Shown here piece by piece: positions 1 through 64,000 of a stretch of DNA of 64,000 bases (positions are counted from its first letter, which is position 1; every line of letters begins with the position of its first letter). The DNA is from Sphaerobacteraceae bacterium (lineage in GTDB: Bacteria > Chloroflexota > Chloroflexia > Thermomicrobiales > Thermomicrobiaceae). Position numbers and translations under genes: made by a program. The notes beneath the pieces were generated by a model. The model was not told where the DNA came from and made no database searches. It saw only the letters and a list, made by a program, of their open reading frames with translations. The DNA is taken from assembly GCA_007695115.1 (NCBI GenBank), contig REEK01000132.1, positions 1-64,000 of the forward strand, read 5' to 3'.

Positions 1-1306
1 TCACCCGGCGGTTCTCGGCATAGGCACGCTTGGCGATCTCGGCACCCTTTTCGTATCCGATAATCGCGTTCAGTGCCGTCACCATGATTGGATTCTTCTC
101 GACGACTTCCGCGATCGCTTCTTCGTTGACTTCGAACCCGGCGATTGCCTTGTCAGCCAGTACCTGCGATGTGCTGGCAAGTAATTCGGCCGACTGGACC
201 AGGTTATAGCCGATCACCGGAAGCATGACATTCAACTCGAAATTTCCGTGCTGGGCACCGGTGGTAATCGTGGCGTCGTTACCAATAACCTGCGCCGCTA
301 CCATCATCGTCGCTTCCGGAATAACCGGATTCACCTTGCCAGGCATGATCGACGATCCCGGTTGAAGCGCCTGAAGCTTGATCTCTCCCAGACCACCCTG
401 CGGCCCACTGTTCATCCAGCGCAGATCGTTGGCGATCTTCATCAGGGCGGTCGCATACGTCTTCAGTTGCCCGCTGACTTCCACCGCAGTGTCCTGGGTA
501 GCCTGTGCCTCGAAGTGATTCTCGGCTTCAGTCAGATTCAGACCGGTATCGTTCGAAAGGAACGCCGCCACTCTGGCGCCAAGCTCCGGATGAGCATTGA
601 TCCCGGTTCCAACTGCGGTGCCGCCGATCGCCAGCTGACCCAGCCGCGGCAGGGTTGATTCAATCCGCGCTCGTGACTGGCGGACCTGCGCCGCCCATCC
701 AGCCACTGCCTGTCCGATCGTGACCGGCATCGCGTCCATCAGGTGCGTGCGGCCCATCTTGACGATATCGGCAGTCTCCGCGGCCTTCGTTTCGAGCGTG
801 CTCTCGAGATTCTTCATCGCCGGGAACAACAGCTCCTTGATCGCCAGTGCCGTGGAGAGATGAATGCTGGCAGGGATGACGTCGTTGCTGCTCTGGCCCA
901 TGTTGACATCGTCGTTCGGGTGAACCGGTCGCTCGGTTCCCGCAATCTGGGCCGCCCGGGTGGCGATAACTTCGTTGGCGTTCATGTTTGTCGAGGTTCC
1001 GGAGCCGGTCTGGAAGATATCGATCGGGAAATGCTCATCCCAATGCCCGTCGGCGACCTCCTGTGCGGCTGACTTGATCAGATCGGCCTTCGTCTGATCG
1101 AGCAATCCAAGATCGGCATTTGCCTGGGCCGCTGCTTTCTTGATCAGGCCGAGTGCCCGGATCATCTGACGCGTATAACGCAATTCACTGATCGGGAAGT
1201 TCTCGACAGCGCGTGCGGTGGTTGCTCCGTACATCGCCTCGGCCGGTACTTGCATCTCGCCCATACTGTCGCGTTCGGTTCGCATTTTCATCTCATCGGA
1301 AGCCAC
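1..1306 (-). CDS. fumC: Fumarate hydratase class II, C-terminus cut by window edge
   Basis: Class II fumarase interconverts fumarate and L-malate in the TCA cycle in the cytosol. The reverse strand reads the family signature GSSIMPGKVNP (around 330-361) and an upstream block with NMNANEVIA and GQSSNDVIPASIH typical of FumC. I place the start at a GTG at 1306 because AGGAGA lies six bases upstream; an ATG a few codons later would also be in frame. About 435 codons are present, and the family usually has about 460 residues, so roughly 25 C-terminal residues lie outside the window. No in-frame stop occurs within the window. The divergent neighbour is a nitroreductase with no obvious functional link. 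Confidence 0.96.
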   Translation of the reverse strand, partial: MASDEMKMRTERDSMGEMQVPAEAMYGATTARAVENFPISELRYTRQMIRALGLIKKAAAQANADLGLLDQTKADLIKSAAQEVADGHWDEHFPIDIFQTGSGTSTNMNANEVIATRAAQIAGTERPVHPNDDVNMGQSSNDVIPASIHLSTALAIKELLFPAMKNLESTLETKAAETADIVKMGRTHLMDAMPVTIGQAVAGWAAQVRQSRARIESTLPRLGQLAIGGTAVGTGINAHPELGARVAAFLSNDTGLNLTEAENHFEAQATQDTAVEVSGQLKTYATALMKIANDLRWMNSGPQGGLGEIKLQALQPGSSIMPGKVNPVIPEATMMVAAQVIGNDATITTGAQHGNFELNVMLPVIGYNLVQSAELLASTSQVLADKAIAGFEVNEEAIAEVVEKNPIMVTALNAIIGYEKGAEIAKRAYAENRRV

Positions 1307-1468
1307 GGAACTCTCCTGTCAGCGTATGTATCGTCAACGTTGTCGCAGGTAACCCTGCTCTGTACTCTCGTCAGGCAGGATACACCAACACCGTCCTGTC
1401 ATCACCAGTAACAACATCCGGCTGGATCGTGGCTAGCCAGAACCGGGACCGGATGAATCGATCTTCAA

Positions 1469-1477
1469 TGCTAGAAT
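1469..1477 (+). promoter_or_regulatory. Extended -10 promoter candidate for the nitroreductase
   Basis: TGCTAGAAT matches the extended -10 form TGnTAnnAT and lies 66 bases before the nitroreductase start. No good -35 hexamer is visible, which fits an extended -10 promoter. This is a motif match only. Confidence 0.35.
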
Positions 1478-1542
1478 CGACTGGAAACACGACCATTTGT
1501 CGAAACCGAACAGATTGTCCGATATCTGGAACGGGAGAACCA

Positions 1543-2274
1543 ATGACCACCGGCGACGACTCCGCACAGACTCCGCATATTCCCGTTCCACTCGAGTTTC
1601 AGCGCATCTCTGCTGATGAGAGTTTGCAGCGATCACGTGACTTCCTCGAAACGATGCGAACCCGGCGATCCATCAGGCACTTCTCTCCGGAGCCGGTACA
1701 GTATGAGATCATCGCCAATGCGGTGGCAACCGCTGGCACGGCTCCCTCGGGCGCAAACCAGCAACCATGGACGTTCGTGGTGATATCCGACCAGTCCACC
1801 AAAGATCAGATCCGTCAGGCTGCAGAGAACACCGAACGTGATTTCTACGAACGCCGGATCTCAGAAGAGTGGCGGGGTGCGCTCAGACCGCTGGGCACCG
1901 ATCATCAGAAGCCACACCTCTCTGACGCGCCCTACCTGGTCGTTGTGTTCGAGCATCCATTCGGCCTGGAGTTCGATGAAAAGGGCGAAGAAGTGAAACG
2001 AAAACACTACTACGCTCAGGAATCGGTCGGCATTGCGGTTGGTCTGTTTATTGCTTCAATCACCAACGCCGGATTGTGCTGCCTGACGCATACGCCGAGC
2101 CCGATGATATTTTTACGTGATCTGCTGGAACGACCACGAAACGAGCGACCGTTCGTAGTGATTCCGGTTGGCTACCCGGCAGACGACGCAACCGTTCCGG
2201 CACATGCAAGCGAAAAGAAGCCGCTCGATGAAATTCTGATACACGTTTCGTCGTTGAACGAGTCGGAACAATAG
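1543..2274 (+). CDS. Nitroreductase-family flavoprotein, iodotyrosine-deiodinase-like
   Basis: The 243-residue product is an FMN-dependent nitroreductase-fold protein. Visible landmarks are MRTRRSIRHFSPEPV (FMN phosphate contact region), TAPSGANQQPWTFVVI, and near the C-terminus LTHTPSPMIFL and IPVGYP. The combination of SGANQQPW and the THTPSPM block is characteristic of the iodotyrosine deiodinase/BluB side of the superfamily rather than of NfsA/NfsB. The substrate cannot be read from sequence; reductive dehalogenation or quinone/nitro reduction are options. The reading frame is open further upstream, but I choose ATG 1543, preceded by GGGAG, since homology begins after it. PIG-L follows 38 bases downstream on the same strand, so co-transcription is likely. 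Confidence 0.9.
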   Translation: MTTGDDSAQTPHIPVPLEFQRISADESLQRSRDFLETMRTRRSIRHFSPEPVQYEIIANAVATAGTAPSGANQQPWTFVVISDQSTKDQIRQAAENTERDFYERRISEEWRGALRPLGTDHQKPHLSDAPYLVVVFEHPFGLEFDEKGEEVKRKHYYAQESVGIAVGLFIASITNAGLCCLTHTPSPMIFLRDLLERPRNERPFVVIPVGYPADDATVPAHASEKKPLDEILIHVSSLNESEQ

Positions 2275-2312
2275 GACCACGGTATTTCGCTGATTGATAT
2301 AGAGGAGTCTGA

Positions 2313-3203
2313 ATGAACACCAAACCTGTCGTGCTGCTGGTTAACCCCCATCCTGACGATGAATCGCTGGGAGCTGGTGGGTTGCTCGCGGCCGTATCTG
2401 CCGCCGGAGGAACCCCGGTTGTGGTCACGTGTACCAACGGAGAGCATGGGTTCCACGATCACTCCACTATCGAAGACACACAGGAGTTGATCGAGACCCG
2501 AATCAAGGAGCAGAGCGCGGCGGCCGAGATCCTCGGGTTCGTGTCGGAGTGGCTCGGATACCGGGATTCCGGTATGGCTGAATCAGAGTCGGTCACTCAT
2601 CCGGAGAGCTTCCACAGCGCCGATCTGAATGAGGCGACCGAGCGACTCATGGGTTTCATCGAGAAGTACCAGCCGCAGGTCATCATCACCCAGGCCGAGA
2701 ACGGAATGTATGGCCATCCGGACCACATCAAGGCCTGGGAAGTGGCAATGAACGCGTTCGATGTCGCTGAGCGAATGGAAAACCCGCCGCAGAAGCTGTA
2801 CTTCGTTACCACCGCGCACTCGAAGATCCGGGCGATTGGCCGGGCGATGAAGGATGCTGGAATGGAGTCCCCCTTCAACGACATGGCCGATGAAGACGAG
2901 ATCCCGGTCGGCATGCCGGACGAGAAGGTCACGCTCACACTCGAAGTGGCACCGTGGGGAGACCTCAAGCAGCGAGCGATCCGACAGCATGATAGCCAGC
3001 TGGGCCACCGCGAGATGTGGCAGGACGCCCCGGAAGAGCTCTACACCACGTTCATGAGCCAGGAGCACTTCATTCTGGCCAAGTCCCGGGTCGATACCAA
3101 CCCCGGAGAGCGTCACCCATTCGATGGGATCGCCGGGGTCGAAGAATCAATCGCTCCCCTGTTTCCCGCAAGCGAGCCAGCCCCAACGACTGGCCAGCAC
3201 TAA
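2313..3203 (+). CDS. PIG-L (LmbE) family zinc deacetylase
   Basis: The 296-residue cytosolic protein has the N-terminal metal motif NPHPDDESLGAGG (about residues 11-23) and the second metal/His motif YGHPDHIKA in the middle. Together these define the LmbE/PIG-L N-deacetylase family, which hydrolyses N-acetyl groups from GlcNAc-type conjugates. Members include MshB/Mca (mycothiol) and BshB (bacillithiol), but nothing here fixes the substrate. A clear AGAGGAG ribosome binding site precedes ATG 2313. It probably shares a transcript with the nitroreductase. A role in low-molecular-weight thiol metabolism or thiol-conjugate detoxification is possible but is only inference. Confidence 0.9.
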   Translation: MNTKPVVLLVNPHPDDESLGAGGLLAAVSAAGGTPVVVTCTNGEHGFHDHSTIEDTQELIETRIKEQSAAAEILGFVSEWLGYRDSGMAESESVTHPESFHSADLNEATERLMGFIEKYQPQVIITQAENGMYGHPDHIKAWEVAMNAFDVAERMENPPQKLYFVTTAHSKIRAIGRAMKDAGMESPFNDMADEDEIPVGMPDEKVTLTLEVAPWGDLKQRAIRQHDSQLGHREMWQDAPEELYTTFMSQEHFILAKSRVDTNPGERHPFDGIAGVEESIAPLFPASEPAPTTGQH

Positions 3204-3740
3204 CGAAGAGCGCTATCGAACCCGGTCTGTGCCACTCTCTGGTGCAGACTGGGCACCTCACTCACGTCCAACCAGGTTGACAATACGGGATTTTTGAACT
3301 AGTGTAGGCGATGTTAGCTGACGCTGACAGTCGGCGTTTTATTCCCTGGAAGCAGGATCCGTGCGCAGTTTCGAGCGAGGAACATCCAACGTTCCATCTG
3401 CACGAACACGACCTCAACAGAGTCTTCCCACTATCCAGGTGCTGGCCTTCTGGCCCAGGATCTGTGAATGTATCTGCCGTCGACCGGCGGATCTCACTGT
3501 GATCTCACCTGCCGGTTGATGATTTTCCTGAAAAACCGAGCCTCGCGACGGCGGTTGCGCTCCTGACGAGTGCCCCCTGACAACCGTCATTTCGTGAACC
3601 TTGCACGCGTCATCCTGATGCCGGAATCCGGCGATCGAGGGGTGATGCCGCAACGGATCACGGACGCCCTCGGTTACTCAGAGAACACCCGTTCATTACT
3701 CCGTTGAAATCGCAGAACCGAAGAATGGTTGGGGAACCAA
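3204..3740. other. Intergenic region, 537 bases, with one promoter candidate
   Basis: No credible gene is seen; the short open frames have no ribosome binding site or recognisable product. The only structured item noticed is a TTGACA / 17-base spacer / TAGTGT arrangement at 3277-3305, which would leave a leader of more than 400 bases before the next gene. I could not recognise a riboswitch class in that leader. Confidence 0.5.
3277..3305 (+). promoter_or_regulatory. Sigma-70-type promoter candidate with long leader
   Basis: TTGACA at 3277-3282 and TAGTGT at 3300-3305 are separated by exactly 17 bases. The -35 is perfect and the -10 is weak. If used, it would drive the secreted propeller gene starting at 3741 through a leader of about 430 bases. 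Confidence 0.35.
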
Positions 3741-5273
3741 ATGAACTGGTTAGCTCTCAGTAATCCTCGCGCCACAGTTCGGCACAGCCGTGGTTCAGTC
3801 GTCATCACGGTCGCACTGCTGACGGCGTTCATCATGATCGCGCAGATGATGCTCATGGCGAATGCCCGGGCAGACTCTCACGGAGACGGAAACGACTGGG
3901 AAGTCTGGGCACTCGATCAGGGGTCAGACATCAATCGCGTGCACGTGTACGCGCTGGAAAACGGCGAGTTCGTCGAAGTCGAGCGATTCGCCTTCGCTGA
4001 ACTCGATGCGCCACACAACGAGGTGCAGACACCGCACATGATCGATTTCGATGATTCCAACCAGTACGCCGCGATTGCCAGCACGGCATCCGGAACCGTC
4101 AGCATCGTGCGGACATCGGACTACGAAGTCATCGAAACGATCGAGACCGGCGCAACCGCCCACATGGCGCTCTGGGCACCGGCTCCAGACAACTCCATCT
4201 GGGTGGCAAATATCGGCTCGAAGACGTTCACGCAGATCGAGGTCGACCTCGAGAACGAGACGTTCGAGATCGGCCGGGACATCCCGCTCTCCCAGCAGCT
4301 CCTCGAGGAAGACTGGCCGGGATGGGTCGACACCTATGGCGAAGATCTGGACGCCTGGCCCGGCGTGGTCTGCCACGAATTCACGCCAGACGGTCGCTAT
4401 GCCTACGTGACGATGGGGCCAATGGATGGCGGACTGGTAATCGTGGACCTGGAGTCCGGCGAGATCGAGCACGCATACGATCCTTCGGAAGTTCGGGCAA
4501 ACTGCGGGCTCGCCGTCAGCCACAATCACGACCAGATGTACGCCAACTGGAGCGGGCATCTCGCCGATCTCGAAGACCACGATCATGCCGAACCTGGCGA
4601 GTGGTATGTCTTCGACATCGACACCCACGAGCTTGTCGGCACCTACAGCTCCGAGGTCGATGGCGTTCGCGGCATCGATCCACACGGGCAGCGCGTCAGC
4701 CCGGACGGCAGCGAGATGTGGCAGGTCAACCGGGTCTCCCACGACGGCATCGTGGTCGATACGGCAACGCAGGAAGTCATCGACACGTTTGAGCTAGTAG
4801 ACACGCCAGACATTATCGGGTTCTCGCCTGATGGTGAGTGGTTGTTCGTGTCACTCCGCGGCCCAAATCCGGCATCGATGCCCCACGTGGCTGCAGGGCA
4901 GACACCAGGGATAGAGGTGTTCGACGTGGCCTCTCGCCAGTCGGTGGCCGTACTTCAGCCGTTCGATGAGGACGAGGCAGAGGCCAGCGATTTCCACGGC
5001 ATCAACGTTCGCGGCCCGATTCAGGACCCAACTGAAGCTGATGACTCGGTCGAGGCTGAGGCTCCGGCTGACGACGCGGCTGAACCTGATGATGACGCAA
5101 CCGCCGATCTGGTACCAGCCACCGGTTCGGAATCCAGCATCACCCTGCTAGTGACCGTGATGGCCTTCGGTGCCGGGGCGCTCGCCCTGATGATCGGACT
5201 CGGGCTACGGCTGCAGTCAGCAGGCTGCACCTGCACGGATCCAGAGTCACTGACCGGTTCTAACCGGCATTGA
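3741..5273 (+). CDS. Secreted, C-terminally anchored YVTN-type beta-propeller
   Basis: The 510-residue protein starts with a signal sequence (hydrophobic stretch around VITVALLTAFIMIAQMMLM, then ANARA). It continues with propeller-like repeats such as FTPDGRYAYVTMGPMDGG, VSPDGSEMWQVNR and FSPDGEWLFVSLRG, in the style of YVTN/lactonase-like repeats. An acidic Ala/Asp/Glu-rich linker follows, then LVPATGSE and a hydrophobic C-terminal segment. This order (repeat domain, acidic stalk, PATG-like motif, membrane segment) suggests cell-envelope display. The exact repeat ligand is unknown; copper/heme or metabolite-binding propellers look similar. I prefer ATG 3741 (GGGGA upstream) to the TTG four codons earlier. 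The tail after the membrane segment is long and Cys-containing rather than basic, unlike classical sortase substrates. Confidence 0.75.
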   Translation: MNWLALSNPRATVRHSRGSVVITVALLTAFIMIAQMMLMANARADSHGDGNDWEVWALDQGSDINRVHVYALENGEFVEVERFAFAELDAPHNEVQTPHMIDFDDSNQYAAIASTASGTVSIVRTSDYEVIETIETGATAHMALWAPAPDNSIWVANIGSKTFTQIEVDLENETFEIGRDIPLSQQLLEEDWPGWVDTYGEDLDAWPGVVCHEFTPDGRYAYVTMGPMDGGLVIVDLESGEIEHAYDPSEVRANCGLAVSHNHDQMYANWSGHLADLEDHDHAEPGEWYVFDIDTHELVGTYSSEVDGVRGIDPHGQRVSPDGSEMWQVNRVSHDGIVVDTATQEVIDTFELVDTPDIIGFSPDGEWLFVSLRGPNPASMPHVAAGQTPGIEVFDVASRQSVAVLQPFDEDEAEASDFHGINVRGPIQDPTEADDSVEAEAPADDAAEPDDDATADLVPATGSESSITLLVTVMAFGAGALALMIGLGLRLQSAGCTCTDPESLTGSNRH

Positions 5274-5282
5274 TCGGTAGCC

Positions 5283-5320
5283 CGGCGCCCCGTTCGGCTT
5301 CGCTCAGGACAGGCTCTCCT
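5283..5320. repeat. Partial copy of a dispersed repeat
   Basis: The stretch CGGCTTCGCTCAGGACAGGC and its flank match, with a few changes, the segment CGGCTCCGCTCGGAACAGGC inside the repeat at 62551-62621. It lies in the gap between two convergent genes. It looks like a decayed fragment of the same repeat family. Confidence 0.5.
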
Positions 5321-5406
5321 GTGGCCCAGCCCAGCGAACCGGCCTGCTTGACGAGGGGCAGACGGAGCTGCCCGGTCTACCAGATACCGGGAGACGTTAA
5401 ACACGA

Positions 5407-5439
5407 AGCCGGGGCGCCAGTTGAACTGGCGCCCCGGCT
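5407..5439. terminator. Bidirectional hairpin between convergent genes
   Basis: A perfect 16-base inverted repeat (AGCCGGGGCGCCAGTT and its complement) is centred at 5423. It lies between the end of the propeller gene (+) and the end of the hypothetical gene (-), so it can serve both strands. The U-tract is poor. Confidence 0.8.
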
Positions 5440-5460
5440 GTTACGTTCGTCAATACGAGT

Positions 5461-6000
5461 CTAGTCGACGGTCAGGTCGATTCGGGCTCCCCGCTCGATC
5501 GCGCTGGTAACCCGGCGCAGCACTTCGTTGCTGACATACGTCATCCCGTTCGACTGATTCTCCAGCGGACCATCACCGAACCGGCTGACACGCACATTCA
5601 TGAAGAGCGCATCCCACAGGTCTTGCGTGGATATGTCGCCAAGATCGATCCCGCCAGGCTCGTTCAGGATCGTCAGCTGTCGCTCGAACCGATCATCGTC
5701 CGGCCAGGCGTACACCCGAACCATGTGGGCGAAAACCGCCAGGTGCCGGTCTTCCACGCCACCATCGAAGCCAGTAACCTGCCAATGGCCAGGCTCGACT
5801 TCTTCGGCGCCAGTCTGCCCTGTGTAATCAGGCGCCTGGAAACTGAACGATGGCACAGGCCCGTGTCCCTCCATCGCGGCGATCAGCTCAGGGAACGCCT
5901 GCCGGGCGTCCTCGATCCCACGTCGAGAGAGTCCGACCACATCGTCCGCAGCGATCCGGAACGCTACGACATCTTCTGGATCAAGCGCACGCTCGTCCAT
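5461..6000 (-). CDS. Hypothetical protein coupled to glycogen synthase
   Basis: I do not recognise this 179-residue protein. It is acidic, has no signal peptide or membrane segment, and contains the blocks GHWQVTGFDGGVEDRHLAVFA, DDDRFERQLTILNEPGG and DLWDALFMNVRVSRFGDGPL, which look like a compact, folded cytosolic domain. The start is ATG 6000, seven bases after the glycogen synthase stop, with GAAGGA upstream, so the two genes are almost certainly one operon. It ends just before the convergent hairpin at 5407-5439. A helper or regulatory role in glycogen metabolism is suggested only by position. Confidence 0.8.
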   Translation of the reverse strand: MDERALDPEDVVAFRIAADDVVGLSRRGIEDARQAFPELIAAMEGHGPVPSFSFQAPDYTGQTGAEEVEPGHWQVTGFDGGVEDRHLAVFAHMVRVYAWPDDDRFERQLTILNEPGGIDLGDISTQDLWDALFMNVRVSRFGDGPLENQSNGMTYVSNEVLRRVTSAIERGARIDLTVD

Positions 6001-6007
6001 CTGGTAC

Positions 6008-7225
6008 CTATCCTTCGACCAGCAACCGGTAGAGCTCCACGGTTCGCTCGGCAATCGCGTCCCAGGAGAAGTGGTCCTCGACACGCTTCCGCCCGGCCTT
6101 GCCCATCTTCGCGCGAAGTTCGGGATCCTTTGCCAGACGGTTGATGCCCGCTGCCAGCGCCGTTGCGTAGCCAGCCGGGTCGACCGGTTCGAACGTGCCC
6201 GGCTTGAGAGGCAGATCGATCAGCAATCCGGTTTCCTCGGGAACCACAACTTCCGGAATCCCGCCGATCGCGGCTGCGACAACCGCGGTTTCGCAAGCCA
6301 TAGCTTCGAGGTTGATGATGCCGAACGGCTCGTAGACCGACGGACAGCAGAAGACGTCTGCGTGGGAGTAGAACTGAATTGCTTCTTCCCGGGTGACCAT
6401 CTTGTCGATCCAGATGATCCCGTCTCGCTGGCGAGCGGCTTCAGCGACCTTGTCGCTCATCTCCTGGCCGATCTCGGCCGTATCCGGGGCACCAGCCAGC
6501 AGAACAACCTGCAGGTCCGGATCGATCTGCGGGATCGCCTCGACCAGATGGATGATCCCCTTCTGCCGGGCAATACGACCAACGAACAGGACATAGGGGC
6601 GATCCGGGTCAACTCCATACGCTTCCAGCGCAGAGGTGTCGGTCGCCTTCACATACTCGGCCAGATCGATTCCGTTGTGGATAACGTGAATCTTCTCTTC
6701 CGGGATTTCGAAGTTATCGAGCACATCCTGACGGGTCCCCTGAGAAACGGCGATGACCGCATCGGAATTCTCCAGCGCGGTGCGCTCCATCCAGGAACTC
6801 ATATGGTAGGCGTTGCCGAGCTGCTCTTCCTTCCAGGGCCGGAGTGGCTCCAGGGAGTGAATCGAGGCAACCATCGGCACCTTCCAGAGTTTCTTGGCAT
6901 AGAAAGCCGCCATGTCGGCGTACCAGGTGTGCGCGTGAACGATCTGCGCATCGAGCGGATCCTTGGCCATTTTGAGGTTCCGGGACATCGCGTTCAGCGG
7001 CCCCTTGAAGCGTGGATCTGTCCCCTCGCTCAACTCGTCCCAGCCCTGGTATCCGCGAACCCGGAGATTGCCGTGATCCTCGTTCTGATCCCCGAAGGCT
7101 CGCACCTCGACGTCGATCAGCTTCGCCAGCGACTTGCTCAAGTATTCGACGTGTACTCCGGCACCGCCGTAAATATTTGGTGGATATTCATTTGTGAACA
7201 GTACGGCGCGTTTCAAATCCCCCAC
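6008..7225 (-). CDS. glgA: Glycogen synthase, actinobacterial/corynebacterial type
   Basis: This GT4-type glycosyltransferase of 405 residues opens with FTNEYPPNIYGGAGVHVEYL, the nucleotide-sugar-binding start typical of the TIGR02149 (corynebacterial) glycogen synthases. It continues with HAHTWYADMA, IHNGIDL, YVLFVGRIARQKG and the C-terminal SVYEPFGIINLEAMAC E-x7-E retaining-GT motif. It would transfer glucose from ADP- (or GDP-) glucose to alpha-glucan or to maltose-1-phosphate precursors. I choose GTG 7225 because GGGAGG lies eight bases upstream; the frame stays open further upstream but without homology. It is followed by a tightly linked unknown gene, and divergent from the split-barrel flavoprotein pair. 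Confidence 0.88.
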   Translation of the reverse strand: MGDLKRAVLFTNEYPPNIYGGAGVHVEYLSKSLAKLIDVEVRAFGDQNEDHGNLRVRGYQGWDELSEGTDPRFKGPLNAMSRNLKMAKDPLDAQIVHAHTWYADMAAFYAKKLWKVPMVASIHSLEPLRPWKEEQLGNAYHMSSWMERTALENSDAVIAVSQGTRQDVLDNFEIPEEKIHVIHNGIDLAEYVKATDTSALEAYGVDPDRPYVLFVGRIARQKGIIHLVEAIPQIDPDLQVVLLAGAPDTAEIGQEMSDKVAEAARQRDGIIWIDKMVTREEAIQFYSHADVFCCPSVYEPFGIINLEAMACETAVVAAAIGGIPEVVVPEETGLLIDLPLKPGTFEPVDPAGYATALAAGINRLAKDPELRAKMGKAGRKRVEDHFSWDAIAERTVELYRLLVEG

Positions 7226-7315
7226 GTAGCATCCTCCCGATACGAACGAATGATTTGCCAATGCAGCTCTGATTATTACAGCAGTTGCCAAATCAGCGGC
7301 GTCGGGCCACTATCG

Positions 7316-7324
7316 TGTTAGAAT
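7316..7324 (+). promoter_or_regulatory. Extended -10 promoter candidate for the split-barrel pair
   Basis: TGTTAGAAT matches TGnTAnnAT and sits 62 bases before ATG 7386 in the divergent gap with glgA. No matching -35 is obvious. Confidence 0.35.
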
Positions 7325-7385
7325 CTGCGCGATTATTGATATGTTCATTTGCATGAACACGCGATTGCTTATGTATGGGAGCACC

Positions 7386-7916
7386 ATGGGCACAGAAACA
7401 CAATCACGGATTGAACTACCTGCAGATGTCGAGCAAGTCCTCGATGATCTGTTGACCGCTGAGGTATCAACCGTCGGAAAAGACGGAACCCCGATCACAT
7501 GGCCGGTGGTGGTTCAGTACCGCCGCGAATCTGCCGACTTCCTGCTCTGCACCTCGATCGGCATGCCGGGAAAGATTTTCAACCTCCGTCGCAGTCCGAA
7601 GATCTCGCTCAGCTACACCGATCCAACCGGATCCGGACTGGTCAACCCACCGAAGGTTCTCGTTCAGGGAACCGCCGAGCTCGATAGCGAGGTTCGAACA
7701 TCGGTGGACGGAGTCGAAGACTTCTGGGTAAACAAGGTCATGGGCCCGCAACCAGCCTCAAAGATGATGAGCTCCAACCCACTCATGCGCTGGTACATGG
7801 ACGTCTACTACATGAGGATCTACATCACGGTGACGCCAACCCGAATCTGCTGGTGGCCGTCTGGCGATTACTCCGAGGCTATGCAGTCGATCGAGGTGAA
7901 CAGCTATGTGGGATGA
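7386..7916 (+). CDS. Pyridoxamine 5'-phosphate oxidase-like FMN-binding protein
   Basis: The 176-residue protein has the split-barrel pattern VSTVGKDGTPITWPVVVQYR, then LLCTSIGMPGKIFNLRRSPKISLSYTD and VLVQGTAEL, which is the usual strand order of PNPOx-like/general stress FMN or F420-binding proteins. Start ATG 7386 is preceded by GGGAG; an upstream in-frame start lacks a binding site. The C-terminal part MRIYITVTPTRICWWP matches the last barrel strands of this family. The stop overlaps the start of the next gene by 11 bases, so the two are translationally coupled. Whether it is an oxidase, reductase or only cofactor-binding cannot be said. Confidence 0.85.
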   Translation: MGTETQSRIELPADVEQVLDDLLTAEVSTVGKDGTPITWPVVVQYRRESADFLLCTSIGMPGKIFNLRRSPKISLSYTDPTGSGLVNPPKVLVQGTAELDSEVRTSVDGVEDFWVNKVMGPQPASKMMSSNPLMRWYMDVYYMRIYITVTPTRICWWPSGDYSEAMQSIEVNSYVG

Positions 7917-8370
7917 GATTCTCGACGCGCTGGAAGCGCACGATTCAGCGTTGCTTACCGGATACGACGAGACCGGGTTTCCGTTCAGTGTTCGCTGCAT
8001 GCCGATGGCCGATCGCAAGAATCGCCGCCTGACGATCGAGCTTCCCCGGAATGCGAACCAGATCCAGCCGGGCAAGGCATCGCTCCTGATGCACAGCCAC
8101 AACGAAGAGCTCTGGGATCTCGTGCAGTTCCTGATTCGTGGAACGCTGGTCAGGACCGGTGACGGTCATTACCTTGTTCCAGCATCGACAATCGGAGCGC
8201 CTCGTCCAGCTTCAGGGCTGGATGCGATCAAGACACTGCGCACGATCAGGCACCGGGGCAATGCTTATCTGAAGCATCGAAACATCGAGCGCCCATCAGT
8301 GCCGTGGGATGACATCCATCGACTTCAGGGGCGTGCTGAAGAGTGGCGAAAGCAGCGCAAGGCAGGCTGA
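7906..8370 (+). CDS. Second split-barrel (PNPOx-like) protein
   Basis: This 154-residue protein repeats the split-barrel theme: ALLTGYDETGFPFSVRCMP, LLMHSHNEELWDLVQFLIRGTLVRT, then a basic C-terminal tail. It is shorter and more divergent than its upstream partner. The ATG at 7906 lies inside the last codons of the previous gene (11-base overlap), indicating coupled translation and possibly a heterodimer, since family members are obligate dimers with cofactor at the interface. Heterodimer formation is inference. It ends 34 bases before the convergent NicO gene, with no clear terminator between them. Confidence 0.75.
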   Translation: MWDEILDALEAHDSALLTGYDETGFPFSVRCMPMADRKNRRLTIELPRNANQIQPGKASLLMHSHNEELWDLVQFLIRGTLVRTGDGHYLVPASTIGAPRPASGLDAIKTLRTIRHRGNAYLKHRNIERPSVPWDDIHRLQGRAEEWRKQRKAG

Positions 8371-8403
8371 GCTATGCGGTTCTGGCGAACCCGGCAACCG
8401 ATA

Positions 8404-10041
8404 TCAGATCAACCCCGTCTCGGCCATCGCACCGACGACGATAATCACGCCGGCGAAGGCAATCGCCAGCGAGCTGAGTACGGGGAGCAATCCAGGAGCA
8501 CGGGTCTCGAACGAAAAGCGTTCGAAGACTGATCGCAGGTAAACCATCATCAGCCCGATGGCGGTCAGAACCGCAGCCAGTCCGATGCTGAACAGCAGGA
8601 CCAGAATCAGCCCGAACTCGAGCCTCCCCAGTGCGATGGCGCCAAGGAGCAAGACCAGCGCGGACGGGCAGGGAACCATTCCACCACTGACACCGAGCGC
8701 GAGGAGGCTGCGCCACGTCACATCGCTGCCGTCTGCTCCAGGCGGCAGGTGGCTGTGTCCATGATGACCGTGGCCATGATCATGGCCGTGCGAATGCCCG
8801 TGATCATGGTCGTGGCTATGTGAGTGACCGTGCTCGTGGTCATGGTCATGGCCGTGATCATGGTGATGGTCATGGCCGTGATCATGGTGATGGTGATCGT
8901 GTGAATGTCCGTGATCATGACCATGATGGTGATGCCCATGATCGTCAGCGATGCCGGTGGTCTGGTAGGCACGATACCGCCGGTAGCCAATACTCAAGCC
9001 GATCAGGATCACCAGAACGCCAGACAGCATACTGAGATAGGGGAACACCGTCTCCGGCAAGATGAGGTGAGACAGCGTCAGAGCAACGATACCGAGCGCA
9101 AAAATCCCCGCCGTATGCGTGGCAGTCACCGTCAGTCCGAGGAAGATTGCATGCTTCGGAGTGCCGCGACTCCCGACCAGATAAGCTCCGACAATGGCTT
9201 TGCCATGCCCGGGGGAAAGGGCATGAACCGCGCCCCAGGCGAACGCACCCAGCATGGTCAGCAACACCGCTACACTGGATCCGCTCTCCAGATCCACCAG
9301 TCGCTCGGTTGAGTTCATCAGCCGCTGCAGCGTGCCGACAGCACTGTCCTCTCGCTCGACGAGCGCACCGGGCGACTCCTCAGCATCATCCGACGCTGGC
9401 GAAAGCGTGAAATCGACGTCGTAGATCTGCAGCGCCTCTTCTTCAGTCACGTCCGGATAGTCCAGGAGCTCCTCGGTGACAGTAGCCCGGAGCGCATCGG
9501 TTTCGGTTACCGCGATCTCGTCACCGGCCGGCATAACGACTTCGTGCCAGCCCAGACGCCCGGGGAAATTGCGAACCACGTATCGACCGGTCACGTCGTC
9601 GTCGATCGTCGCCGGCAGATCGCCAGTGGCGGTGACTTCGACCCGCAGGAGTTCAAAACCCCAGTTTCCTTCATGAAACCAGGCGTCACTGTCAATCTCC
9701 TGCAACTCGACCCGCTGCTCGGCGATCGTCAGGTCCAGGCCATCCAGGAACTCCGGGACAACGATCTCCAGGTAGGCGTCCAGATCCGCGCCGGCGACAT
9801 CCCACTGATTGGCACCATCGATTTGTCTGATTTGCTCCAGCGTTGATAACTCGGCGAAATCGATGACATAGCGAACCGTGACCGTCTCCTCGGAGAATGT
9901 CAGCTCACTGAAGTGATTGATTGTCAACTCACCGAGTGGGTGAGCAGAAGCTGAGTTCGAACCCGGATGCCCAGAGGGAATTCCCGCCAGCAGCACCAGC
10001 ATCGAGATCACAGCGAGAAGCCGAAGCAGGCGTCGATGAAT
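8404..10041 (-). CDS. NicO-family nickel/cobalt exporter with extracytoplasmic domain and His-rich loop
   Basis: The 545-residue membrane protein has a signal-like N-terminus, an extracytoplasmic region beginning HPLGELTINHFSEL, then the NicO/RcnA-type core with HALSPGHGKAIVGAYLVG and several hydrophobic segments. Between two helices lies a loop with about 37 histidines alternating with Asp, Gly and Ser (coded at about 8750-8945). The second half carries SGGMVPCPSALVLLLGAIAL. The family exports Ni2+/Co2+. The reading frame opens at a TTG at 10083, but its binding site would touch the start; I prefer TTG 10041, which has GGAG six bases upstream. No metal-responsive regulator is adjacent. Confidence 0.85.
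   Translation of the reverse strand: MHRRLLRLLAVISMLVLLAGIPSGHPGSNSASAHPLGELTINHFSELTFSEETVTVRYVIDFAELSTLEQIRQIDGANQWDVAGADLDAYLEIVVPEFLDGLDLTIAEQRVELQEIDSDAWFHEGNWGFELLRVEVTATGDLPATIDDDVTGRYVVRNFPGRLGWHEVVMPAGDEIAVTETDALRATVTEELLDYPDVTEEEALQIYDVDFTLSPASDDAEESPGALVEREDSAVGTLQRLMNSTERLVDLESGSSVAVLLTMLGAFAWGAVHALSPGHGKAIVGAYLVGSRGTPKHAIFLGLTVTATHTAGIFALGIVALTLSHLILPETVFPYLSMLSGVLVILIGLSIGYRRYRAYQTTGIADDHGHHHHGHDHGHSHDHHHHDHGHDHHHDHGHDHDHEHGHSHSHDHDHGHSHGHDHGHGHHGHSHLPPGADGSDVTWRSLLALGVSGGMVPCPSALVLLLGAIALGRLEFGLILVLLFSIGLAAVLTAIGLMMVYLRSVFERFSFETRAPGLLPVLSSLAIAFAGVIIVVGAMAETGLI
8750..8945. repeat. Low-complexity tandem coding repeat for the His-rich loop
   Basis: Short degenerate units built on CATGATCATGGC / GTGATGGTCATGGC are iterated inside the NicO gene and encode alternating His and Asp/Gly/Ser. 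This is coding low complexity, with no spacer structure of a CRISPR array. Copy number is likely to vary between strains. Confidence 0.8.
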
Positions 10042-10236
10042 CAAAAGTGAAGCTCCATTAGCTATGGATAGACGAAACCTCAATCTCCTGGATTTTACCG
10101 TCCGGGTTGGCAGAATTCAGCGAACCCAGGCAGCGATGCGTAACAACTGGCACAGCGTTTGCGTTCATGAGAAGTTATCGTCGCACTCTTCCCCCAACTC
10201 GGGGAATGCGGAATTCAGAAACGGAGCGCAGACACT

Positions 10237-10914
10237 ATGGATCTTGAACTTGGAAAAGAAGTCTACGCAAGTGATGGCGAAAAGGTCGGTGAAGTCGAAC
10301 GACTTATCGTCGATGCCGACGCGAAAGTGGTTCGCGAATTCCTGATCAAAGAAGGTACGTTCCTCAGCACTGATCGGGTTGTCGACATTGAGCTGGTGGC
10401 ACGGATCGATGAAGACGGCGTTCATCTGAACGTCTCGTCGGATAGTATCGATTCACTCCCGGCGTTTGTCGAAGGAAGCTACACGGCACCAGCGGACCAC
10501 GAGTTGAGCGAGATGCCGCATACGTGGATCGGCGCCGCCGGTGGTGCTGGTGGCGGACCACTCCTCTGGGGTCCAGCCGGCCCCGGACGTGGCGAACCAG
10601 GACAGGGTTCGATGTTCGAGCCGGGAACCGTCCCTGGTGGAGAGTCGGCACCCGAGTCGCCGATCGATGACACCGGGGTCGTCATCGAAGAAGGCACCCA
10701 GGTGATCGATGTCAACGACGAATCCGCCGGAACAGTAGCCGAAGTCCACTACGACACGATCGGTCGGATCTCTGGCTTTCTGATCAAGTCGGGGACACTG
10801 TTCTCGACCGAAATCAAAATTCCAATGAAATGGGTCGATTCGATGCAGCCGGATGCGGTCCGTCTGGCAGTGACTGCCGAGGAGGCCGAACAGGCTGGCA
10901 AGGTAGAAGACTAG
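10237..10914 (+). CDS. Double PRC-barrel domain protein
   Basis: The 225-residue cytosolic protein has two PRC-barrel domains. The first (residues about 1-85) starts LELGKEVYASDGEKVGEVERLIVDA. The second (about 150-225) has GTQVIDVNDESAGTVAEVHYD and GFLIKSGTLFSTEIKIPMKWV. They are joined by a Gly/Pro-rich linker. PRC barrels occur in photosynthetic reaction-centre H subunit, RimM, and many stress proteins; no enzymatic role can be assigned. The start is ATG 10237 with GGAG ten bases upstream. The gene is monocistronic and ends at a strong convergent hairpin. Confidence 0.85.
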   Translation: MDLELGKEVYASDGEKVGEVERLIVDADAKVVREFLIKEGTFLSTDRVVDIELVARIDEDGVHLNVSSDSIDSLPAFVEGSYTAPADHELSEMPHTWIGAAGGAGGGPLLWGPAGPGRGEPGQGSMFEPGTVPGGESAPESPIDDTGVVIEEGTQVIDVNDESAGTVAEVHYDTIGRISGFLIKSGTLFSTEIKIPMKWVDSMQPDAVRLAVTAEEAEQAGKVED

Positions 10915-10950
10915 TCGACGTCGACGTACCATATCCTCGATAGACAAATT

Positions 10951-10980
10951 CGGGCGGCCCATAATGGGCCGCCCGTTTGC
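10951..10980. terminator. Convergent terminator hairpin
   Basis: An 11-base perfect stem (CGGGCGGCCCA and complement, 10951-10975) with a three-base loop is followed by TTTGCTGTTT on the + strand. It separates the PRC-barrel gene from the end of the enolase-superfamily gene. Confidence 0.85.
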
Positions 10981-10998
10981 TGTTTGGCTTGGGGCAGA

Positions 10999-12171
10999 CT
11001 ATATACCCTCTCCGAAGTAGGTGGTGCCTTCTTTGAGATGAGCGCGAGCGACATCTTCGTTGAGTGTCAACCCGTGGCCCGGCTTGTCGTTGAGGTGAAT
11101 GAATCCGTCCTGGATTACTGGTTCGTTGACCAGTGTCTCCCACCACTTCACGTCGTAGGCGTGATACTCCATGACAAGGAAGTTCGACATCGAGGCGCAG
11201 ACGTGCGCCGCCGCCACGGTGCCGATCGGGCTTGAGACATTGTGTGGGGCAATCGGAATGTAGTAGACATCCGCCCAGTCAGCGACCTTCTTGGCCTCCA
11301 GCAGACCACCCATCTTCGGAATATCCGGGGCGATGATATCGGCCGCGTGCATCTCGATGAGTTCCTGATAGCCGTGCTTGCGGTAGCGATTCTCACCAGT
11401 ACAGATCGGCGTCCGTGTGTTGTTGGTCACCCGCGCCTGAGCCTTGATGTTTTCCGGCGGGACCGGATCTTCCAGCCACATCAGGTTGTACTTCTCGAGA
11501 TCCTGAGCCAGCAGCGTGACGTCGTGCGTGGTGTAGCGCCAGTGACAGTCCATCGCCAGCATGATATCCGGGCCGACTTCTTCCCGAACGGCAGCACAAA
11601 GTGACTCCATGTACTCCCGCTGGCTTGGCGGGATCGTCCGGTTGTACGGCTCGAATTTGTGATGGCGCCCCAAGTCTTCGTCGACCCACAGCTTTCGTCG
11701 CTCGTCATTCTGCTGATCGAGATCGAACTTGATCGCGGTGAACCCGGCATCAACAACTTCCCGGGCCTTTTTCGCATAGGCTTCCGGGGTGTACTCATCA
11801 CCGGCATGGCAGTCGGCATAGATTCTGATCTTGTCCCGGAACCGTCCACCGAACAGGGTGGAGATCGGTGTATTCAGTGCATTGCCCACGAGATCCCAGA
11901 GGGCAAGCTCAATCCCGCTAATCGCGGTAACCGTTGCCCCACCGATCGAGCCGGCACCGGACATGCCCCGGATCATCTTTTCGTACAACATACCGACATT
12001 GATCGGGTTTTCACCGATAATGAGCGGTTTGCACTTGTGCACCAGCTCGTTGACACCGACACCCCAATAGGCTTCGCCGAGACCGGTCACCCCTTCATCC
12101 GTGACGATCTTGACCAGTACCCAATCGAAGTTCCCGGTTATTACTGCTGTCTGAACGTCCGTGATCTTCAC
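10999..12171 (-). CDS. Enolase-superfamily sugar-acid dehydratase (mandelate racemase type)
   Basis: The 390-residue protein has the mandelate-racemase layout. The capping domain begins VKITDVQTAV. Metal ligands are Asp208 (LAMDCHW), Glu234 (WLEDPVPPE) and Glu260 (TGENRY), with catalytic-type His210 and His310 (IAPHN). The spacing is that of galactonate/gluconate-type acid-sugar dehydratases. GTG 12171 is chosen because family members start at VKITDV and GGGAAGGGAAG precedes it; an ATG 11 codons upstream is less likely. It is the last gene after the ABC importer, so it probably dehydrates the imported sugar acid (or a derivative) to a 2-keto-3-deoxy acid. The precise substrate is not readable. 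Confidence 0.85.
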   Translation of the reverse strand: MKITDVQTAVITGNFDWVLVKIVTDEGVTGLGEAYWGVGVNELVHKCKPLIIGENPINVGMLYEKMIRGMSGAGSIGGATVTAISGIELALWDLVGNALNTPISTLFGGRFRDKIRIYADCHAGDEYTPEAYAKKAREVVDAGFTAIKFDLDQQNDERRKLWVDEDLGRHHKFEPYNRTIPPSQREYMESLCAAVREEVGPDIMLAMDCHWRYTTHDVTLLAQDLEKYNLMWLEDPVPPENIKAQARVTNNTRTPICTGENRYRKHGYQELIEMHAADIIAPDIPKMGGLLEAKKVADWADVYYIPIAPHNVSSPIGTVAAAHVCASMSNFLVMEYHAYDVKWWETLVNEPVIQDGFIHLNDKPGHGLTLNEDVARAHLKEGTTYFGEGI

Positions 12172-12210
12172 GGATTCTTCCCTTCCCGGCGCGTCCCGCG
12201 CCATGAATCA

Positions 12211-12233
12211 GGGCAACCGGGTTGCGGTTGCCC
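12211..12233 (-). terminator. Small intercistronic stem-loop
   Basis: GGGCAACC and GGTTGCCC form an 8-base stem around a seven-base loop between the ATPase gene and the downstream dehydratase. It lacks a U-tract, so it is more likely a processing or attenuation element than a full stop. Confidence 0.5.
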
Positions 12234-12277
12234 TGCATGAATTCGTCGGTTCACGCTTCGCTCCGAAACCCTGATGA

Positions 12278-13423
12278 TCAGGCGGGTTGAAGCGTCTTCT
12301 TGCCATGGATCGACTGGCTGTTCAGGCCATCCTCACGAAGCACCTCTTCGGTCGCTTCATCGAAGATATGAATCCGATCATCTTCGAGGTCCACCCAGAT
12401 CGGATCATCAGGCTCTGCCCGGAAGAACGGATCAGTGATTGCCACGTAGATCTGATCACCGATTGTAATATGAACGAATGTTGTGTCACCGGTTGGCTCA
12501 ACCGTGTAGACACTGCCTGGAATCATGCCGGGATGTTCCTCCCGTGACAGAATCAGATTTGCCGGACGGGCTCCGATGATGATCCGGCCACTGGTGCAGT
12601 GACTTGCCTTCTGTGCGTTCGCGGGTGTCAGCGGATACACCCATCCCGGATCGCCCTTCACGCTGGTCACGCCGTTTTCGGTTGAGATTTCTCCATGCAG
12701 GAAGTTCATCGCCGGACTTCCGATGAAACCAGCCACAAAGAGGTTGGCCGGATCATAGAAGATCTCCTCCGGCGGTCCGTACTGCTGGACTCGACCATCG
12801 CTCATGACCGCGATATTGTCTGCCATCGTCATGGCTTCGAGCTGATCGTGGGTCACGTAGATCATCGTGGCATTCAGCGTCTGATGAAAACGCTTCAACT
12901 CGGCTCGCATCTGCACGCGAAGTTTGGCGTCCAGGTTGGACAGTGGCTCATCCATAAGGAAGGCTCTCGGATTACGCACCAGCGCCCGTCCCAGCGCAAC
13001 ACGCTGCTGCTGACCACCGGACAGCTCTCGCGGGAGTCGATCCAGAAGATGGGTGATCGAGAGCATCTCCGCAGTCTTCCTGACCCGCTCGTCGATAGCG
13101 TTCTTCGGCGTCTTGCGCATCTGCAGCGGGAAGGCCAGATTGTTGTAGACCGTTTTTGTTGGATACAAGGCATAGTTCTGGAACACCATCGCGATGTCAC
13201 GATCTTTCGGGTCCAGATCAGTCACATCCCGATCGCCGATCCAGATCTCACCGTCGGAGAGATCGATCAGACCGGCGATCAGATTCAGCGTAGTGGTTTT
13301 GCCGCACCCGGAAGGTCCGAGCAGCGCGACAAAATCACCGTCCTTGATCGTGAGGTTGACATCGTCCACCGCAAGGACGTCGTCGTAGTACTTGATCAGT
13401 CCATCGAGTCGAACTTCTGCCAT
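12278..13423 (-). CDS. Carbohydrate ABC transporter ATP-binding protein (MalK/UgpC type)
   Basis: The 381-residue ATPase energises the importer encoded by the two upstream permease genes. Walker A is GPSGCGKTTT, the signature motif LSGGQQQRVALGRAL, Walker B RAFLMDEPLSNLDA, and the switch histidine lies in YVTHDQLEAMT. The C-terminal 140 residues form the TOBE-type regulatory domain of the MalK/UgpC/MsmK group (PANLILSREE region). The start is ATG 13423. It is 63 bases after the MalG-type permease and 106 bases before the dehydratase, all on one strand. Such ATPases are often shared between several importers. Confidence 0.93.
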   Translation of the reverse strand: MAEVRLDGLIKYYDDVLAVDDVNLTIKDGDFVALLGPSGCGKTTTLNLIAGLIDLSDGEIWIGDRDVTDLDPKDRDIAMVFQNYALYPTKTVYNNLAFPLQMRKTPKNAIDERVRKTAEMLSITHLLDRLPRELSGGQQQRVALGRALVRNPRAFLMDEPLSNLDAKLRVQMRAELKRFHQTLNATMIYVTHDQLEAMTMADNIAVMSDGRVQQYGPPEEIFYDPANLFVAGFIGSPAMNFLHGEISTENGVTSVKGDPGWVYPLTPANAQKASHCTSGRIIIGARPANLILSREEHPGMIPGSVYTVEPTGDTTFVHITIGDQIYVAITDPFFRAEPDDPIWVDLEDDRIHIFDEATEEVLREDGLNSQSIHGKKTLQPA

Positions 13424-13486
13424 GCTTACACTCTCCGGTTCACATCAATTCCGTCTGGGTCGCTCGATCGATCAGCCAGTTCAGGA

Positions 13487-14392
13487 TCAGGACTTGACCG
13501 CCCCTTCGGTGAGCGCCTGGATGAAGAAGCGCTGCAACACCAGGAAGATGATCACCACCGGGATACTCATGACGAACGACGCCGCCATCAGACCCGGCCA
13601 GTTGGTCACGAACTCATCGAAGAACCGCTGCAATCCAACCGGCAGCGTCAGCAGATTGCGACTGCTGAGGAACGTCAGAGCATAGACGTATTCGTTCCAG
13701 GCGATGATGAACGCGTAGATGGCCGTCGCGATAATGCCAGGCGTCGAAAGCGGCATGATAATGCGGATGAACGCCTGGAACCGTGAGGCGCCATCGATCC
13801 GGGCCGCATACTCCAGCTCCGTCGGGATATTGTCGTAGAACCCCTTCAGCAGCCAGATCGCCAGCGGCAGACCAAACGTCAGGTACGTAATGATCAGCGC
13901 CAGGTGCGTATCGATCAGCCCGAAGGTCCGCATCATGATGAACAGCGGAATCAGGAAGACGATCGCCGGGAACATATTACGGATCAGCACCGCAATGAAG
14001 AATCCCTGCCGTCCCGGAAAGCGGAACTTGGAGAACGCGTACCCTGCTGGCACAGCGATCGCCACCGCAGCGAGCGTTGTCATCGTGGATACGAAGATCG
14101 AGTTCCAGAAGTAACGAAGGAACTCCTGGCCCACCTCACTGCCAGGTGAGAGCAACCGGATGTAGTGCTCGAACGTAATGTTGCTCGGAATCCATTCCGG
14201 TGGCAACTGAAGCGCAGCAAACTGCGTCTTCAAGGATGTAGAGAGCATCCACGCCATTGGAACCAGACTGAACAACAACAGCAGAATCAGCGTAAACCAG
14301 GCCAGTACGTCGGACATTCGAATCTGGCGTTTCGGTTTTCTGCGTCGTGCACGCTCACGCCGCTCTTCAACGGACGTTGCATTAGATGCCAC
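13487..14392 (-). CDS. ABC sugar permease, MalG type
   Basis: The 301-residue integral membrane protein has about six transmembrane segments and the permease EAA loop YAARIDGASRFQAFIRIIMP, the contact site for the ATPase. It is the partner of the MalF-type permease. It starts at GTG 14392, which shares one base with the stop of the preceding permease (TAGTG), so translation is coupled; GGAGA lies six bases upstream. The N-terminus is strongly basic (ERRERARRRKPKRQ), as expected for the cytoplasmic side. Confidence 0.93.
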   Translation of the reverse strand: MASNATSVEERRERARRRKPKRQIRMSDVLAWFTLILLLLFSLVPMAWMLSTSLKTQFAALQLPPEWIPSNITFEHYIRLLSPGSEVGQEFLRYFWNSIFVSTMTTLAAVAIAVPAGYAFSKFRFPGRQGFFIAVLIRNMFPAIVFLIPLFIMMRTFGLIDTHLALIITYLTFGLPLAIWLLKGFYDNIPTELEYAARIDGASRFQAFIRIIMPLSTPGIIATAIYAFIIAWNEYVYALTFLSSRNLLTLPVGLQRFFDEFVTNWPGLMAASFVMSIPVVIIFLVLQRFFIQALTEGAVKS

Positions 14393-15345
14393 TATCGTCT
14401 CCGATCATCGCCGGCGGTCATCGCCTTGACGTAGAAATAGGCCATCGACATCATGATGATGAACAGGATGACTGAGAACGCTGATGCGATTCCGAACCGG
14501 AGTGACCGGAATGCGAGTGCATAGACCTCAGTGATCCAGATGTGCGTTGAACTTGCAGGGCCGCCACCTGTCATGATCCACGGCAACGTAAAGTGGTTGA
14601 GGTTCATCACGATGGTCAACAGCAGCGTAATAATGATGACGCCCTTGAGGTGCGGCAATGTCACATGACGGAATTGTGCCCAGGTACTGGCTCCATCGAT
14701 CTTTGCCGCCCGGAGCAAGTGCTCTGGTACCGTCTGCAGACCCGCAAGCATCATGATCATGATGAACGGGAAATCTTTCCAGACATTGACCAGAATCAAT
14801 GCCGGCATAGCCCAGGTAGTGGAGTCGAGGATTACCAGCGGAGACGAGATGATTCCGAGGTCCATCAACATACCGCTAACCAGGCCGTAATCACTGTGGA
14901 AGATCCACACCCAGATGTATGCAGTCGCGACATGACTGATCACCCAGGGTATGAGGAAAATACCCCGAACCAGCCCTCGACCGATAAACTCCCGCTGCGC
15001 CACCAGAGCAGCAGCCGTTCCGATGATGAATGCCAGGATGGTGGACACAATAGTCCAGTACATCGTGTTCTGGGTAATCATCCAGAATCGCTCTGCGGTG
15101 ATGATCGAGGTGTAATTTGTCAGTCCGTTCCACACATTTTCACCGGCAGTCGGTGTGGAATAGAACGACAAATAGATGGTATAGGCAATCGGATAGGCAA
15201 TAACAAAAAACATCGCCAGCAATGCCGGCATAATGTAGGTGTAGTCCGCCCATTGCCTGTATGCCCGCTGGAAGACGTTCTTCGGCTCGCGTCTGTTTCG
15301 AGTGGCAACCTGCCCTGTTGCCTGTTGCGGTGCTGAAACGGCCAT
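14392..15345 (-). CDS. ABC sugar permease, MalF/UgpA type
   Basis: The 317-residue permease has a cytoplasmic basic N-terminus, six predicted transmembrane helices and the EAA motif LRAAKIDGASTWAQFRHVTLP. It forms the translocation pore with the MalG-type permease. Start ATG 15345. It follows the binding-protein gene after a strong stem-loop (15413-15443), a layout that normally keeps permease expression lower than that of the binding protein. Its stop overlaps the next start by one base. Confidence 0.93.
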   Translation of the reverse strand: MAVSAPQQATGQVATRNRREPKNVFQRAYRQWADYTYIMPALLAMFFVIAYPIAYTIYLSFYSTPTAGENVWNGLTNYTSIITAERFWMITQNTMYWTIVSTILAFIIGTAAALVAQREFIGRGLVRGIFLIPWVISHVATAYIWVWIFHSDYGLVSGMLMDLGIISSPLVILDSTTWAMPALILVNVWKDFPFIMIMMLAGLQTVPEHLLRAAKIDGASTWAQFRHVTLPHLKGVIIITLLLTIVMNLNHFTLPWIMTGGGPASSTHIWITEVYALAFRSLRFGIASAFSVILFIIMMSMAYFYVKAMTAGDDRRR

Positions 15346-15412
15346 AAGCGCGGCTCCGTTTACTCCCGGTACATATGACTGGCGGGCACCGTTGCCCGCA
15401 CACTAAAGCGTG

Positions 15413-15443
15413 GGGCGGGCTGCGGAAATCCCGCAGCCCGCCC
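15413..15443 (-). terminator. Intercistronic stem-loop after the binding-protein gene
   Basis: A 13-base GC-rich stem (GGGCGGGCTGCGG and complement) with a five-base loop lies directly after the solute-binding protein stop. A second smaller stem follows at 15382-15399. No U-tract is seen, so partial termination or RNA stabilisation of the upstream message is the likely role. Confidence 0.7.
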
Positions 15444-15453
15444 GGGTCGTCTC

Positions 15454-17118
15454 TTAGTAGCCTTCTCGTCCACCGATGATGTCTTCGACCTCGTCGGCAG
15501 CCTGTTCTGCTGCCTCGTCAACCGTCATCTGCTCGGTCAGAACGTTCTGCAACATTTCCGGGATCGTGATGTTCATGATCTCGGTAGCTTCCGGGATGAC
15601 CGGGAACGGAATACCGAACGGGAGCATGGAACTGGCAACCTCCAGGAAGGCGATCTCATCCAGGCGCTCCTGCATCCAGTGGGTGCGGAAGCCACCCAGG
15701 TGACCCGGGTTCGATCCGGCCCAGGCCATCTTGATCGACCACTCCGGCGCGCACTGGAAGGCGATCAACGCCCGTGCAGCATCCCAGTCCAGGTCGTGAT
15801 CCGAAAACTCATCCTTGAAGATGTGAACGTTGGATCCACCAAACACAACCGCACGTCGTGCCGGACCTTCTGGAATCAGCGCATAGCCAATGTTGTCGAC
15901 AACCTGCTGTGCCAATTCCTGCTCTTCGCCAGTGGCATTATCTGCACGATCGACCATAGCTGCGTACTCAGCAGGATGACCGATATACATACCAAGCTGT
16001 CCACCGATGAACAGGTCAGTGTTGGCCGTGTTGTCGTTGGTCAGGGCACCAGTTGGAACTGACTGATCACGGACGTACATGTCGTAATACGCCTGCAACG
16101 CAGCCTTGGCTCCATCGCTGCGGAGCAGTGACTCCTGGTACTCCGGGCCATCCTCAGCCTCATCGAGCGCGCTGCCACCATAGGCCCACAGGGTTGGCAT
16201 GAAGCGGAACGGAGTGTTGCCATGGTTGACGCGAGCCACCATACCGAAGCCGTGCGCACCAGTCTCTTCACTGATGATTCGGGAATATTCGACAACATCG
16301 TCCCATGTCTCCGGCGGGGCATCCGGATCCAGACCGGCATCCTCGAACAACTGCTTGTTGTAAATCAGTGCCATGGTCTCGTTGTTGGTCGGAATTCCGT
16401 AGAGTCTGCCCTCCCACATACAGGACTGCAGCGCACCAGGCCAGAAGTCAGATTCCGAGAACCCAAAGTCCTCGAGATTGATTTCCTCGAGCATGCCGCG
16501 AGCCGCGAATTCAACGCCCCACAGAATCGGCATACGGGCAACGTTTGGCGCAGCGTTTCCGAACGCGGCAGTTCGAACCTGGTCGAGCATGTCGCCGTAA
16601 GTGTGGCTCTGAACGCTATCGCCAACTTCCAGCGGAATGCCTGGATACGTTTCGGCCCATGCTTCCCAGAACTCCTCATCGAAATCCCATGTGACCTGTG
16701 GTGAGGCCTCGGTTGGGCCAATGTAGGAAAAGGTTACCGATCCCTCGTAGTCCAGCGGAACAATACCGGCGCAGAACTCTGCCGTATCAAAGTCCATCGT
16801 TCCGGCGATCTCTTCGATGTACTCAGGGCTCCACTGTGAGACGTCGACGGTCATGTCCTCTTCGTCGGCATCATGATCGTCGTCTGGCTCTTCTTCTTCT
16901 TCCTCTTCCTCTTCTTCCTCTTCCTCGACCTCTTCTTCTTCGTCATCAGTTTCTGGCTCGGCTGCTACATCTTCGCCGTCATCGTCATCTTCATCAGCAC
17001 AGGCAGCCAGGAGCGATGCTCCAGCAAGGCCAGCAGTGGCCAGACCAGCGGTTCGCAAAACTGAGCGGCGGCTCATTCGATATCCGAGGGGCAGTGTGAA
17101 ACGAGATTCTTCGGTCAT
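15454..17118 (-). CDS. ABC importer substrate-binding lipoprotein (family 1), Tat-type signal
   Basis: The 554-residue protein has a twin-arginine motif MSRRSVLRTAG and a lipobox LLAAC (lipid Cys40). An extreme acidic linker of about 55 residues follows, with a run of Glu. The ligand-binding domain contains GRLYGIPTNNETMALIYNKQL and PETWDDVVEYS, typical of extracellular solute-binding protein family 1. It is the first gene of the importer operon and lies downstream of the IclR regulator on the same strand. A nearly collinear paralogue, frameshifted, lies at 19776-21430. The sugar-acid substrate is inferred from the dehydratases next to it. Confidence 0.92.
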   Translation of the reverse strand: MTEESRFTLPLGYRMSRRSVLRTAGLATAGLAGASLLAACADEDDDDGEDVAAEPETDDEEEEVEEEEEEEEEEEEEPDDDHDADEEDMTVDVSQWSPEYIEEIAGTMDFDTAEFCAGIVPLDYEGSVTFSYIGPTEASPQVTWDFDEEFWEAWAETYPGIPLEVGDSVQSHTYGDMLDQVRTAAFGNAAPNVARMPILWGVEFAARGMLEEINLEDFGFSESDFWPGALQSCMWEGRLYGIPTNNETMALIYNKQLFEDAGLDPDAPPETWDDVVEYSRIISEETGAHGFGMVARVNHGNTPFRFMPTLWAYGGSALDEAEDGPEYQESLLRSDGAKAALQAYYDMYVRDQSVPTGALTNDNTANTDLFIGGQLGMYIGHPAEYAAMVDRADNATGEEQELAQQVVDNIGYALIPEGPARRAVVFGGSNVHIFKDEFSDHDLDWDAARALIAFQCAPEWSIKMAWAGSNPGHLGGFRTHWMQERLDEIAFLEVASSMLPFGIPFPVIPEATEIMNITIPEMLQNVLTEQMTVDEAAEQAADEVEDIIGGREGY

Positions 17119-17239
17119 TCTTTTCTCTCCTCAATCAGCACGTCATTGTGAGACACTTGCGTTCATGGCGTAGTCCGATCCGGTGCCACATCGTTCTCCG
17201 GTTCAGACATTGGCTATTGCGTAAGACTTACCTCCTTCA

Positions 17240-18049
17240 CTACCCCGTGCCGAAGACCGGGGAAGCTGGTTCTATCTCCGTTATCGATGAGTTGTCTTCT
17301 GGTTGAACGAATCCGAACTTCTCTGAGATACGCCGCCCAGTCTCCCGCAATGCCACGGCGAGCTCGGCCGCACGATCTGGTGTTATTCGCATTACAGGTC
17401 CGGAAATACTGATCGCAGCGATCGGCACACCGGTGTTCCCCATAATCGGGACTCCCACGCAGCGAATACCTTCCTCGTTCTCGACATCATCGATTGCGTA
17501 TCCACGTGTGCGGATCATGTCCAGGTGATGTTCGAGTTCGCGACGACTGGTTATCGTATTGGGCGTCCGCTCGGTATATGAAATTCGCCCGAGCAGCAGT
17601 TGCTGCTCTTCCTGAGGCAAGAACGCCAGAATCGCTTTCCCGAGTGATGTGCTGTGAAGTGGATTCCGGGTTCCGACAACTGAATACATATGAGCGGCTC
17701 GCGCGCTTTCGACCTTGTCGACGTACAGCACCTCATGGTCTTCGATGACCGCCAGATGAACTGACTCACCGGTTGCCTGACAGAGCGCCTCCATATCCGG
17801 ACGGGCGATCAATGGCAACTGAGCGTGTTCGATGAGTCGTTTGCTGAGACTGAGCATCTTGGAACCCAATCGGTACCGTCCATCCTGTCCCGTTGCTACA
17901 TACCCCCGGGCAACCAGCGTGCTGATCAATCGGTACGTGGTGGGACGGGTGAGACCACATCGTTCGGCAACTTCAGGTGCCGACAGCGGTTGAGCTGAAT
18001 ATGCGAGCGTTTCAAGGACGTCCAGCGCCTTGAGTACCGTGCGAGACAC
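17240..18049 (-). CDS. IclR-family transcriptional regulator
   Basis: The 269-residue regulator has an N-terminal winged helix (residues about 1-65, with PLSAPEVAERCGLTRPTTYR as recognition region) and a GAF-like effector domain ending in GVPIMGNTGVPIAAISISGP. IclR proteins commonly control catabolism of sugar acids and aromatics. GTG 18049 is chosen since GGGAGG lies six to seven bases upstream and SRTVLKALDVLE is where family homology begins. It is oriented with the ABC operon and divergent from the galactonate-dehydratase-like gene, so it probably controls both. A candidate operator lies at 18207-18222. Confidence 0.93.
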   Translation of the reverse strand: MSRTVLKALDVLETLAYSAQPLSAPEVAERCGLTRPTTYRLISTLVARGYVATGQDGRYRLGSKMLSLSKRLIEHAQLPLIARPDMEALCQATGESVHLAVIEDHEVLYVDKVESARAAHMYSVVGTRNPLHSTSLGKAILAFLPQEEQQLLLGRISYTERTPNTITSRRELEHHLDMIRTRGYAIDDVENEEGIRCVGVPIMGNTGVPIAAISISGPVMRITPDRAAELAVALRETGRRISEKFGFVQPEDNSSITEIEPASPVFGTG

Positions 18050-18549
18050 TGCTGCCCTCCCCGCATCGCCACCATCGATCCAGACGTGATCCCGCCAGTT
18101 GGCGTAAAGACAACGTCTCATCGGAGCGTACGCATTCATTGATATAGCTTGAGTTCGTATGGTCACGGATTGCGGTAACGCAGCCTATTGCATACGCCCT
18201 CACGATTTGAACATGTTTTCAATTTTTGAGCTCGCTCGACGTGTATTGCCATTAATAGCATCACCCTGCAGTCATGTCAACCCTTGGAGCTAACAGATTC
18301 TCAACGAACGGGAATTCACATACCGGATTCGGCACTCTGAATACGCGTGAGTACGATGAAAATATATTCCCCAACAAGGCCATTGTTTACATTGCAGAAT
18401 GCCTATGAGTGACATGCAACCTGTTTTCCGATCGTTGCTCTCACAGCAGTATCCGGTTACGATGGATGAATCCGTTGACGCAACATCTGTTGCCAGTGCA
18501 AACGAATTCTGATTGGCCTTGCACTGTGCTGCTCAAGAGAGGTGCATCC
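18050..18549. other. Divergent regulatory gap, 500 bases
   Basis: This AT-richer gap separates the IclR gene from the divergent dehydratase. Apart from the TTGAA inverted repeat at 18207-18222 and an AT-rich stretch near 18356-18400 I see no gene or recognised RNA. It most likely carries both promoters and IclR binding sites. Confidence 0.55.
18207..18222. promoter_or_regulatory. Candidate IclR operator (TTGAA-N6-TTCAA)
   Basis: The inverted repeat TTGAACATGTTTTCAA lies in the divergent gap about 160 bases upstream of the IclR start. It is AT-rich compared with its surroundings and of a size expected for a winged-helix dimer. Assignment to this regulator is by position only. Confidence 0.35.
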
Positions 18550-19680
18550 GTGAAGGTAACTGACGTCCGAACAGCAATGGTCGGGGTTGACCGGCAGAAC
18601 TGGTTATTCGTGTTCATCGATACCGATGCCGGCATCACCGGTGTCGGAGAAGCGTCTCTGGAAGGGTTCGAGCGAACCGTAGAGACGGCAGTCCATGAGT
18701 TGTCTCGTTTCCTGGTAGATCAGGACCCCCTGCGAATCGTTCACCACTGGCAGTCGATGTACCGGCACAATTTCTGGCGGGGCGGGGTGACGCTCAATTC
18801 GGCGCTCTCGGGAATTGAGCAGGCACTGTGGGATATTCGTGGCAAATCGCTCGATGTGCCGGTGTACGCCCTGCTCGGCGGACCGACGCGAGACCGCGTT
18901 CGTGCCTACACGCACTGTCACGGAGCAACGCCGGAAGAGGCCGTGGCCGATGCGCTCGACATCGTCAGTCGGGGTTTCAACGCCTTCAAGATGGGCGTCA
19001 GTAATGTCCACGCCGAAGATGATCGCGAGGCTGCACGTCTCGCCGTGGCCCGGGTTGCCGCGGTGCGTGAGGCAGTAGGTCCGAAGATCGACATCATGCT
19101 CGATAACCACGGGCGAGCTATCCCGCCGGACGCCGTCGAGTTGATGGATGCGCTGCAACCGTACAGTTTGCTGTTCTATGAAGAGCCAACACCCCCCGAC
19201 AACATTCATGTCCTGGGGCGTTTGCGGCAAGCCGGGAGCTCGGTTCCTCTGGCCACTGGAGAACGACTTTTCACCAAGTTCGGGTTCCGGGAACTGCTGG
19301 AACAGCAGTTCGTCGATTTCATTCAGCCGGATATCTGCCACGCCGGTGGAATCCTGGAGATGCACTCGATCGCCGCAATGGCCGAGGCCCACTACGTGAA
19401 GCTGGCTCCGCACAATCCGAACGGACCAGTGGCAACGATGGCCTCGATTCACCTGGCCGCGTCGATCCCGAACTTCCTGATTCTGGAGCAAGCGAAACAG
19501 ACCCCGGCGTGGGAGGATGTTTCCGGCAAGACAACGACGGTGGTCGATGGATACTTCCAGTTGCCCACTGCTCCAGGGCTCGGTGTCACGATCGACGAGG
19601 CCGCGATCGAACGTCATCCATACCGACAGCGCGGATACAACCAGCGATTCGGTGCCGACGGATCAGTGCTCGACATCTGA
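18550..19680 (+). CDS. Galactonate-dehydratase-like enolase-superfamily enzyme
   Basis: The 376-residue protein carries metal ligands Asp185 (LDNHGR), Glu211 (YEEPTPP) and Glu237/238 region (TGERLF), plus His187 and His288 (APHNP). These lie within three residues of the positions I recall for E. coli D-galactonate dehydratase. The sequences FWRGGVTLNSALSGIEQALWDI and HAGGILEMHSIAAMAEAH also fit that subgroup. It would convert an aldonate to its 2-keto-3-deoxy form. GTG 18550 is chosen because GAGAGG lies upstream and family members begin VKVTDV. It is divergent from the IclR gene and convergent with the second binding-protein gene. Confidence 0.87.
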   Translation: MKVTDVRTAMVGVDRQNWLFVFIDTDAGITGVGEASLEGFERTVETAVHELSRFLVDQDPLRIVHHWQSMYRHNFWRGGVTLNSALSGIEQALWDIRGKSLDVPVYALLGGPTRDRVRAYTHCHGATPEEAVADALDIVSRGFNAFKMGVSNVHAEDDREAARLAVARVAAVREAVGPKIDIMLDNHGRAIPPDAVELMDALQPYSLLFYEEPTPPDNIHVLGRLRQAGSSVPLATGERLFTKFGFRELLEQQFVDFIQPDICHAGGILEMHSIAAMAEAHYVKLAPHNPNGPVATMASIHLAASIPNFLILEQAKQTPAWEDVSGKTTTVVDGYFQLPTAPGLGVTIDEAAIERHPYRQRGYNQRFGADGSVLDI

Positions 19681-19721
19681 TCCAGACCACCGACACCCAA
19701 CTGCCAGACGACGACAGAACC

Positions 19722-19748
19722 AGGGCCGGTCAAATAATGACCGGCCCT
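19722..19748. terminator. Convergent terminator hairpin
   Basis: AGGGCCGGTCA and its complement form a perfect 11-base stem with an AATAA loop, between the dehydratase gene (+) and the second binding-protein gene (-). Confidence 0.85.
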
Positions 19749-19775
19749 GAGCCATTGAGTGATCAACAGCGGAAG

Positions 19776-21430
19776 TTAGTAGCCCGTTCGCCCTTCGACG
19801 ATGGCTTCGATTTCGTCCGCAGCGTTTTCTGCGGCCTCTTCGACCGATGTCGATTCCGTCAGAACGTCATGCAACATCTCCGGAATAGTGATGTTCATGA
19901 TCTCCGTCGCTTCTGGAATCGTCGGGAACGGAATCGAGTATGCAAGCATTGAACTGGTCACGTCGAGGAACCGGATCTCGTCCAGTCGCTCCTGCATCCA
20001 GTTCGAGCGGAATGCATTCAGATTACCAGGGTTCGTGGTCGCCCAGGCCGGCTTGATCGACCACTCTGGCGAGGACGCGAACGAGATAAACGCTTTGGCT
20101 GCGTCCATGTCGAGGTCGTTATCGGTGAACTCGTCTTTGAAGATGTGTGAGTTCCAGCCCCCGAGAACGACCGCACGTCGGACTGGTCCCTCAGGAATCA
20201 GACCGTACATCGTGTTGTCGAGAACCTCCATCGCCATCTCGCGTTCCGAGCCTTCGGCCGCTTCGGCGCGATCGACCATGGCGGCGTACTCCGACGGATG
20301 GCCGATGTACATCCCCAGATTGCCGGCGAAGAACAGGTCGGTATTCGCCGAGTTGTCATTGGTCAACGCACCGGTTGGAACGGACTGATCACGAACATAC
20401 ATATCGTGGTAGGTCTGCAACGCTTGCTTGGCGCCTTCGGTCCGGAGCATCGATTCCACATACTGCGGGTCATCCTCAGCTTCGTCCAGTGCGCTACCGC
20501 CGTACGCCCAGAGCGTCGGCATGAATCGGTATGGGGTGTTGCCGTGATTTACCCGGGCCACCAGACCATAGCCGTGTGCTCCGGTCTCTTCACTGATAAT
20601 CCGGGAGTACTCGACGACATCTTCCCACGTTGCCGGCGGGTGATCGGGATCCAGCCCGGCTCGCTCGAACAGATCACGGTTCCAGAGCAACCCCATCGAC
20701 TCGTTGGTTCTCGGGATTCCGTAGAGACGGCCTTCCCACCGGCAAGACTGCAGAGCACCCGGCCAGAAGTCTTCTTCCTTGAATCCGAACTCTTCCAGAT
20801 CGATCTCCACCAGCATGTCTCGCGCGGCAAACTCGACACCCCAGAGCAACATCAGGTTTGCAACATTTGGTGCCGCGTTACCGAAGGCAGCGGTGCGGAT
20901 CTGGTCGACCATGTCGCCGTAGGTGAGGCTCTCGACGCCACTTCCCTCTGATAGCGGAATTCCCGGATACGTTTCGTTCCACGCTTCCCAGAAGGCAGCG
21001 TCCATGTCCCAGCTGATCTGTGGTGATGCTTCAGTCGGGCCATTGTAGGTGTAGGTCAGCGATCCTTCGTAATCCAGGGGAACGATTCCGGACACGAACT
21101 CTTCAGTGTCGAACTCTGTAGTGCCAGCAATCTCATTGATGTATTCTGGACTCCATGCGATACGTCGACTGACATGTCATCACCGTCATCGTCGACGTCA
21201 GCGCCGTCATCAGCGTCTACTTCATCGTCATCGCTGACATCCTCTTCGACATCTTCGTCATCATCTTCCTCAGTCGCGGCGCCGACGTCTGGTTCATCGT
21301 CGTCGGCATCGCAGGCCGCCAAGAGCGACGCAGCGGCCATTCCAGCGGTGGTCAGGCCAGCGGCACGCAACACCGAGCGGCGGCTCATGCGCGTGCCGAG
21401 AGGAAGATGGAGGCGCTTTTCTTCAGTCAT
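19776..21430 (-). pseudogene. Second solute-binding lipoprotein, broken by a one-base frameshift
   Basis: This is a close paralogue of the binding protein at 15454-17118. The N-terminal part (ATG 21430) has the Tat motif MSRRSVLRAAG, lipobox LLAAC (Cys40) and an acidic linker, but after VDVS it runs out of frame and stops at about 21056. The remaining 439 residues continue in another frame from about 21160. At 21151-21160 the DNA reads CTCCATGCGA where the paralogue has CTCCACTGTGA; restoring one base before position 21156 gives VS(H/Q)WSPEYINEIAG, matching the paralogue. The rest is intact, so the break is recent or a sequencing error. No permease genes accompany it. Confidence 0.85.
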
Positions 21431-22106
21431 GTGGTCACTTCTTTCCGGTCTCTCCTCCGCACCGGAAGATCGCGACATCACGATCCCCAACCGGGCACTC
21501 CGGCGCAGTAAATCAACAGCCTCGCGTGTCGTGTCCGAATCGGTGTACCTCCTTTCCGGAGAGGGGCCGCATTCACCACGTGATTAGCGATCAGACAAGT
21601 ACAGAATCATCGTTCACTCTGCTGCAATATGATGATCACCTTTTCTCCAGATTCAACAGGAGGGTGCGACCATCAATCCTGTAGCGCACCGCTCCTGAAC
21701 GAGCGATCCGTTAGAGCGGAGCGACACTCGCTGCACACGTGCAACGGCTGTCAAAGCGTGGTGCTGACTGGATTTTTGGTACGTATCAGTTTGTTTAACA
21801 CCTCAAGCAAAATATGTCAACCTCAGGGGCCGAAAAGCGCCATAATTTGCGGAGCTACTCAGGAAAGTCGCGAAAATTCCCACCGATGCAGTACAGTTAC
21901 CGGCAATCGTCCGTACGGCGGAACCGATGGGTCTGGCGCGATGTACCATTACTGCTATTACGTTCGCGCCCACGCTGGACCCGGGTTCTGCAACACAGGA
22001 ACTCGTTGTGCAGTAATACGTATCAATGAGTTGAGTGGTGGCTATTGTGACAACTGACCCCGGTGCGGTGATCAGCACCGCGGTAAGCGAATCGGGTGGA
22101 GTAAAC
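21431..22106. other. Divergent gap, about 675 bases, no recognised feature
   Basis: This gap lies between the broken binding-protein gene (-) and the IDI-2-like gene (+). Short open frames lack ribosome binding sites. I looked for a riboswitch in the AT-richer stretch 21780-21960 and did not recognise one. Confidence 0.5.
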
Positions 22107-23156
22107 GTGCCAAGACAACGTCCTGTCCGGGGATTGCCGATCTGGGAGCAAATTACGCTGCTGCCGAATCCGCTACCTGAAATCGATGAAAGTCATGTCG
22201 ATCTCAGATGCCGCGTTCTCGCACACAATCTTTCGATGCCGGTCATTATCGAGCCGGATGGTTCACGCAGCTCGGCTCGACCGATCGCGCTGGAGAGACT
22301 TGCCGCAGCCGCTGCACGCCACGGCGCGGTATTCAGCCTCGGAGACCTCCAGCCAGCGTTCGACAAGCCGTCCGTGTATAGCGAACTCAAGACAATCCGG
22401 GACGCCCACCCGGAGCTGGTGATGGTCGCCGAGCTGCCGGCCAGTCGTCTGATTCCACAACCTGATACACCATTGCTGGAGCTCCAGCAGGTGCAACGGG
22501 CGGTGGTCGACCTCGGACTGCACGGGCTGCTCATCAACCTGAACGGCATTCAGCAGTCGTTCAAGAGTCGCTATGGCGCGACATCAGCCGGAACACTCCA
22601 GATGCTGGAAGAGCTCTGTCAGCTCATGGAAATCCCGGTGATTGCCCGTACCCTGACGGGGATGCCCAGGATGCTCTGCCGGATGATGATCGAGCGCGGA
22701 GTATCGGCCGTGATGGTCGGTGGAGCCGAAGTCGTGGATGACTGGTTGAGAGAGAATCGCCCCACTCAGGGAGAGCTCGCTGAACGCTATCGCCAGAAGC
22801 ATGAAGCGTTTGCCGGTTGGGGATTGCCGACGGTGGCCGCAATCCGGATGCTCCGTGGAGTTGGTATCCCGATCATCAGCGATGGCCGGATCGATACTGG
22901 GCTTGATGCCGCAAAAGCAGTGATCCTGGGAGCCGATCTGGTTGGGTTCAAACTGGCGGGAAGCCGTTCCGGTGAAGACAGCGACGAAGCGATCGAGCAC
23001 GATATCGCCAGTTTCACCGCTGATTTCCGGACGGCGATGTTCCTCAGTGGGGCAGCAAATCTGGTGACACTGCCGCAAATCCCGTTCGTTGCCGTCGGGG
23101 AAACCCGAGAATGGCTGGAAGCCGCTGAATCACTCTGGAAACAGGATCAACACTGA
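22107..23156 (+). CDS. FMN-dependent TIM-barrel protein, divergent type 2 IPP isomerase homologue
   Basis: The 349-residue protein has the flavin phosphate-binding end of the IDI-2/alpha-hydroxyacid-oxidase fold: GIPIISDGRIDTGLDAAKAVILGADLVGF. Its middle section follows IDI-2 in order, with INLNGIQQSFKSRYG where IDI-2 has HLNPLQE, AVMVGGAEVVDDW, and FAGWGLPTVAAIR. The catalytic Gln is kept, but the neighbouring Glu that binds magnesium in IDI-2 is Gln here, and the usual N-terminal RK-x-EH region is absent. I therefore do not call it an isomerase outright. GTG 22107 has GGTGGAG five bases upstream; the frame is open from GTG 22035, which is the alternative start. It converges with the anti-sigma gene. 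Confidence 0.7.
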   Translation: MPRQRPVRGLPIWEQITLLPNPLPEIDESHVDLRCRVLAHNLSMPVIIEPDGSRSSARPIALERLAAAAARHGAVFSLGDLQPAFDKPSVYSELKTIRDAHPELVMVAELPASRLIPQPDTPLLELQQVQRAVVDLGLHGLLINLNGIQQSFKSRYGATSAGTLQMLEELCQLMEIPVIARTLTGMPRMLCRMMIERGVSAVMVGGAEVVDDWLRENRPTQGELAERYRQKHEAFAGWGLPTVAAIRMLRGVGIPIISDGRIDTGLDAAKAVILGADLVGFKLAGSRSGEDSDEAIEHDIASFTADFRTAMFLSGAANLVTLPQIPFVAVGETREWLEAAESLWKQDQH

Positions 23157-23169
23157 GCCTTAGCCAGAC

Positions 23170-23442
23170 CTAGCGAGGCTCTTCAGGGTCTCGCTTGTGG
23201 CAAAGACGGTCGACTAGCGCTTCCTCGAACGAAGCACTCGGTTCAGCGGGTGTCACCGATCGATAGGCAACCACCGCACGAGTCAGCTGATCTTCAGCCT
23301 CGTGGCAGACCGGGCATATCTCGAGGTGCTGCTCCACTTGCTCGACCAGTTCCGGATCCGGGTTGTCACCATCACATTGCTGAATCAGAGCTTCCAGCTC
23401 TGAGCATCTCGTCTTCTGAGTAACAGATTTCTCACCTGTCAT
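23170..23442 (-). CDS. Zinc-binding anti-sigma factor (ZAS/RsrA-like)
   Basis: This 90-residue cytosolic protein has the zinc anti-sigma motif QHLEICPVCH (H-x3-C-x2-C, about residues 39-46), with upstream cysteines in RCSELEALIQQC. The layout is that of RsrA/ZAS proteins that hold an ECF sigma factor and in some cases release it on thiol oxidation. There is no membrane segment, unlike sensors of envelope stress. Its ATG overlaps the sigma-factor stop by four bases (ATGA), the standard coupled arrangement. The partner is therefore the sigma factor at 23439-24071. Redox sensing is plausible but not shown. Confidence 0.88.
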   Translation of the reverse strand: MTGEKSVTQKTRCSELEALIQQCDGDNPDPELVEQVEQHLEICPVCHEAEDQLTRAVVAYRSVTPAEPSASFEEALVDRLCHKRDPEEPR

Positions 23443-24071
23443 TGGGAACCCGTACCTTTCGGTGGCGCAGCATCGACGTAACCAGCGAGGTCCTTGCGTA
23501 AGGCCAGTCGCGCCCGGTGCAATCGCACCTTCAGCGCGCTCTCGGAGATCCCCAGCGTTGCAGCAGCGTCATGTGTTGACATGCCTTCGATATCCCGCAA
23601 TACGAAGGCGATTCGCAGAGATTCCGGTAGTCGCTCAATCGCGGCAGACATCCGGTCGAAGAGTTCAGCACCGAGAACCTGCTGGCCCGGATCCCGGGCG
23701 CCGCTCGAGACCGATTGCCAATTGCTCTCCGGCCCATCGGCGATCACGCCTTCGATGTCGTCGGTTGTGACGGACTTCCGGGCACGCAATCGCATCAATG
23801 CGGTGTTGATGACGATCCGGTGAAGCCAGGTCCCGAGTCCACTCTCGCCCCGAAACGAATCAATCCGATCACAGGCACGAATGAACGCCTCCTGCAAAAC
23901 ATCTTCGGCCTCGTCGGCATCTCCCATCAACTGACCTGCCAGGCGCAGAAGACGCGGAGCGTAATATTTCAGCAGGCAGGTGCACGCCATGCGTTCACGT
24001 TGCCGCAGCCCGTGCAGCAACTCACTCTCATCGTCATACACCTGCAGATCGATATCCCAGGGTTTCTCCAT
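23439..24071 (-). CDS. ECF sigma-70 factor
   Basis: The 210-residue protein has region 2 (KYYAPRLLRLAGQLMGD to EAEDVLQEAFIRA, then GLGTWLHRIVINTA) and region 4 (LPESLRIAFVLRDIEGMSTH with helix-turn-helix AATLGISESALKVRLHRAR). No region 1 or 3 is present, so it is an ECF-type sigma factor. The start ATG 24071 overlaps the stop of the SulP gene by one base (TAATG), and its own stop overlaps the anti-sigma start. The three genes are thus translationally coupled, an uncommon partnership between a sulfate-type carrier and an ECF system. Target promoters are unknown. Confidence 0.92.
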   Translation of the reverse strand: MEKPWDIDLQVYDDESELLHGLRQRERMACTCLLKYYAPRLLRLAGQLMGDADEAEDVLQEAFIRACDRIDSFRGESGLGTWLHRIVINTALMRLRARKSVTTDDIEGVIADGPESNWQSVSSGARDPGQQVLGAELFDRMSAAIERLPESLRIAFVLRDIEGMSTHDAAATLGISESALKVRLHRARLALRKDLAGYVDAAPPKGTGSQ

Positions 24072-25870
24072 TACGCCTCGTTATCTCTCTTCAACGTCAT
24101 CTTCGCCCCGAACGGTTCATTGGCTGGAAGTTTCTGATTGATCGCCGCCACGGCTGCATTTACCGTCAGATGAGTCCGATCTGGCCCGATCATCTGCATC
24201 AACAGCGTCCGGCGCAATCGTTCCAGTACCGTTGCCTTGAATCCTGCCAGATGCAGTGTCACCCCTGCTGACGAAAGCTGCAAATTGAGTTCCTCGAGCG
24301 TCTCAAGTGCCGAGGCATCGATATCGTTGATGGCAGTGCCAACCAGTACCAGGTGGTCCATCTCCGGCTGGCTATGCAGGCGCGACGTCACCACATCCTG
24401 CAGGCGCTGGGTGTTCGCGAAATAGAGGCTCTCGTCGACACGTAGCAGAAGCACGCGAGGATCAACAGTGGTGGAGTGGCGATGAGTTTCCCGATAAACA
24501 TCGCTGCCGCGTATGAGTCCCAGTTCCACGATGGCCGGGTGGCTGGTTCGCCAGAGGTAGAGCCCGATACTCGAGAGGATCCCCGCGATGATCCCCAGTT
24601 CCACGCCAATCGTCAGGACGGCAACGAAGGTGATGATCAGCGTCAGCGCGTCGGCCGGTCGGTACGACCACACTCGCCGGAAGGTCGTCGTCTCGATAAG
24701 CCCGGCCACGGCAACAATCACAATTGCTGAAAGCGTTGCCCGCGGGAGATAGAAGAACAGCGGCGTCAAAACGAGTAGCGATGTCAAGACGATTCCGGCC
24801 GTGATGATCGACGCCATACCGGTTTTCGCACCGGTCGAATAGTTCAGAACCGAACGACTGAAACTCCCGGTAACCGGAAATCCACCGCCGAACGTTGCCC
24901 CGATGTTCGCCGTTCCAAGTGCCACAAGCTCCTGGTCCGGATCAATACGTTCTCGCTCCCGGCTCGCCAGTGACTTGGCAATCGATATGCTCTCCATGAA
25001 CCCGACGAGGCTGATGAGAATGGCGGCGGGAATCAGCGCCTGAACCTGGGAAAGCTCAATCAATGGCAACGATGGCAATGGCAGACCGGATGGCACTGCG
25101 CCCACTACGGTAACGCTGGAGCGCTCATCGAGCGAGAATCCCCAGACCACCACCGATGCAGCTGCCACCGTCAGAAGTGGGCCGCTACGGGCAAGGAAAT
25201 TTGCCGGCCCGGCCGGAAAGCCGAGCGCTTCGAGATGTCCTCGTGCCAGTTTCTGAAAATACAGAAGCGCCAGAAGGCTGGAGACGCCGATCACCGTGGT
25301 GGTGAGGTTGATCGTTTCGAACGCGCCGCCGATCTCGATCATTTGTCCCAGAAAGGTATCGGATCGTCCAGCTGCCAGGCCGAACAAGTGAGCCAGCTGA
25401 GACGCGCCGATGATCAACGCGGCGGCGTTGATGAAGCCGGACAGAACCGGGTGGCTCAGAAAATTGACCACAAAGCCAGCCCGTAGCAACCCGAGAACGA
25501 TCTGGATAACGCCGACCATCAGCGCAAGGATCAGGGCCAGCGTGATGTACTCCTGAGTGCCCTCTGCGGCGAGCGCACCGACGCTGCTGGCCGTAAGCAA
25601 TGCAACGATGGCTACCGGCCCGATCGCCAGCGCCCGACTCGTTCCCATCAGGCCGTAGATCACCAGCGGGATAATGCTGGCGTACAGACCGGCCTGTGGC
25701 GGCAGGCCCGCCAGCATGGCATAGGCCATTCCCTGGGGAACCAGCAACACCGCCACGATGATCCCGGCGATGAGATCTCCAGAGAACTGTTCCCGGGTAT
25801 AGCGAGGTATCCAGCCAACTGCGGGGAACCATCGCTCGAGGGTAGCGCGGGAGAAGCGAAATCGTTCCAC
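24071..25870 (-). CDS. SulP-family anion transporter with STAS domain
   Basis: The 599-residue protein starts with the SulP signature DLIAGIIVAVLLVPQGMAYAMLAGLPPQAGLYAS, has about 10-14 transmembrane segments, the conserved VGFMESISIAKSLASR and GGGFPVTGSFSRS motifs, and a C-terminal cytosolic STAS domain (about 470-590) with INDIDASALETLEEL. SulP proteins carry sulfate, bicarbonate or other anions. It begins at GTG 25870 with no strong binding site, and heads the operon with the ECF sigma and anti-sigma genes. A very similar paralogue precedes it on the same strand (26019-27785). The neighbourhood of sulfur enzymes favours sulfate. Confidence 0.93.
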   Translation of the reverse strand: MERFRFSRATLERWFPAVGWIPRYTREQFSGDLIAGIIVAVLLVPQGMAYAMLAGLPPQAGLYASIIPLVIYGLMGTSRALAIGPVAIVALLTASSVGALAAEGTQEYITLALILALMVGVIQIVLGLLRAGFVVNFLSHPVLSGFINAAALIIGASQLAHLFGLAAGRSDTFLGQMIEIGGAFETINLTTTVIGVSSLLALLYFQKLARGHLEALGFPAGPANFLARSGPLLTVAAASVVVWGFSLDERSSVTVVGAVPSGLPLPSLPLIELSQVQALIPAAILISLVGFMESISIAKSLASRERERIDPDQELVALGTANIGATFGGGFPVTGSFSRSVLNYSTGAKTGMASIITAGIVLTSLLVLTPLFFYLPRATLSAIVIVAVAGLIETTTFRRVWSYRPADALTLIITFVAVLTIGVELGIIAGILSSIGLYLWRTSHPAIVELGLIRGSDVYRETHRHSTTVDPRVLLLRVDESLYFANTQRLQDVVTSRLHSQPEMDHLVLVGTAINDIDASALETLEELNLQLSSAGVTLHLAGFKATVLERLRRTLLMQMIGPDRTHLTVNAAVAAINQKLPANEPFGAKMTLKRDNEA

Positions 25871-26018
25871 GAGTCAGGATCGCCACTGTGGCTGAGACCG
25901 GCCCACCGGTGTTTTCGACTGCTGCGTCATGGTTCCCTGCCCCGTCCATGAACGGAATTGCCGCTCCTATCTTAGCCGCGGGGCAAGATCCTCACAATCG
26001 CTGCGGCCGGACTGTCGA

Positions 26019-27785
26019 TCACTCGTCAGACGAAGACCGCGCCTGCTGGATCGCATTGACGGCGTCGGCCGTCGTCAGATGGATACGGTGGGAACCTATC
26101 AGCTGCATCAGGTGGGTATGCTGCAGCCGATCCAGAATTGGTCCCTTGAACGCGGCCAAATGAGTATGAACCCCGGCCAGCTGAAGCCGGATCGCCAGCT
26201 CTTCCAGCGTCTCCAGCGCACTGGTGTCGATCGAATTGATCGCTGAGCCAACCAGCACCAGATTGCTGAGTTCGTCTCTCTGCGCCACGGCATCGAGAAT
26301 CGTCTGTTCCAGTCGATTGGCATTCGCGAAGTACAGGTTCTCATCGACCCGGATGATCAGGATCGCGGGATCGACATCAGTACTGTGACGGCGCACGTTC
26401 CGAAAGATCCCGGTTCCAGGAATACGGCCAAGTTCGGCGGTATGCGGCTGGCTGGTATGCCAGAGAAAGAACACGATGCTGGTGACGACTCCGGCTGCGA
26501 TGCCGATTTCGATCCCCATCACCAGGACCGTAATAAAAGTGACCAGCAGCGCGACGACATCTGGTCGATTGTAGGCCAGTGCCCGGCGCAGGGTTCTGGT
26601 CTCCAGCAATCCCAGCACCGCCACGAGAACGACCGCCGCCAGGGTGGCCCGGGGCAGGTAGGTGAACAGTGGCGTCAGCACCAGTACGGTGAGCAGAACG
26701 ATCGCCCCGGTGAAGATAGAGGCCATGCCGGATCGGGCTCCGGCAGAATCGTTCACCACCGAACGTGAAAGGCCACCGGTAACCGGAAAACCTCCAGAGA
26801 ATGCGGCACCAAGGTTCGCTGCTCCAAGCGCCACGAGCTCCTGATCGGGCTCGATCTTCTCCCGTTTCCGGCTGGCCAGGGTCTTGGCAACCGAGACGCT
26901 TTCCATGAATCCGACCAGGCTGATGACGAACGCAGACGGAAGCAACTGGAGCAAGACATCCGGCCCCAGGTCCGGCATCGTCAGTCCGGGCAACCCACTC
27001 GGAATTTCCCCGGTGATGGCGATGCTGGCGTTGCGATCCAGACCAAAGATCCAGACGGCCAGTGTGGCTCCAGCCACCGTGAACAGCGTTCCAGCCCGGG
27101 CGATATGTCCAGCAATCCCCCGTGAGATCCCCGCCGCCGTGAGATGTGGAGTTGCGTAGCTCTTGAAATAGAGCAGGATCATCAGACTGATCAGGCCGAG
27201 GAGTACCGTTGGAACATGCAGATCAGCAATATTCTGAACCAGCGACCAGGCCTGCTCGACGAACGTATCTCCCGGGATATCGACACCTAGAAAGTGCCTT
27301 GCTTGCGAAGCCATGATCACCAGCGCCGCGGCGTTGATGAATCCGGAAAGCACCGGATGGCTGAGAAACGCGACCAGAATGCCGGCCCGCATGAACCCCA
27401 TACCGACCTGGATCAACCCGCTTAGCAGCGCCAGCGTCAGCGCCAGGGTGAGGTAATCGGCACTTCCTTCTTCGGCAAGTGGAGCAATCGTGGTGGCCGT
27501 CATCAGCGAGATGATCGCCACCGGCGCCACGGACAGGGGCCGTGACGTGCCCATCAGTCCGTAAATAACGAGGGGAACGATCGATGCATACAATCCAGCC
27601 TGGGGAGGGAGACCGGCCAGCATGGCATAGGCCATCCCCTGTGGCACCAGCATGACTGCCACAATGATCCCGGCGATGAGATCGCCCGTCAGTTGTTCAC
27701 GCGTATAAGAGGGAAGCCATTCGAGTGCGGGCACCAGGCGTTTCAGGTGCCGGGTCCATCGAGATGACGAGTCACGGTTGTTCAC
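26019..27785 (-). CDS. SulP-family anion transporter with STAS domain, paralogue
   Basis: This 588-residue protein is collinear with the neighbouring SulP protein: DLIAGIIVAVMLVPQGMAYAM, LVGFMESVSVAKTLASRK, GGFPVTGGLSRS, and a C-terminal STAS domain with INSIDTSALETLEEL. The pair looks like an old tandem duplication. I choose GTG 27785, which has AAGAGA upstream and aligns with the paralogue's start; an alternative GTG at 27836 would add 17 residues without a visible binding site. About 150 bases separate it from the downstream SulP gene, so read-through is possible. Substrate is probably sulfate by context, but bicarbonate cannot be excluded. Confidence 0.92.
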   Translation of the reverse strand: MNNRDSSSRWTRHLKRLVPALEWLPSYTREQLTGDLIAGIIVAVMLVPQGMAYAMLAGLPPQAGLYASIVPLVIYGLMGTSRPLSVAPVAIISLMTATTIAPLAEEGSADYLTLALTLALLSGLIQVGMGFMRAGILVAFLSHPVLSGFINAAALVIMASQARHFLGVDIPGDTFVEQAWSLVQNIADLHVPTVLLGLISLMILLYFKSYATPHLTAAGISRGIAGHIARAGTLFTVAGATLAVWIFGLDRNASIAITGEIPSGLPGLTMPDLGPDVLLQLLPSAFVISLVGFMESVSVAKTLASRKREKIEPDQELVALGAANLGAAFSGGFPVTGGLSRSVVNDSAGARSGMASIFTGAIVLLTVLVLTPLFTYLPRATLAAVVLVAVLGLLETRTLRRALAYNRPDVVALLVTFITVLVMGIEIGIAAGVVTSIVFFLWHTSQPHTAELGRIPGTGIFRNVRRHSTDVDPAILIIRVDENLYFANANRLEQTILDAVAQRDELSNLVLVGSAINSIDTSALETLEELAIRLQLAGVHTHLAAFKGPILDRLQHTHLMQLIGSHRIHLTTADAVNAIQQARSSSDE

Positions 27786-28142
27786 GAATTCTCTTTCTCC
27801 ACCAGGAAATCCTGTTTCGGTCGGCTCGGTTTCCACTCATTTGATGCCCGAACAGGTCCGCCGGTTACACGTCGCACGTCATTCGGGCGGCACAGATGTC
27901 GCGCGAAATCCGACCGACCCTGATGTAACCACGTTGCGGTGCAATGCATCGAACATTCAGTGAGCGAAGAACGGCGCATCGAAATCAGGATCACACAGGA
28001 TGATGTAACCGTTTCTTTACCGCGTGCATCAAACGATCAGTTGCGGCAGAACGCCAGTCGCACCGATTGAACGCGCAGTAGATGTCCGGAGCGAGCGCTC
28101 CGGCAGAAATTGGGAAGAAACGCACGAACTCATGGAGGTTCA
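27786..28142. other. Divergent gap between the SulP and rhodanese genes
   Basis: This gap holds the promoters of two divergent sulfur-related genes. The string GATGTAACC occurs twice (about 27916 and 28000), which could be a regulator or ECF -35-like site, but two copies are weak evidence. No gene is seen. Confidence 0.45.
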
Positions 28143-28730
28143 ATGACTGCTACGACACAGCTTCCAGCTTCGGTCTCACCAGAACAGGCCACCGAGCTGA
28201 CCAGCCAGGGCGCCCGGATACTCGACGTTCGCACGACCGGCGAGTTCGAGTCGGTCCACATCCCGGGCAGCTACAACGTTCCGCTCGATCTGCTCTCGGA
28301 GCATCGGTCAGAACTGACAAGTTCAGTCGACCAGCCAGTGATTCTGGTCTGTGCCAGCGGAATGCGCGCCAAGCAGGCCGATAACGCCCTGCGAGACGCA
28401 GGACTGGAATCGATAACGGTGCTGGAGGGCGGGATCAACGCCTGGGAGCAGCGTGGTCAGCCGGTCGTCAAAGGCCAGCAGAAGTGGTCTCTGGAGAGAC
28501 AGGTACGTCTCGTGGCTGGCTCACTGGTAGTTGCAGGGGCCGTGGGTGGCTTGTTTGTATGGCAACCACTGACACTACTCTCACTTTTCGTTGGCGGAGG
28601 CCTGGCATTTGCAGGAATCACCAACACATGCGGCATGGCGATGCTGTTGGCCAAGCTCCCCTATAACCGGGGGCAGGCATGCGACGTTCGCCAGGTCATC
28701 ACCGAACTGTCCGCCGAGGCTCGCTCCTAG
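28143..28730 (+). CDS. Membrane-anchored rhodanese (sulfurtransferase) with DUF2892-type tail
   Basis: The 195-residue protein has an N-terminal rhodanese domain (residues about 8-100) with catalytic Cys70 in VCASGMRAKQA. Two membrane helices and a conserved end, ITNTCGMAMLLAKLPYNRG, as in DUF2892 proteins, follow. It would move sulfane sulfur at the inner face of the membrane. The start ATG 28143 is set by the binding site GGAGG. The CstB-like gene starts 34 bases downstream, so the two form an operon for persulfide handling; rhodanese-DUF2892 proteins often sit with sulfide/persulfide oxidation genes. Confidence 0.9.
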   Translation: MTATTQLPASVSPEQATELTSQGARILDVRTTGEFESVHIPGSYNVPLDLLSEHRSELTSSVDQPVILVCASGMRAKQADNALRDAGLESITVLEGGINAWEQRGQPVVKGQQKWSLERQVRLVAGSLVVAGAVGGLFVWQPLTLLSLFVGGGLAFAGITNTCGMAMLLAKLPYNRGQACDVRQVITELSAEARS

Positions 28731-28764
28731 ATACCGAGCAAGTCACACTCAGAAAGGATCGAAT

Positions 28765-30198
28765 GTGATTCTCCGACATCTCTACCACGACGATCTGGCA
28801 CAGGCGAGCTATCTGGTCGGGTGTGCAGCAACCGGCGAGGCACTCATCGTTGACCCGAACCGCGATATTCAGCAGTACATCGATCTTGCCGCACGCGAGG
28901 GTCTCAAGATCACGAAAGTCACCGAGACGCACATCCACGCCGATTACGTCTCGGGTGCCCGTGAACTCGCCGACGCAACCGGTGCCCAGCTCTTCCTGAG
29001 CAAAGAGGGAACCGACGACTGGCAATACGGCTTTGCCAAGGAATCAGGCGCTGAGCTCATCGGCGAGGGTGATGTGATCACCGTTGGCAATATCAAGGTC
29101 GACGTTCTTCATACACCCGGACATACGCCTGAGCACATCTCCTTTCTGGTCACCGATACAGCCGGTGCCGATAAACCGATGGGGATCTTTACCGGAGACT
29201 TCGTCTTCGTTGGCGATGTTGGACGACCGGACCTTCTGGAGAAGGCCGCCGGATTCGCCAACACCATGGAAGATGGCGCCCGGCAGCTGTACCACTCGCT
29301 GGAGCGATTCAAGAAGCTCGAAGACTTCGTCCAGATCTGGCCTGGTCATGGAGCCGGCAGTCCGTGTGGCAAAGCGCTCGGCGCCGTTCCGCAGTCAACC
29401 ATCGGATACGAACGCCTGTTCAATCCAGCACTGCAATTCAACGCTGAACAGGACTTTGTCGACTTCATCCTCGATGCCCAGCCGGAACCGCCGGTCTATT
29501 TCAAGCAGATGAAGCACGTCAACAAAGTCGGACCCGCCCTGACCCGGGAGCTCAACACCCCGATGCAGGTCGGAATCGATGCGATCGAACCGGCACTGAC
29601 GGCCGGTCAGCCGATCGTCGATCTCCGGCCCGCCGATCAGTTCGCCAGGGGACACATCCCTGGAACGATCAACATCGGTTGGGCAAAGGGCTTCGTTACC
29701 TGGGCCGGCTGGTTGCTTCCGTTCGACCGACCGTTCCACGTCATCGCCGATCCGCAGAGCATCGACGAGATCGCTCAAGAGCTGAGAATGATCGGTCTCG
29801 ATACGCTGGAGAACTTCTTTGCACCATCGATCATCGATGAATGGAAGGCCGCCGGGCACGAGCTGGCCACCATCGAACAAGTCACAGTGGATCGTCTCGA
29901 CGAGATCGGCGATTACCAGGTAGTCGACGTCCGGGGGATCACTGAGTTCGAAGAGGGCCATATCCCCGGTAGCCGGAACCTTCACCTGGGCTACGTCGGC
30001 GAACAGCTCGACCAGGTACCCAGTGACAAGCCGATTGTGTTCCAGTGCCAGACGGGTCGGAGATCATCAATCGCAGCGAGTGTTGCCGCCGCTCATGGCC
30101 GAAACGACATCTACAACCTTGTCGGTGGTTTCAGCGCCTGGGAGAAGCAGGGCTACCCCGTCGAAACGTCTGAGAAGGCTACCGCCGCAACATCCTGA
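28765..30198 (+). CDS. CstB-like persulfide dioxygenase-sulfurtransferase (MBL + two rhodanese domains)
   Basis: The 477-residue protein has an N-terminal metallo-beta-lactamase fold of the ETHE1 persulfide dioxygenase type: His56, His58 and Asp60 in THIHADYVSG, His120 in HTPGHTPEH, and Asp145 in FTGDFVF. A central rhodanese-like domain (about 275-365) lacks the active-site Cys. A C-terminal rhodanese (about 375-470) has Cys428 in QCQTGRRSS. This order is that of staphylococcal CstB, and Cys201 in GSPCGK falls where CstB also has a functional Cys, as I recall. It would oxidise persulfide to sulfite and thiosulfate. GTG 28765 has AAAGGA upstream. Confidence 0.9.
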   Translation: MILRHLYHDDLAQASYLVGCAATGEALIVDPNRDIQQYIDLAAREGLKITKVTETHIHADYVSGARELADATGAQLFLSKEGTDDWQYGFAKESGAELIGEGDVITVGNIKVDVLHTPGHTPEHISFLVTDTAGADKPMGIFTGDFVFVGDVGRPDLLEKAAGFANTMEDGARQLYHSLERFKKLEDFVQIWPGHGAGSPCGKALGAVPQSTIGYERLFNPALQFNAEQDFVDFILDAQPEPPVYFKQMKHVNKVGPALTRELNTPMQVGIDAIEPALTAGQPIVDLRPADQFARGHIPGTINIGWAKGFVTWAGWLLPFDRPFHVIADPQSIDEIAQELRMIGLDTLENFFAPSIIDEWKAAGHELATIEQVTVDRLDEIGDYQVVDVRGITEFEEGHIPGSRNLHLGYVGEQLDQVPSDKPIVFQCQTGRRSSIAASVAAAHGRNDIYNLVGGFSAWEKQGYPVETSEKATAATS

Positions 30199-30232
30199 CT
30201 GAAATCGGGCACTACCGGAAATCAGTGAGCTC

Positions 30233-30262
30233 AGCGAGCCAGTCCCCAGGGGCTGGCTCGCT
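30233..30262 (+). terminator. Hairpin after the CstB-like gene
   Basis: AGCGAGCCAG and CTGGCTCGCT form a 10-base stem around a C/G-rich loop, 35 bases after the CstB-like stop. There is no U-tract, so termination strength is uncertain. Confidence 0.55.
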
Positions 30263-30344
30263 CGATGTGTGCCGAAATGCTGGCCAGCATCATGCATATT
30301 CGCTGGCGGGAAGGGCAATCGCTGAAGGGTCTGAACAACAAACC

Positions 30345-30890
30345 ATGATGAGTGTTTCGCGTGATGCTGCTCGCTTCCTCGCTCCCGACATGATGGGTTC
30401 CCCCGACCTCTGTGTATCCGCTACCGCACATGTCCGAATCAATGCTCCGGTGGACGAGGTCTACGACTGGTTCTGTGGCCTCGATATCAGCCGGGTTCTC
30501 AACGGATACGGCCCGCTACCCGGTGTTGAGCGTACTACCGAGCAGACCGGAAGCTGGACAACACCCAGAGAAACCCGCAAGCTCGAGATGTCCGGGAACA
30601 TCCGCGCCCGACAGGAGATATTGATCGCCGAGCGACCGTTCTTCTTTGCCTACCGCGTAAGGGAATTCACCCACATACTGAACCTGATGGCCTATGGTGC
30701 CGAAGCCCGCTGGTGGTTCGAGCCAGACGGTGATGGCGGGATGACACTCACCTGGACGTACACCTTCTGGCCCCGCTCTTTCGTCGGAAAGCTCGGCATC
30801 TACCCGGTCATCAAAACGATCTGGCATCGGTACATGGTGGTGACGATTCGTGCAATGCGAGACCTGGCGGAACAGGAAATTCACAACTGA
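30345..30890 (+). CDS. SRPBCC-superfamily (START-like) protein
   Basis: The 181-residue cytosolic protein has the START/Bet v1-like pattern: ATAHVRINAPVDEVYDWFCG at the first strand and helix, then SWTTPRETRKLEMSG, and WWFEPDGDGGMTLTWTYTFWP near the end, with a final long helix. Such proteins bind hydrophobic ligands or act as small cyclases/hydrolases; no catalytic residues are evident. Start ATG 30345 has only a poor binding site, so the true start may differ by some codons. It follows the sulfur operon at a distance with a hairpin between, so it is probably independent. Confidence 0.75.
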   Translation: MMSVSRDAARFLAPDMMGSPDLCVSATAHVRINAPVDEVYDWFCGLDISRVLNGYGPLPGVERTTEQTGSWTTPRETRKLEMSGNIRARQEILIAERPFFFAYRVREFTHILNLMAYGAEARWWFEPDGDGGMTLTWTYTFWPRSFVGKLGIYPVIKTIWHRYMVVTIRAMRDLAEQEIHN

Positions 30891-31093
30891 CCCCGTTGCG
30901 CAGTATGAGCAATGCCGTTAGAGTGGCACTGCGCCAGCCTGAAGCGTATTGCATCAACTGGCTTGCCGTGGATTGAGGTTCACGGTAGTCAGGCGATTGA
31001 CAAATCACCCGCGCATTGCTGGCCCGAATACGATCGACCCGAATCGCCGGCGCCAACGCTGGCGGATACGGCGCGACAGGAAGGAGGCTGACA

Positions 31094-31777
31094 ATGGCGA
31101 CATTCGTTCTGGTCCACGGAGGATTCACCGGTGGCTGGGTCTGGAAACCAGTCCGTGCTTATCTGGAAAGCAAGAAGCACCGTGTCTACACTCCGACGTT
31201 GACAGGGCTCGGAGAACGATGCCATCTGATCAGCCCGATCCTCGACCTGGACACGCACATTCAGGACATTGCCAACGTGATCCAGTATGAAGATCTTAGC
31301 GACGTCATCCTCGTCGGAAACAGTTACTCGGGCATGGTCATTACCGGCGTTGCCGACAAAATGCCGTCTCGCATTGCGCAGGTGATCTACGTTGACGCCT
31401 TCCTGCCTGAGCACGGAGAATCAGTCTTCGATCTGGTCACGCCGTCGCTGCGTTCTCAGTTCGTGGCACAGGCAAACACTCAGGGTGACGGATGGCGCGT
31501 TTATCCACTCTCTGATGGCGATCCCAGACGCCTTGCCATGCCAATCAAGACACTCCAGCAACCGATCAACCTGTCCGGTGCTGATCAGAGCGGTATCGCG
31601 CGGACATTCATTCGTTGCACAGACCCACGCTCTCCAAGCCTCGACAGCACAGACAGTCGTGTCCGGAACAATTCCGACTGGACCTACCTGGAACTCGAAA
31701 CCAGCGGCCGTGCGCCCTCGCAGGCTCCGAAACGTCTCTCTGACCTGCTTATCCAGACGGTTCAGCCAGGCGCCTGA
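31094..31777 (+). CDS. Alpha/beta hydrolase-fold protein lacking the usual catalytic His
   Basis: The 227-residue protein has the oxyanion region LVHGGFTGGWVW, the nucleophile elbow GNSYSG (Ser77) and the family-typical IRCTDPRSPSLDS. In this small esterase family the C-terminus normally carries a Gly-His-Asp-Ala-Met motif giving the catalytic His; here the corresponding stretch reads ELETSGRAPSQAPKRLSDLL with no His. It may be inactive or use another residue. AAGGAGG precedes ATG 31094. The frame is otherwise intact and I see no frameshift that restores the motif. Confidence 0.8.
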   Translation: MATFVLVHGGFTGGWVWKPVRAYLESKKHRVYTPTLTGLGERCHLISPILDLDTHIQDIANVIQYEDLSDVILVGNSYSGMVITGVADKMPSRIAQVIYVDAFLPEHGESVFDLVTPSLRSQFVAQANTQGDGWRVYPLSDGDPRRLAMPIKTLQQPINLSGADQSGIARTFIRCTDPRSPSLDSTDSRVRNNSDWTYLELETSGRAPSQAPKRLSDLLIQTVQPGA

Positions 31778-31800
31778 ACTGCCAGATAGATGGCGTGGCG

Positions 31801-32400
31801 ATGACGTATCACGCTGGCTGGCGGATAGCGATCGGTACTGCGATACTGGGCAACATGCTGACGGCCGCCCAGCGCAGAAAGCAACTGATGTTCGAGCCAT
31901 CTGAGTCACCGGAGCTTCCCACAGCAGCAGAGATTCTGGATGCAGACGATGAGACCCTCGAAGCCCTGATCGTGGGATATGTCGAGGCACGCATTGAGCT
32001 GCACCCCTCCACACCGTTCGATACGTTCGCGTCGCTACCTCGCAAAGTGCAATACGTTTACGCTACGGCCCTCCTCGAAGGTGAGGTCGAGAGCGGTGGG
32101 TTCAACCAGTACTTCTACAATTCATCCAGCGACTTTGCCCTTGAGGCGCTGGCAGGCTACCGGGCAATCGGAGCTGCTGATCACGCTCGCCTGCTTCGAA
32201 AAGCAATCGAGGTATTCCACACCGAGCGCTGGTTTCACTTCCGGATACGCCAGCGACGATCGCTCGATGCCTTCTTCGACTCTTATCAGTTCACCCGGCT
32301 GTCGCAAATCGACGAGCACTTTCTCGAAATCGAGGATGACCCCATCGTTCTCCGGGCGAGTTATATCCGGGATCATCTGGGGGAATTCTCGTCACCGTAA
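31801..32400 (+). CDS. DMP19 (DUF4375) family protein
   Basis: The product, up to 199 residues, contains the DUF4375 core: PRKVQYVYATALLEGEVES, GGFNQYFYNSSSDFA and YRAIGAADHARLLRKAIEVF. Family members resemble the DNA-mimic protein DMP19, but most are of unknown function. The start is uncertain: ATG 31801, 31855 and 31888 are all in frame and none has a strong binding site; homology only needs the last. It lies 23 bases after the hydrolase gene and may be co-transcribed. Confidence 0.7.
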   Translation: MTYHAGWRIAIGTAILGNMLTAAQRRKQLMFEPSESPELPTAAEILDADDETLEALIVGYVEARIELHPSTPFDTFASLPRKVQYVYATALLEGEVESGGFNQYFYNSSSDFALEALAGYRAIGAADHARLLRKAIEVFHTERWFHFRIRQRRSLDAFFDSYQFTRLSQIDEHFLEIEDDPIVLRASYIRDHLGEFSSP

Positions 32401-32925
32401 CCACAAACCATGGCACACGCACCCCAACGCTGTGCGTCGCTCAGAATTGTTTAAGGTTAAAATCAGCTCCAGACGTTGCCACCCGCCAGTACCTGTGGAT
32501 TAATCGAATTTGGCCCCTTCCGGGCTGCGGTAACGGCGCGATAGACAGCGCGCCAACACCGGGACAATTCGCGCACTGGCCACCACAATGCTCACTCTTT
32601 CTGAAAGAGGCCAGCGTTCACCCTCGATCGCCTGTTGAGATCGACCATCCCCGGTTCGATCGACGATTTGGCCCTTCACGTGGTGTATCCCGATTCCTCA
32701 GCATTGCGCAGCTCGATGCCCCTCCGGGTGCATCAATCCCTCCTTTGCGGACGACTGCGGGTTCACACCATTCTGATTTGAGCATCGGACAGATTCCCGT
32801 TGTGGCAGCCTTCGTGCGTGATCGAATTTTCATGGTTGTCATTGAACGGACAATCATCCCAGGAGAGACGCAATGAGGCCGGGTGGCCTCACTTGTTCGA
32901 CGAGATCGATTGGAGATCAGAAGAC
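32401..32925. other. Intergenic region, about 525 bases, no recognised feature
   Basis: Short open frames have no binding sites or recognisable product. A weak GC hairpin near 32535 is the only structure noticed. The promoter of the downstream lipoprotein gene must lie here. Confidence 0.45.
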
Positions 32926-33771
32926 GTGTCGAGATTTGCCTTGCTGTTGCTGAGTTCCGCGCTGATGCTTATCGTAGCGGCGTGCGATACGAACGGTGAC
33001 GATGCAACCGACGATCTGACCGACGACACGACCGAGTTGCCCGCTGATGATGGCGCCGCCAACGGCGAAGATGACTTCGCCGCGCCAGAAGAGGCTGACG
33101 ACGCACTTGGCGCCGAAGACGATGCCGCCGTCGAAGCCGACGATGACATCGCCGCACAGCCAGAAGACGATGCCGAAGGCATGGAGCCGGAAGACGATGC
33201 TGAAGGCACGGAACCGGACGACGATCCAATGGCGCAGGACGACGAGATGGCGTTCGACGATGAAGACGCCGCGGTCGATCCGGAAGACATGCAGCCAGAC
33301 CCGGATCAGGGCATCTTCTTCGATCTCTCGGCCGAGGAAGCCAACGACATGACGGAATTCAACGTGGTCGAGCCGGAATACGTTCCGGAAGGCCTCGAGT
33401 TCCAGACGATCATCGGCATGGCCGCGACGGAAGCAGATCCTGAGGAGATGGACGAAGACGAAGCGGCAACCATCACCTTCGCCTATCAGCAGCCTCCGGA
33501 AGAGGAAATGGCGCAGGGACTGCCGGTTGAGTTCATGCAGTCGAGCGAGCTGGACATGAGCGAAGGACTCGGAGCAGAAGCCGATACCGAAGAGATGACG
33601 ATCGGCGACCGCGAAGTAACCCGCATCTCCGTTGTACAGGAGATGGGCGAGGAAGTTATCGCCTGGGTCTGGAACGAGAATGACGTTCACTACTCACTGG
33701 CTGCCATCCTTGGTGAAGACCTCCCCGAGGAAGAGCTGGAAGAGATGATCGCGTCAATCCCGTCCGCCTAA
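32926..33771 (+). CDS. Acidic lipoprotein with DUF4367-like C-terminal domain
   Basis: The 281-residue protein has a signal peptide with lipobox LIVAAC (lipid Cys20). It then has about 110 residues made almost only of Asp, Glu, Ala and Pro, with few hydrophobics. The C-terminal domain contains EYVPEGLEFQTIIGMA, GDREVTRISVV and AWVWNENDVHYSLAAILG, which fits the DUF4367 pattern (anti-sigma-like sensor or sporulation-related outer domains). GTG 32926 is the plausible start ahead of the signal sequence. Function is unknown. The related small lipoprotein at 60391-60915 has a similar C-terminal domain. A strong terminator follows. Confidence 0.8.
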   Translation: MSRFALLLLSSALMLIVAACDTNGDDATDDLTDDTTELPADDGAANGEDDFAAPEEADDALGAEDDAAVEADDDIAAQPEDDAEGMEPEDDAEGTEPDDDPMAQDDEMAFDDEDAAVDPEDMQPDPDQGIFFDLSAEEANDMTEFNVVEPEYVPEGLEFQTIIGMAATEADPEEMDEDEAATITFAYQQPPEEEMAQGLPVEFMQSSELDMSEGLGAEADTEEMTIGDREVTRISVVQEMGEEVIAWVWNENDVHYSLAAILGEDLPEEELEEMIASIPSA

Positions 33772-33799
33772 ACGCACCGCAATAGCCACGAAGATTCAA

Positions 33800-33833
33800 C
33801 CCCCGGAGCAGCATCAGGCCGCTCCGGGGGTTT
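33800..33833 (+). terminator. Rho-independent terminator
   Basis: CCCCCGGAGC and GCTCCGGGGG form a perfect 10-base stem with an 11-base loop followed by TTT, about 30 bases after the acidic lipoprotein stop. Confidence 0.9.
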
Positions 33834-33906
33834 CCTCATGCGCGCCAATCGGTAGAATGTTGCAGTGGAAACGAAAACGCGACACGACAGAATGGATATT
33901 GCCCGC

Positions 33907-34575
33907 ATGAGCAAAGACACATGGACCGCGGTCGACGAGTATGTCAAGGAAAAGCTGATCGGAATCGATGACGCTCTGGATGCGGCGCTCACCAACAGTG
34001 AGATGAGTGGCCTGCCAGCAATCAACGTCTCGCCAGCCCAGGGCAAATTCCTGCACCTGCTGGCCGGGATCCAGGGAGCGAAATCGATTCTGGAGATCGG
34101 AACGCTCGGCGGGTACAGCACGATCTGGCTGACCTGGGCAATGCCAGACGGCGGTCAGATGGTCTCACTGGAATACGATAAGAAGCACGCCGATGTGGCT
34201 CAGCAGAATATCGAACACGCCGGACTGGCGGACCGTGTGGAGATTATTCACGGAGCCGCGCTGGATACGCTACCCGATCTGCTCAACGACAAGCGCGCGC
34301 CATTCGATTTCGTTTTCATCGACGCCGACAAGCAGAACAACCCGGCCTACGTTACATGGGCACTGAAAATGACCCGGCCCGGATCGATCATCATCGTCGA
34401 CAACGTGGTCCGTGGCGGCACACTGGCCGAAACCGGCAGCGACGACCCGAACGTCCAGGGCGCCCGGGCGCTATTCGATCTGCTCGAGAACGAGCCAAAA
34501 CTTGATGCCACCGCTCTTCAGACCGTCGGCATCAAGGGGTATGACGGGTTCGTCGTAGCAGTGGTGACAGAGTAG
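33907..34575 (+). CDS. SAM-dependent O-methyltransferase (caffeoyl-CoA/catechol OMT-like)
   Basis: The 222-residue cytosolic enzyme has the class I SAM motif SILEIGTLGGYSTIW, the acidic motif VSLEYDKKHADVA, DFVFIDADKQNNPAYVTWA with the metal-binding Asp, and IIVDNVVRGG with a second Asp/Asn. These match Mg-dependent O-methyltransferase family 3. Substrate cannot be read, but small catechol-like compounds are typical. ATG 33907 is chosen since family members begin MSKDTWTAVDEY; GTG 33865 or ATG 33892 would add a non-conserved leader. A TAGAAT hexamer at 33853-33858 may be its -10. Confidence 0.9.
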   Translation: MSKDTWTAVDEYVKEKLIGIDDALDAALTNSEMSGLPAINVSPAQGKFLHLLAGIQGAKSILEIGTLGGYSTIWLTWAMPDGGQMVSLEYDKKHADVAQQNIEHAGLADRVEIIHGAALDTLPDLLNDKRAPFDFVFIDADKQNNPAYVTWALKMTRPGSIIIVDNVVRGGTLAETGSDDPNVQGARALFDLLENEPKLDATALQTVGIKGYDGFVVAVVTE

Positions 34576-34620
34576 CGACCGGCACTTCAAGTGTCGTTCC
34601 GCGCAAATCTCGGATGACTT

Positions 34621-34661
34621 CTCCCCTCTCCCAGCATTGGGAGAGGGGTCAGGGGTGAGGG
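34621..34661 (+). repeat. Dispersed stem-loop repeat, copy 1
   Basis: CCCCTCTCCCA-GCAT-TGGGAGAGGGG (arms 34623-34633 and 34638-34648) is followed by TCAGGGGTGAGGGC. Almost the same unit occurs at 51993, 57012 and, changed, at 55171 and 62551. Confidence 0.85.
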
Positions 34662-34682
34662 CGGTTGTCCCGCGAATATCGA

Positions 34683-34756
34683 TGTCGGGGCGTACGACCC
34701 TGTACGCCCGTTGTTCGTCCGGAGGACCCGGGTCGACAGAGGCGCCGACCCCTACA
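34683..34756. repeat. 74-base palindromic repeat, copy 1
   Basis: The ends TGTCGGGG and CCCCTACA are near-perfect inverted repeats, with an inner GGGCGTACG/TGTACGCCC palindrome. The second copy is at 51902-51973. Beyond it, at about 34774-34790, lies another fragment of the stem-loop repeat tail (GGGGGTGAGGGCC). Confidence 0.8.
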
Positions 34757-34800
34757 CAGGTTTTTCAGCTGATGCCGGGGGTGAGGGCCCTCGGCGAGGT

Positions 34801-37719
34801 CTACCGTCCCACCGGCCCATTCGCATCGAATGCGGTCGGCAGCGGCTTGTACGGCCGGAGCAGCCAAAGCGGGCGACGCAGGTTGTTCGGTCCCGGGGCC
34901 GGGCGAGTCAGGCCCAGCCAGCGCCGGTACGCCTCCTGTGACTTGTTGGTATCGACAACGATGTCCCCGTATCGATCCTCTGCTCCGCCTTTGACCACGG
35001 TGACTTTCTGATGCCAGGCGTGTGAGCCGCTGATCGGGTCTGGTTGCACCGGGAAGGTCAGATTCTGATGTACTCCCGCATCGGACCACCAGATCTTGCT
35101 CGAGTCCGGGTCCGCACTCTCGAACGGCCCGACTCCTTCCAGTTGGCGCATCCGATAGAGGCCATCACTGGGGTTCTGGATCTCCACCATCGCTGAAGAC
35201 CAGCGTTCGTTGGAGTTCTCCGCCAGCCGCCATCGTCCGAGATGATGCGAGCAGGCTGCCACTCCAGGTCGCAACCCTTCGGTGACCCATGCCCGATCGA
35301 CGAAATAACCGATCTCGGTCTCGACTCGCACCAGATCACCTGTCTGCACGCCGATCCGCTTTGCATCGGACGGATGGAGCCAGAGCGGGTTCGAGTGACT
35401 GATCTCGTTGAGCCACTTCGAGTTGTTCGAGCGTGTGTGAATCAGCGTCGGAATTCGATAGTTCGGCAGCAGGGTCATCTCACCCTGACTGCGATCGAGG
35501 TTCGCCAGCGCCACGTGCGAGTGCATGTAGCTCGGGATCGCCAGTTCCGGCCAGCCCCAGTCATGCAGCGTTCTGGAGAAGAACTCCAGCTTGCCGGATG
35601 GCGTCGGGAAACCTTTCCGGGCTTCACCATCGACCACCACGCCAACCGCACGGCCATCCGGGCCCGGTGGATTTCCGGGCATCGGGGTGATCTCCGGACT
35701 GGCGGGCTTCGGCGATGGACTCATCAGCACATTGTTCGATTCCACGCGGCTGCCATCGAGGTCAGCCTCGGAAACCGGATCATCGTACTGCTTGAACGGC
35801 TGCTTGGTGATCTCGTAGGCACCGTACTTCCGCATGTACTCCAGCGGCGTCAGCCCTTCAGCGGCCGCATCTTCCGGAAGGCCAGGAATCGAGTTCTCGA
35901 ACATCCACTGATAATACTCATCGACCGTCACCTTCTCGCCGGGACGGTAGGGTGATTCGTACAACTCCTTGATGCCGAGCGATCCATCGGGATCAATCCG
36001 CCAGGAAAGCTCGATCCAGAACTCGTTCTCTTCCCAGACCTCGCCGGGGTTCGCTTCGTGGGTGTACTCGACCCGGTTGCCCATGCGTTCCATCGCCACC
36101 CGAACCACAGGTTGCCGGAAGCCGATCCACTTGGCAGCGTGCGTCTCGTAGGAGTGGGTGTCGTGACGCTCGGCCCCGAGCCCCATCGGCAGCACATAAT
36201 CGGCAAAGAAGGCCGTCTCACTCCAGGTCGGGCTCATCGCGGCGTGGAGCTCGATCTTCGACTCATCCTTCAGCACATCCATCCAGGCAAAGCCGTCCGG
36301 GTTCGTCCAGACCGGGTTGTAGACACGGGTGAAGTAGGCCGCAACTTTGCCACGTCCCTCTTTCAGGAAGTACGGCAACAGGAACGACATCTCGTGGTGG
36401 GTCAGCGGATACTCCAGCGGCCAGGTCAGCTCGTTCCAGACATTCTGCTTGGCTGGCTCCTTGAACGGCTTGGGCACGAACTTGTCCCAGACGTTCGGAG
36501 CGGTGCCGCCCTCGGTGCCGATCGAACCGGTCAGTACGTTGAGAAAGAAGAGCGCCCGCGGAACGGTCCAGCCACCCAGGTGACCGGCCGCAGCAGCTCG
36601 CCAGTTATGGGTCGAAAGCGCCGATCCAGCGGCCCCGACCTGTCGGGCGATCTCCACGATCTGCGCGGCGGGCAATCCGCTCTCCTGCTCGGCGTACTCT
36701 GGGGTGTACTCGGCATAGATCTCACCGAGAATCTCCAGAAACCGCTCGAAGGTTGCCGGTTCACCCGGGTGGACAACCTGCATGAACTCGTCCCAATTGG
36801 TCCATCGCCGGACGAACTCCCGATCGAAAAGACCCTCCTGAATAAGCACGTTGGCCATCGCCAGCAGAACCGCGGCTTCAGAACCGGGCCAGGCTGGTAG
36901 CCAGTGATCGGCCATCGAGGCAGTGTTGGACAGACGTGGATCGATCACCGCGATCTTGGCACCCTTCTGCTGGGCCTCGATGATCCGCTGGGCGTGCGGG
37001 TTGAAATAGTGCCCGCTCTCCAGATGTGCGCTGATCAGCAGAATGAACCGGGCGTTGGTGTAGTCCGGAGATGGTCGATCGATCCCCATCCAGAACGCAT
37101 AACCGGTTCGACCGCCAGACGAGCAAATGTTGGTGTGGGAGTTATGTCCATCAACCCCCCATGACTGAAGAACTCGCTCCATGAAGCCGTCTTCACCGGG
37201 TCTACCGACGTGGTACATCACCTCGTTATGGCGTTCTTCTTTGATTGCGTTGCGGATCTTCTCGGCGAAGGTATCCAGAACCTCATCCCAGGATGTGCGC
37301 TCCCACTCACCGGAACCACGGGGACCGACACGCTTCATCGGGTAGAGCACGCGCTCCGGGTCTTCCATCTGGTTCTTGGTGGCTGGCCCTTTGGCGCAGT
37401 TACGACCACGCGATCCGGGATGAAACGGGTTGCCCTCGAGCTTCTGCACCTGCATCGTCTTCTTGTCGACGTAAGCTAGCAGACCGCATGCCGATTCACA
37501 GTTGAAGCAGACCGTCGGCACCAGGGTGTAGTTGCGCTCTACCTTCCGGGGCCACGAGGTGGGATCGTACTCGGTCCAGTCATCCCACCGATCAGCCGGG
37601 GGAAACGATGACAGACCGCTGGTTCGATCGGGGGTAAACGGCTCCTGAACCTCCCGAGGGGGGCGTCGCTCCGCCTGCTTTTCATCAGAGGCTGTCTTTT
37701 TTGGGTCGGTGATAGTCAT
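34801..37719 (-). CDS. soeA: Molybdopterin oxidoreductase catalytic subunit, SoeA-like (putative sulfite dehydrogenase)
   Basis: The 972-residue protein belongs to the DMSO-reductase superfamily. It has an N-terminal [4Fe-4S] site (Cys71, Cys74, Cys78, Cys108), GRNCAKGPATKNQ, and HNSHTNICSSGGRTGY with a likely molybdenum-ligand Cys199. The C-terminal molydopterin-dinucleotide-binding domain is near HPSDAKRIGVQTGDLVRVET. No Tat or other signal sequence is present, so the enzyme should face the cytoplasm. That, its length and the NCESACGLLAYVD block fit SoeA of the cytoplasmic sulfite dehydrogenase SoeABC better than periplasmic PsrA/PhsA. It follows the fused SoeB-SoeC gene by 82 bases. Sulfite as substrate is inferred partly from the persulfide dioxygenase nearby. 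Confidence 0.75.
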   Translation of the reverse strand: MTITDPKKTASDEKQAERRPPREVQEPFTPDRTSGLSSFPPADRWDDWTEYDPTSWPRKVERNYTLVPTVCFNCESACGLLAYVDKKTMQVQKLEGNPFHPGSRGRNCAKGPATKNQMEDPERVLYPMKRVGPRGSGEWERTSWDEVLDTFAEKIRNAIKEERHNEVMYHVGRPGEDGFMERVLQSWGVDGHNSHTNICSSGGRTGYAFWMGIDRPSPDYTNARFILLISAHLESGHYFNPHAQRIIEAQQKGAKIAVIDPRLSNTASMADHWLPAWPGSEAAVLLAMANVLIQEGLFDREFVRRWTNWDEFMQVVHPGEPATFERFLEILGEIYAEYTPEYAEQESGLPAAQIVEIARQVGAAGSALSTHNWRAAAAGHLGGWTVPRALFFLNVLTGSIGTEGGTAPNVWDKFVPKPFKEPAKQNVWNELTWPLEYPLTHHEMSFLLPYFLKEGRGKVAAYFTRVYNPVWTNPDGFAWMDVLKDESKIELHAAMSPTWSETAFFADYVLPMGLGAERHDTHSYETHAAKWIGFRQPVVRVAMERMGNRVEYTHEANPGEVWEENEFWIELSWRIDPDGSLGIKELYESPYRPGEKVTVDEYYQWMFENSIPGLPEDAAAEGLTPLEYMRKYGAYEITKQPFKQYDDPVSEADLDGSRVESNNVLMSPSPKPASPEITPMPGNPPGPDGRAVGVVVDGEARKGFPTPSGKLEFFSRTLHDWGWPELAIPSYMHSHVALANLDRSQGEMTLLPNYRIPTLIHTRSNNSKWLNEISHSNPLWLHPSDAKRIGVQTGDLVRVETEIGYFVDRAWVTEGLRPGVAACSHHLGRWRLAENSNERWSSAMVEIQNPSDGLYRMRQLEGVGPFESADPDSSKIWWSDAGVHQNLTFPVQPDPISGSHAWHQKVTVVKGGAEDRYGDIVVDTNKSQEAYRRWLGLTRPAPGPNNLRRPLWLLRPYKPLPTAFDANGPVGR

Positions 37720-37801
37720 AGTGAGAGTCCTCTACACCGGTGAATCGGAAACATGGTCCCGGGCGGATACCAGACCCGCCCCTGTCGAATGTTCGTCATT
37801 G

Positions 37802-39337
37802 TTAGCTCAACGGAACGTCTTGCCCGGCACTGACCCAGATGCGCTCGTAGGCCAGCAGACCGGCCAGCGCTGTCAACGAGGCCAGCCAGCCGAACAGAAC
37901 CAGCTGATCGGTGATCAACGCCAGCAGCACGAAGCCGAGTGGCGCAACCGTTCCAACCAGCCCGACAACACCGTAGAGCAACGCCGAGTATGGTCCATCA
38001 GTGATCAGGTGCACGGTCTTGCGAACATGCGCGTTGACGTGCGGCATCGTGAACTCAGTTGCAATCAGTGCAACGGAAGTCACGACTCCGGCTGCCAGAA
38101 TCCAGACGAGAATCCGGAGATCAGACGAAGCCAGATCCATGATCGATCCGGTAATGATCAGCGCCGCAGCGCCAGCCGTAACCGCCTGTGCAACCAGATG
38201 TGGCAGCACCGTCGGGCTCTGCCAGTAATTACGTCCCTTGGCCTGCCCGAAGAGGAATGCCGTGTATCCCGCGGCCGCGATCGCTGCGAAGATCGACACG
38301 ATCATCAGAACATCCTGGAGGCCACCTAGTCCGAAGATCGCCGCTGCCAGCCAGAGAAATGCGACCGCCCCGAAAGCAGTCAGAATCCAGCCACCGATCA
38401 CCAGCCATGAGCCGGGATTCGGGGTCACCAGCAGATACCAGAACCGTTCCGGGCGCTTGAGATCGGTGATCAGGAGCAGCGTTGTGATCACGATGAAGAT
38501 CATGCCGATCATCGGTGCCGCGTAGTTGAAGGTATCGCTGGCCGGAGACCAGCCCATCAGCAACAGAATTGCCGCGATGAGCACCGCTCCCGCGCCAATC
38601 GACTTGGTCCACAGGTAGCTGGCTACTTTCCAGCCCCACGGTTTCTCGTGGTGAACGTCGTAGACAGTCTCGGCGTTAGTCGGTCCAGTGAACTGCTCAT
38701 CGGCGGTGACCGCTTGCTGGGGACGTCCATCTTCACGGACTTCGCCCCACAGGTAAGCCTGTCGCCTGGTCAGCGCTTCCGGCGTCAGGCTCGCCTCGTC
38801 AGCCCCGATATAGAAGACCTTCGGCTTGGTGCCTTCCTCGGGTTTCCGGACGCTGATCTGTTCACGGGAGATGATGTGATTGATCTCGCTAAACGGATCA
38901 TCGATATCTCCAGCGATAATCGCCTTCTCCGGGCAGACCACCACACAGGCGGGCAGCAGGCCCTGATCGACACGATGCGCGCAGAAATTGCACTTGGCAG
39001 CAGTGTTCTGATGCGGATCGATGTAGAGCGCATCGTATGGACACGCCTGCATGCACGACTTGCACCCGATGCAGAGATCGGGGTCGAAATCAACGATTCC
39101 GTCGTCGCGCTTGAACAGTGCATTGGTCGGGCAGATGTTTACACAGGGTGCATCTTCACAGTGGTTACACCGAAGCACGGAGAAGAACCGTCGCGAGTTC
39201 GGAAACTCGCCCTTCTCGATGTATTTGACCCATGTCCGGAAGACGCCGAGCGGCACTTCGTTCTCGGATTTGCACGCGGTCGTGCAGGCGTGACATCCGA
39301 TGCACTTGCGATGATCGATCGCAAATCCGTATCTCAT
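37802..39337 (-). CDS. Fused iron-sulfur / membrane-anchor subunit (SoeB-SoeC or PsrB-PsrC fusion)
   Basis: One 511-residue chain joins two subunits that are normally separate. Residues about 1-190 form a ferredoxin-like electron-transfer subunit with four cubane motifs (CIGCHACTTAC, CNHCEDAPCVNIC, CIGCKSCMQAC, CNFC...CVVVC). After a linker, residues about 240-511 form an NrfD/PsrC/DmsC-like membrane domain with about eight helices and the family block LLITDLKRPERFWYLLV. It would take electrons from the molybdenum subunit and pass them to quinone at the membrane. No signal peptide precedes the iron-sulfur part, in line with cytoplasmic orientation. ATG 39337; first gene of the operon. Confidence 0.88.
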   Translation of the reverse strand: MRYGFAIDHRKCIGCHACTTACKSENEVPLGVFRTWVKYIEKGEFPNSRRFFSVLRCNHCEDAPCVNICPTNALFKRDDGIVDFDPDLCIGCKSCMQACPYDALYIDPHQNTAAKCNFCAHRVDQGLLPACVVVCPEKAIIAGDIDDPFSEINHIISREQISVRKPEEGTKPKVFYIGADEASLTPEALTRRQAYLWGEVREDGRPQQAVTADEQFTGPTNAETVYDVHHEKPWGWKVASYLWTKSIGAGAVLIAAILLLMGWSPASDTFNYAAPMIGMIFIVITTLLLITDLKRPERFWYLLVTPNPGSWLVIGGWILTAFGAVAFLWLAAAIFGLGGLQDVLMIVSIFAAIAAAGYTAFLFGQAKGRNYWQSPTVLPHLVAQAVTAGAAALIITGSIMDLASSDLRILVWILAAGVVTSVALIATEFTMPHVNAHVRKTVHLITDGPYSALLYGVVGLVGTVAPLGFVLLALITDQLVLFGWLASLTALAGLLAYERIWVSAGQDVPLS

Positions 39338-39488
39338 AAGCGGGATTTCCTGTCTCGACGGACCGGCTTATGGCCCCCACCACCTATCGCGTGAGTACAG
39401 GGAAACTAGCAGAGATAATGTCGCGTGTCCAGCACGAACGTTTTCCGGAAATAGAGAACGCCCCCGGAAACGAGTCGAAAACGATGAA

Positions 39489-39514
39489 GCCCGCCCGGAG
39501 AGCTCCAGGCGGGC
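39489..39514 (-). terminator. Terminator of the propeller/CHRD gene
   Basis: GCCCGCC and GGCGGGC (with an inner GGAG/CTCC) form a hairpin 24 bases after the stop of the gene at 39538, followed on the minus strand by a T-rich stretch. Confidence 0.75.
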
Positions 39515-39537
39515 AACTGCGATCCGACGCTAAAGAC

Positions 39538-41976
39538 CTAGTGGTCGTGATCCAGAGCTATCTGACCACGGACCTCACCAGCCGGAAAAGCTTCTGTGTG
39601 GACATTCACGTACGTATTTCCGGCGATCATTGCATCGATCAACGCATTGATACCTTCGCCGGCAAGCGGGCCGACCAGATCACCAGCGGTAATCGTTCCC
39701 GAAGCAAGCACACCGCTGAAGGAACCGGGGATGAGTTCTGCCGGCGGTGAGTCAGGATACAGCCATGCAACGACTGGACCATTCTCACCGACGCCAGCCA
39801 TGTGGATGTGTGCCATCGTGGTGTTGCTGAGATTTTCGAGCGACACCTCGAACGAAACTGAGTTTCCATCCTGACTAACCACGAAGGTGGCACTTCCCGT
39901 TGCTGACGTCATAACCGCCGGCACTTCTTCGTCACCGCTCATTACGGTCGAGAAGGTCTGCACTACTGGGTCTGGGTCCGGGTCGACGTCAGGTGCCGGC
40001 ATACCGAAACGGACAACTTCAGCAAACGGGGTGATTGAAAGGTGCGCGACGTACAGCTCGCTCGCGGCACCTACCGCAAGGCCGGTCCCGACGTAGACAC
40101 CCGGGATGCCGAGGTCGGAGTGAGTTCCATCATCCTCGATTCGAACGATTCGACTTGCTGCGGACGAGAAGTCGCCCACTTCGATGGCCTCGAAGTCCAG
40201 AGCCAGGAATCCACCGGCGACGATCTCCAGAATGTGCAAACGTCCATCGCTATCAAAGTCGATTGCGCTGAGCATGGTGAAACCCTCTGAGTAGATCTCG
40301 ACGTCACCATCTGGCGTCACCTGGAAGACGCGTGCTTCGCCAACCGGGAACGGGAATCCTGTCAGTTCACTAACGTAGTAGTTGCCATCCGGGCCAACGA
40401 CCACATCAGTCGGAACTGAGTCCATCGGGATCATTGCGCCCTCGGGAAGCCCGATGAACGGTGGTGCCAGTGCTTCGCGCGCTTCGAACACGGCGATGGT
40501 CTCGATCGAACCATCATCCGGATCAACTCGCAGGAGGCTGTTTCCGCCAGCATCAACCACGATCAGGGATTCGCCGTCAAAGTCGATCGCGTACGGGTTT
40601 GTGTCAAGCATTTCGCCGTCCGGGTTTTCAGTGGCTTCGTACTCACCCAGATCAGCGATGATCGTCGGTGTTCCATCTTCCTCGATACGGACAACGGTTG
40701 CGAAGTACTCTCCAAAGTCTTCGAAGAGGTCTCGATCTTCCGGCGGGCCACCAAAGCCCATCACGACATACATGGTGCCTTCGTCGTCAAATGCAACATC
40801 GTGCGCCCCGCTGCCATCCTCGCCAAAAAACAGCGAAGGAAGATTGTCAACGACCCGGCTTGCGCCTTCGTCATCGATCAGAGTAATGCCCCCGGAGAGA
40901 CCGGCGCAGATTTCGAACTCTTCGATCTCGCCATCGTACTCTTCTTCGATGGTCACGCAGATATCGCCGCCATCACCGGACTCGGCGACAAAGAGGCCGT
41001 GCTGGGTGTAGGTCACGTGACGCGGCTGGACGAGCCCCTCAGCGAGGAGCGTCACCGGTACCAGCGGACCTACATGCGTTTCCAGCCATCGATAGTAGTG
41101 CTGGCCAACGTTACCGGCTTCGACCATCCAGCCCACCGGGTTACCCGGGGTGTAGGTCAGGCAGCGTCGCTCGAAGCACTGCACCAGAACGTCGTTGTCG
41201 ACACCGGCAACCTTGACATTCGTCCAATAGGCTTCCGTTACTGGATACCCAACTGCGTAGAACGGATCCTGGAAAAGTTTGCCTTCGGAATAGTCTCCGT
41301 CCCAGATCAGTCCTGAAGAGTTCATGAACTCCCAGAACGGTGACGCGACTGTGTGATCGATCCAGTCAATCTGGACGTTGTACTCAGCCGTGACATCGTA
41401 GTTTGCGAGTTCGTTGTCGGTGGTAATCGTGCCGTCGACCGCGAGCCAGTCAACGATGTAAGCGCCCTCAGCGCGCGCTTCAGCGTCCATCAGGCCAGCC
41501 ATCGTGGCGTAGGTTGGACCATTCCCCGGTCCCGGATCGCCAGCCACGTTCTCCGTCGAGGCGCCTTCGCTATGCGGCGCGAATGCATTGTCCCCAACCT
41601 GTACCTGACCCCGGAGCATGTCCAGGGCGAGGAGGCCCTGCGTCACCGTCCAGATACTGGTGTCATCGCTGTCTGGATCATTGAGTTCCATTCGAGACTT
41701 GTCGAAGTACTGAACGAGTCGTTCACCACCTGGGGAGTCCAGATAGGGCTCCATCATCCCTTCGGTATAGGGGGACGGTCCCCAGATCCAGGTTCGAGCC
41801 ACTGCAAGGGTGCTTACCGGCAAATCCGTGCGTGCCCACCGATTCTCGAAGCGAGAATCAGCGAACTCGTGCTGGACTTCTTCATCTTCATGATACGCCC
41901 CGACCGAGGCAAAACTCACAATCGCAAACAGTAGAGCCATCATCACTGATACAGACCGTTGAGTACGTATACTCAT
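39538..41976 (-). CDS. Secreted NHL-type (ScyD/ScyE-like) beta-propeller with C-terminal CHRD domain
   Basis: The 812-residue protein has a signal peptide (SVSVMMALLFAIVSFASVGA). Next comes an about 280-residue module ending VQCFERRCLTYTPGNPVGW and GNVGQHYYRWLE, which I know only from Thermomicrobia-like Chloroflexota. A propeller similar to ScyD/ScyE proteins follows, with repeats such as VVVGPDGNYYVSELTGFPFP and IDFDGESLIVVDAGGNSLLRVD. The last about 120 residues are a CHRD domain (MSGDEEVPAVMTSATGSATF, TMAHIHMAGVGENGP). ATG 41976 is set by AGAAAGGA. It is one of two tandem paralogues; the other lacks the CHRD domain. Its role is unknown. Confidence 0.85.
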   Translation of the reverse strand: MSIRTQRSVSVMMALLFAIVSFASVGAYHEDEEVQHEFADSRFENRWARTDLPVSTLAVARTWIWGPSPYTEGMMEPYLDSPGGERLVQYFDKSRMELNDPDSDDTSIWTVTQGLLALDMLRGQVQVGDNAFAPHSEGASTENVAGDPGPGNGPTYATMAGLMDAEARAEGAYIVDWLAVDGTITTDNELANYDVTAEYNVQIDWIDHTVASPFWEFMNSSGLIWDGDYSEGKLFQDPFYAVGYPVTEAYWTNVKVAGVDNDVLVQCFERRCLTYTPGNPVGWMVEAGNVGQHYYRWLETHVGPLVPVTLLAEGLVQPRHVTYTQHGLFVAESGDGGDICVTIEEEYDGEIEEFEICAGLSGGITLIDDEGASRVVDNLPSLFFGEDGSGAHDVAFDDEGTMYVVMGFGGPPEDRDLFEDFGEYFATVVRIEEDGTPTIIADLGEYEATENPDGEMLDTNPYAIDFDGESLIVVDAGGNSLLRVDPDDGSIETIAVFEAREALAPPFIGLPEGAMIPMDSVPTDVVVGPDGNYYVSELTGFPFPVGEARVFQVTPDGDVEIYSEGFTMLSAIDFDSDGRLHILEIVAGGFLALDFEAIEVGDFSSAASRIVRIEDDGTHSDLGIPGVYVGTGLAVGAASELYVAHLSITPFAEVVRFGMPAPDVDPDPDPVVQTFSTVMSGDEEVPAVMTSATGSATFVVSQDGNSVSFEVSLENLSNTTMAHIHMAGVGENGPVVAWLYPDSPPAELIPGSFSGVLASGTITAGDLVGPLAGEGINALIDAMIAGNTYVNVHTEAFPAGEVRGQIALDHDH

Positions 41977-42423
41977 CGTTGTTTCCTTTCTGATAGCGGA
42001 AACGAAATCTGTGTTCCCCGATACTCGGGCGAGGACGTCCGGCACCCTGTCTCCGGAGCAGTTGACCCGGTGTCTCCTGAACCCTGCTTCTTAACACGAT
42101 CCAGTATCCAGACAGACCCACGTGTCGCAGCACCAGTCCACGTGCGTGTAACCCCGGAATTACCCATGTATGGCTGAGAACTGCTAACTGTTGAAATGCC
42201 ATACAGGCGAACGAGTTACGCGATCAATCACGACCGGGGAGACCCCCGGCGATTGACGGTGGAATTGAGAAGAATCTCGATAACGCCATCGCAGGCAATC
42301 AATACGAATGATGTACCCGCTTGATTCAGCGCTCGAATCGTCTAACCACAGAGAACGCCCCCGGATTGCTCCGGAGGCGCCCCTTCCTGTTCCAGGTGCG
42401 CTTATCGCGAACCTGACAGTTGC
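41977..42423. other. Gap between the tandem propeller paralogues
   Basis: This gap holds the promoter of the CHRD-bearing paralogue and the terminator of the other (42356-42379). No gene is seen. The 16-base string AGAGAACGCCCCCGGA at 42350-42365 is identical to one at 39453-39468, downstream of the other copy, which shows that the duplication included downstream flanks. Confidence 0.6.
42356..42379 (-). terminator. Terminator of the second propeller gene
   Basis: On the minus strand CGCCTCCGG and CCGGGGGCG pair (one G-U) around a six-base loop, followed by TTCTCTGTGG, about 45 bases after the stop at 42424. Confidence 0.7.
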
Positions 42424-44400
42424 CTAGTAGAACTGGACAACCTGAGCCATCGGAGTGATCGAGAGGTGCACGAGATACATCTCATCGACCTGGCCGAGTG
42501 CCAGCCCGGTCCCGAAGATCAGGCCAGGAACTTCGAGGATCGTGCGAGAGCCATCGGCCTCTATCCGGACTACCTGTCCGGCTGCGGTCGACAGATCCCC
42601 CTCCTCAACGGCCTCGAAATCGATACCCAGCAGACCGCCGGCAACCATCTCGAGGACCACGAGTCGGCCCTGGCTGTCAAAGGCGATAGCGCCGATATTG
42701 GTGAATCCATCCTCGTAGACGGAGATTTCACCGTCTGGTGTCACCTGGTAGACATTTGCCCCACCAACCGGGAACGGGAACCCAGTCAGCTCACCCACGT
42801 AGTAGTTGCCATCAGGACCAACCACGACATCAGTCGGAACAGAGTCCATTGGGATCGTTGCGCCATCGGGCAAGCCGATGAACGGAGGCGCCAGCGCCTC
42901 ACCCTGTGGGAACACAGCGATGAGCTCAATCGAACCATCGTCCGGGTCCACCCGCAGGAGAGTGTTTCCACCAGCATCGATAACCACGAGCGACTCACCA
43001 TCGAAGTCGATCGCGTACGGGTTCGTATCGAGATCTTCGCCATCCGGGTTTTCAGTCGCTTCGTACTCACCCAGGTCAGCGATGATCGTCGGTGTCCCGT
43101 CTTCCTCGATGCGGACCACGGTGGCGAAGTACTCACCGAAGTCTTCGAACAGATCGCGTGCTTCCGGCGGGCCACCAAAGCCCATCACGACGTACATGTT
43201 GCCTTCATCATCGAACGCAACGTCGTGGGCGCCGACTCCGTCTTCACCAAGCCAGAGCGACGGAAGACCGTCGACGACTCGGGTTGCCCCTTCATCGTCG
43301 ATCAGGGTAATGCCACCGGACAGGCCGGCGCAGACTTCGAACTCCACGATTTCGTCGTCGTATTCGTCTTCAATCATCACGCAGACATCGCCACCGTCAC
43401 CGGCCTCAGCGACATACACGCCGTCACCGGTATACAGCGCATGACGCGGCTGAACCAGTCCTTCGGCGAGCAGCTCGACCGGAACGACCGATCCTACGTG
43501 AGTCTCGAGCCATCGGTAGTAGTGCTGACCGACGTTGCCGGCTTCAACCATCCAGCCCTCGGGGTTGCCCGGGGTGTAGGTGAGACAACGTCGTTCGAAG
43601 CACTGCACCAGAACGTCGTTGTCGACACCGGCAACCTTGACGTTGGTCCAGTAGGCTTCGGTCACTGGATAGCCAACTGCGTAGAACGGATCCTGGAAGA
43701 GCTTGTCTTCCGAATAGTCACCGTCCCAGACCATTCCTTCAGAGTTCATGAACTCCCAGAATGGCGAGGCAACGGTGTGATCGATCCAGTCCACCTGCAC
43801 GTTGTAATAGGCAGTTACATCGTAGTTTGCCAGCTCGTTATCGGTGGTAATAGTGCCATCGGCCGCGAGCCAGTCGACGATGTAGGCGCCCTCAGCGCGC
43901 GCATCAGCACCCATCAGTCCGGCCATTGTGGCGTAGGTCGGGCCGTTATTCGGACCCGGATCACCAGCCACGTTCTTCATCGACGCGCCTTCGCTATGGT
44001 TCACAAAGGACGCATCGCCGACCTGGACCTGACCAAGGAGCATATCGAGCGCCAGCAGACCCTGGGTGACAGTCCAGATGCTGGTATCGTCGCTCTCCGG
44101 GTTGTTCAGCTCCATTCGGGACTTGTCGAAGTACTGAACCAGTCGCTCACCACCTGGAGACTGCAGATACGGCTCCATTCGACCCTCGGTAAAGGGGGAT
44201 GGTCCCCAGATCCAGGTGCGAACGGTGGCGCCCTGCTTCACTGGATAGTCGGTACGTGCCCACCGGTTCTCGAAGCGAGAGTCAGCGAACTCGTGCTGGA
44301 CTTCTTCGTCCTCGTGATACGCCCCGACCGAGGCAAAACTCATGATCGCAAACAGCAGCGCCATCATCACTGATACTGATCTTTGAGCACGTCTGCTCAT
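42424..44400 (-). CDS. Secreted NHL-type (ScyD/ScyE-like) beta-propeller, paralogue without CHRD
   Basis: The 658-residue protein is collinear and very similar to the protein at 39538-41976 over its signal peptide, the Chloroflexota-type module (VQCFERRCLTYTPGNPEGW) and the propeller, ending at SITPMAQVVQFY where the other continues into a Pro/Asp linker and CHRD domain. ATG 44400 has AAGGGA upstream. A recent tandem duplication is evident. The protein is probably secreted or surface-held; ligand unknown. Confidence 0.85.
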   Translation of the reverse strand: MSRRAQRSVSVMMALLFAIMSFASVGAYHEDEEVQHEFADSRFENRWARTDYPVKQGATVRTWIWGPSPFTEGRMEPYLQSPGGERLVQYFDKSRMELNNPESDDTSIWTVTQGLLALDMLLGQVQVGDASFVNHSEGASMKNVAGDPGPNNGPTYATMAGLMGADARAEGAYIVDWLAADGTITTDNELANYDVTAYYNVQVDWIDHTVASPFWEFMNSEGMVWDGDYSEDKLFQDPFYAVGYPVTEAYWTNVKVAGVDNDVLVQCFERRCLTYTPGNPEGWMVEAGNVGQHYYRWLETHVGSVVPVELLAEGLVQPRHALYTGDGVYVAEAGDGGDVCVMIEDEYDDEIVEFEVCAGLSGGITLIDDEGATRVVDGLPSLWLGEDGVGAHDVAFDDEGNMYVVMGFGGPPEARDLFEDFGEYFATVVRIEEDGTPTIIADLGEYEATENPDGEDLDTNPYAIDFDGESLVVIDAGGNTLLRVDPDDGSIELIAVFPQGEALAPPFIGLPDGATIPMDSVPTDVVVGPDGNYYVGELTGFPFPVGGANVYQVTPDGEISVYEDGFTNIGAIAFDSQGRLVVLEMVAGGLLGIDFEAVEEGDLSTAAGQVVRIEADGSRTILEVPGLIFGTGLALGQVDEMYLVHLSITPMAQVVQFY

Positions 44401-44629
44401 CGTTATTCCCTTCAACGGAGAAAAAGAGGCCTGAGTACCCGGATCGTCCGGAACAGGCTTACGGCATCCTGATGCCGGATCAGCCACCTGATTTCTGCCG
44501 AATCCTCCTTTTTCACGACATGTCGCCACCCAACCAGATACAGGCGCTGCAGTGAGTCTGCCCTGTGATCAGGGCGCCAAAATGCTGCGGCGTTCTGCTG
44601 ACGTATGGAAGGCGCGTCCGAAGAAAGAG

Positions 44630-45823
44630 TTACGGAGAGGTGGAGGATTCGGCAGACTGAAACCGGTAGACGGTGGAGTTGAGGAGAATCCAGATGTTCC
44701 CATCCCGCGCAATCACATTTTGATAGCGAGGCGGGCCGGCGATCGCCTGGCTGGATTCGAGCAGTCGCGGCTGGCCAGGCTCGGAAATGTCGAGCTTGTG
44801 CACCGCAAACCGGACCTGGTTGCCCTGAGACAGCCGTGCGCTCAACGCAACTGCCACGTCGCCATCCAGCGAGACGCTGACGACCCGGCCATCGAGGGTC
44901 ATCGAGCTGATCTCATCGATCATGTCCTGTTCCGGTGCTTCTATCAGGAGAACGCCATCGTCTCCGTTGGCAAACGCGATGATCTCTCCGTTCCGCTCGA
45001 CATCGAGAATTGCCCGTCCGGGGAGGTTTCTGGTGAACCCCTCATTACCCAGAAGGAACTGATCAGGCGTGGGAACGAACTCCGGCTGCTCCCAGCCCGC
45101 CCGATCGTAGGAATCGATCAACTGGGGGCTGTCTGCCGTGTGCATGTCGTAAGTGAAGACCCCGGCCGAGTGCTCCACCAGAAGCGTCGAGCCCACCGCA
45201 CTGAGTGTCGGGGGCATCTCAACGGGTACCTTGAAGGAACCGATCTGTTCCGGTTGATTGCCCTGCTGGATATCGTAGATGATCAGATCATCGTCGAATC
45301 CACTGGCCACCATCCAGCCGTCTTCCGAGGCGGCAAGGCTCCGGATCGGCATCTCGGCATTGAGCAGATTCGCCTCGAACGGTCGATTCGGATTGCTCAG
45401 GTCCACAACCCAGAGGGCTGGCCGTTCGATCCCTTCCCGGGTCATCCCGACATAGACGTGCCCGTTGGCGTAGGTCAATGCTTCCGGGGGTCGCTGGATC
45501 GACATCGAGGTGTGGATCCACCCTGCCTGTTCGATATCTTCATCGGGATCGACCGAGATAATGCGTAAATCGGCCGTTTCTATCCGCTCATTGTCAGCCT
45601 TCGACAGCAGGAGCAGATACGGGCTGCCATCGACCTCGACATAGGTCGAGGCTGACATCGGGGCAGAGAGCCGCAACTCATCGCTTCGGTCAGGGATTTG
45701 ATAGATACGAGGTTGTTCGTCTGACTCACGCCCACGGGCCGCGTTGAACACCAGGACAATCACGATCCCGATCAGAAACAGATTGATCAGGGCATTCCGC
45801 CCCTTGAGCATCGAATCGTGCAT
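44630..45823 (-). CDS. Membrane-anchored LVIVD-type beta-propeller
   Basis: The 397-residue protein has an uncleaved signal-anchor (ALINLFLIGIVIVLVFNAA). An extracytoplasmic propeller follows, with LVIVD-like repeats: RPALWVVDLSNPNRP, DDLIIYDIQQGNQP, FAVHKLDISEPGQP. These repeats are common in secreted Chloroflexota proteins. ATG 45823 has GAGGAAC upstream. It lies 120 bases downstream of three paralogous envelope proteins on the same strand and may be transcribed with them. No enzymatic residues are apparent. Confidence 0.8.
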   Translation of the reverse strand: MHDSMLKGRNALINLFLIGIVIVLVFNAARGRESDEQPRIYQIPDRSDELRLSAPMSASTYVEVDGSPYLLLLSKADNERIETADLRIISVDPDEDIEQAGWIHTSMSIQRPPEALTYANGHVYVGMTREGIERPALWVVDLSNPNRPFEANLLNAEMPIRSLAASEDGWMVASGFDDDLIIYDIQQGNQPEQIGSFKVPVEMPPTLSAVGSTLLVEHSAGVFTYDMHTADSPQLIDSYDRAGWEQPEFVPTPDQFLLGNEGFTRNLPGRAILDVERNGEIIAFANGDDGVLLIEAPEQDMIDEISSMTLDGRVVSVSLDGDVAVALSARLSQGNQVRFAVHKLDISEPGQPRLLESSQAIAGPPRYQNVIARDGNIWILLNSTVYRFQSAESSTSP

Positions 45824-45943
45824 GAGTTCCTCGCGACGCCGGAGTAAAACGGACTGGTATATCTGAGCATATCAGGAACCGGTGCCAGCACCTATGTAAA
45901 GCTCACCAGTTCCTGACATGCAGTCCTGTCGCGAGTGATTGCC

Positions 45944-47713
45944 CTATTCCTCCAGGGGCACGGGAAACTCCATTTCGGATTCGGCAACCCAGATCTCCAC
46001 GATCACGCGCCGGGGATCATCAGTTACAAGATCGTCGATATCGGTTTCATAATCGACGCGGGAGTCCGTCGGAGCAAAGTTCTCGTCGAAACCCGATCCA
46101 GTGCCGCTCGGTTCGATCATCGTCCCATCGTCATCCTCGATTGCGATCGACCCGACATATCGGCGACCGGCCGGCTGGATCTCGATAGTCCGCTCGCCAA
46201 CACTGAGAACCCGGAACTCACCAAGTGAAGTCCTGACGAACTCATGATCGATCGTCGCCTCGTTATCTTCATCCGCCAGCCAGGTAACTGGTTCGATCCG
46301 GATCTCCATAATCTGACTGTCAGTCGTACCGTCATCCCGCTGACCGGTTGCGGTTACCCCATCTGGTCCGGGCTCGATCATTGCTGGCGTCTCAACCCCG
46401 TCGTCCCAGACCACCACGACCGACCCCGCTGGCCTGAGTTGAAGGTCGCCAATATCGATGCGCACTTCGACATCGATGACGTCACCGTCTTGCTCGGTCT
46501 CGATCGACTCGATTTCGAGCAGGTCGGCAAGATCAGGAATCGCAGGGAGATCCTGGTCGTCCGGAGCCTCCGGCGCGTCAGCTCCGGTCGGTGGATCACC
46601 CAGCTCGGGCGCCTCACCGATCAGAATCGGTTCGGTGGTCTCATTGGGAATCACATACCGGAAGTTATGAGAGACGTATTCGGCTCTGGCAAGTTCGGCA
46701 TCTTCCTCATCCAGCGGGCCGACAGCAACATCCTCGATGACCAGCTCTATACGTTCCGCACCTTCTGGTACTCCGACCAGCAACAAGGTTGCGCTGTGTG
46801 ACTTTTCTGGAAGGAACTCCAGTTCATCGCCACGTTCGGCAAATGCCTCGAGATCATCGTCCGTCCAGCCCGGCAGGGTCAGGATGCTGTCGCTCAATTT
46901 TGCGTTTGTCCGGAGCACTTCGACCGGACCCGAATCGTCTCCGGTTGACCACTGCATTGCGCCCAGATCAATCTCGGTGTCGGTTCGGAGATGGCTACTA
47001 CTCCAGTCCCCACCGGCAAGCGTTGGAACTGGCATTTCGTGGAAATTCATGAAGATCTTCATGCCCTCAGCATCAACCCCGGTGGCCATAGGGCCGATGG
47101 AAAGCAACGGCATTCCGATATCGTCTGGCTCAATGCTTGAGTCCCATTCCAGGCGTTCATCATGTCCCATGCCGATCGAGCCACCCTCATCGGGACGCTC
47201 GGCATGATTCGCCGCAGCTATTAGCTGGCGATCGCCTGGATCGAACCGCCACTGCCCGTCTTCCTCAATCAGTACCGAGCGCACGCCCGGATAACCTGTC
47301 CAACTGACCAGTACATAGCCGTCGTATGACTCGGCTGTGAACTCATGATCAGGGTCTTCGACCATTGCGACAGTAGGAAAACTCGTTGCCAATCTTTCTA
47401 CCCAGTGTTCAGCGAACTCGATCACCTGGAATCGCTCCGGCAACATCGAGTAGACAAGCTCGTGATCCATCGAATCCGGATCGACGGCAATGTCCCGCAT
47501 GACGTCAACCGGATCCTGCTCCAGGCTAGCATCGATGGATGGCTCGATAGCATCTGAATCGCCTGCTTCGGACGAGGCTGGTTCTGTCGGCTGCTCGGTG
47601 GGAGTCGGATCAGTGGCCGCGTCACCATCGTCACTTATCCACTCGTCTTCATCACCGCATGCAGCGACAACCAGGACCAGACCGGCAACCAGCGTGAGAA
47701 AACTCCACCGCAT
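45944..47713 (-). CDS. Lipoprotein of an unknown tandem family, member 1
   Basis: I do not recognise this 589-residue protein. It has a lipobox (LVVAAC, Cys19), a Thr/Pro/Glu-rich stalk, then IDASLEQDPVDVMRDIAVD, LVYSMLPERFQVIEFAEHWVERL, a block GQWRFDPGDRQLIAAANHAERP, and a segment FRYVIPNETTEPILIGEAPELG that precedes a C-terminal domain of about 170 residues ending in IVEIWVAESEM. The two upstream genes share this layout. Each has an acidic, Pro-containing linker between domains. The overall pattern suggests a two- or three-domain extracytoplasmic beta-rich protein tethered to the membrane. ATG 47713 has GGAAGTGAG upstream. Confidence 0.8.
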   Translation of the reverse strand: MRWSFLTLVAGLVLVVAACGDEDEWISDDGDAATDPTPTEQPTEPASSEAGDSDAIEPSIDASLEQDPVDVMRDIAVDPDSMDHELVYSMLPERFQVIEFAEHWVERLATSFPTVAMVEDPDHEFTAESYDGYVLVSWTGYPGVRSVLIEEDGQWRFDPGDRQLIAAANHAERPDEGGSIGMGHDERLEWDSSIEPDDIGMPLLSIGPMATGVDAEGMKIFMNFHEMPVPTLAGGDWSSSHLRTDTEIDLGAMQWSTGDDSGPVEVLRTNAKLSDSILTLPGWTDDDLEAFAERGDELEFLPEKSHSATLLLVGVPEGAERIELVIEDVAVGPLDEEDAELARAEYVSHNFRYVIPNETTEPILIGEAPELGDPPTGADAPEAPDDQDLPAIPDLADLLEIESIETEQDGDVIDVEVRIDIGDLQLRPAGSVVVVWDDGVETPAMIEPGPDGVTATGQRDDGTTDSQIMEIRIEPVTWLADEDNEATIDHEFVRTSLGEFRVLSVGERTIEIQPAGRRYVGSIAIEDDDGTMIEPSGTGSGFDENFAPTDSRVDYETDIDDLVTDDPRRVIVEIWVAESEMEFPVPLEE

Positions 47714-47790
47714 ACCAACTCACTTCCCGGTGCGCAGCCGGCTGACCCTGAAAAAGAGCCTTCAGACAGGCCACGCACCCTCTGACTGCC

Positions 47791-49536
47791 TCACTCATCG
47801 AACGTCAGGACGATCTCAGGTTCGGCCACCCAGATCTCGACTCTGGCTGGCAGTGGCTCATCGCTCAGCACGTCTGCGACATCCTGGTCAAATTCCATAC
47901 TGAGATCGTACGGCCGAAATTCTTCATCGAAACTCGTGCCGGCCCCACTCGGGCGAATCATCATTCCAGCGTCATCGATTGACAGATCGCGAAGATATCG
48001 CGGCCCGAGCGGTAGCAGATTGATGCGGTTCTCCCGCACGCTCACGATCGCGAACTCTCCCAGCGAGGTGCGGATCGAACTCTGATCAATCAAAGCCTCG
48101 TCCTCTTCACCGGCGAGCCAGAGAATCTGCTCGAACCGGACCTCGATGACTTCGTCATCCAGCGAACCATCTTCGCGAATGCCACTGAGCAACAGCCCAT
48201 CCTGATCAAACTCGATCTCGGCGTCGGTTTCAGTGCCATCATCCCAGATCAGCGTCGTTCTCCAGGCAGGTTCGATCCGGGTATCGTCGGTGACCACGCG
48301 AACTTCGGTATTGATCGCGTCCCCATCCTGCTCAAGTGCGATCGACTCGATCTCCAGCAACTTCGCAAGATCCGGAATCGGCGGCAGATCGTCCTCACCA
48401 GGCTCTGGCTGTTCAAGCGCCTCGGGAACTTCACCGAGTTCCGGCGCTTCGCCTATCAGGATCGGATCGGTGGTCTCGTTGGGGAACACGTATCGGAAAC
48501 TGTGCGAGACGTATTCGGCTCCCGCAATTTCAGCATCTTCATCATCCAGCGGACCGACGACTACCTCGTCGATCACCAGCTCTACCTCTTCAGCATCCTC
48601 GGGTACACCCGGCAAAAAGAGTGCTGCTCCAACCAGACGCGGCGGGTGATGATGGTCTGCATGCTGCTGATTCGCTCTAATGGACTCGATCGCTTCATCC
48701 GACCAGCCCGGGTTCTTCAACGCGTCATCGTCCAGAGCCCCGCTCGTCCAGACCACCTCGACCGGGCCAGACTCACCAGCCGCTGACCACTCCATGTTCT
48801 CGAGCGGGATCACTGTGTCTTGAAGCAGGTGTCCATCGAACCACTCGCCACCTTCGATAGTGCGTCCAGCTTGTTCCTGCAGCTCCACATGGACTCGCAT
48901 GCCTTCTGAATCGCTACCGATAGCAATCGGGGAGATCAGCAGCAGCGGTCTCTGGATCTGCTGTCGATCGATCTCAAACTCCTGCACGATTTCGTCGCGC
49001 AGTTCCATCCCTACGGTTATCGATTCACCCGGACGTTCAGCGTCGTTGGCGGCGACGATCAGCGGCCAGTCTCCCGGATCCAGTCGCCACTCGCCATCCT
49101 GCTCGACCAGCACCCATCGGATCTCCGGATTCTGTAGCCAGATGACGACACTAAAGCCGTCATAGGATTCGACACGCAGATCATCCGCCTCGTCCAGAAC
49201 GGTTGTGGCAGGAAACGATATGCTGGCCCGCTCCACCCAGAACTCGCCGAACTCGATCACCTGATATCGATCGGACAGCATGGAATAGACAAGCTTCAGG
49301 TCAGGATTCTCACGATCTATCGCGATCTCGTGAAAAACGTCCAGAGGATCTCGGTCCACGCTAGCATCGATGGGCGGTTCGGGAGAGTCTGAACTCTCTG
49401 GGGATTGTGTCTCAGTGGCTGCAGGTGTCGGTTCCGAGGCAGGACCTTGAGCGTCGGAGATCTGATCGTCTGTTTCCCCACAGGCGGTGATCAGAACAAT
49501 CACGCCGAGCAGGAGGAAAAAGGGGAGGTATCGCAT
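47791..49536 (-). CDS. Lipoprotein of an unknown tandem family, member 2
   Basis: This 581-residue paralogue of the neighbouring lipoprotein has lipobox VLITAC (Cys19), the stalk, IDASVDRDPLDVFHEIAID, LVYSMLSDRYQVIEFGEFWVERA, GEWRLDPGDWPLIVAANDAERPGE, and FRYVFPNETTDPILIGEAPELG followed by the same C-terminal domain (ending ARVEIWVAEPEI). Similarity to member 1 is spread along the whole length, so it is a full tandem duplicate of some age. It has a small His-rich insertion (HADHHHP) about residue 300. Function unknown. Confidence 0.8.
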   Translation of the reverse strand: MRYLPFFLLLGVIVLITACGETDDQISDAQGPASEPTPAATETQSPESSDSPEPPIDASVDRDPLDVFHEIAIDRENPDLKLVYSMLSDRYQVIEFGEFWVERASISFPATTVLDEADDLRVESYDGFSVVIWLQNPEIRWVLVEQDGEWRLDPGDWPLIVAANDAERPGESITVGMELRDEIVQEFEIDRQQIQRPLLLISPIAIGSDSEGMRVHVELQEQAGRTIEGGEWFDGHLLQDTVIPLENMEWSAAGESGPVEVVWTSGALDDDALKNPGWSDEAIESIRANQQHADHHHPPRLVGAALFLPGVPEDAEEVELVIDEVVVGPLDDEDAEIAGAEYVSHSFRYVFPNETTDPILIGEAPELGEVPEALEQPEPGEDDLPPIPDLAKLLEIESIALEQDGDAINTEVRVVTDDTRIEPAWRTTLIWDDGTETDAEIEFDQDGLLLSGIREDGSLDDEVIEVRFEQILWLAGEEDEALIDQSSIRTSLGEFAIVSVRENRINLLPLGPRYLRDLSIDDAGMMIRPSGAGTSFDEEFRPYDLSMEFDQDVADVLSDEPLPARVEIWVAEPEIVLTFDE

Positions 49537-49659
49537 TACACTGCACGCCTCGATTCAGGTTGGAAACGCTGAGCATCGACCCACATGTTGTGGGATGGAC
49601 GCATATTCGCGTTACTGAACGCACTGCAGAAGTAATACTGGCACGCTTGCTGTCATACG

Positions 49660-50808
49660 TCAATTTCCCGTAACATACGCGCCGATGAATGTATCGTCAG
49701 ACGGCTCTTCCTCACCCGGCTCAGGCGGCTCGCCGGACATGACCGGGTCCGTGGTCTCCCGAGGGAAGGTGAACTCCCACGTGTAGGTAATCGTCTCCCC
49801 CTCGAACTCGGGGTTGTCCGGACCGAATGGCCCGACGATGACTTCATCGAATCGAAGAAGGATCTCCTCGGCATCCTCAGGAACACCGAGCAAACGAAGC
49901 GATGACCCATAGCGCGGCATGGCGTAGACGCCCGAGTCACTCGCCGAGGATTCGGCCATCTCTTCACTCGGCCAGCCGGGCAGTCGGAGCTGGTCTTCCT
50001 CATGAGCGCCGTCTGTCCAGGTGACTTCCACCGGCCCGGACTGATCACCAGCCTCCCACGAGATGCTGTCGATCGGCACCGTGACATCGCTGAGCAGGTG
50101 GCTCTGAATCATCCCGTCGTCCTCGGTGCGAATCAACTCGTGCTCCCAGATCAACGAGACATCGACCCCGTCAGCGTGAACCCCGACGCCCTCCATTCGG
50201 GCGCGGACGAACGGCACCACGGATCCATCATCCGGCTCACTTCGGGAGCGCGCATGATAGTCCTCCAGCAACATCATCCCGTAGCTGAACTGGCTACCAA
50301 ACCCTTGCTGGATCTGTGCCGATGCCATGAGCAGATAACGATCGCCCGGATCGAAGCGCCACTCGCCATCTTCCTCAACGAACACCCAGCGATTGAGCCA
50401 GTTCGTCACCGAACGCACCACGACATAGCCGTCGTACTCCTCGACGTTCATCGCGTCCGGATCGGGCATGAACCCGGTGGGAGATGGTGGAGCGACGATC
50501 TCCAGCCAGTCTTCGCGGAAATCGAGTAGCTGAAATCGTTCGGGAAGGTACCGGTAGACCATCTCTGGTGGGGGACCTGTCGGGCTCTCCAGCATGTCCG
50601 ACAACACCTCGCGGGGATCCCGATCCGCGCTGGCGTCGATCGCGACCTGCGGAGTCGGTTCCGGTTCCGGAGTACCCAGCGGATCGACCTCTTCGGTGGC
50701 CGGTTGTTCCGGTCCAAAGAGATTCTCATAGGTCCGAGATAGATCGGGGTCGAAGATTACCAGTGCGATGACCAGTGCAAGAACGAACAAAGGGAAGAGC
50801 CAGCGCAT
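49660..50808 (-). CDS. Envelope protein of an unknown tandem family, member 3 (short, no lipobox)
   Basis: The 382-residue protein shares the first two-thirds of the family: IDASADRDPREVLSDML, VYRYLPERFQLLDFREDWLE, GEWRFDPGDRYLLMASAQ and FTFPRETTDPVMSGEPPEPGE. It differs in two ways. Its N-terminus (LFPLFVLALVIALVIFDP) has no lipid Cys, so it should stay as a membrane anchor. It stops right after the linker, so the C-terminal domain is missing, and the 123 bases to the next gene leave no room for it. The start ATG 50808 has AGGAG upstream. It is probably the first gene of the cluster. Confidence 0.8.
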   Translation of the reverse strand: MRWLFPLFVLALVIALVIFDPDLSRTYENLFGPEQPATEEVDPLGTPEPEPTPQVAIDASADRDPREVLSDMLESPTGPPPEMVYRYLPERFQLLDFREDWLEIVAPPSPTGFMPDPDAMNVEEYDGYVVVRSVTNWLNRWVFVEEDGEWRFDPGDRYLLMASAQIQQGFGSQFSYGMMLLEDYHARSRSEPDDGSVVPFVRARMEGVGVHADGVDVSLIWEHELIRTEDDGMIQSHLLSDVTVPIDSISWEAGDQSGPVEVTWTDGAHEEDQLRLPGWPSEEMAESSASDSGVYAMPRYGSSLRLLGVPEDAEEILLRFDEVIVGPFGPDNPEFEGETITYTWEFTFPRETTDPVMSGEPPEPGEEEPSDDTFIGAYVTGN

Positions 50809-51219
50809 CGATCAGTACTACTCCTGGGTTGGGCGTGCTGCGTCGTAAATCAGTGAGGACCCTGTGTAATGATGCCACCGCTAACCACCATCGCACATTC
50901 ATGTCCCAGCCTGGAACCAGCAGAGCCCCCACCCCTGCCCTGTTCGACGCACCTCGTTCCGGAAACGTGACACCCCATCCGGAGGGGTTGACAGGCCGAG
51001 CCGCCGCGACACCGGATTTCTATGCGGATAACATGCAAATTAACACACTGAGCGACGTTTCCGGATGAGTGTACGTACACTGCAGTCTGTTGAACGCAAC
51101 CGTCGCTTCAGAACGCCGAATTCCCTGCCAGAATCAGCATTCTACTGCGCTACATACAGATATTGCGGATAATAGTTCGCCCGGTCTGCGGATAAGATAG
51201 CCATCCGGCCAGCAATCGG
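50809..51219. other. Intergenic region, about 410 bases, with one palindrome
   Basis: No gene is recognised. A 14-base perfect palindrome lies at 51068-51081. The gap holds the promoter of the lipoprotein-family cluster and the 3' side of arsC. Confidence 0.5.
51068..51081. promoter_or_regulatory. Palindrome AGTGTACGTACACT
   Basis: A perfect 14-base palindrome, compatible with a dimeric repressor site. The core TGTACGTACA recurs at 63848-63857 next to the recombinase gene. No regulator gene is close, so the role is unknown. Confidence 0.3.
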
Positions 51220-51687
51220 CTACCGGCCTGGTCGTTCCTCAGAAATCCATGTCTGGATACGGCTCGCGATATCGTCTCGCACCGAGCGGAACACATCGCG
51301 CCGTTCATCATCGGAACCAGTGGCAGCCGAGGGATCCGGGAACGACCAGTGAATGCGCTCGGATCGACCCGGAAACATCGGGCAGGATTCCGCGGCGCTG
51401 TCGCACACCGTGATCACGTAGTCGAACTCCTGCTCGATGAATTCATCGAGGTGCTTCGATCGAGCACCGGAGATATCGACCCCCAGTTCACGCATCACAT
51501 CGACCGCAAACGGGTTTACCCGTGTCGCTTCCGTGCCAGCGGAGGCAACGAGAAACCGCCCGTTTCCATGCGTTCGGAGCAGCGCTTCCGCCATCTGAGA
51601 CCTGGCGGAGTTGTGGGTGCAGAGAACCAGCACGTTTATCGAAGCGGGAACGGAAGGTGGTTGTTGTTCGTCGATCATTGTTATCAC
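51220..51687 (-). CDS. arsC: Arsenate reductase, low-molecular-weight phosphatase (thioredoxin-coupled) type
   Basis: The 155-residue protein has the CX5R active-site loop CTHNSARSQMAEALLR and the second and third redox cysteines in TVCDSAAESCPMFPG, spaced as in the thioredoxin-linked ArsC of Gram-positive bacteria (Cys-x6-Cys). It reduces arsenate to arsenite using a Cys cascade recycled by thioredoxin. GTG 51687 is five bases after AAGGT; ATG 51678 is the alternative. No ArsR, ArsB/Acr3 or other arsenic gene is adjacent, so arsenite export would have to be encoded elsewhere. Confidence 0.9.
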   Translation of the reverse strand: MITMIDEQQPPSVPASINVLVLCTHNSARSQMAEALLRTHGNGRFLVASAGTEATRVNPFAVDVMRELGVDISGARSKHLDEFIEQEFDYVITVCDSAAESCPMFPGRSERIHWSFPDPSAATGSDDERRDVFRSVRDDIASRIQTWISEERPGR

Positions 51688-51901
51688 CAGATACCTTGCA
51701 TTAGATCCGAACCGCCCGAATCCAGCGGCCAGCCTGATGATAGGACATCCAGGTTCCCGGACGCAGGAATTAGCAATTCTCTAATGGATGGAGGCTCTGG
51801 ATCGTGGCGATGATTACGGTCGCATCGACGCATACATCGGAATTCCGTATGGAATCTCCCCAGACGCTGCGCTATCGTGGTGGATGATGGCGAGCTATCG
51901 A

Positions 51902-51973
51902 TGTAGGGGCGTACGCCTCTGTACGCCCGGTCAGTGCCGGGACACCGGGTCGACAGGGGCGTCGACCCCTACA
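51902..51973. repeat. 72-base palindromic repeat, copy 2
   Basis: The ends TGTAGGGG (51902-51909) and CCCCTACA (51966-51973) are an exact 8-base inverted repeat. Inside, GGGCGTACG and TGTACGCCC pair. It matches the copy at 34683-34756 over most of its length. No open frame lies inside, so it would be a non-autonomous element. Confidence 0.85.
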
Positions 51974-51992
51974 TAGGCATTGCACATAGTGT

Positions 51993-52034
51993 CTCCCCTC
52001 TCCCAGTTTTGGGAGAGGGGTCGGGGGTGAGGGC
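51993..52034 (+). repeat. Dispersed stem-loop repeat, copy 2
   Basis: CCCCTCTCCCA-GTTT-TGGGAGAGGGG (arms 51995-52005 and 52010-52020) is followed by TCGGGGGTGAGGGC. It lies 19 bases from the palindromic repeat, as copy 1 does. Confidence 0.85.
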
Positions 52035-52041
52035 CGCTCCC

Positions 52042-53229
52042 CTACCCCTTCAACATCCCCTTGATGATCCCGATCGCCTTCGCGATCTCATCCTCCGTGT
52101 TGTAGTAGTGAACCGAAGCCCGCACCATCTTCTCCAGTCCGCGTTGCTCCATATCGAACCGGGTCGATCGCACGCCGGAGGTGTTGGCGTTGATCTTCTC
52201 CTTCGCCCAGGCCGCCGCAATGTCGTCCGGATCCAGCCCCTCAACTGTGAAGGTGACGATTCCACCCTTTTCGATTCCGAGGTCATGCGTCTTGCCGCCC
52301 GGTAACGATTCGATCTCACTGCGGAGCGTCGCCGCCAGGGTCCGGAGTCTGGTCGATCCGGCCTTGATGCCGACCTCCATCGCGTAGTCGCAGGCCACAC
52401 CCAGGCCGACCTTCCCGGCAAAGTTCGTTTCCCAGTTTTCGAACCGGCGAGCATCGTTGCGGATCTCGTAGCGATCGGCCGACACCCACGTCGCGGCATG
52501 GAGATCGAGCATCACCGGATCGAGGGCCGGGATCACTTCTTTGTTAACGTAGAGGAAGCCGGTCCCACGCGGACCACGCAGGTACTTGCGACTGGTGGAA
52601 GCGAGCATGTCGCAACCGATCTCCTGCACATCGACCGGCACCTGACCGACCGACTGGCAGGCATCCACCATGTAGAGCACGCCTGCCTCCCGGGCTATCG
52701 CTCCGATCTCGGCCACCGGCTGGATAAGCCCGCCGTTGGTCGGGATGTGGCTGAGCGAGATCAATCGCACGTTGTCGTCGATCATCGTCTTCAGCGCGTC
52801 AACCGACATCTGGCCGTGCTGATCGTTAGGCACTACCACGAGCTCCGTACCGAATTTCTCGCAGACGTGCAGGTAGCTGATGACGTTGCTGGCGTACTCC
52901 GAGACCGACGTCAGGATCTTGTCGCCTGGTTCGAACGGTATCGAATAGAAAGCCATGTCGAATGCACGAGTTGCGTTCTCGATCACGGCGATCTCTTCGC
53001 GATGCTCAGCGTTTATCAGCTTCGCGATGGCATCGTAGGTGTGCTCCAGCTTATCGCCCCACTCTGCCGCTGCCTCATAGCCGCCGATCGAGGCTTCGAG
53101 ATCGAGCATCCCCTTCGTGGCCTCGAGGACAGGCTGCGGCATCAATCCGGCCCCGGCGTTGTTCAGATGCGTCACATTCGCGCACCCAGGCGTCTCGCTG
53201 CGTACCTTGTTGATATCGATGTCGCTCAT
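52042..53229 (-). CDS. Class V aminotransferase (cysteine desulfurase/isopenicillin-epimerase-like), PLP-dependent
   Basis: The 395-residue cytosolic enzyme has fold-type I features: THLNNAGAGLMPQPV at the N-terminus, YMVDACQSVGQVPVDVQ with the PLP-nitrogen Asp, and the Schiff-base lysine in LASTSRKYLRGPRGTGFLY. The last motif places it with class V enzymes such as isopenicillin N epimerase-like and selenocysteine-lyase-like proteins. There is no obvious catalytic Cys loop of NifS/IscS, so desulfurase activity is doubtful. ATG 53229 is chosen because GGAGG lies seven bases upstream; ATG 53235 would be too close. The gene is single. Confidence 0.9.
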   Translation of the reverse strand: MSDIDINKVRSETPGCANVTHLNNAGAGLMPQPVLEATKGMLDLEASIGGYEAAAEWGDKLEHTYDAIAKLINAEHREEIAVIENATRAFDMAFYSIPFEPGDKILTSVSEYASNVISYLHVCEKFGTELVVVPNDQHGQMSVDALKTMIDDNVRLISLSHIPTNGGLIQPVAEIGAIAREAGVLYMVDACQSVGQVPVDVQEIGCDMLASTSRKYLRGPRGTGFLYVNKEVIPALDPVMLDLHAATWVSADRYEIRNDARRFENWETNFAGKVGLGVACDYAMEVGIKAGSTRLRTLAATLRSEIESLPGGKTHDLGIEKGGIVTFTVEGLDPDDIAAAWAKEKINANTSGVRSTRFDMEQRGLEKMVRASVHYYNTEDEIAKAIGIIKGMLKG

Positions 53230-53455
53230 GTTCATCCTCCGTATGCGGTGTTATCGATCCATATGTACCTATTGTCGCATGCGGACGAGATCTATCGAAC
53301 ACATCCTGCTACTCGACAGATGCGATTCCATACTGACTGCTTTGTGCAACCATATGATTCTCGTTCGTTCTACCTGTAGATCAACTTGTTGCTGATACGT
53401 TTCAGGCACAGATGTCGATATACGTACAAAGTAGTCAAACGGATAGAGTAATTCA

Positions 53456-55117
53456 TTGCGAGTATGGAAGTTCGCGGCGCTGGCGTCAGTCGTCGTCGTT
53501 GCAGCACTAGCGCTGGCTTCGAATGACACGCGTGCCGATGATGGGTCAACGTTCGTCGATTACGGAAACATTCCCGTCACTGACGGGGAATACCTCGTCT
53601 GGACCCAGGAGTCGTTTGACGACGTCCCGCACGGAGAGCGTCGCTATCACCTCTTTTCCCAACACATTGGCACCGGCGAGCGGGTTCAACTAGTCGAGAG
53701 CAGTTCATCGGTCAGGGAGCCTGCGGTCACCGGCGGGGTGGTAGTCTGGGCTATGGAGGACTCGGAAACATCGAACCTGTCCGTGTTTGGCTACGATATG
53801 AACTCGGACGAGCAATTCATGATCAGTGGCGCCGGGCACTACAACGCCCGTCCGGCGGTATCTGGCGACGTGGTTATCTGGTTTCAAATGGTTCACGAGG
53901 GGAATGAAGAACACTCCTACTCGATCCTCGGCCGGAACATACGAACCATGGACGAACCCTTCGTCATTCGAGAAGGCGATATCTCGAACAGACTGATCCT
54001 CGATGGAGACGAACTGCTCTGGTTCGAGCGAGACCAGACAGGTGGTGGACGGCTCCTGACGATGCCCGTAGACGGAACCGAGCCAACCCTCGTGCTTGAG
54101 GTGAACATTCCACCGAACACGCCATTCTCCTACGGTATGTCGGGGGATCTCGTTGTCTACACGTGGCTAGGATCTCCGATCACGGCAGTCAATCTGGAAA
54201 CCGGCCATGAAGTTGCAATACCGGCCGAGCCGTATGACTCTCGGCCCGTTACTGATGGACGCTTCGTGTTCTGGAGCGGCAATGATCCGGATGACTCGAT
54301 GCGCAGCGTCTTGAGTGGCTATGATCTCGAGTCCAGCAGTCGATTTAATGTCCACGGCACAGGCAGCGAGACGAGCCCATCAGTGGCGATGGGTGGTGAC
54401 TATGTCTCCTGGACAATGGCAGCCGAAGACCCCGGCGTCAGAGAAGTGCATCTGGCATCGATCAACGAGATAATTCCGTCCGCTGGACATCCTCAGCCAA
54501 CCGACGACAACCCGGACCGGATCTGGTTCCCGGAGACAGGCCACTCGATTATCTTCGGCTTCAAGAACTTCTGGGAGAACTCTGGTGGACTGCCCGTCTT
54601 CGGATTCCCCCTGACTGGGGAGTTCGACGAACTGAATCAGGACACCGGCGAATACCACACGGTGCAGTATTTTGAGCGCCAGCGCTACGAGTACCACCCA
54701 GAACATGCCGGTACACCGTATGAGGTGCTGCTGGGACGTCTGGGACATGAAGACGCCGCGCGCCAGGGAATGCTCGATCACGACGCCTTCCAGCCAGTCG
54801 ATGAGGAATCTGTAGACGAAGATCGGTGTCACTATTTTGAGGCCACCGGATTCACAGTCTGTAACGAATTCCTCGACTACTGGGAATCGCACGGTCTCGA
54901 CTTCGGGGATGACGGGGTCTCCTACCGGGAGTCACTTGCGCTGTTCGGCTACCCGATCAGCCAGGAATATTTCCCGGAACCGGGAGATGGCGCAGAACCG
55001 GTGACCGTCCAGTATTTCGAACGAGCACGCTTCGAATTCCATCCGGACAATCCGGAAGAGTACCGGGTATTGCTCGGACGCCTCGGCGCCGATCTCCTTC
55101 ACCAGCGGGATTGGTAG
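53456..55117 (+). CDS. Secreted TolB-like beta-propeller with two 'VQYFER' modules
   Basis: The 553-residue protein begins at a TTG (GATAGAG upstream) and has a signal peptide (LASVVVVAALALA, then SNDTRA). Residues about 30-340 form TolB/DPP-like propeller repeats (VTDGEYLVWTQES, VSGDVVIWFQM, MSGDLVVYTWLG, MGGDYVSWTM). The C-terminal 200 residues hold two copies of a module: FPETGHSIIFGFKNFWENSG to VQYFERQRYEYHPEH, and FTVCNEFLDYWESHG to VQYFERARFEFHPDN, each ending LLGRLG. Such modules are frequent in Thermomicrobia-like exported proteins. Function is unknown; surface binding is likely. Confidence 0.8.
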   Translation: MRVWKFAALASVVVVAALALASNDTRADDGSTFVDYGNIPVTDGEYLVWTQESFDDVPHGERRYHLFSQHIGTGERVQLVESSSSVREPAVTGGVVVWAMEDSETSNLSVFGYDMNSDEQFMISGAGHYNARPAVSGDVVIWFQMVHEGNEEHSYSILGRNIRTMDEPFVIREGDISNRLILDGDELLWFERDQTGGGRLLTMPVDGTEPTLVLEVNIPPNTPFSYGMSGDLVVYTWLGSPITAVNLETGHEVAIPAEPYDSRPVTDGRFVFWSGNDPDDSMRSVLSGYDLESSSRFNVHGTGSETSPSVAMGGDYVSWTMAAEDPGVREVHLASINEIIPSAGHPQPTDDNPDRIWFPETGHSIIFGFKNFWENSGGLPVFGFPLTGEFDELNQDTGEYHTVQYFERQRYEYHPEHAGTPYEVLLGRLGHEDAARQGMLDHDAFQPVDEESVDEDRCHYFEATGFTVCNEFLDYWESHGLDFGDDGVSYRESLALFGYPISQEYFPEPGDGAEPVTVQYFERARFEFHPDNPEEYRVLLGRLGADLLHQRDW

Positions 55118-55550
55118 CCGAAGGATCCTCCCGGCAGGCGCCGGCCCGACATCAGTTGTTTCGATCCTTCTCGCCTCTCCCAGTTTTGGGATAGGGAGGG
55201 AAGTTCGACGAGCTCGATCAGGACTCCGATTCTCAGACTACACCTGTCCAACCAACGAACAAGCCATATACGTTGCGCCACTTATGCGGGTATTGTCGGG
55301 TTGGCCGTATGTCCGCATTCAAAAAATTACGTGATTTCACGGATGACTTCACTGGTGTTGACCTGTCATTTTGGAGACATCGTTGCACACCACATCAACC
55401 GCTGCGGTGAAGGGAGCATTCACAAGGGGCACAGGACGTTCAGTTTGCCTGGAATCACATCGGGACACTCGAAGACCATGACTCTCGGACGTCTTCCCCC
55501 CAGGGTTCGTCGCGCCTGGATTTCCGACAACGCATCGAAGGAGGGTGACC
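55118..55550. other. Intergenic region, 433 bases, with a degenerate repeat
   Basis: Only the degenerate stem-loop repeat at 55171-55200 is recognised. The rest must hold the promoter of the FAD-oxidase gene. No small gene with a binding site is seen. Confidence 0.5.
55171..55200 (+). repeat. Degenerate stem-loop repeat, copy 3
   Basis: CCTCTCCCAGTTTTGGGATAGGG keeps the loop and most of the stem of the dispersed repeat, but lacks the GGGGTGAGGGC tail. Confidence 0.65.
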
Positions 55551-56963
55551 ATGGGTGACACCTACAGGACCACGAGCACCGGCCTTTCCCTGGCGACGGT
55601 CGAGCAACTGCGGAGGAGCCTGAGCGGGCAAATCCTGCTCCACGGCGATCCCGGCTACGACGAGGCCCGCACCGTCTGGAACGGCATGATCGACAAGCGG
55701 CCGGCATTGATCGTCCGGTGCACCAGCACCAGTGATGTCGCTGCCGGTGTCAAATTCGCCCGCGAGCAGGAGCTGCTGGTCGCGGTGCGCGGTGGCGGCC
55801 ACAGCGCCGCTGGACATGCCGTATGCGACGACGGCCTGATGATCGATCTCTCCCTGATGAACGATGTTCAGGTCGATCCCGAGAAGCAGACTGCTCGGGT
55901 CGGCGGAGGCGCGCTCTGGGCCGACGTCGACCGTACGACCCAGGGTCATGGCCTGGCAACCACCGGCGGGACGTTCTCGGGGACCGGGGTCGGCGGCCTG
56001 ACGCTGGGCGGCGGTTTCGGTTTCCTGAGTGGCAAGTATGGTCTTGCCTGCGACAATCTCCTTTCCGCTGAGGTGGTGACCGCCGACGGGAGCGTATTGA
56101 CTGCCAGCAATGACCAGAATGCGGACCTGTTCTGGGGACTGCGGGGCGGCGGCGGTAATTTCGGTGTCGTCACGTCCTTCGAGTTTCAGCTATATCCGGT
56201 CGGCCCGACCGTGCTTGCCGGAATGGTGGTCCATCCGATTGAGCGCGCGAAGGAAGCGTTCCAGTTCTATCGAGAGTTCACCAGAAACAATCCGGATGAG
56301 CTAAATGCGATCGCCGGGATAGTGCCGTCCCCGGAGGGCATGCCGACTTTCGTCATCCTCGCGTGCTACAACGGTTCAATGGAGGAAGGCGAGGAGGTAG
56401 TTCGCCCACTCAGAGAGTTCGGGCCTCCGTTGATGGACGGGATTGGGCCAATGCCGTACACGACACTCCAGTCAATGTTCGACGAAGCGTTCCCTACCGG
56501 GCTGAGCTACTACTGGAAGGGACGCCTTGTCGAAGAGATCACTGATGATCTCATCGACACCATCATCGAACATTATGAACACGCTCCGACGCCGTTTTCT
56601 GTGATCAATCTGCAGCAACTCGGCAACGCCACCAACCGTGTCCCGAAGGAGGCAACGGCCTTTAGCCATCGCGACGGACGATACGATCTGTTAGCGATGG
56701 GAGGCTGGCAGGACCCATCGGAAGCCGACGCCTCTATCCAGTGGGCACGCGACTTCTACGAGCACACTGGTCCACTTACCTCTGGCGGTCTGTACGTGAA
56801 CAGCCTGATCGAGAACGACACGTTGCAATCCGCCTACCGCGACGAGTCCTTTGAGCGCCTGGTCGCATTGAAAGACAAGTACGATCCGACCAACCTGTTT
56901 CGGAACAATGCGAACATAGCGCCGTCGGCCCCAATCTCCTCGACCAGCGAGATTGGTGATTGA
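55551..56963 (+). CDS. FAD-linked oxidase, berberine-bridge-enzyme family
   Basis: The 470-residue protein has the PP-loop FAD domain: VRCTSTSDVAAGVKFAREQ, then VAVRGGGHSAAGHAVCDDG with His84 as the probable covalent FAD site. VGGLTLGGGFGFLSGKYGLACDN, FWGLRGGGGNFGVVT and a C-terminal BBE motif YDPTNLFRNNANI follow. At the position of the second covalent link (a Cys in bicovalent members) the sequence reads TGGTFSG, so single attachment is expected. Likely substrates are oligosaccharides or secondary metabolites; nothing nearby decides. ATG 55551 is five bases after GGAGGG. No signal peptide. Confidence 0.92.
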   Translation: MGDTYRTTSTGLSLATVEQLRRSLSGQILLHGDPGYDEARTVWNGMIDKRPALIVRCTSTSDVAAGVKFAREQELLVAVRGGGHSAAGHAVCDDGLMIDLSLMNDVQVDPEKQTARVGGGALWADVDRTTQGHGLATTGGTFSGTGVGGLTLGGGFGFLSGKYGLACDNLLSAEVVTADGSVLTASNDQNADLFWGLRGGGGNFGVVTSFEFQLYPVGPTVLAGMVVHPIERAKEAFQFYREFTRNNPDELNAIAGIVPSPEGMPTFVILACYNGSMEEGEEVVRPLREFGPPLMDGIGPMPYTTLQSMFDEAFPTGLSYYWKGRLVEEITDDLIDTIIEHYEHAPTPFSVINLQQLGNATNRVPKEATAFSHRDGRYDLLAMGGWQDPSEADASIQWARDFYEHTGPLTSGGLYVNSLIENDTLQSAYRDESFERLVALKDKYDPTNLFRNNANIAPSAPISSTSEIGD

Positions 56964-57011
56964 ACCACCACCTGGTAGATGCCAGCCGGACACCAGTTGT
57001 CTTGATCTTTC

Positions 57012-57053
57012 CCCCCCTCTCCCAGTTTTGGGAGAGGGGTCGGGGGTGAGGGC
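57012..57053 (+). repeat. Dispersed stem-loop repeat, copy 4
   Basis: CCCCTCTCCCAGTTTTGGGAGAGGGG followed by TCGGGGGTGAGGGCC, nearly identical to copy 2. It lies between the FAD-oxidase and peptidase genes. Confidence 0.85.
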
Positions 57054-57063
57054 CGTCCCCCTG

Positions 57064-57072
57064 TGCTACGAT
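57064..57072 (+). promoter_or_regulatory. Extended -10 promoter candidate for the M42 peptidase
   Basis: TGCTACGAT fits TGnTAnnAT and lies 53 bases before ATG 57125, immediately after the stem-loop repeat. Confidence 0.35.
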
Positions 57073-57124
57073 TCCACGGTCAAACTGGTACGAACTCAAT
57101 CGCAAACCCACCCGTGGAGGCTGC

Positions 57125-58189
57125 ATGAACGCGAACGAACTCAATCTCGATCTGGTTCGGAAACTTCTCGATGCGCCGGGAATCGCCGGTCGTGAGGACC
57201 AGGTCCGCGCGATCGTCAAACAGGAGATGGAACCGCTGGTCGATGAGATAACCGTCGACGCCATGGGAAGCGTCATCGGCGTCAAGAAAGGGTCCGGCAA
57301 CGGCCCGAAGGTGATGCTGGCGGCTCACATGGATGAGATCGGATTCATGGTCCGGTTCATCGATGAAAACGGATTCCTCCGCCTGCAGAACGTCGGAGGG
57401 TTCGATCCTCGTGTGCTCCCGGCCCAGCGGGTCAACGTTCACACGCGCTCCGGCGAAGTGCTGATCGGTGCTCTGCAGCTCGCCAGCAAGCCGATTCACC
57501 TGCTCGGTGCCGGGGAGATCAAAGCACCGAAACTCACCCAGATTTATGTCGACCTCGGGCTTACTGCTGACGAAGTCAACGAGAAGGTCGATATCGGCGA
57601 TATGGTCACAATGGACCGCTCGATGGTTCCGGTAGGCAACAACCTGATGAGCCGGGCCATGGATGATCGGATCAACGTCTTCGTGATGCTTGAGACGCTC
57701 CGGGCACTCGGCTCGCACGATTGTGACATCATCGCGGTCGCCACTACCCAGGAGGAGATCGGCCTGCGAGGTGCCCAGACCTCGGCCTACGGCGTCGATC
57801 CCGATATCGGCGTAGCGCTCGATGTCACCGTCGCCGGGGACAGCCCGGGTGTCGACAAGCAGGACCGGGTGACGAAACTCGGTGAGGGCGTCGCCATCAA
57901 GGTGTTCGATTCGTCCCACATCCCGAACTACAAACTGGTCAATCATTTTCGGGACATCGCCACCGAACGCGAGATCCCGCACCAGGTCGAGATGCTGTCC
58001 CGCGGCGGTACCGATGCCGGCGCCATGCAACGCTCCCGGGCCGGTATGCCGGTGATCACGCTCTCGATGCCGACTCGCTACCTGCATACCGTCAACGAGA
58101 TGGTCAGCAAAGACGATATTGCGGCAGCCATTACTCTGCTGACCGCTTATCTGGAAACGGCCCATACTGGGGACTATCGCCTGGACTAG
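57125..58189 (+). CDS. M42-family metallo-aminopeptidase
   Basis: The 354-residue cytosolic enzyme has all the M42 dinuclear metal features: His68 in LAAHMDEIGF, the bridging Asp in SRAMDDRINVF, the catalytic Glu pair in TTQEEIGLRGAQTS, an Asp in VALDVTVAGDSPG, and His in TRYLHTVNEM. Family members (TET-like peptidases, glucanase-annotated homologues) form dodecameric shells that trim peptides. A GGAGG binding site precedes ATG 57125. The gene is single and preceded by a repeat and a promoter candidate. Confidence 0.93.
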   Translation: MNANELNLDLVRKLLDAPGIAGREDQVRAIVKQEMEPLVDEITVDAMGSVIGVKKGSGNGPKVMLAAHMDEIGFMVRFIDENGFLRLQNVGGFDPRVLPAQRVNVHTRSGEVLIGALQLASKPIHLLGAGEIKAPKLTQIYVDLGLTADEVNEKVDIGDMVTMDRSMVPVGNNLMSRAMDDRINVFVMLETLRALGSHDCDIIAVATTQEEIGLRGAQTSAYGVDPDIGVALDVTVAGDSPGVDKQDRVTKLGEGVAIKVFDSSHIPNYKLVNHFRDIATEREIPHQVEMLSRGGTDAGAMQRSRAGMPVITLSMPTRYLHTVNEMVSKDDIAAAITLLTAYLETAHTGDYRLD

Positions 58190-58343
58190 CCGTGCTTGGT
58201 CAGATCGGGATGCCCGGTGACATACAGTGTCCGGGTATCCCGACCGAAGAGAAAATCGATCGCTGGACAATAACTGGAACCAGACGATCGGTTACAATCA
58301 GACGCAAACAGAGGGTCAGGTCGAGGCGAAGGAGATTTCAATC

Positions 58344-60107
58344 GTGCCAGCGCGAATCGTGCGCGCACTCATCCTGATGCTGATTACAGCATTCCTCATA
58401 AGCCCGTCTGTCCTGGCTGACGATGAAATGTCGGATCAGGGCGACGACGCGGCGCTCCGATTTGTCGATGTGGAGATCGAGCCGGACGAGCCGACCGCTG
58501 GTTCCGTGGCGACGATCAGCTTTCGCATCGAAGATCCGGACGGCAACCCCGTCTCTGGCCTCAGAGCCAGCGGGCTCCTCCGGGCGCCATCGACCGCGCA
58601 GGATGTCGCACCACCCCCACCTACCGTCACCACAATCGGACGAGAACTCAGCGATCCAGGTTCCTACGAAGTCGCCGTGGCCCTCAATCAGCCCGGGCGA
58701 TGGTGGATCGAAATCCGGGTCGATGATGACAGTGGCAATATCGCCCGGTTCGATCACTTCACAATCGTTGATGCCATCGACGATCCGGCCCCGGCCACAA
58801 CCTCCGAGCCGATCTTCATCCGTAGTGGCGAATGGAACACGTTTTACCGGGTCGATCCCGACACTGGTGGTGTTGTGGAACTGCCTGGTGAACACCTCTT
58901 CGATGTCGGTGGTCGCTGGTGGCTAGCCGAGATCTCGATTCAGGAACGTGGCTCGATTTCCAGCAACTACGGCGGAACCTGGCGGCTTCACGTCTCCATC
59001 CGGGACGCGATCAGCGGAAACTCGCTCTCCACGATCAATCTCGGCGATGTCCGGGCAAACGTCTACAGCGGCAGCCAGCAGGAACCGGCAATCGCCACCG
59101 CAATCACGATTGCGTCAGACGGGAGCGCTGCTTACATCTACTGGGCACGCCAGCTTGGCGATGGCTGGATCTCATGGGTCGCCGAGGCCGATCCGCTGAC
59201 CGGCGAAATCCGCAACGAGCAGGTGATCAACGGGGCGATTGCCAGCAACGGCTTCTGGGCCGAGATTTCGATCCGGCAGGATGGCCGGGTACTCGTCACA
59301 GAGCAGGTGGTGGAGCTGGCCAGCGTCAGTGGGTATCGGCTCTCACTGATCGACCGGGACACCATGGAGATCAGCACGCAGTATCGGCGCACCGATGCCC
59401 GCGAGGACTCCCTCACCCACTGTATGCTCGCCTATCCGGGACCGATTGGCGATGTGGCCGGTGATGAGCCGGTTCGATATTCATTGTGCGCACCACCGGA
59501 GTCGAACGGCTCTCAATCGCTCGTGGTCTGGGACCCGGTAACCGGGGAAGCTGATTACTCGATCGATCTGGAGCCAATTGCCGGGGATCACCCCGGTGCG
59601 GTCGATGGCGTGGCCAGTCCGGATGGGACCAGCTTCTATGTCGTCAACACACGATCCTTGCGGATTGCCGAGATCGATCTGCAAACGGGTGAACTTACCC
59701 GGCAACGGAGTCTGCTTCCGGAAGAGGATGATGATCCATCAACGCTGGATCGATTCTTTGACTGGGTATTCGGTGCCGCAGCACCGGCAACGGCACAGGC
59801 GCGTGGGTCCATTGAGCCGTCTGTGGCGATCAGCCCGGGCGGAGAGTACCTCTACGTGGTGGCAAACCCGGAAGACCGGGAGCCGGGCGTATTGGTGGTC
59901 GATCTGGAACAACTCGAGATCATCAACAGCCTGAAAACTGGGGAAGTCGTTGATGGGATCATCGCCACATCAGACGCCCGACTGGTGGTAATTCAACGGG
60001 AATCCGACGCCGATGGTGACGCGGTCACCATCCTCGATCAGGATGGACGCACCCGGGTAACCTTCACGCTACCTGGCGAAGCAGACGTTGTTGGAATTCG
60101 ACGGTAA
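58344..60107 (+). CDS. Secreted protein with N-terminal Ig-like domain and beta-propeller
   Basis: The 587-residue protein has a signal peptide (IVRALILMLITAFLIS to VLA). A short immunoglobulin/FixH-like domain (about 35-140) follows, with EPDEPTAGSVATISFRIEDPDG and WWIEIRVDDDSGNIA. A long repeat region then has propeller-like strands: IASDGSAAYIYWARQL, VVWDPVTGEADYSID, GVASPDGTSFYVVNTR, ISPGGEYLYVVANP. No C-terminal anchor is visible. GTG 58344 is set by AGGAG; an open frame upstream is not conserved-looking. The FixH-like start recalls proteins that bind metals at the cell surface, but no metal ligands can be named. Confidence 0.78.
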   Translation: MPARIVRALILMLITAFLISPSVLADDEMSDQGDDAALRFVDVEIEPDEPTAGSVATISFRIEDPDGNPVSGLRASGLLRAPSTAQDVAPPPPTVTTIGRELSDPGSYEVAVALNQPGRWWIEIRVDDDSGNIARFDHFTIVDAIDDPAPATTSEPIFIRSGEWNTFYRVDPDTGGVVELPGEHLFDVGGRWWLAEISIQERGSISSNYGGTWRLHVSIRDAISGNSLSTINLGDVRANVYSGSQQEPAIATAITIASDGSAAYIYWARQLGDGWISWVAEADPLTGEIRNEQVINGAIASNGFWAEISIRQDGRVLVTEQVVELASVSGYRLSLIDRDTMEISTQYRRTDAREDSLTHCMLAYPGPIGDVAGDEPVRYSLCAPPESNGSQSLVVWDPVTGEADYSIDLEPIAGDHPGAVDGVASPDGTSFYVVNTRSLRIAEIDLQTGELTRQRSLLPEEDDDPSTLDRFFDWVFGAAAPATAQARGSIEPSVAISPGGEYLYVVANPEDREPGVLVVDLEQLEIINSLKTGEVVDGIIATSDARLVVIQRESDADGDAVTILDQDGRTRVTFTLPGEADVVGIRR

Positions 60108-60213
60108 TTAACCGTAACCCTTTATGTCTGGCTGGATTATCTCAATTAGAAGCAGTTATCCCGCTGCTTCCGGGCGTCTATCCCAACGCCCAAACCCAAT
60201 CCCTTCCCTCCTG

Positions 60214-60247
60214 ACGCCCCGGTTCCCCCACCGGGGCGTACGTTTTA
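60214..60247 (+). terminator. Rho-independent terminator
   Basis: ACGCCCCGGT and ACCGGGGCGT form a perfect 10-base stem with a TCCCCC loop, followed by ACGTTTTAATT, about 105 bases after the propeller gene. Confidence 0.88.
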
Positions 60248-60277
60248 ATTTGCTCGTAGTACAGCTCTTCTCAATCG

Positions 60278-60306
60278 TTGACCGTCATACAATTGACTGT
60301 TACGGT
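60278..60306 (+). promoter_or_regulatory. Promoter candidate for the small lipoprotein gene
   Basis: TTGACC (60278-60283) and TACGGT (60301-60306) are 17 bases apart and end 84 bases before ATG 60391, just after the upstream terminator. Confidence 0.4.
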
Positions 60307-60390
60307 GCGACAAACCTTTATCTGTTGGATGCAAGCATTCGGTGAAGTTGGCCATGAGGCGAACCGTATTTCGGAACCAGGGATGGCCTG

Positions 60391-60915
60391 ATGGGGATCA
60401 AATCACTGGTTGTGGCAACTATGCTGCTGAGCATGCTGGCCGCATGTGGCGAAGGGTCGGACCAGTCCGGCGACTCCTCGTCAACCGGCAACCAGCCCGA
60501 TGATGACCGTGCCGCAGACGTCCTCAGCGAAGTGCAGAGCGATGTCGATTTCCAGCTATACGCACCATTTGAGCTCGGCGGGCTGGAGCCAGTGAGCCCG
60601 GTTGTGTCCGGGCCAGACTCGGCACCGTTTGTGAACCTTGCCCTTACAGCGCAAGAACCGGAGGGGCAGCGCATGTACTTCACGCAGAGCCAGGATGGGT
60701 TCGGTGAAGTTGCCCCGCCACCTGGGATCGAGGAAGAACGTCAAGTGACGATTCAGGGGAACGATGCCGAGCTACAGATCGGTAGCGAGAATGATCGCCC
60801 GATGGTGCTCTTGATATGGGAAATGGATGGGATGCATTTCAGTCTCTCGGCGGTTGAGGTCGAAGAAGATACGGTACTGGAGATCGCGGAATTGACCAGA
60901 CCGATCGACGACTGA
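60391..60915 (+). CDS. Small lipoprotein with DUF4367-like domain
   Basis: The 174-residue product has a signal peptide with lipobox MLAAC (Cys19), a Ser/Gly/Asp linker, and a C-terminal beta-rich domain: FELGGLEPVSPVVS, LALTAQEPEGQRMYFTQSQ, VTIQGNDAELQIG, LLIWEMDGMHFSLSAVEV. The strand order resembles the DUF4367-like end of the lipoprotein at 32926-33771, where YSLAAILG occupies the place of FSLSAVEV. ATG 60391 has AGGGA upstream. It is flanked by its own promoter candidate and sits alone. Function unknown. Confidence 0.75.
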   Translation: MGIKSLVVATMLLSMLAACGEGSDQSGDSSSTGNQPDDDRAADVLSEVQSDVDFQLYAPFELGGLEPVSPVVSGPDSAPFVNLALTAQEPEGQRMYFTQSQDGFGEVAPPPGIEEERQVTIQGNDAELQIGSENDRPMVLLIWEMDGMHFSLSAVEVEEDTVLEIAELTRPIDD

Positions 60916-61116
60916 AGACGCGCCCGGATCGACTGGCAGATTGTCAACGGCCTGGCGGGAAATCGGGGCGTACGTTTTTGCTCAAATAGATCCGGATTCG
61001 TAATGAGCCAGGCGTGATACCCCGAGAGATCGATCGTCAGGATCTCGGCTCGAATCGGGATGACAGTGAGGCGAAGAAGTGTTTGGTGCACCCATGCACG
61101 ACGCGGCTGGCCGCTG

Positions 61117-61125
61117 TGCTACTAT
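61117..61125 (+). promoter_or_regulatory. Extended -10 promoter candidate for the UroD-family gene
   Basis: TGCTACTAT fits TGnTAnnAT and lies 83 bases before ATG 61208. Confidence 0.35.
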
Positions 61126-61207
61126 CCCGCTAACATGCCGGTGTCAGATCCTGGCGCAGGCTGCACTATCTCCCTACAGATGGACTGTCGTCAGAGAGGA
61201 GATCCCC

Positions 61208-62176
61208 ATGTCCCTGAACATCGAGATGACGAAGACCGAACGCGTGATGTCCGCGGTCCACGGTCACGAAGTGGACAGAGTTCCGGTCTGCTTCTGGCAC
61301 CATTTTCGGCCGGAAGGCTCGGGCCGTCTCATGGCCGAGGCGACCTACGCGTTCTTCGCCGAAGAGTTCGATCTGGACATTCTGAAGGTCATGCCGGACC
61401 TCCCCTACCCGTTCCCTCACAAGTCGATCCATTCGCCGGAAGACTGGCGCCTGATCGAGTCGATCAACATCGAGCGCTCCCGTTTCTTCAACCAGCGAGT
61501 CAGCGCGATCCAGGCTCTGCGCGGGGTGGTTGGCGACGACACGCCGATCATCATGACCGTCTTCAATCCGCTCTGTGAGGCGTTGAACTTCGCCCAGACT
61601 CGCGAGGATTTCGTCAATCAGCTGCACGACAACCCGATAGTGATCCACGAAGCGCTCTCGATCATCGCCGAGAACCTGCGGGCTCATATGCAGGAGTGTA
61701 TCGATGCCGGGGCCGATGGCATCTTCTTCGCCCTGCAGGGGTGCACCACCGACCTGATGAGCCGGGAGCTCTATCGGGAGTTCGGTCGGCCCTATGATCT
61801 GATGGCGCTGCAGGGAGTGATCGACGGCTGGCTCAACATCATGCACGTCCACGGTGACGACAATCTGATGTTCGATGATGTGCTGGATTACCCCGTGCAG
61901 GTGGTCAGCTGGAGTGATCGACTGGCTGGTCCGAGCCTGCGCGAGGCCCGGGCGAAAACCAGCAAGTGCCTGATGGGCGGCTGGCACGAGTTCGGCCCGC
62001 TCTCCAACGGACCCGTCGAGAAGATCCGCGAAGAAGCCGAGGATGCCCTCAAGCAGACCGGCGGGCGAAAGTTTATCCTTGCCAATGGATGCTCGGTTCC
62101 CGATGACACCGATCACTCCTGGCTGACCGAAGCCCGAAACATCGTAGACACCCTGGAGATGCCAACGAATGAGTGA
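61208..62176 (+). CDS. Uroporphyrinogen decarboxylase (URO-D)-family protein
   Basis: The 322-residue TIM-barrel protein has an N-terminal MTKTERVMSAVHGHEVDRVPV that opens URO-D/MtaA-like members. A barrel follows with IIMTVFNPLCEAL, DAGADGIFFALQGCT, IMHVHGDDNLMFDDV, YPVQVVSWSDR and a C-terminal FILANGCSVPDDTDHSWL. The GNGC-type end (ANGCSVPDDT) is typical of methyltransferase/UroD-fold proteins that are not heme enzymes. No other heme-synthesis gene is close, so I do not call it HemE. ATG 61208 has GAGGAG upstream. The stop overlaps the next start by eight bases. Confidence 0.87.
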   Translation: MSLNIEMTKTERVMSAVHGHEVDRVPVCFWHHFRPEGSGRLMAEATYAFFAEEFDLDILKVMPDLPYPFPHKSIHSPEDWRLIESINIERSRFFNQRVSAIQALRGVVGDDTPIIMTVFNPLCEALNFAQTREDFVNQLHDNPIVIHEALSIIAENLRAHMQECIDAGADGIFFALQGCTTDLMSRELYREFGRPYDLMALQGVIDGWLNIMHVHGDDNLMFDDVLDYPVQVVSWSDRLAGPSLREARAKTSKCLMGGWHEFGPLSNGPVEKIREEAEDALKQTGGRKFILANGCSVPDDTDHSWLTEARNIVDTLEMPTNE

Positions 62177-62543
62177 ACCGCAGAGCGCTGACAAGATCGT
62201 GGTGATGATCCGGGATCTGTTCTTTTCGGTGAAGGTAAAGAACGAACTGACGAAGGCGGGATACGAACCGCTGCTGGTCAAACGTGAACCTGAACTGCTC
62301 TCGACGGTGGAATCGTCAGACCCAGTGCTGGTGCTGATCGATCTGGGAGCGAAACCCGACTGGAGCGCGCTGGAGCCGATCCTTGAGTCGGAGAGCGCCC
62401 CGCCGATCGTTGCCTTCGGTCCGCACAAGGATCTGGACGCACGCAAGGAAGCACAGGCGGCCGGCGTCACCCGTGTGGTGACCAATCAGCAGATGCACCG
62501 GAATCTTCACGAGTACGTGGAGAAATACGCCAGAGCGGTGTGA
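62169..62543 (+). CDS. Degenerate receiver-like protein coupled to the UroD-family gene
   Basis: The 124-residue protein has the alternating strand/helix pattern of a response-regulator receiver: KIVVMIRDLFFSVKVKNEL, PVLVLIDLGAKPDW (Asp in the phospho-acceptor place), PPIVAFGPHKDLDARKEAQAAG and VTRVVTNQQMHRNL. The acidic pair at the first strand is reduced to one Asp and the usual Lys at the fifth strand is missing, so phosphorylation is doubtful. The AFGPHKD block is one I associate with stand-alone pseudo-receivers. It starts inside the end of the UroD-family gene (eight-base overlap), so its product probably acts with that protein. Confidence 0.75.
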   Translation: MSEPQSADKIVVMIRDLFFSVKVKNELTKAGYEPLLVKREPELLSTVESSDPVLVLIDLGAKPDWSALEPILESESAPPIVAFGPHKDLDARKEAQAAGVTRVVTNQQMHRNLHEYVEKYARAV

Positions 62544-62550
62544 GGGGACA

Positions 62551-62621
62551 ACGGCCCTCACCCCCGGACTCCCTCGGCTCCGCTCGGAACAGGCTCTCTC
62601 CCAATGTTGGGAGAGGGGGAC
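62551..62621 (-). repeat. Dispersed stem-loop repeat, copy 5, reversed and with an insert
   Basis: On the minus strand the unit reads CTCTCCCAACATTGGGAGAG, then an insert (GCCTGTTCCGAGCGGAGCCG and flank), then CCGGGGGTGAGGGCC. The insert is related to the fragment at 5283-5320. Confidence 0.75.
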
Positions 62622-62661
62622 ATTACACGTTTCCATTTAGGGGTCGGCGCCCCTGCCGGAT

Positions 62662-62776
62662 TTGTCATCTCGACCGAAGTGGAGAGATCTCTGACGTCCG
62701 GGGCAAAGATGTCCCCATGCAGGTCGATCGCTGGCGAGACTCGTAGATCCCTCGACTCCGCTCGGGATGACATCTA
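62662..62776. repeat. Long imperfect inverted repeat
   Basis: The left arm GTCATCTCGACCGAAGTGGA (from about 62665) pairs imperfectly with the right arm ending in CGACTCCGCTCGGGATGAC (to about 62771). The central part holds ATGTCCCC/GGGGCAAAGAT-type sequence. It lies beside the recombinase gene. Similar GTCATCCCGAGCGGAGTCGAG sequences are common dispersed repeats in bacterial genomes. Confidence 0.7.
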
Positions 62777-62798
62777 CGCTGGACGACAGGTGCCTGCC

Positions 62799-63809
62799 CT
62801 AATCCGCGCCGATTGGTGGGCGGTAATCGCCGAAGGCTTCCTGGTATTCGTCTGCCACTTCCATCGCTGTCTTGTGGACATAGATGCGCGTGGTGGCTGG
62901 CGATGCGTGACCCAGGATCGTCTGCACGGTGGACTCTCGCACTCGACGTCGAACCAGCTCGGTAGCCAGTCCGTGCCGGAAGGAGTGCGGCGTAATCGGA
63001 TTCTCTACACCTGCCGCTGAACCGAGGTCGGCGACGATCTGCTCCACGGTTCGTGGGCTGATCGCGTTACCGGGTTCACCGATCCGATCCCGGCCGCTGA
63101 ATGCCGGATAGTTCCCCATCGCTCGTCCGACGTCCTTACGGGCCGTCCAGTAGGCGACCAGCGCTTCGGCGGTTTCAGCATCAAAATGCACGGTTCGACT
63201 CTTACCGCCTTTGGCCCGGTAGATCCCGGCCGTCCCGGCGTTGAGATCGACATCCCGCCTCCGCAGACCGCAGAGTTCGGATACCCGGACTCCGGTTCGA
63301 TACAGAAACAGGATCATCGCCCGGACTTTCCGACGTCGCAGCTCTTTGCTGGGACTGGAGTCATGCGGCATCCGTTTGACGTACTCGACAATCAGGTCAA
63401 GATCCGACGTATGGACATCAGGTGGCGGCGGCGAGAATCGGGGCATCATCGCCTGAATCCGGGTGCGGAGCTTCTCGGTCGAGATATCCGGATTGAGATC
63501 ATAGGAAGAAAGATAGCCGTAGAACTTCCGAATCGCCGCGAGTTGCGTCTGAGCGGTGCGCATCTGAGAGACCTCTTCAGGAGCCCGGATATCGGCCGGC
63601 ATAATTCGCGCAACGAAATCTGTTACGTGCTCCTCGTTCAGCGCCAGAACGGTGCGCCCATTGGGATCAAGGTCATGCTCCTCATGCACGAATGCCAGGA
63701 ACCGATTGATTGCCGCACGATAGGTCTTCTTCGTACGGGGAGAAAGCCTGAGATCAGCAAAAAACTGCTCTACTGTCTCGCTGATCGTCAGATCGGACGC
63801 CACATTCAT
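62799..63809 (-). CDS. Tyrosine recombinase (XerC/XerD-like integrase)
   Basis: The 336-residue protein has an N-terminal SAM-like DNA-binding domain (residues about 5-105, LSPRTKKTYRAAINRFLAFV) and a catalytic domain with the full set of residues: Arg175 (YRTGVRVSEL), Lys in RAKGGKSRTVHF, His275 and Arg278 (TPHSFRHGLATEL), His301 (LGHASPATTR) and Tyr310 (RIYVH). It could be a Xer-type or an element integrase; at 336 residues it is slightly longer than XerC/D (about 300). ATG 63809 is eight bases after GGAGGG. A candidate operator lies 38 bases upstream, and repeats lie just downstream. Confidence 0.92.
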   Translation of the reverse strand: MNVASDLTISETVEQFFADLRLSPRTKKTYRAAINRFLAFVHEEHDLDPNGRTVLALNEEHVTDFVARIMPADIRAPEEVSQMRTAQTQLAAIRKFYGYLSSYDLNPDISTEKLRTRIQAMMPRFSPPPPDVHTSDLDLIVEYVKRMPHDSSPSKELRRRKVRAMILFLYRTGVRVSELCGLRRRDVDLNAGTAGIYRAKGGKSRTVHFDAETAEALVAYWTARKDVGRAMGNYPAFSGRDRIGEPGNAISPRTVEQIVADLGSAAGVENPITPHSFRHGLATELVRRRVRESTVQTILGHASPATTRIYVHKTAMEVADEYQEAFGDYRPPIGAD

Positions 63810-63846
63810 CACGGTTACCCTCCAGAAGCGTTACCAGACCGCCAGA

Positions 63847-63870
63847 CTGTACGTACACGCGTTCGTACAG
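63847..63870. promoter_or_regulatory. Inverted repeat upstream of the recombinase gene
   Basis: CTGTACG (63847-63853) and CGTACAG (63864-63870) are inverted and ten bases apart, 38 bases upstream of the recombinase start. The nested TGTACGTACA is itself palindromic. The arrangement suggests an operator for a dimeric repressor. Confidence 0.4.
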
Positions 63871-64000
63871 TATTCTAGGGCACCGCGAACAATTCTGCAA
63901 CCTCACTGTAATCGGGGTACATGAATTGCTCTTATACAACAGGAATCAGCAACTTCTGAGAATCGTTGAAACGCGTAACCGTGGTACTCCATCAGGAGTT

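Follow-up and report, generated by a model that had tools for sequence, protein, structure and literature searches.

The ECF sigma factor/ZAS anti-sigma factor pair described here is, in our assessment, likely to regulate the detoxification of reactive sulfur (sulfide, persulfide and polysulfide) in Chloroflexota; that is, judging from its gene neighborhoods, promoter-like motifs and conserved residues, the pair is probably the switch for sulfur detoxification in this phylum. The window (i.e., the whole stretch of DNA analyzed, 64,000 nucleotides of a Sphaerobacteraceae bacterium contig) carries the pair at the end of an apparent minus-strand operon of the order SulPa-SulPb-ECF sigma-ZAS (27836-23170), from which a rhodanese/YgaP gene and a CstB-like gene diverge (28110-30198). 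The relevant features are as follows:

23170..23442, minus strand: ZAS-type anti-sigma factor of 90 aa (ligand pattern and RsiW profile match)
23439..24071, minus strand: ECF sigma factor of 210 aa with C30, C32 and C67 in sigma-2 (Pfam/NCBIfam sigma-70 domains)
24071..25870, minus strand: SulP transporter b with Sulfate_transp and STAS domains (TIGR00815, 479 bits against a cut-off of 380 bits; PF00916, 369 bits)
26019..27836, minus strand: SulP transporter a, first gene of the operon, with a promoter motif just upstream (TIGR00815, 477 bits)
27843..27869, minus strand: predicted sigma-dependent promoter of the SulPa-SulPb-sigma-ZAS operon, TGTAACC-N15-GCATC(AAA)
27924..27950, plus strand: predicted sigma-dependent promoter, distal, of the rhodanese genes, TGTAACC-N15-GCATC(GAA)
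28004..28030, plus strand: predicted sigma-dependent promoter, proximal, of the rhodanese genes, TGTAACC-N15-GCATC(AAA)
28110..28730, plus strand: rhodanese with a YgaP-like transmembrane domain (PF00581, 68 bits; PF11127, 38 bits)
28765..30198, plus strand: metallo-beta-lactamase with two rhodanese domains, a CstB-like persulfide dioxygenase/sulfurtransferase (domains and PDB matches)

An initial annotation of this DNA had placed a SulP transporter, an ECF sigma factor and a ZAS in one minus-strand operon with overlapping stop and start codons, and the domain matches and gene coordinates bear this out: the SulPb stop and the sigma start share TAATG and the sigma stop and the ZAS start share ATGA, overlaps that suggest translational coupling of these last three genes. 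The same annotation had missed the first SulP gene and the divergent sulfur genes, and since the other SulP gene stands directly upstream, the SulP at 24071-25870 is not the operon leader it was taken to be. The GTG called as the start of SulPa is only a few bases 3' of the predicted -10 (GCATCAAA; 27834-27869, minus strand), and hence translation probably begins at a later codon. On the plus strand, the GGAGG just upstream makes the ATG at 28143 the likely start of the rhodanese/YgaP gene, and the CstB-like protein, 477 aa long when counted from the start used in its orthologues, has its best solved relatives in PDB 3tp9 (E=2e-144) and 3r2u (E=1e-106). Converging on the ZAS gene is a gene (22035-23156, plus strand) for an FMN protein that resembles type-2 isopentenyl-diphosphate isomerase, scores 139 bits with TIGR02151, below the cut-off of 281, and has counterparts of 83-99% identity in three relatives of the genus (L087, L088 and L089).

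The sigma factor consists of sigma regions 2 and 4 only, with the domains Sigma70_r2 and Sigma70_r4_2 well above cut-off (PF04542, PF08281) and AF2 helices that fit an ECF (group 4) protein of 210 aa, and it falls in a monophyletic clade (support 100/100) so far found only in Chloroflexota. The ZAS of the window scores below the Pfam/NCBIfam thresholds and was recognized by its H-X3-C-X2-C core with an upstream fourth ligand (C13-X25-H39-X3-C43-X2-C46), all four positions being invariant in 7/7 orthologues, together with the match of a profile of these orthologues to the anti-sigma factor RsiW (5wuq, E=1.2e-5). Most other adjacent ZAS proteins show the same ligand pattern, and inspection of the alignment revealed no hydrophobic or transmembrane stretch in the ZAS proteins of 77-95 aa.

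Side-by-side reading of the intergenic regions of relatives revealed a bipartite element, TGTAACC-N15-GCATCnAA, whose strict form occurs three times between the two divergent operons, once facing the SulP operon and twice facing the rhodanese genes. This form is largely confined to sigma-bearing genomes among 61 relatives, and across the class (158 genomes) it was detected in 36/57 of those with the sigma vs. 7/101 of those without it (odds ratio 23, p=3.6e-14). As a control, the motif read backwards gave 8/57 vs. 13/101 (p=0.81); these Fisher p values ignore the relatedness of the genomes and thus overstate independence. Variants account in part for the 21/57 sigma-bearing genomes from which the strict motif is absent. 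A PWM built from the sites of families f1 and f2 had 0 matches at a score of at least 15 in 300 kb of random windows. Beyond this locus, the window's own genome has a single strict site, which precedes a short ORF and an SQR-like gene; that is, one motif precedes both the rhodanese-dioxygenase pair and SQR, the arrangement expected of a regulon. The genomes of genus g36, which we take to include Chloroflexus aurantiacus and C. aggregans, carry the element, in slightly varied forms that escaped the strict class-wide pattern, ahead of a protein-disulfide-oxidoreductase-sigma-ZAS operon in 8/8 inspected loci; the CstB-like persulfide-dioxygenase gene nearby is without it. A different conserved block (GAGATAGTATAAGC ... 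GTTGGCGCCAA) precedes the latter gene (L213-L216, L220, L222, L223 and L225), which suggests a second regulator.

Autoregulation, as proposed in the initial annotation, is supported by the TGTAACC-N15-GCATC element upstream of the whole operon and not by the GGGAACC that had been read as an ECF -35. The latter letters are present (25937-25931, minus strand) but do not match the bipartite element, have no matching -10, are absent from the SulP-SulP junction of the diverged relative L088 and, as a 7-mer, are readily expected by chance; hence, we rejected them as an autoregulatory -35.

The genes that follow the motif define a candidate regulon. Among 72 sites drawn from the class and its relatives, with the first recognized gene within 500 bases taken as the target and identities checked on representatives, 55 could be assigned to a sulfur or thiol gene, to the gene of a TsoY- or SBF-type membrane protein or to that of the sigma: rhodanese (12), CstB-like (8), SulP (6), SQR (6), protein-disulfide oxidoreductase (6), sigma (5), SBF-type transporter (4), DUF302 (3), TauE (2), thioredoxin reductase (2) and TsoY family (1), with the sigma, TsoY and SBF targets not themselves being known sulfur or thiol enzymes. 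No recognized target was found at the other 17/72 sites. The TsoY-family gene (NF047644, 521 bits), in L249 (G091:C121), offers a lead on the role of TsoY. The SBF/ACR3-like transporter genes under the motif are those of L266, L267, L268 and L283, and in L268 and L283 the gene is followed by a large gene resembling an RND-type pump. Between the DUF302 and sigma genes of L020 (2137-2482), a palindrome (GACTTCCGAAGTC / GACTTCGGAAGTC) is repeated several times.

Gene neighborhoods point in the same direction. Core sulfur/thiol genes flank 36/63 loci of the orthologous sigma, compared to 0/20 windows of 15 kb drawn at random from these genomes and 0/69 loci of other ECFs, a linkage test that is not fully blind because the core set was partly defined from the loci themselves. 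A phylum-wide sample of 20 new loci is a cleaner test: a CstB-like persulfide-dioxygenase gene is found in 8/10 loci whose sigma carries all three cysteines, in 0/9 loci with at most one of these cysteines and not at the one C-V-C intermediate. No core sulfur gene was seen within 6 kb in 33/73 three-cysteine loci, in some because contigs end (the ends of MAG contigs hide some neighbors).

The SulP-ECF-ZAS order, which the initial annotation had suggested looking for in other Chloroflexota genomes, is conserved in 5/5 intact loci from two genera of the window's family and was seen at no other locus of our set; SulP was accordingly dismissed as a universal partner of the sigma, being in the operon within this family only. 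Outside the family, the sigma clade adjoins persulfide-dioxygenase/rhodanese, SQR, DUF302, TauE or protein-disulfide oxidoreductase genes. Since the SulP order is limited to one family and other sulfur genes take its place elsewhere, SulP appears to be one of the exchangeable components of a regulon for sulfur detoxification and not a sensor input. In the table of loci, TauE and SulP never occur together in one locus, a pattern compatible with, although no proof of, interchangeable export of the sulfur product.

An unexpected feature of the sigma factor concerns its cysteines. C30, C32 and C67 of sigma-2 are invariant in 63/63 class orthologues, whereas other ECFs have the C30-x-C32 pair in 0/79 cases and a cysteine at position 67 in one, with mostly aromatic residues at positions 30 and 67. 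C30 and C32 start one helix (27-49) and C67 ends another (52-68) in the AF2 model (mean pLDDT 73.5), and the two sites may face each other. Across 88 sigmas, sulfur neighbors occur with 40/73 of those that have the three cysteines vs. 0/15 of those without the full set (p=3.6e-5). Presence of a ZAS was discarded as a predictor within the three-cysteine set (25/41 with vs. 15/31 without, p=0.34); that is, 31 three-cysteine sigmas are without a recognizable adjacent ZAS, and 15 of these are still beside sulfur genes. A quick tree implies one change in the three-cysteine trait, 16 in ZAS and 10 in the sulfur neighborhood. Because the trait changed only once, its association with sulfur neighbors represents one evolutionary event from which cause is not separable, and we do not take it as proof of cause. 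Nonetheless, the three cysteines are kept through the repeated absence of ZAS, which makes an on-board sensor worth considering. It is conceivable, albeit as a tentative idea that we would bet against, that the sigma itself senses reactive sulfur, with a C30/C32/C67 site (a persulfide/polysulfide bridge or a metal) gating it and the adjacent ZAS being dispensable. Alternatively, the loci without a recognizable ZAS may rely on one encoded elsewhere in the genome or on a neighboring ZAS that has degenerated, of which L191 and L225 are examples. Two further arrangements were observed. Five loci of family f9 (L184 6539-7120, L185 1737-2393, L186, L187 and L194) have a tandem second sigma from this clade, which is paired with a ZAS of its own, lacks the three cysteines and directly adjoins the three-cysteine sigma, and L322 (7105-7836 and downstream) has a C-V-C/C variant sigma followed by a glutaredoxin-like gene in place of the ZAS.

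The signal to which the pair would respond (sulfide/persulfide, sulfite or general disulfide stress) is read from the targets, and the alternatives can be weighed on the same grounds. Streptomyces SigR-RsrA pairs a sigma factor with a cytoplasmic ZAS that has C-X25-H-X3-C-X2-C ligands and includes thiol-redox genes among its targets; the type of ZAS and, presumably, the ligand spacing are the same as here, although promoter and regulon differ. A general response to disulfide (thiol-oxidative) stress of this kind, in which the sulfur genes would be part of a thiol-repair regulon, would also account for family f6, where thioredoxin reductase and protein-disulfide oxidoreductase genes either follow the motif or belong to the operon. 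We nevertheless regard it as unlikely, given that sulfane-sulfur genes make up nearly all of the recognized targets in the window's family and in f2, f7, f8 and f30, and that a thioredoxin-reductase-like gene (TrxB) flanks, at the threshold used, 0/63 orthologue loci vs. 31/69 loci of other ECFs. Sulfite as the signal has a precedent in the sulfite-activated ECF26 sigmas RpoE1 and RpoE4 of Sinorhizobium meliloti, which are also autoregulated (PMC3511301, PMC6527743, PMC6180224), and the SulP and TauE proteins could be sulfite exporters. However, the recognized targets would produce sulfite, not consume it, no sulfite oxidase was recognized among the motif targets that were annotated (a part of all targets), and both the S. 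meliloti promoter (-35 GGAAT, -10 CGTC; PMC6527743) and the transmembrane ECF26 anti-sigmas (PMC6180224) differ from TGTAACC-N15-GCATC and a ZAS without a transmembrane segment, so that a sulfite signal seems distinctly unlikely. Judged by these two features, membership in ECF26 was rejected.

It is also conceivable that another regulator uses TGTAACC-N15-GCATC as its operator, with the sigma being only a co-regulated neighbor, since co-occurrence does not prove recognition and seven genomes have the motif with no sigma detected. Yet the motif tracks the presence of the sigma and consists of two conserved blocks at a fixed spacing upstream of genes, as -35 and -10 elements do, with a -35 that resembles the GTAACC of Caulobacter SigF (PMC3511200), and we find this explanation very hard to credit. 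The initial annotation had tied the pair to anion supply or sulfur redox state; the link to sulfur chemistry is strongly supported, while the anion-supply part is not. That is, a stress regulon coupled to anion supply through SulP uptake could explain the SulP-sigma-ZAS order in the five intact loci of the window's family, but most orthologous loci have other sulfur genes and no SulP, and where SulP is found here there are two of them and the intergenic promoters are common to the persulfide genes. We consider this coupling extremely improbable. Hence, we favor the hypothesis that the pair controls reactive-sulfur detoxification.

The closest functional parallel is the cst operon of Staphylococcus aureus (tauE-cstA-cstB-sqr), which is controlled by CstR, a CsoR-type repressor (PMC5480029), and whose gene content closely resembles the targets found here (CstB-like persulfide dioxygenase-rhodanese, sulfurtransferase, SQR and TauE-type exporter). 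The term sigma factor does not appear in a 2022 review of bacterial reactive-sulfur sensing, which names CstR, SqrR, BigR, PigS and FisR among other regulators (PMC9774590). CstR, SqrR, BigR and FisR are repressors or activators of the CsoR, ArsR or Fis families, whereas the regulator predicted here combines an ECF sigma and a zinc anti-sigma; no CsoR- or ArsR-family match was found on the contigs with the locus or SQR, such matches in the genome being on other contigs. Among ECFs, RpoE1/RpoE4 are alike in linking a sigma/anti-sigma pair to inorganic sulfur stress and differ in having sulfite oxidase targets and alpha/beta-proteobacterial hosts. Caulobacter SigF-NrsF has a small regulon that includes sulfite oxidase and DoxX and is induced by chromate and cadmium (PMC3511200), but its -10 is CGAA after N16, compared to GCATC after N15 here, and NrsF is a membrane protein. 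The cst-like targets, together with these differences in promoter and anti-sigma from the sulfite ECFs and SigF, lead us to predict an ECF/ZAS system running a persulfide-type regulon, a task performed by unrelated repressors in well-studied bacteria.

The favored hypothesis can be phrased as a working model. In resting cells, the ZAS would hold the sigma; sulfide-derived sulfane sulfur, or related thiol oxidation, would then modify the cysteines of the ZAS, and perhaps those of the sigma, setting the sigma free. The freed sigma would recognize TGTAACC-N15-GCATCnAA promoters, as their co-occurrence suggests, and, in line with where the motifs are placed, would activate the SulP-SulP-sigma-ZAS operon to which it belongs, the rhodanese and CstB-like genes that diverge from it and the SQR gene elsewhere in the genome. 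From what is known of these families, SQR would make persulfide, rhodaneses would carry it, the dioxygenase would convert it to sulfite or thiosulfate, and SulP (or TauE in other lineages) would move the product across the membrane.

Chloroflexota include sulfide-oxidizing phototrophs. Sulfide sensing in the phylum is apparently undescribed in the papers searched (few of them from subscription journals), nor did these yield any report connecting an ECF sigma with sulfide, persulfide, sulfane sulfur or rhodanese. The results reported here provide a candidate regulator, a concrete promoter motif and a list of targets across the phylum, all of which are directly testable. Further, a sulfur sensor may be built into the sigma factor itself, as the invariant set of three cysteines hints. 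If the proposed role is true, sigma factors would join the known classes of sulfide/persulfide regulators.
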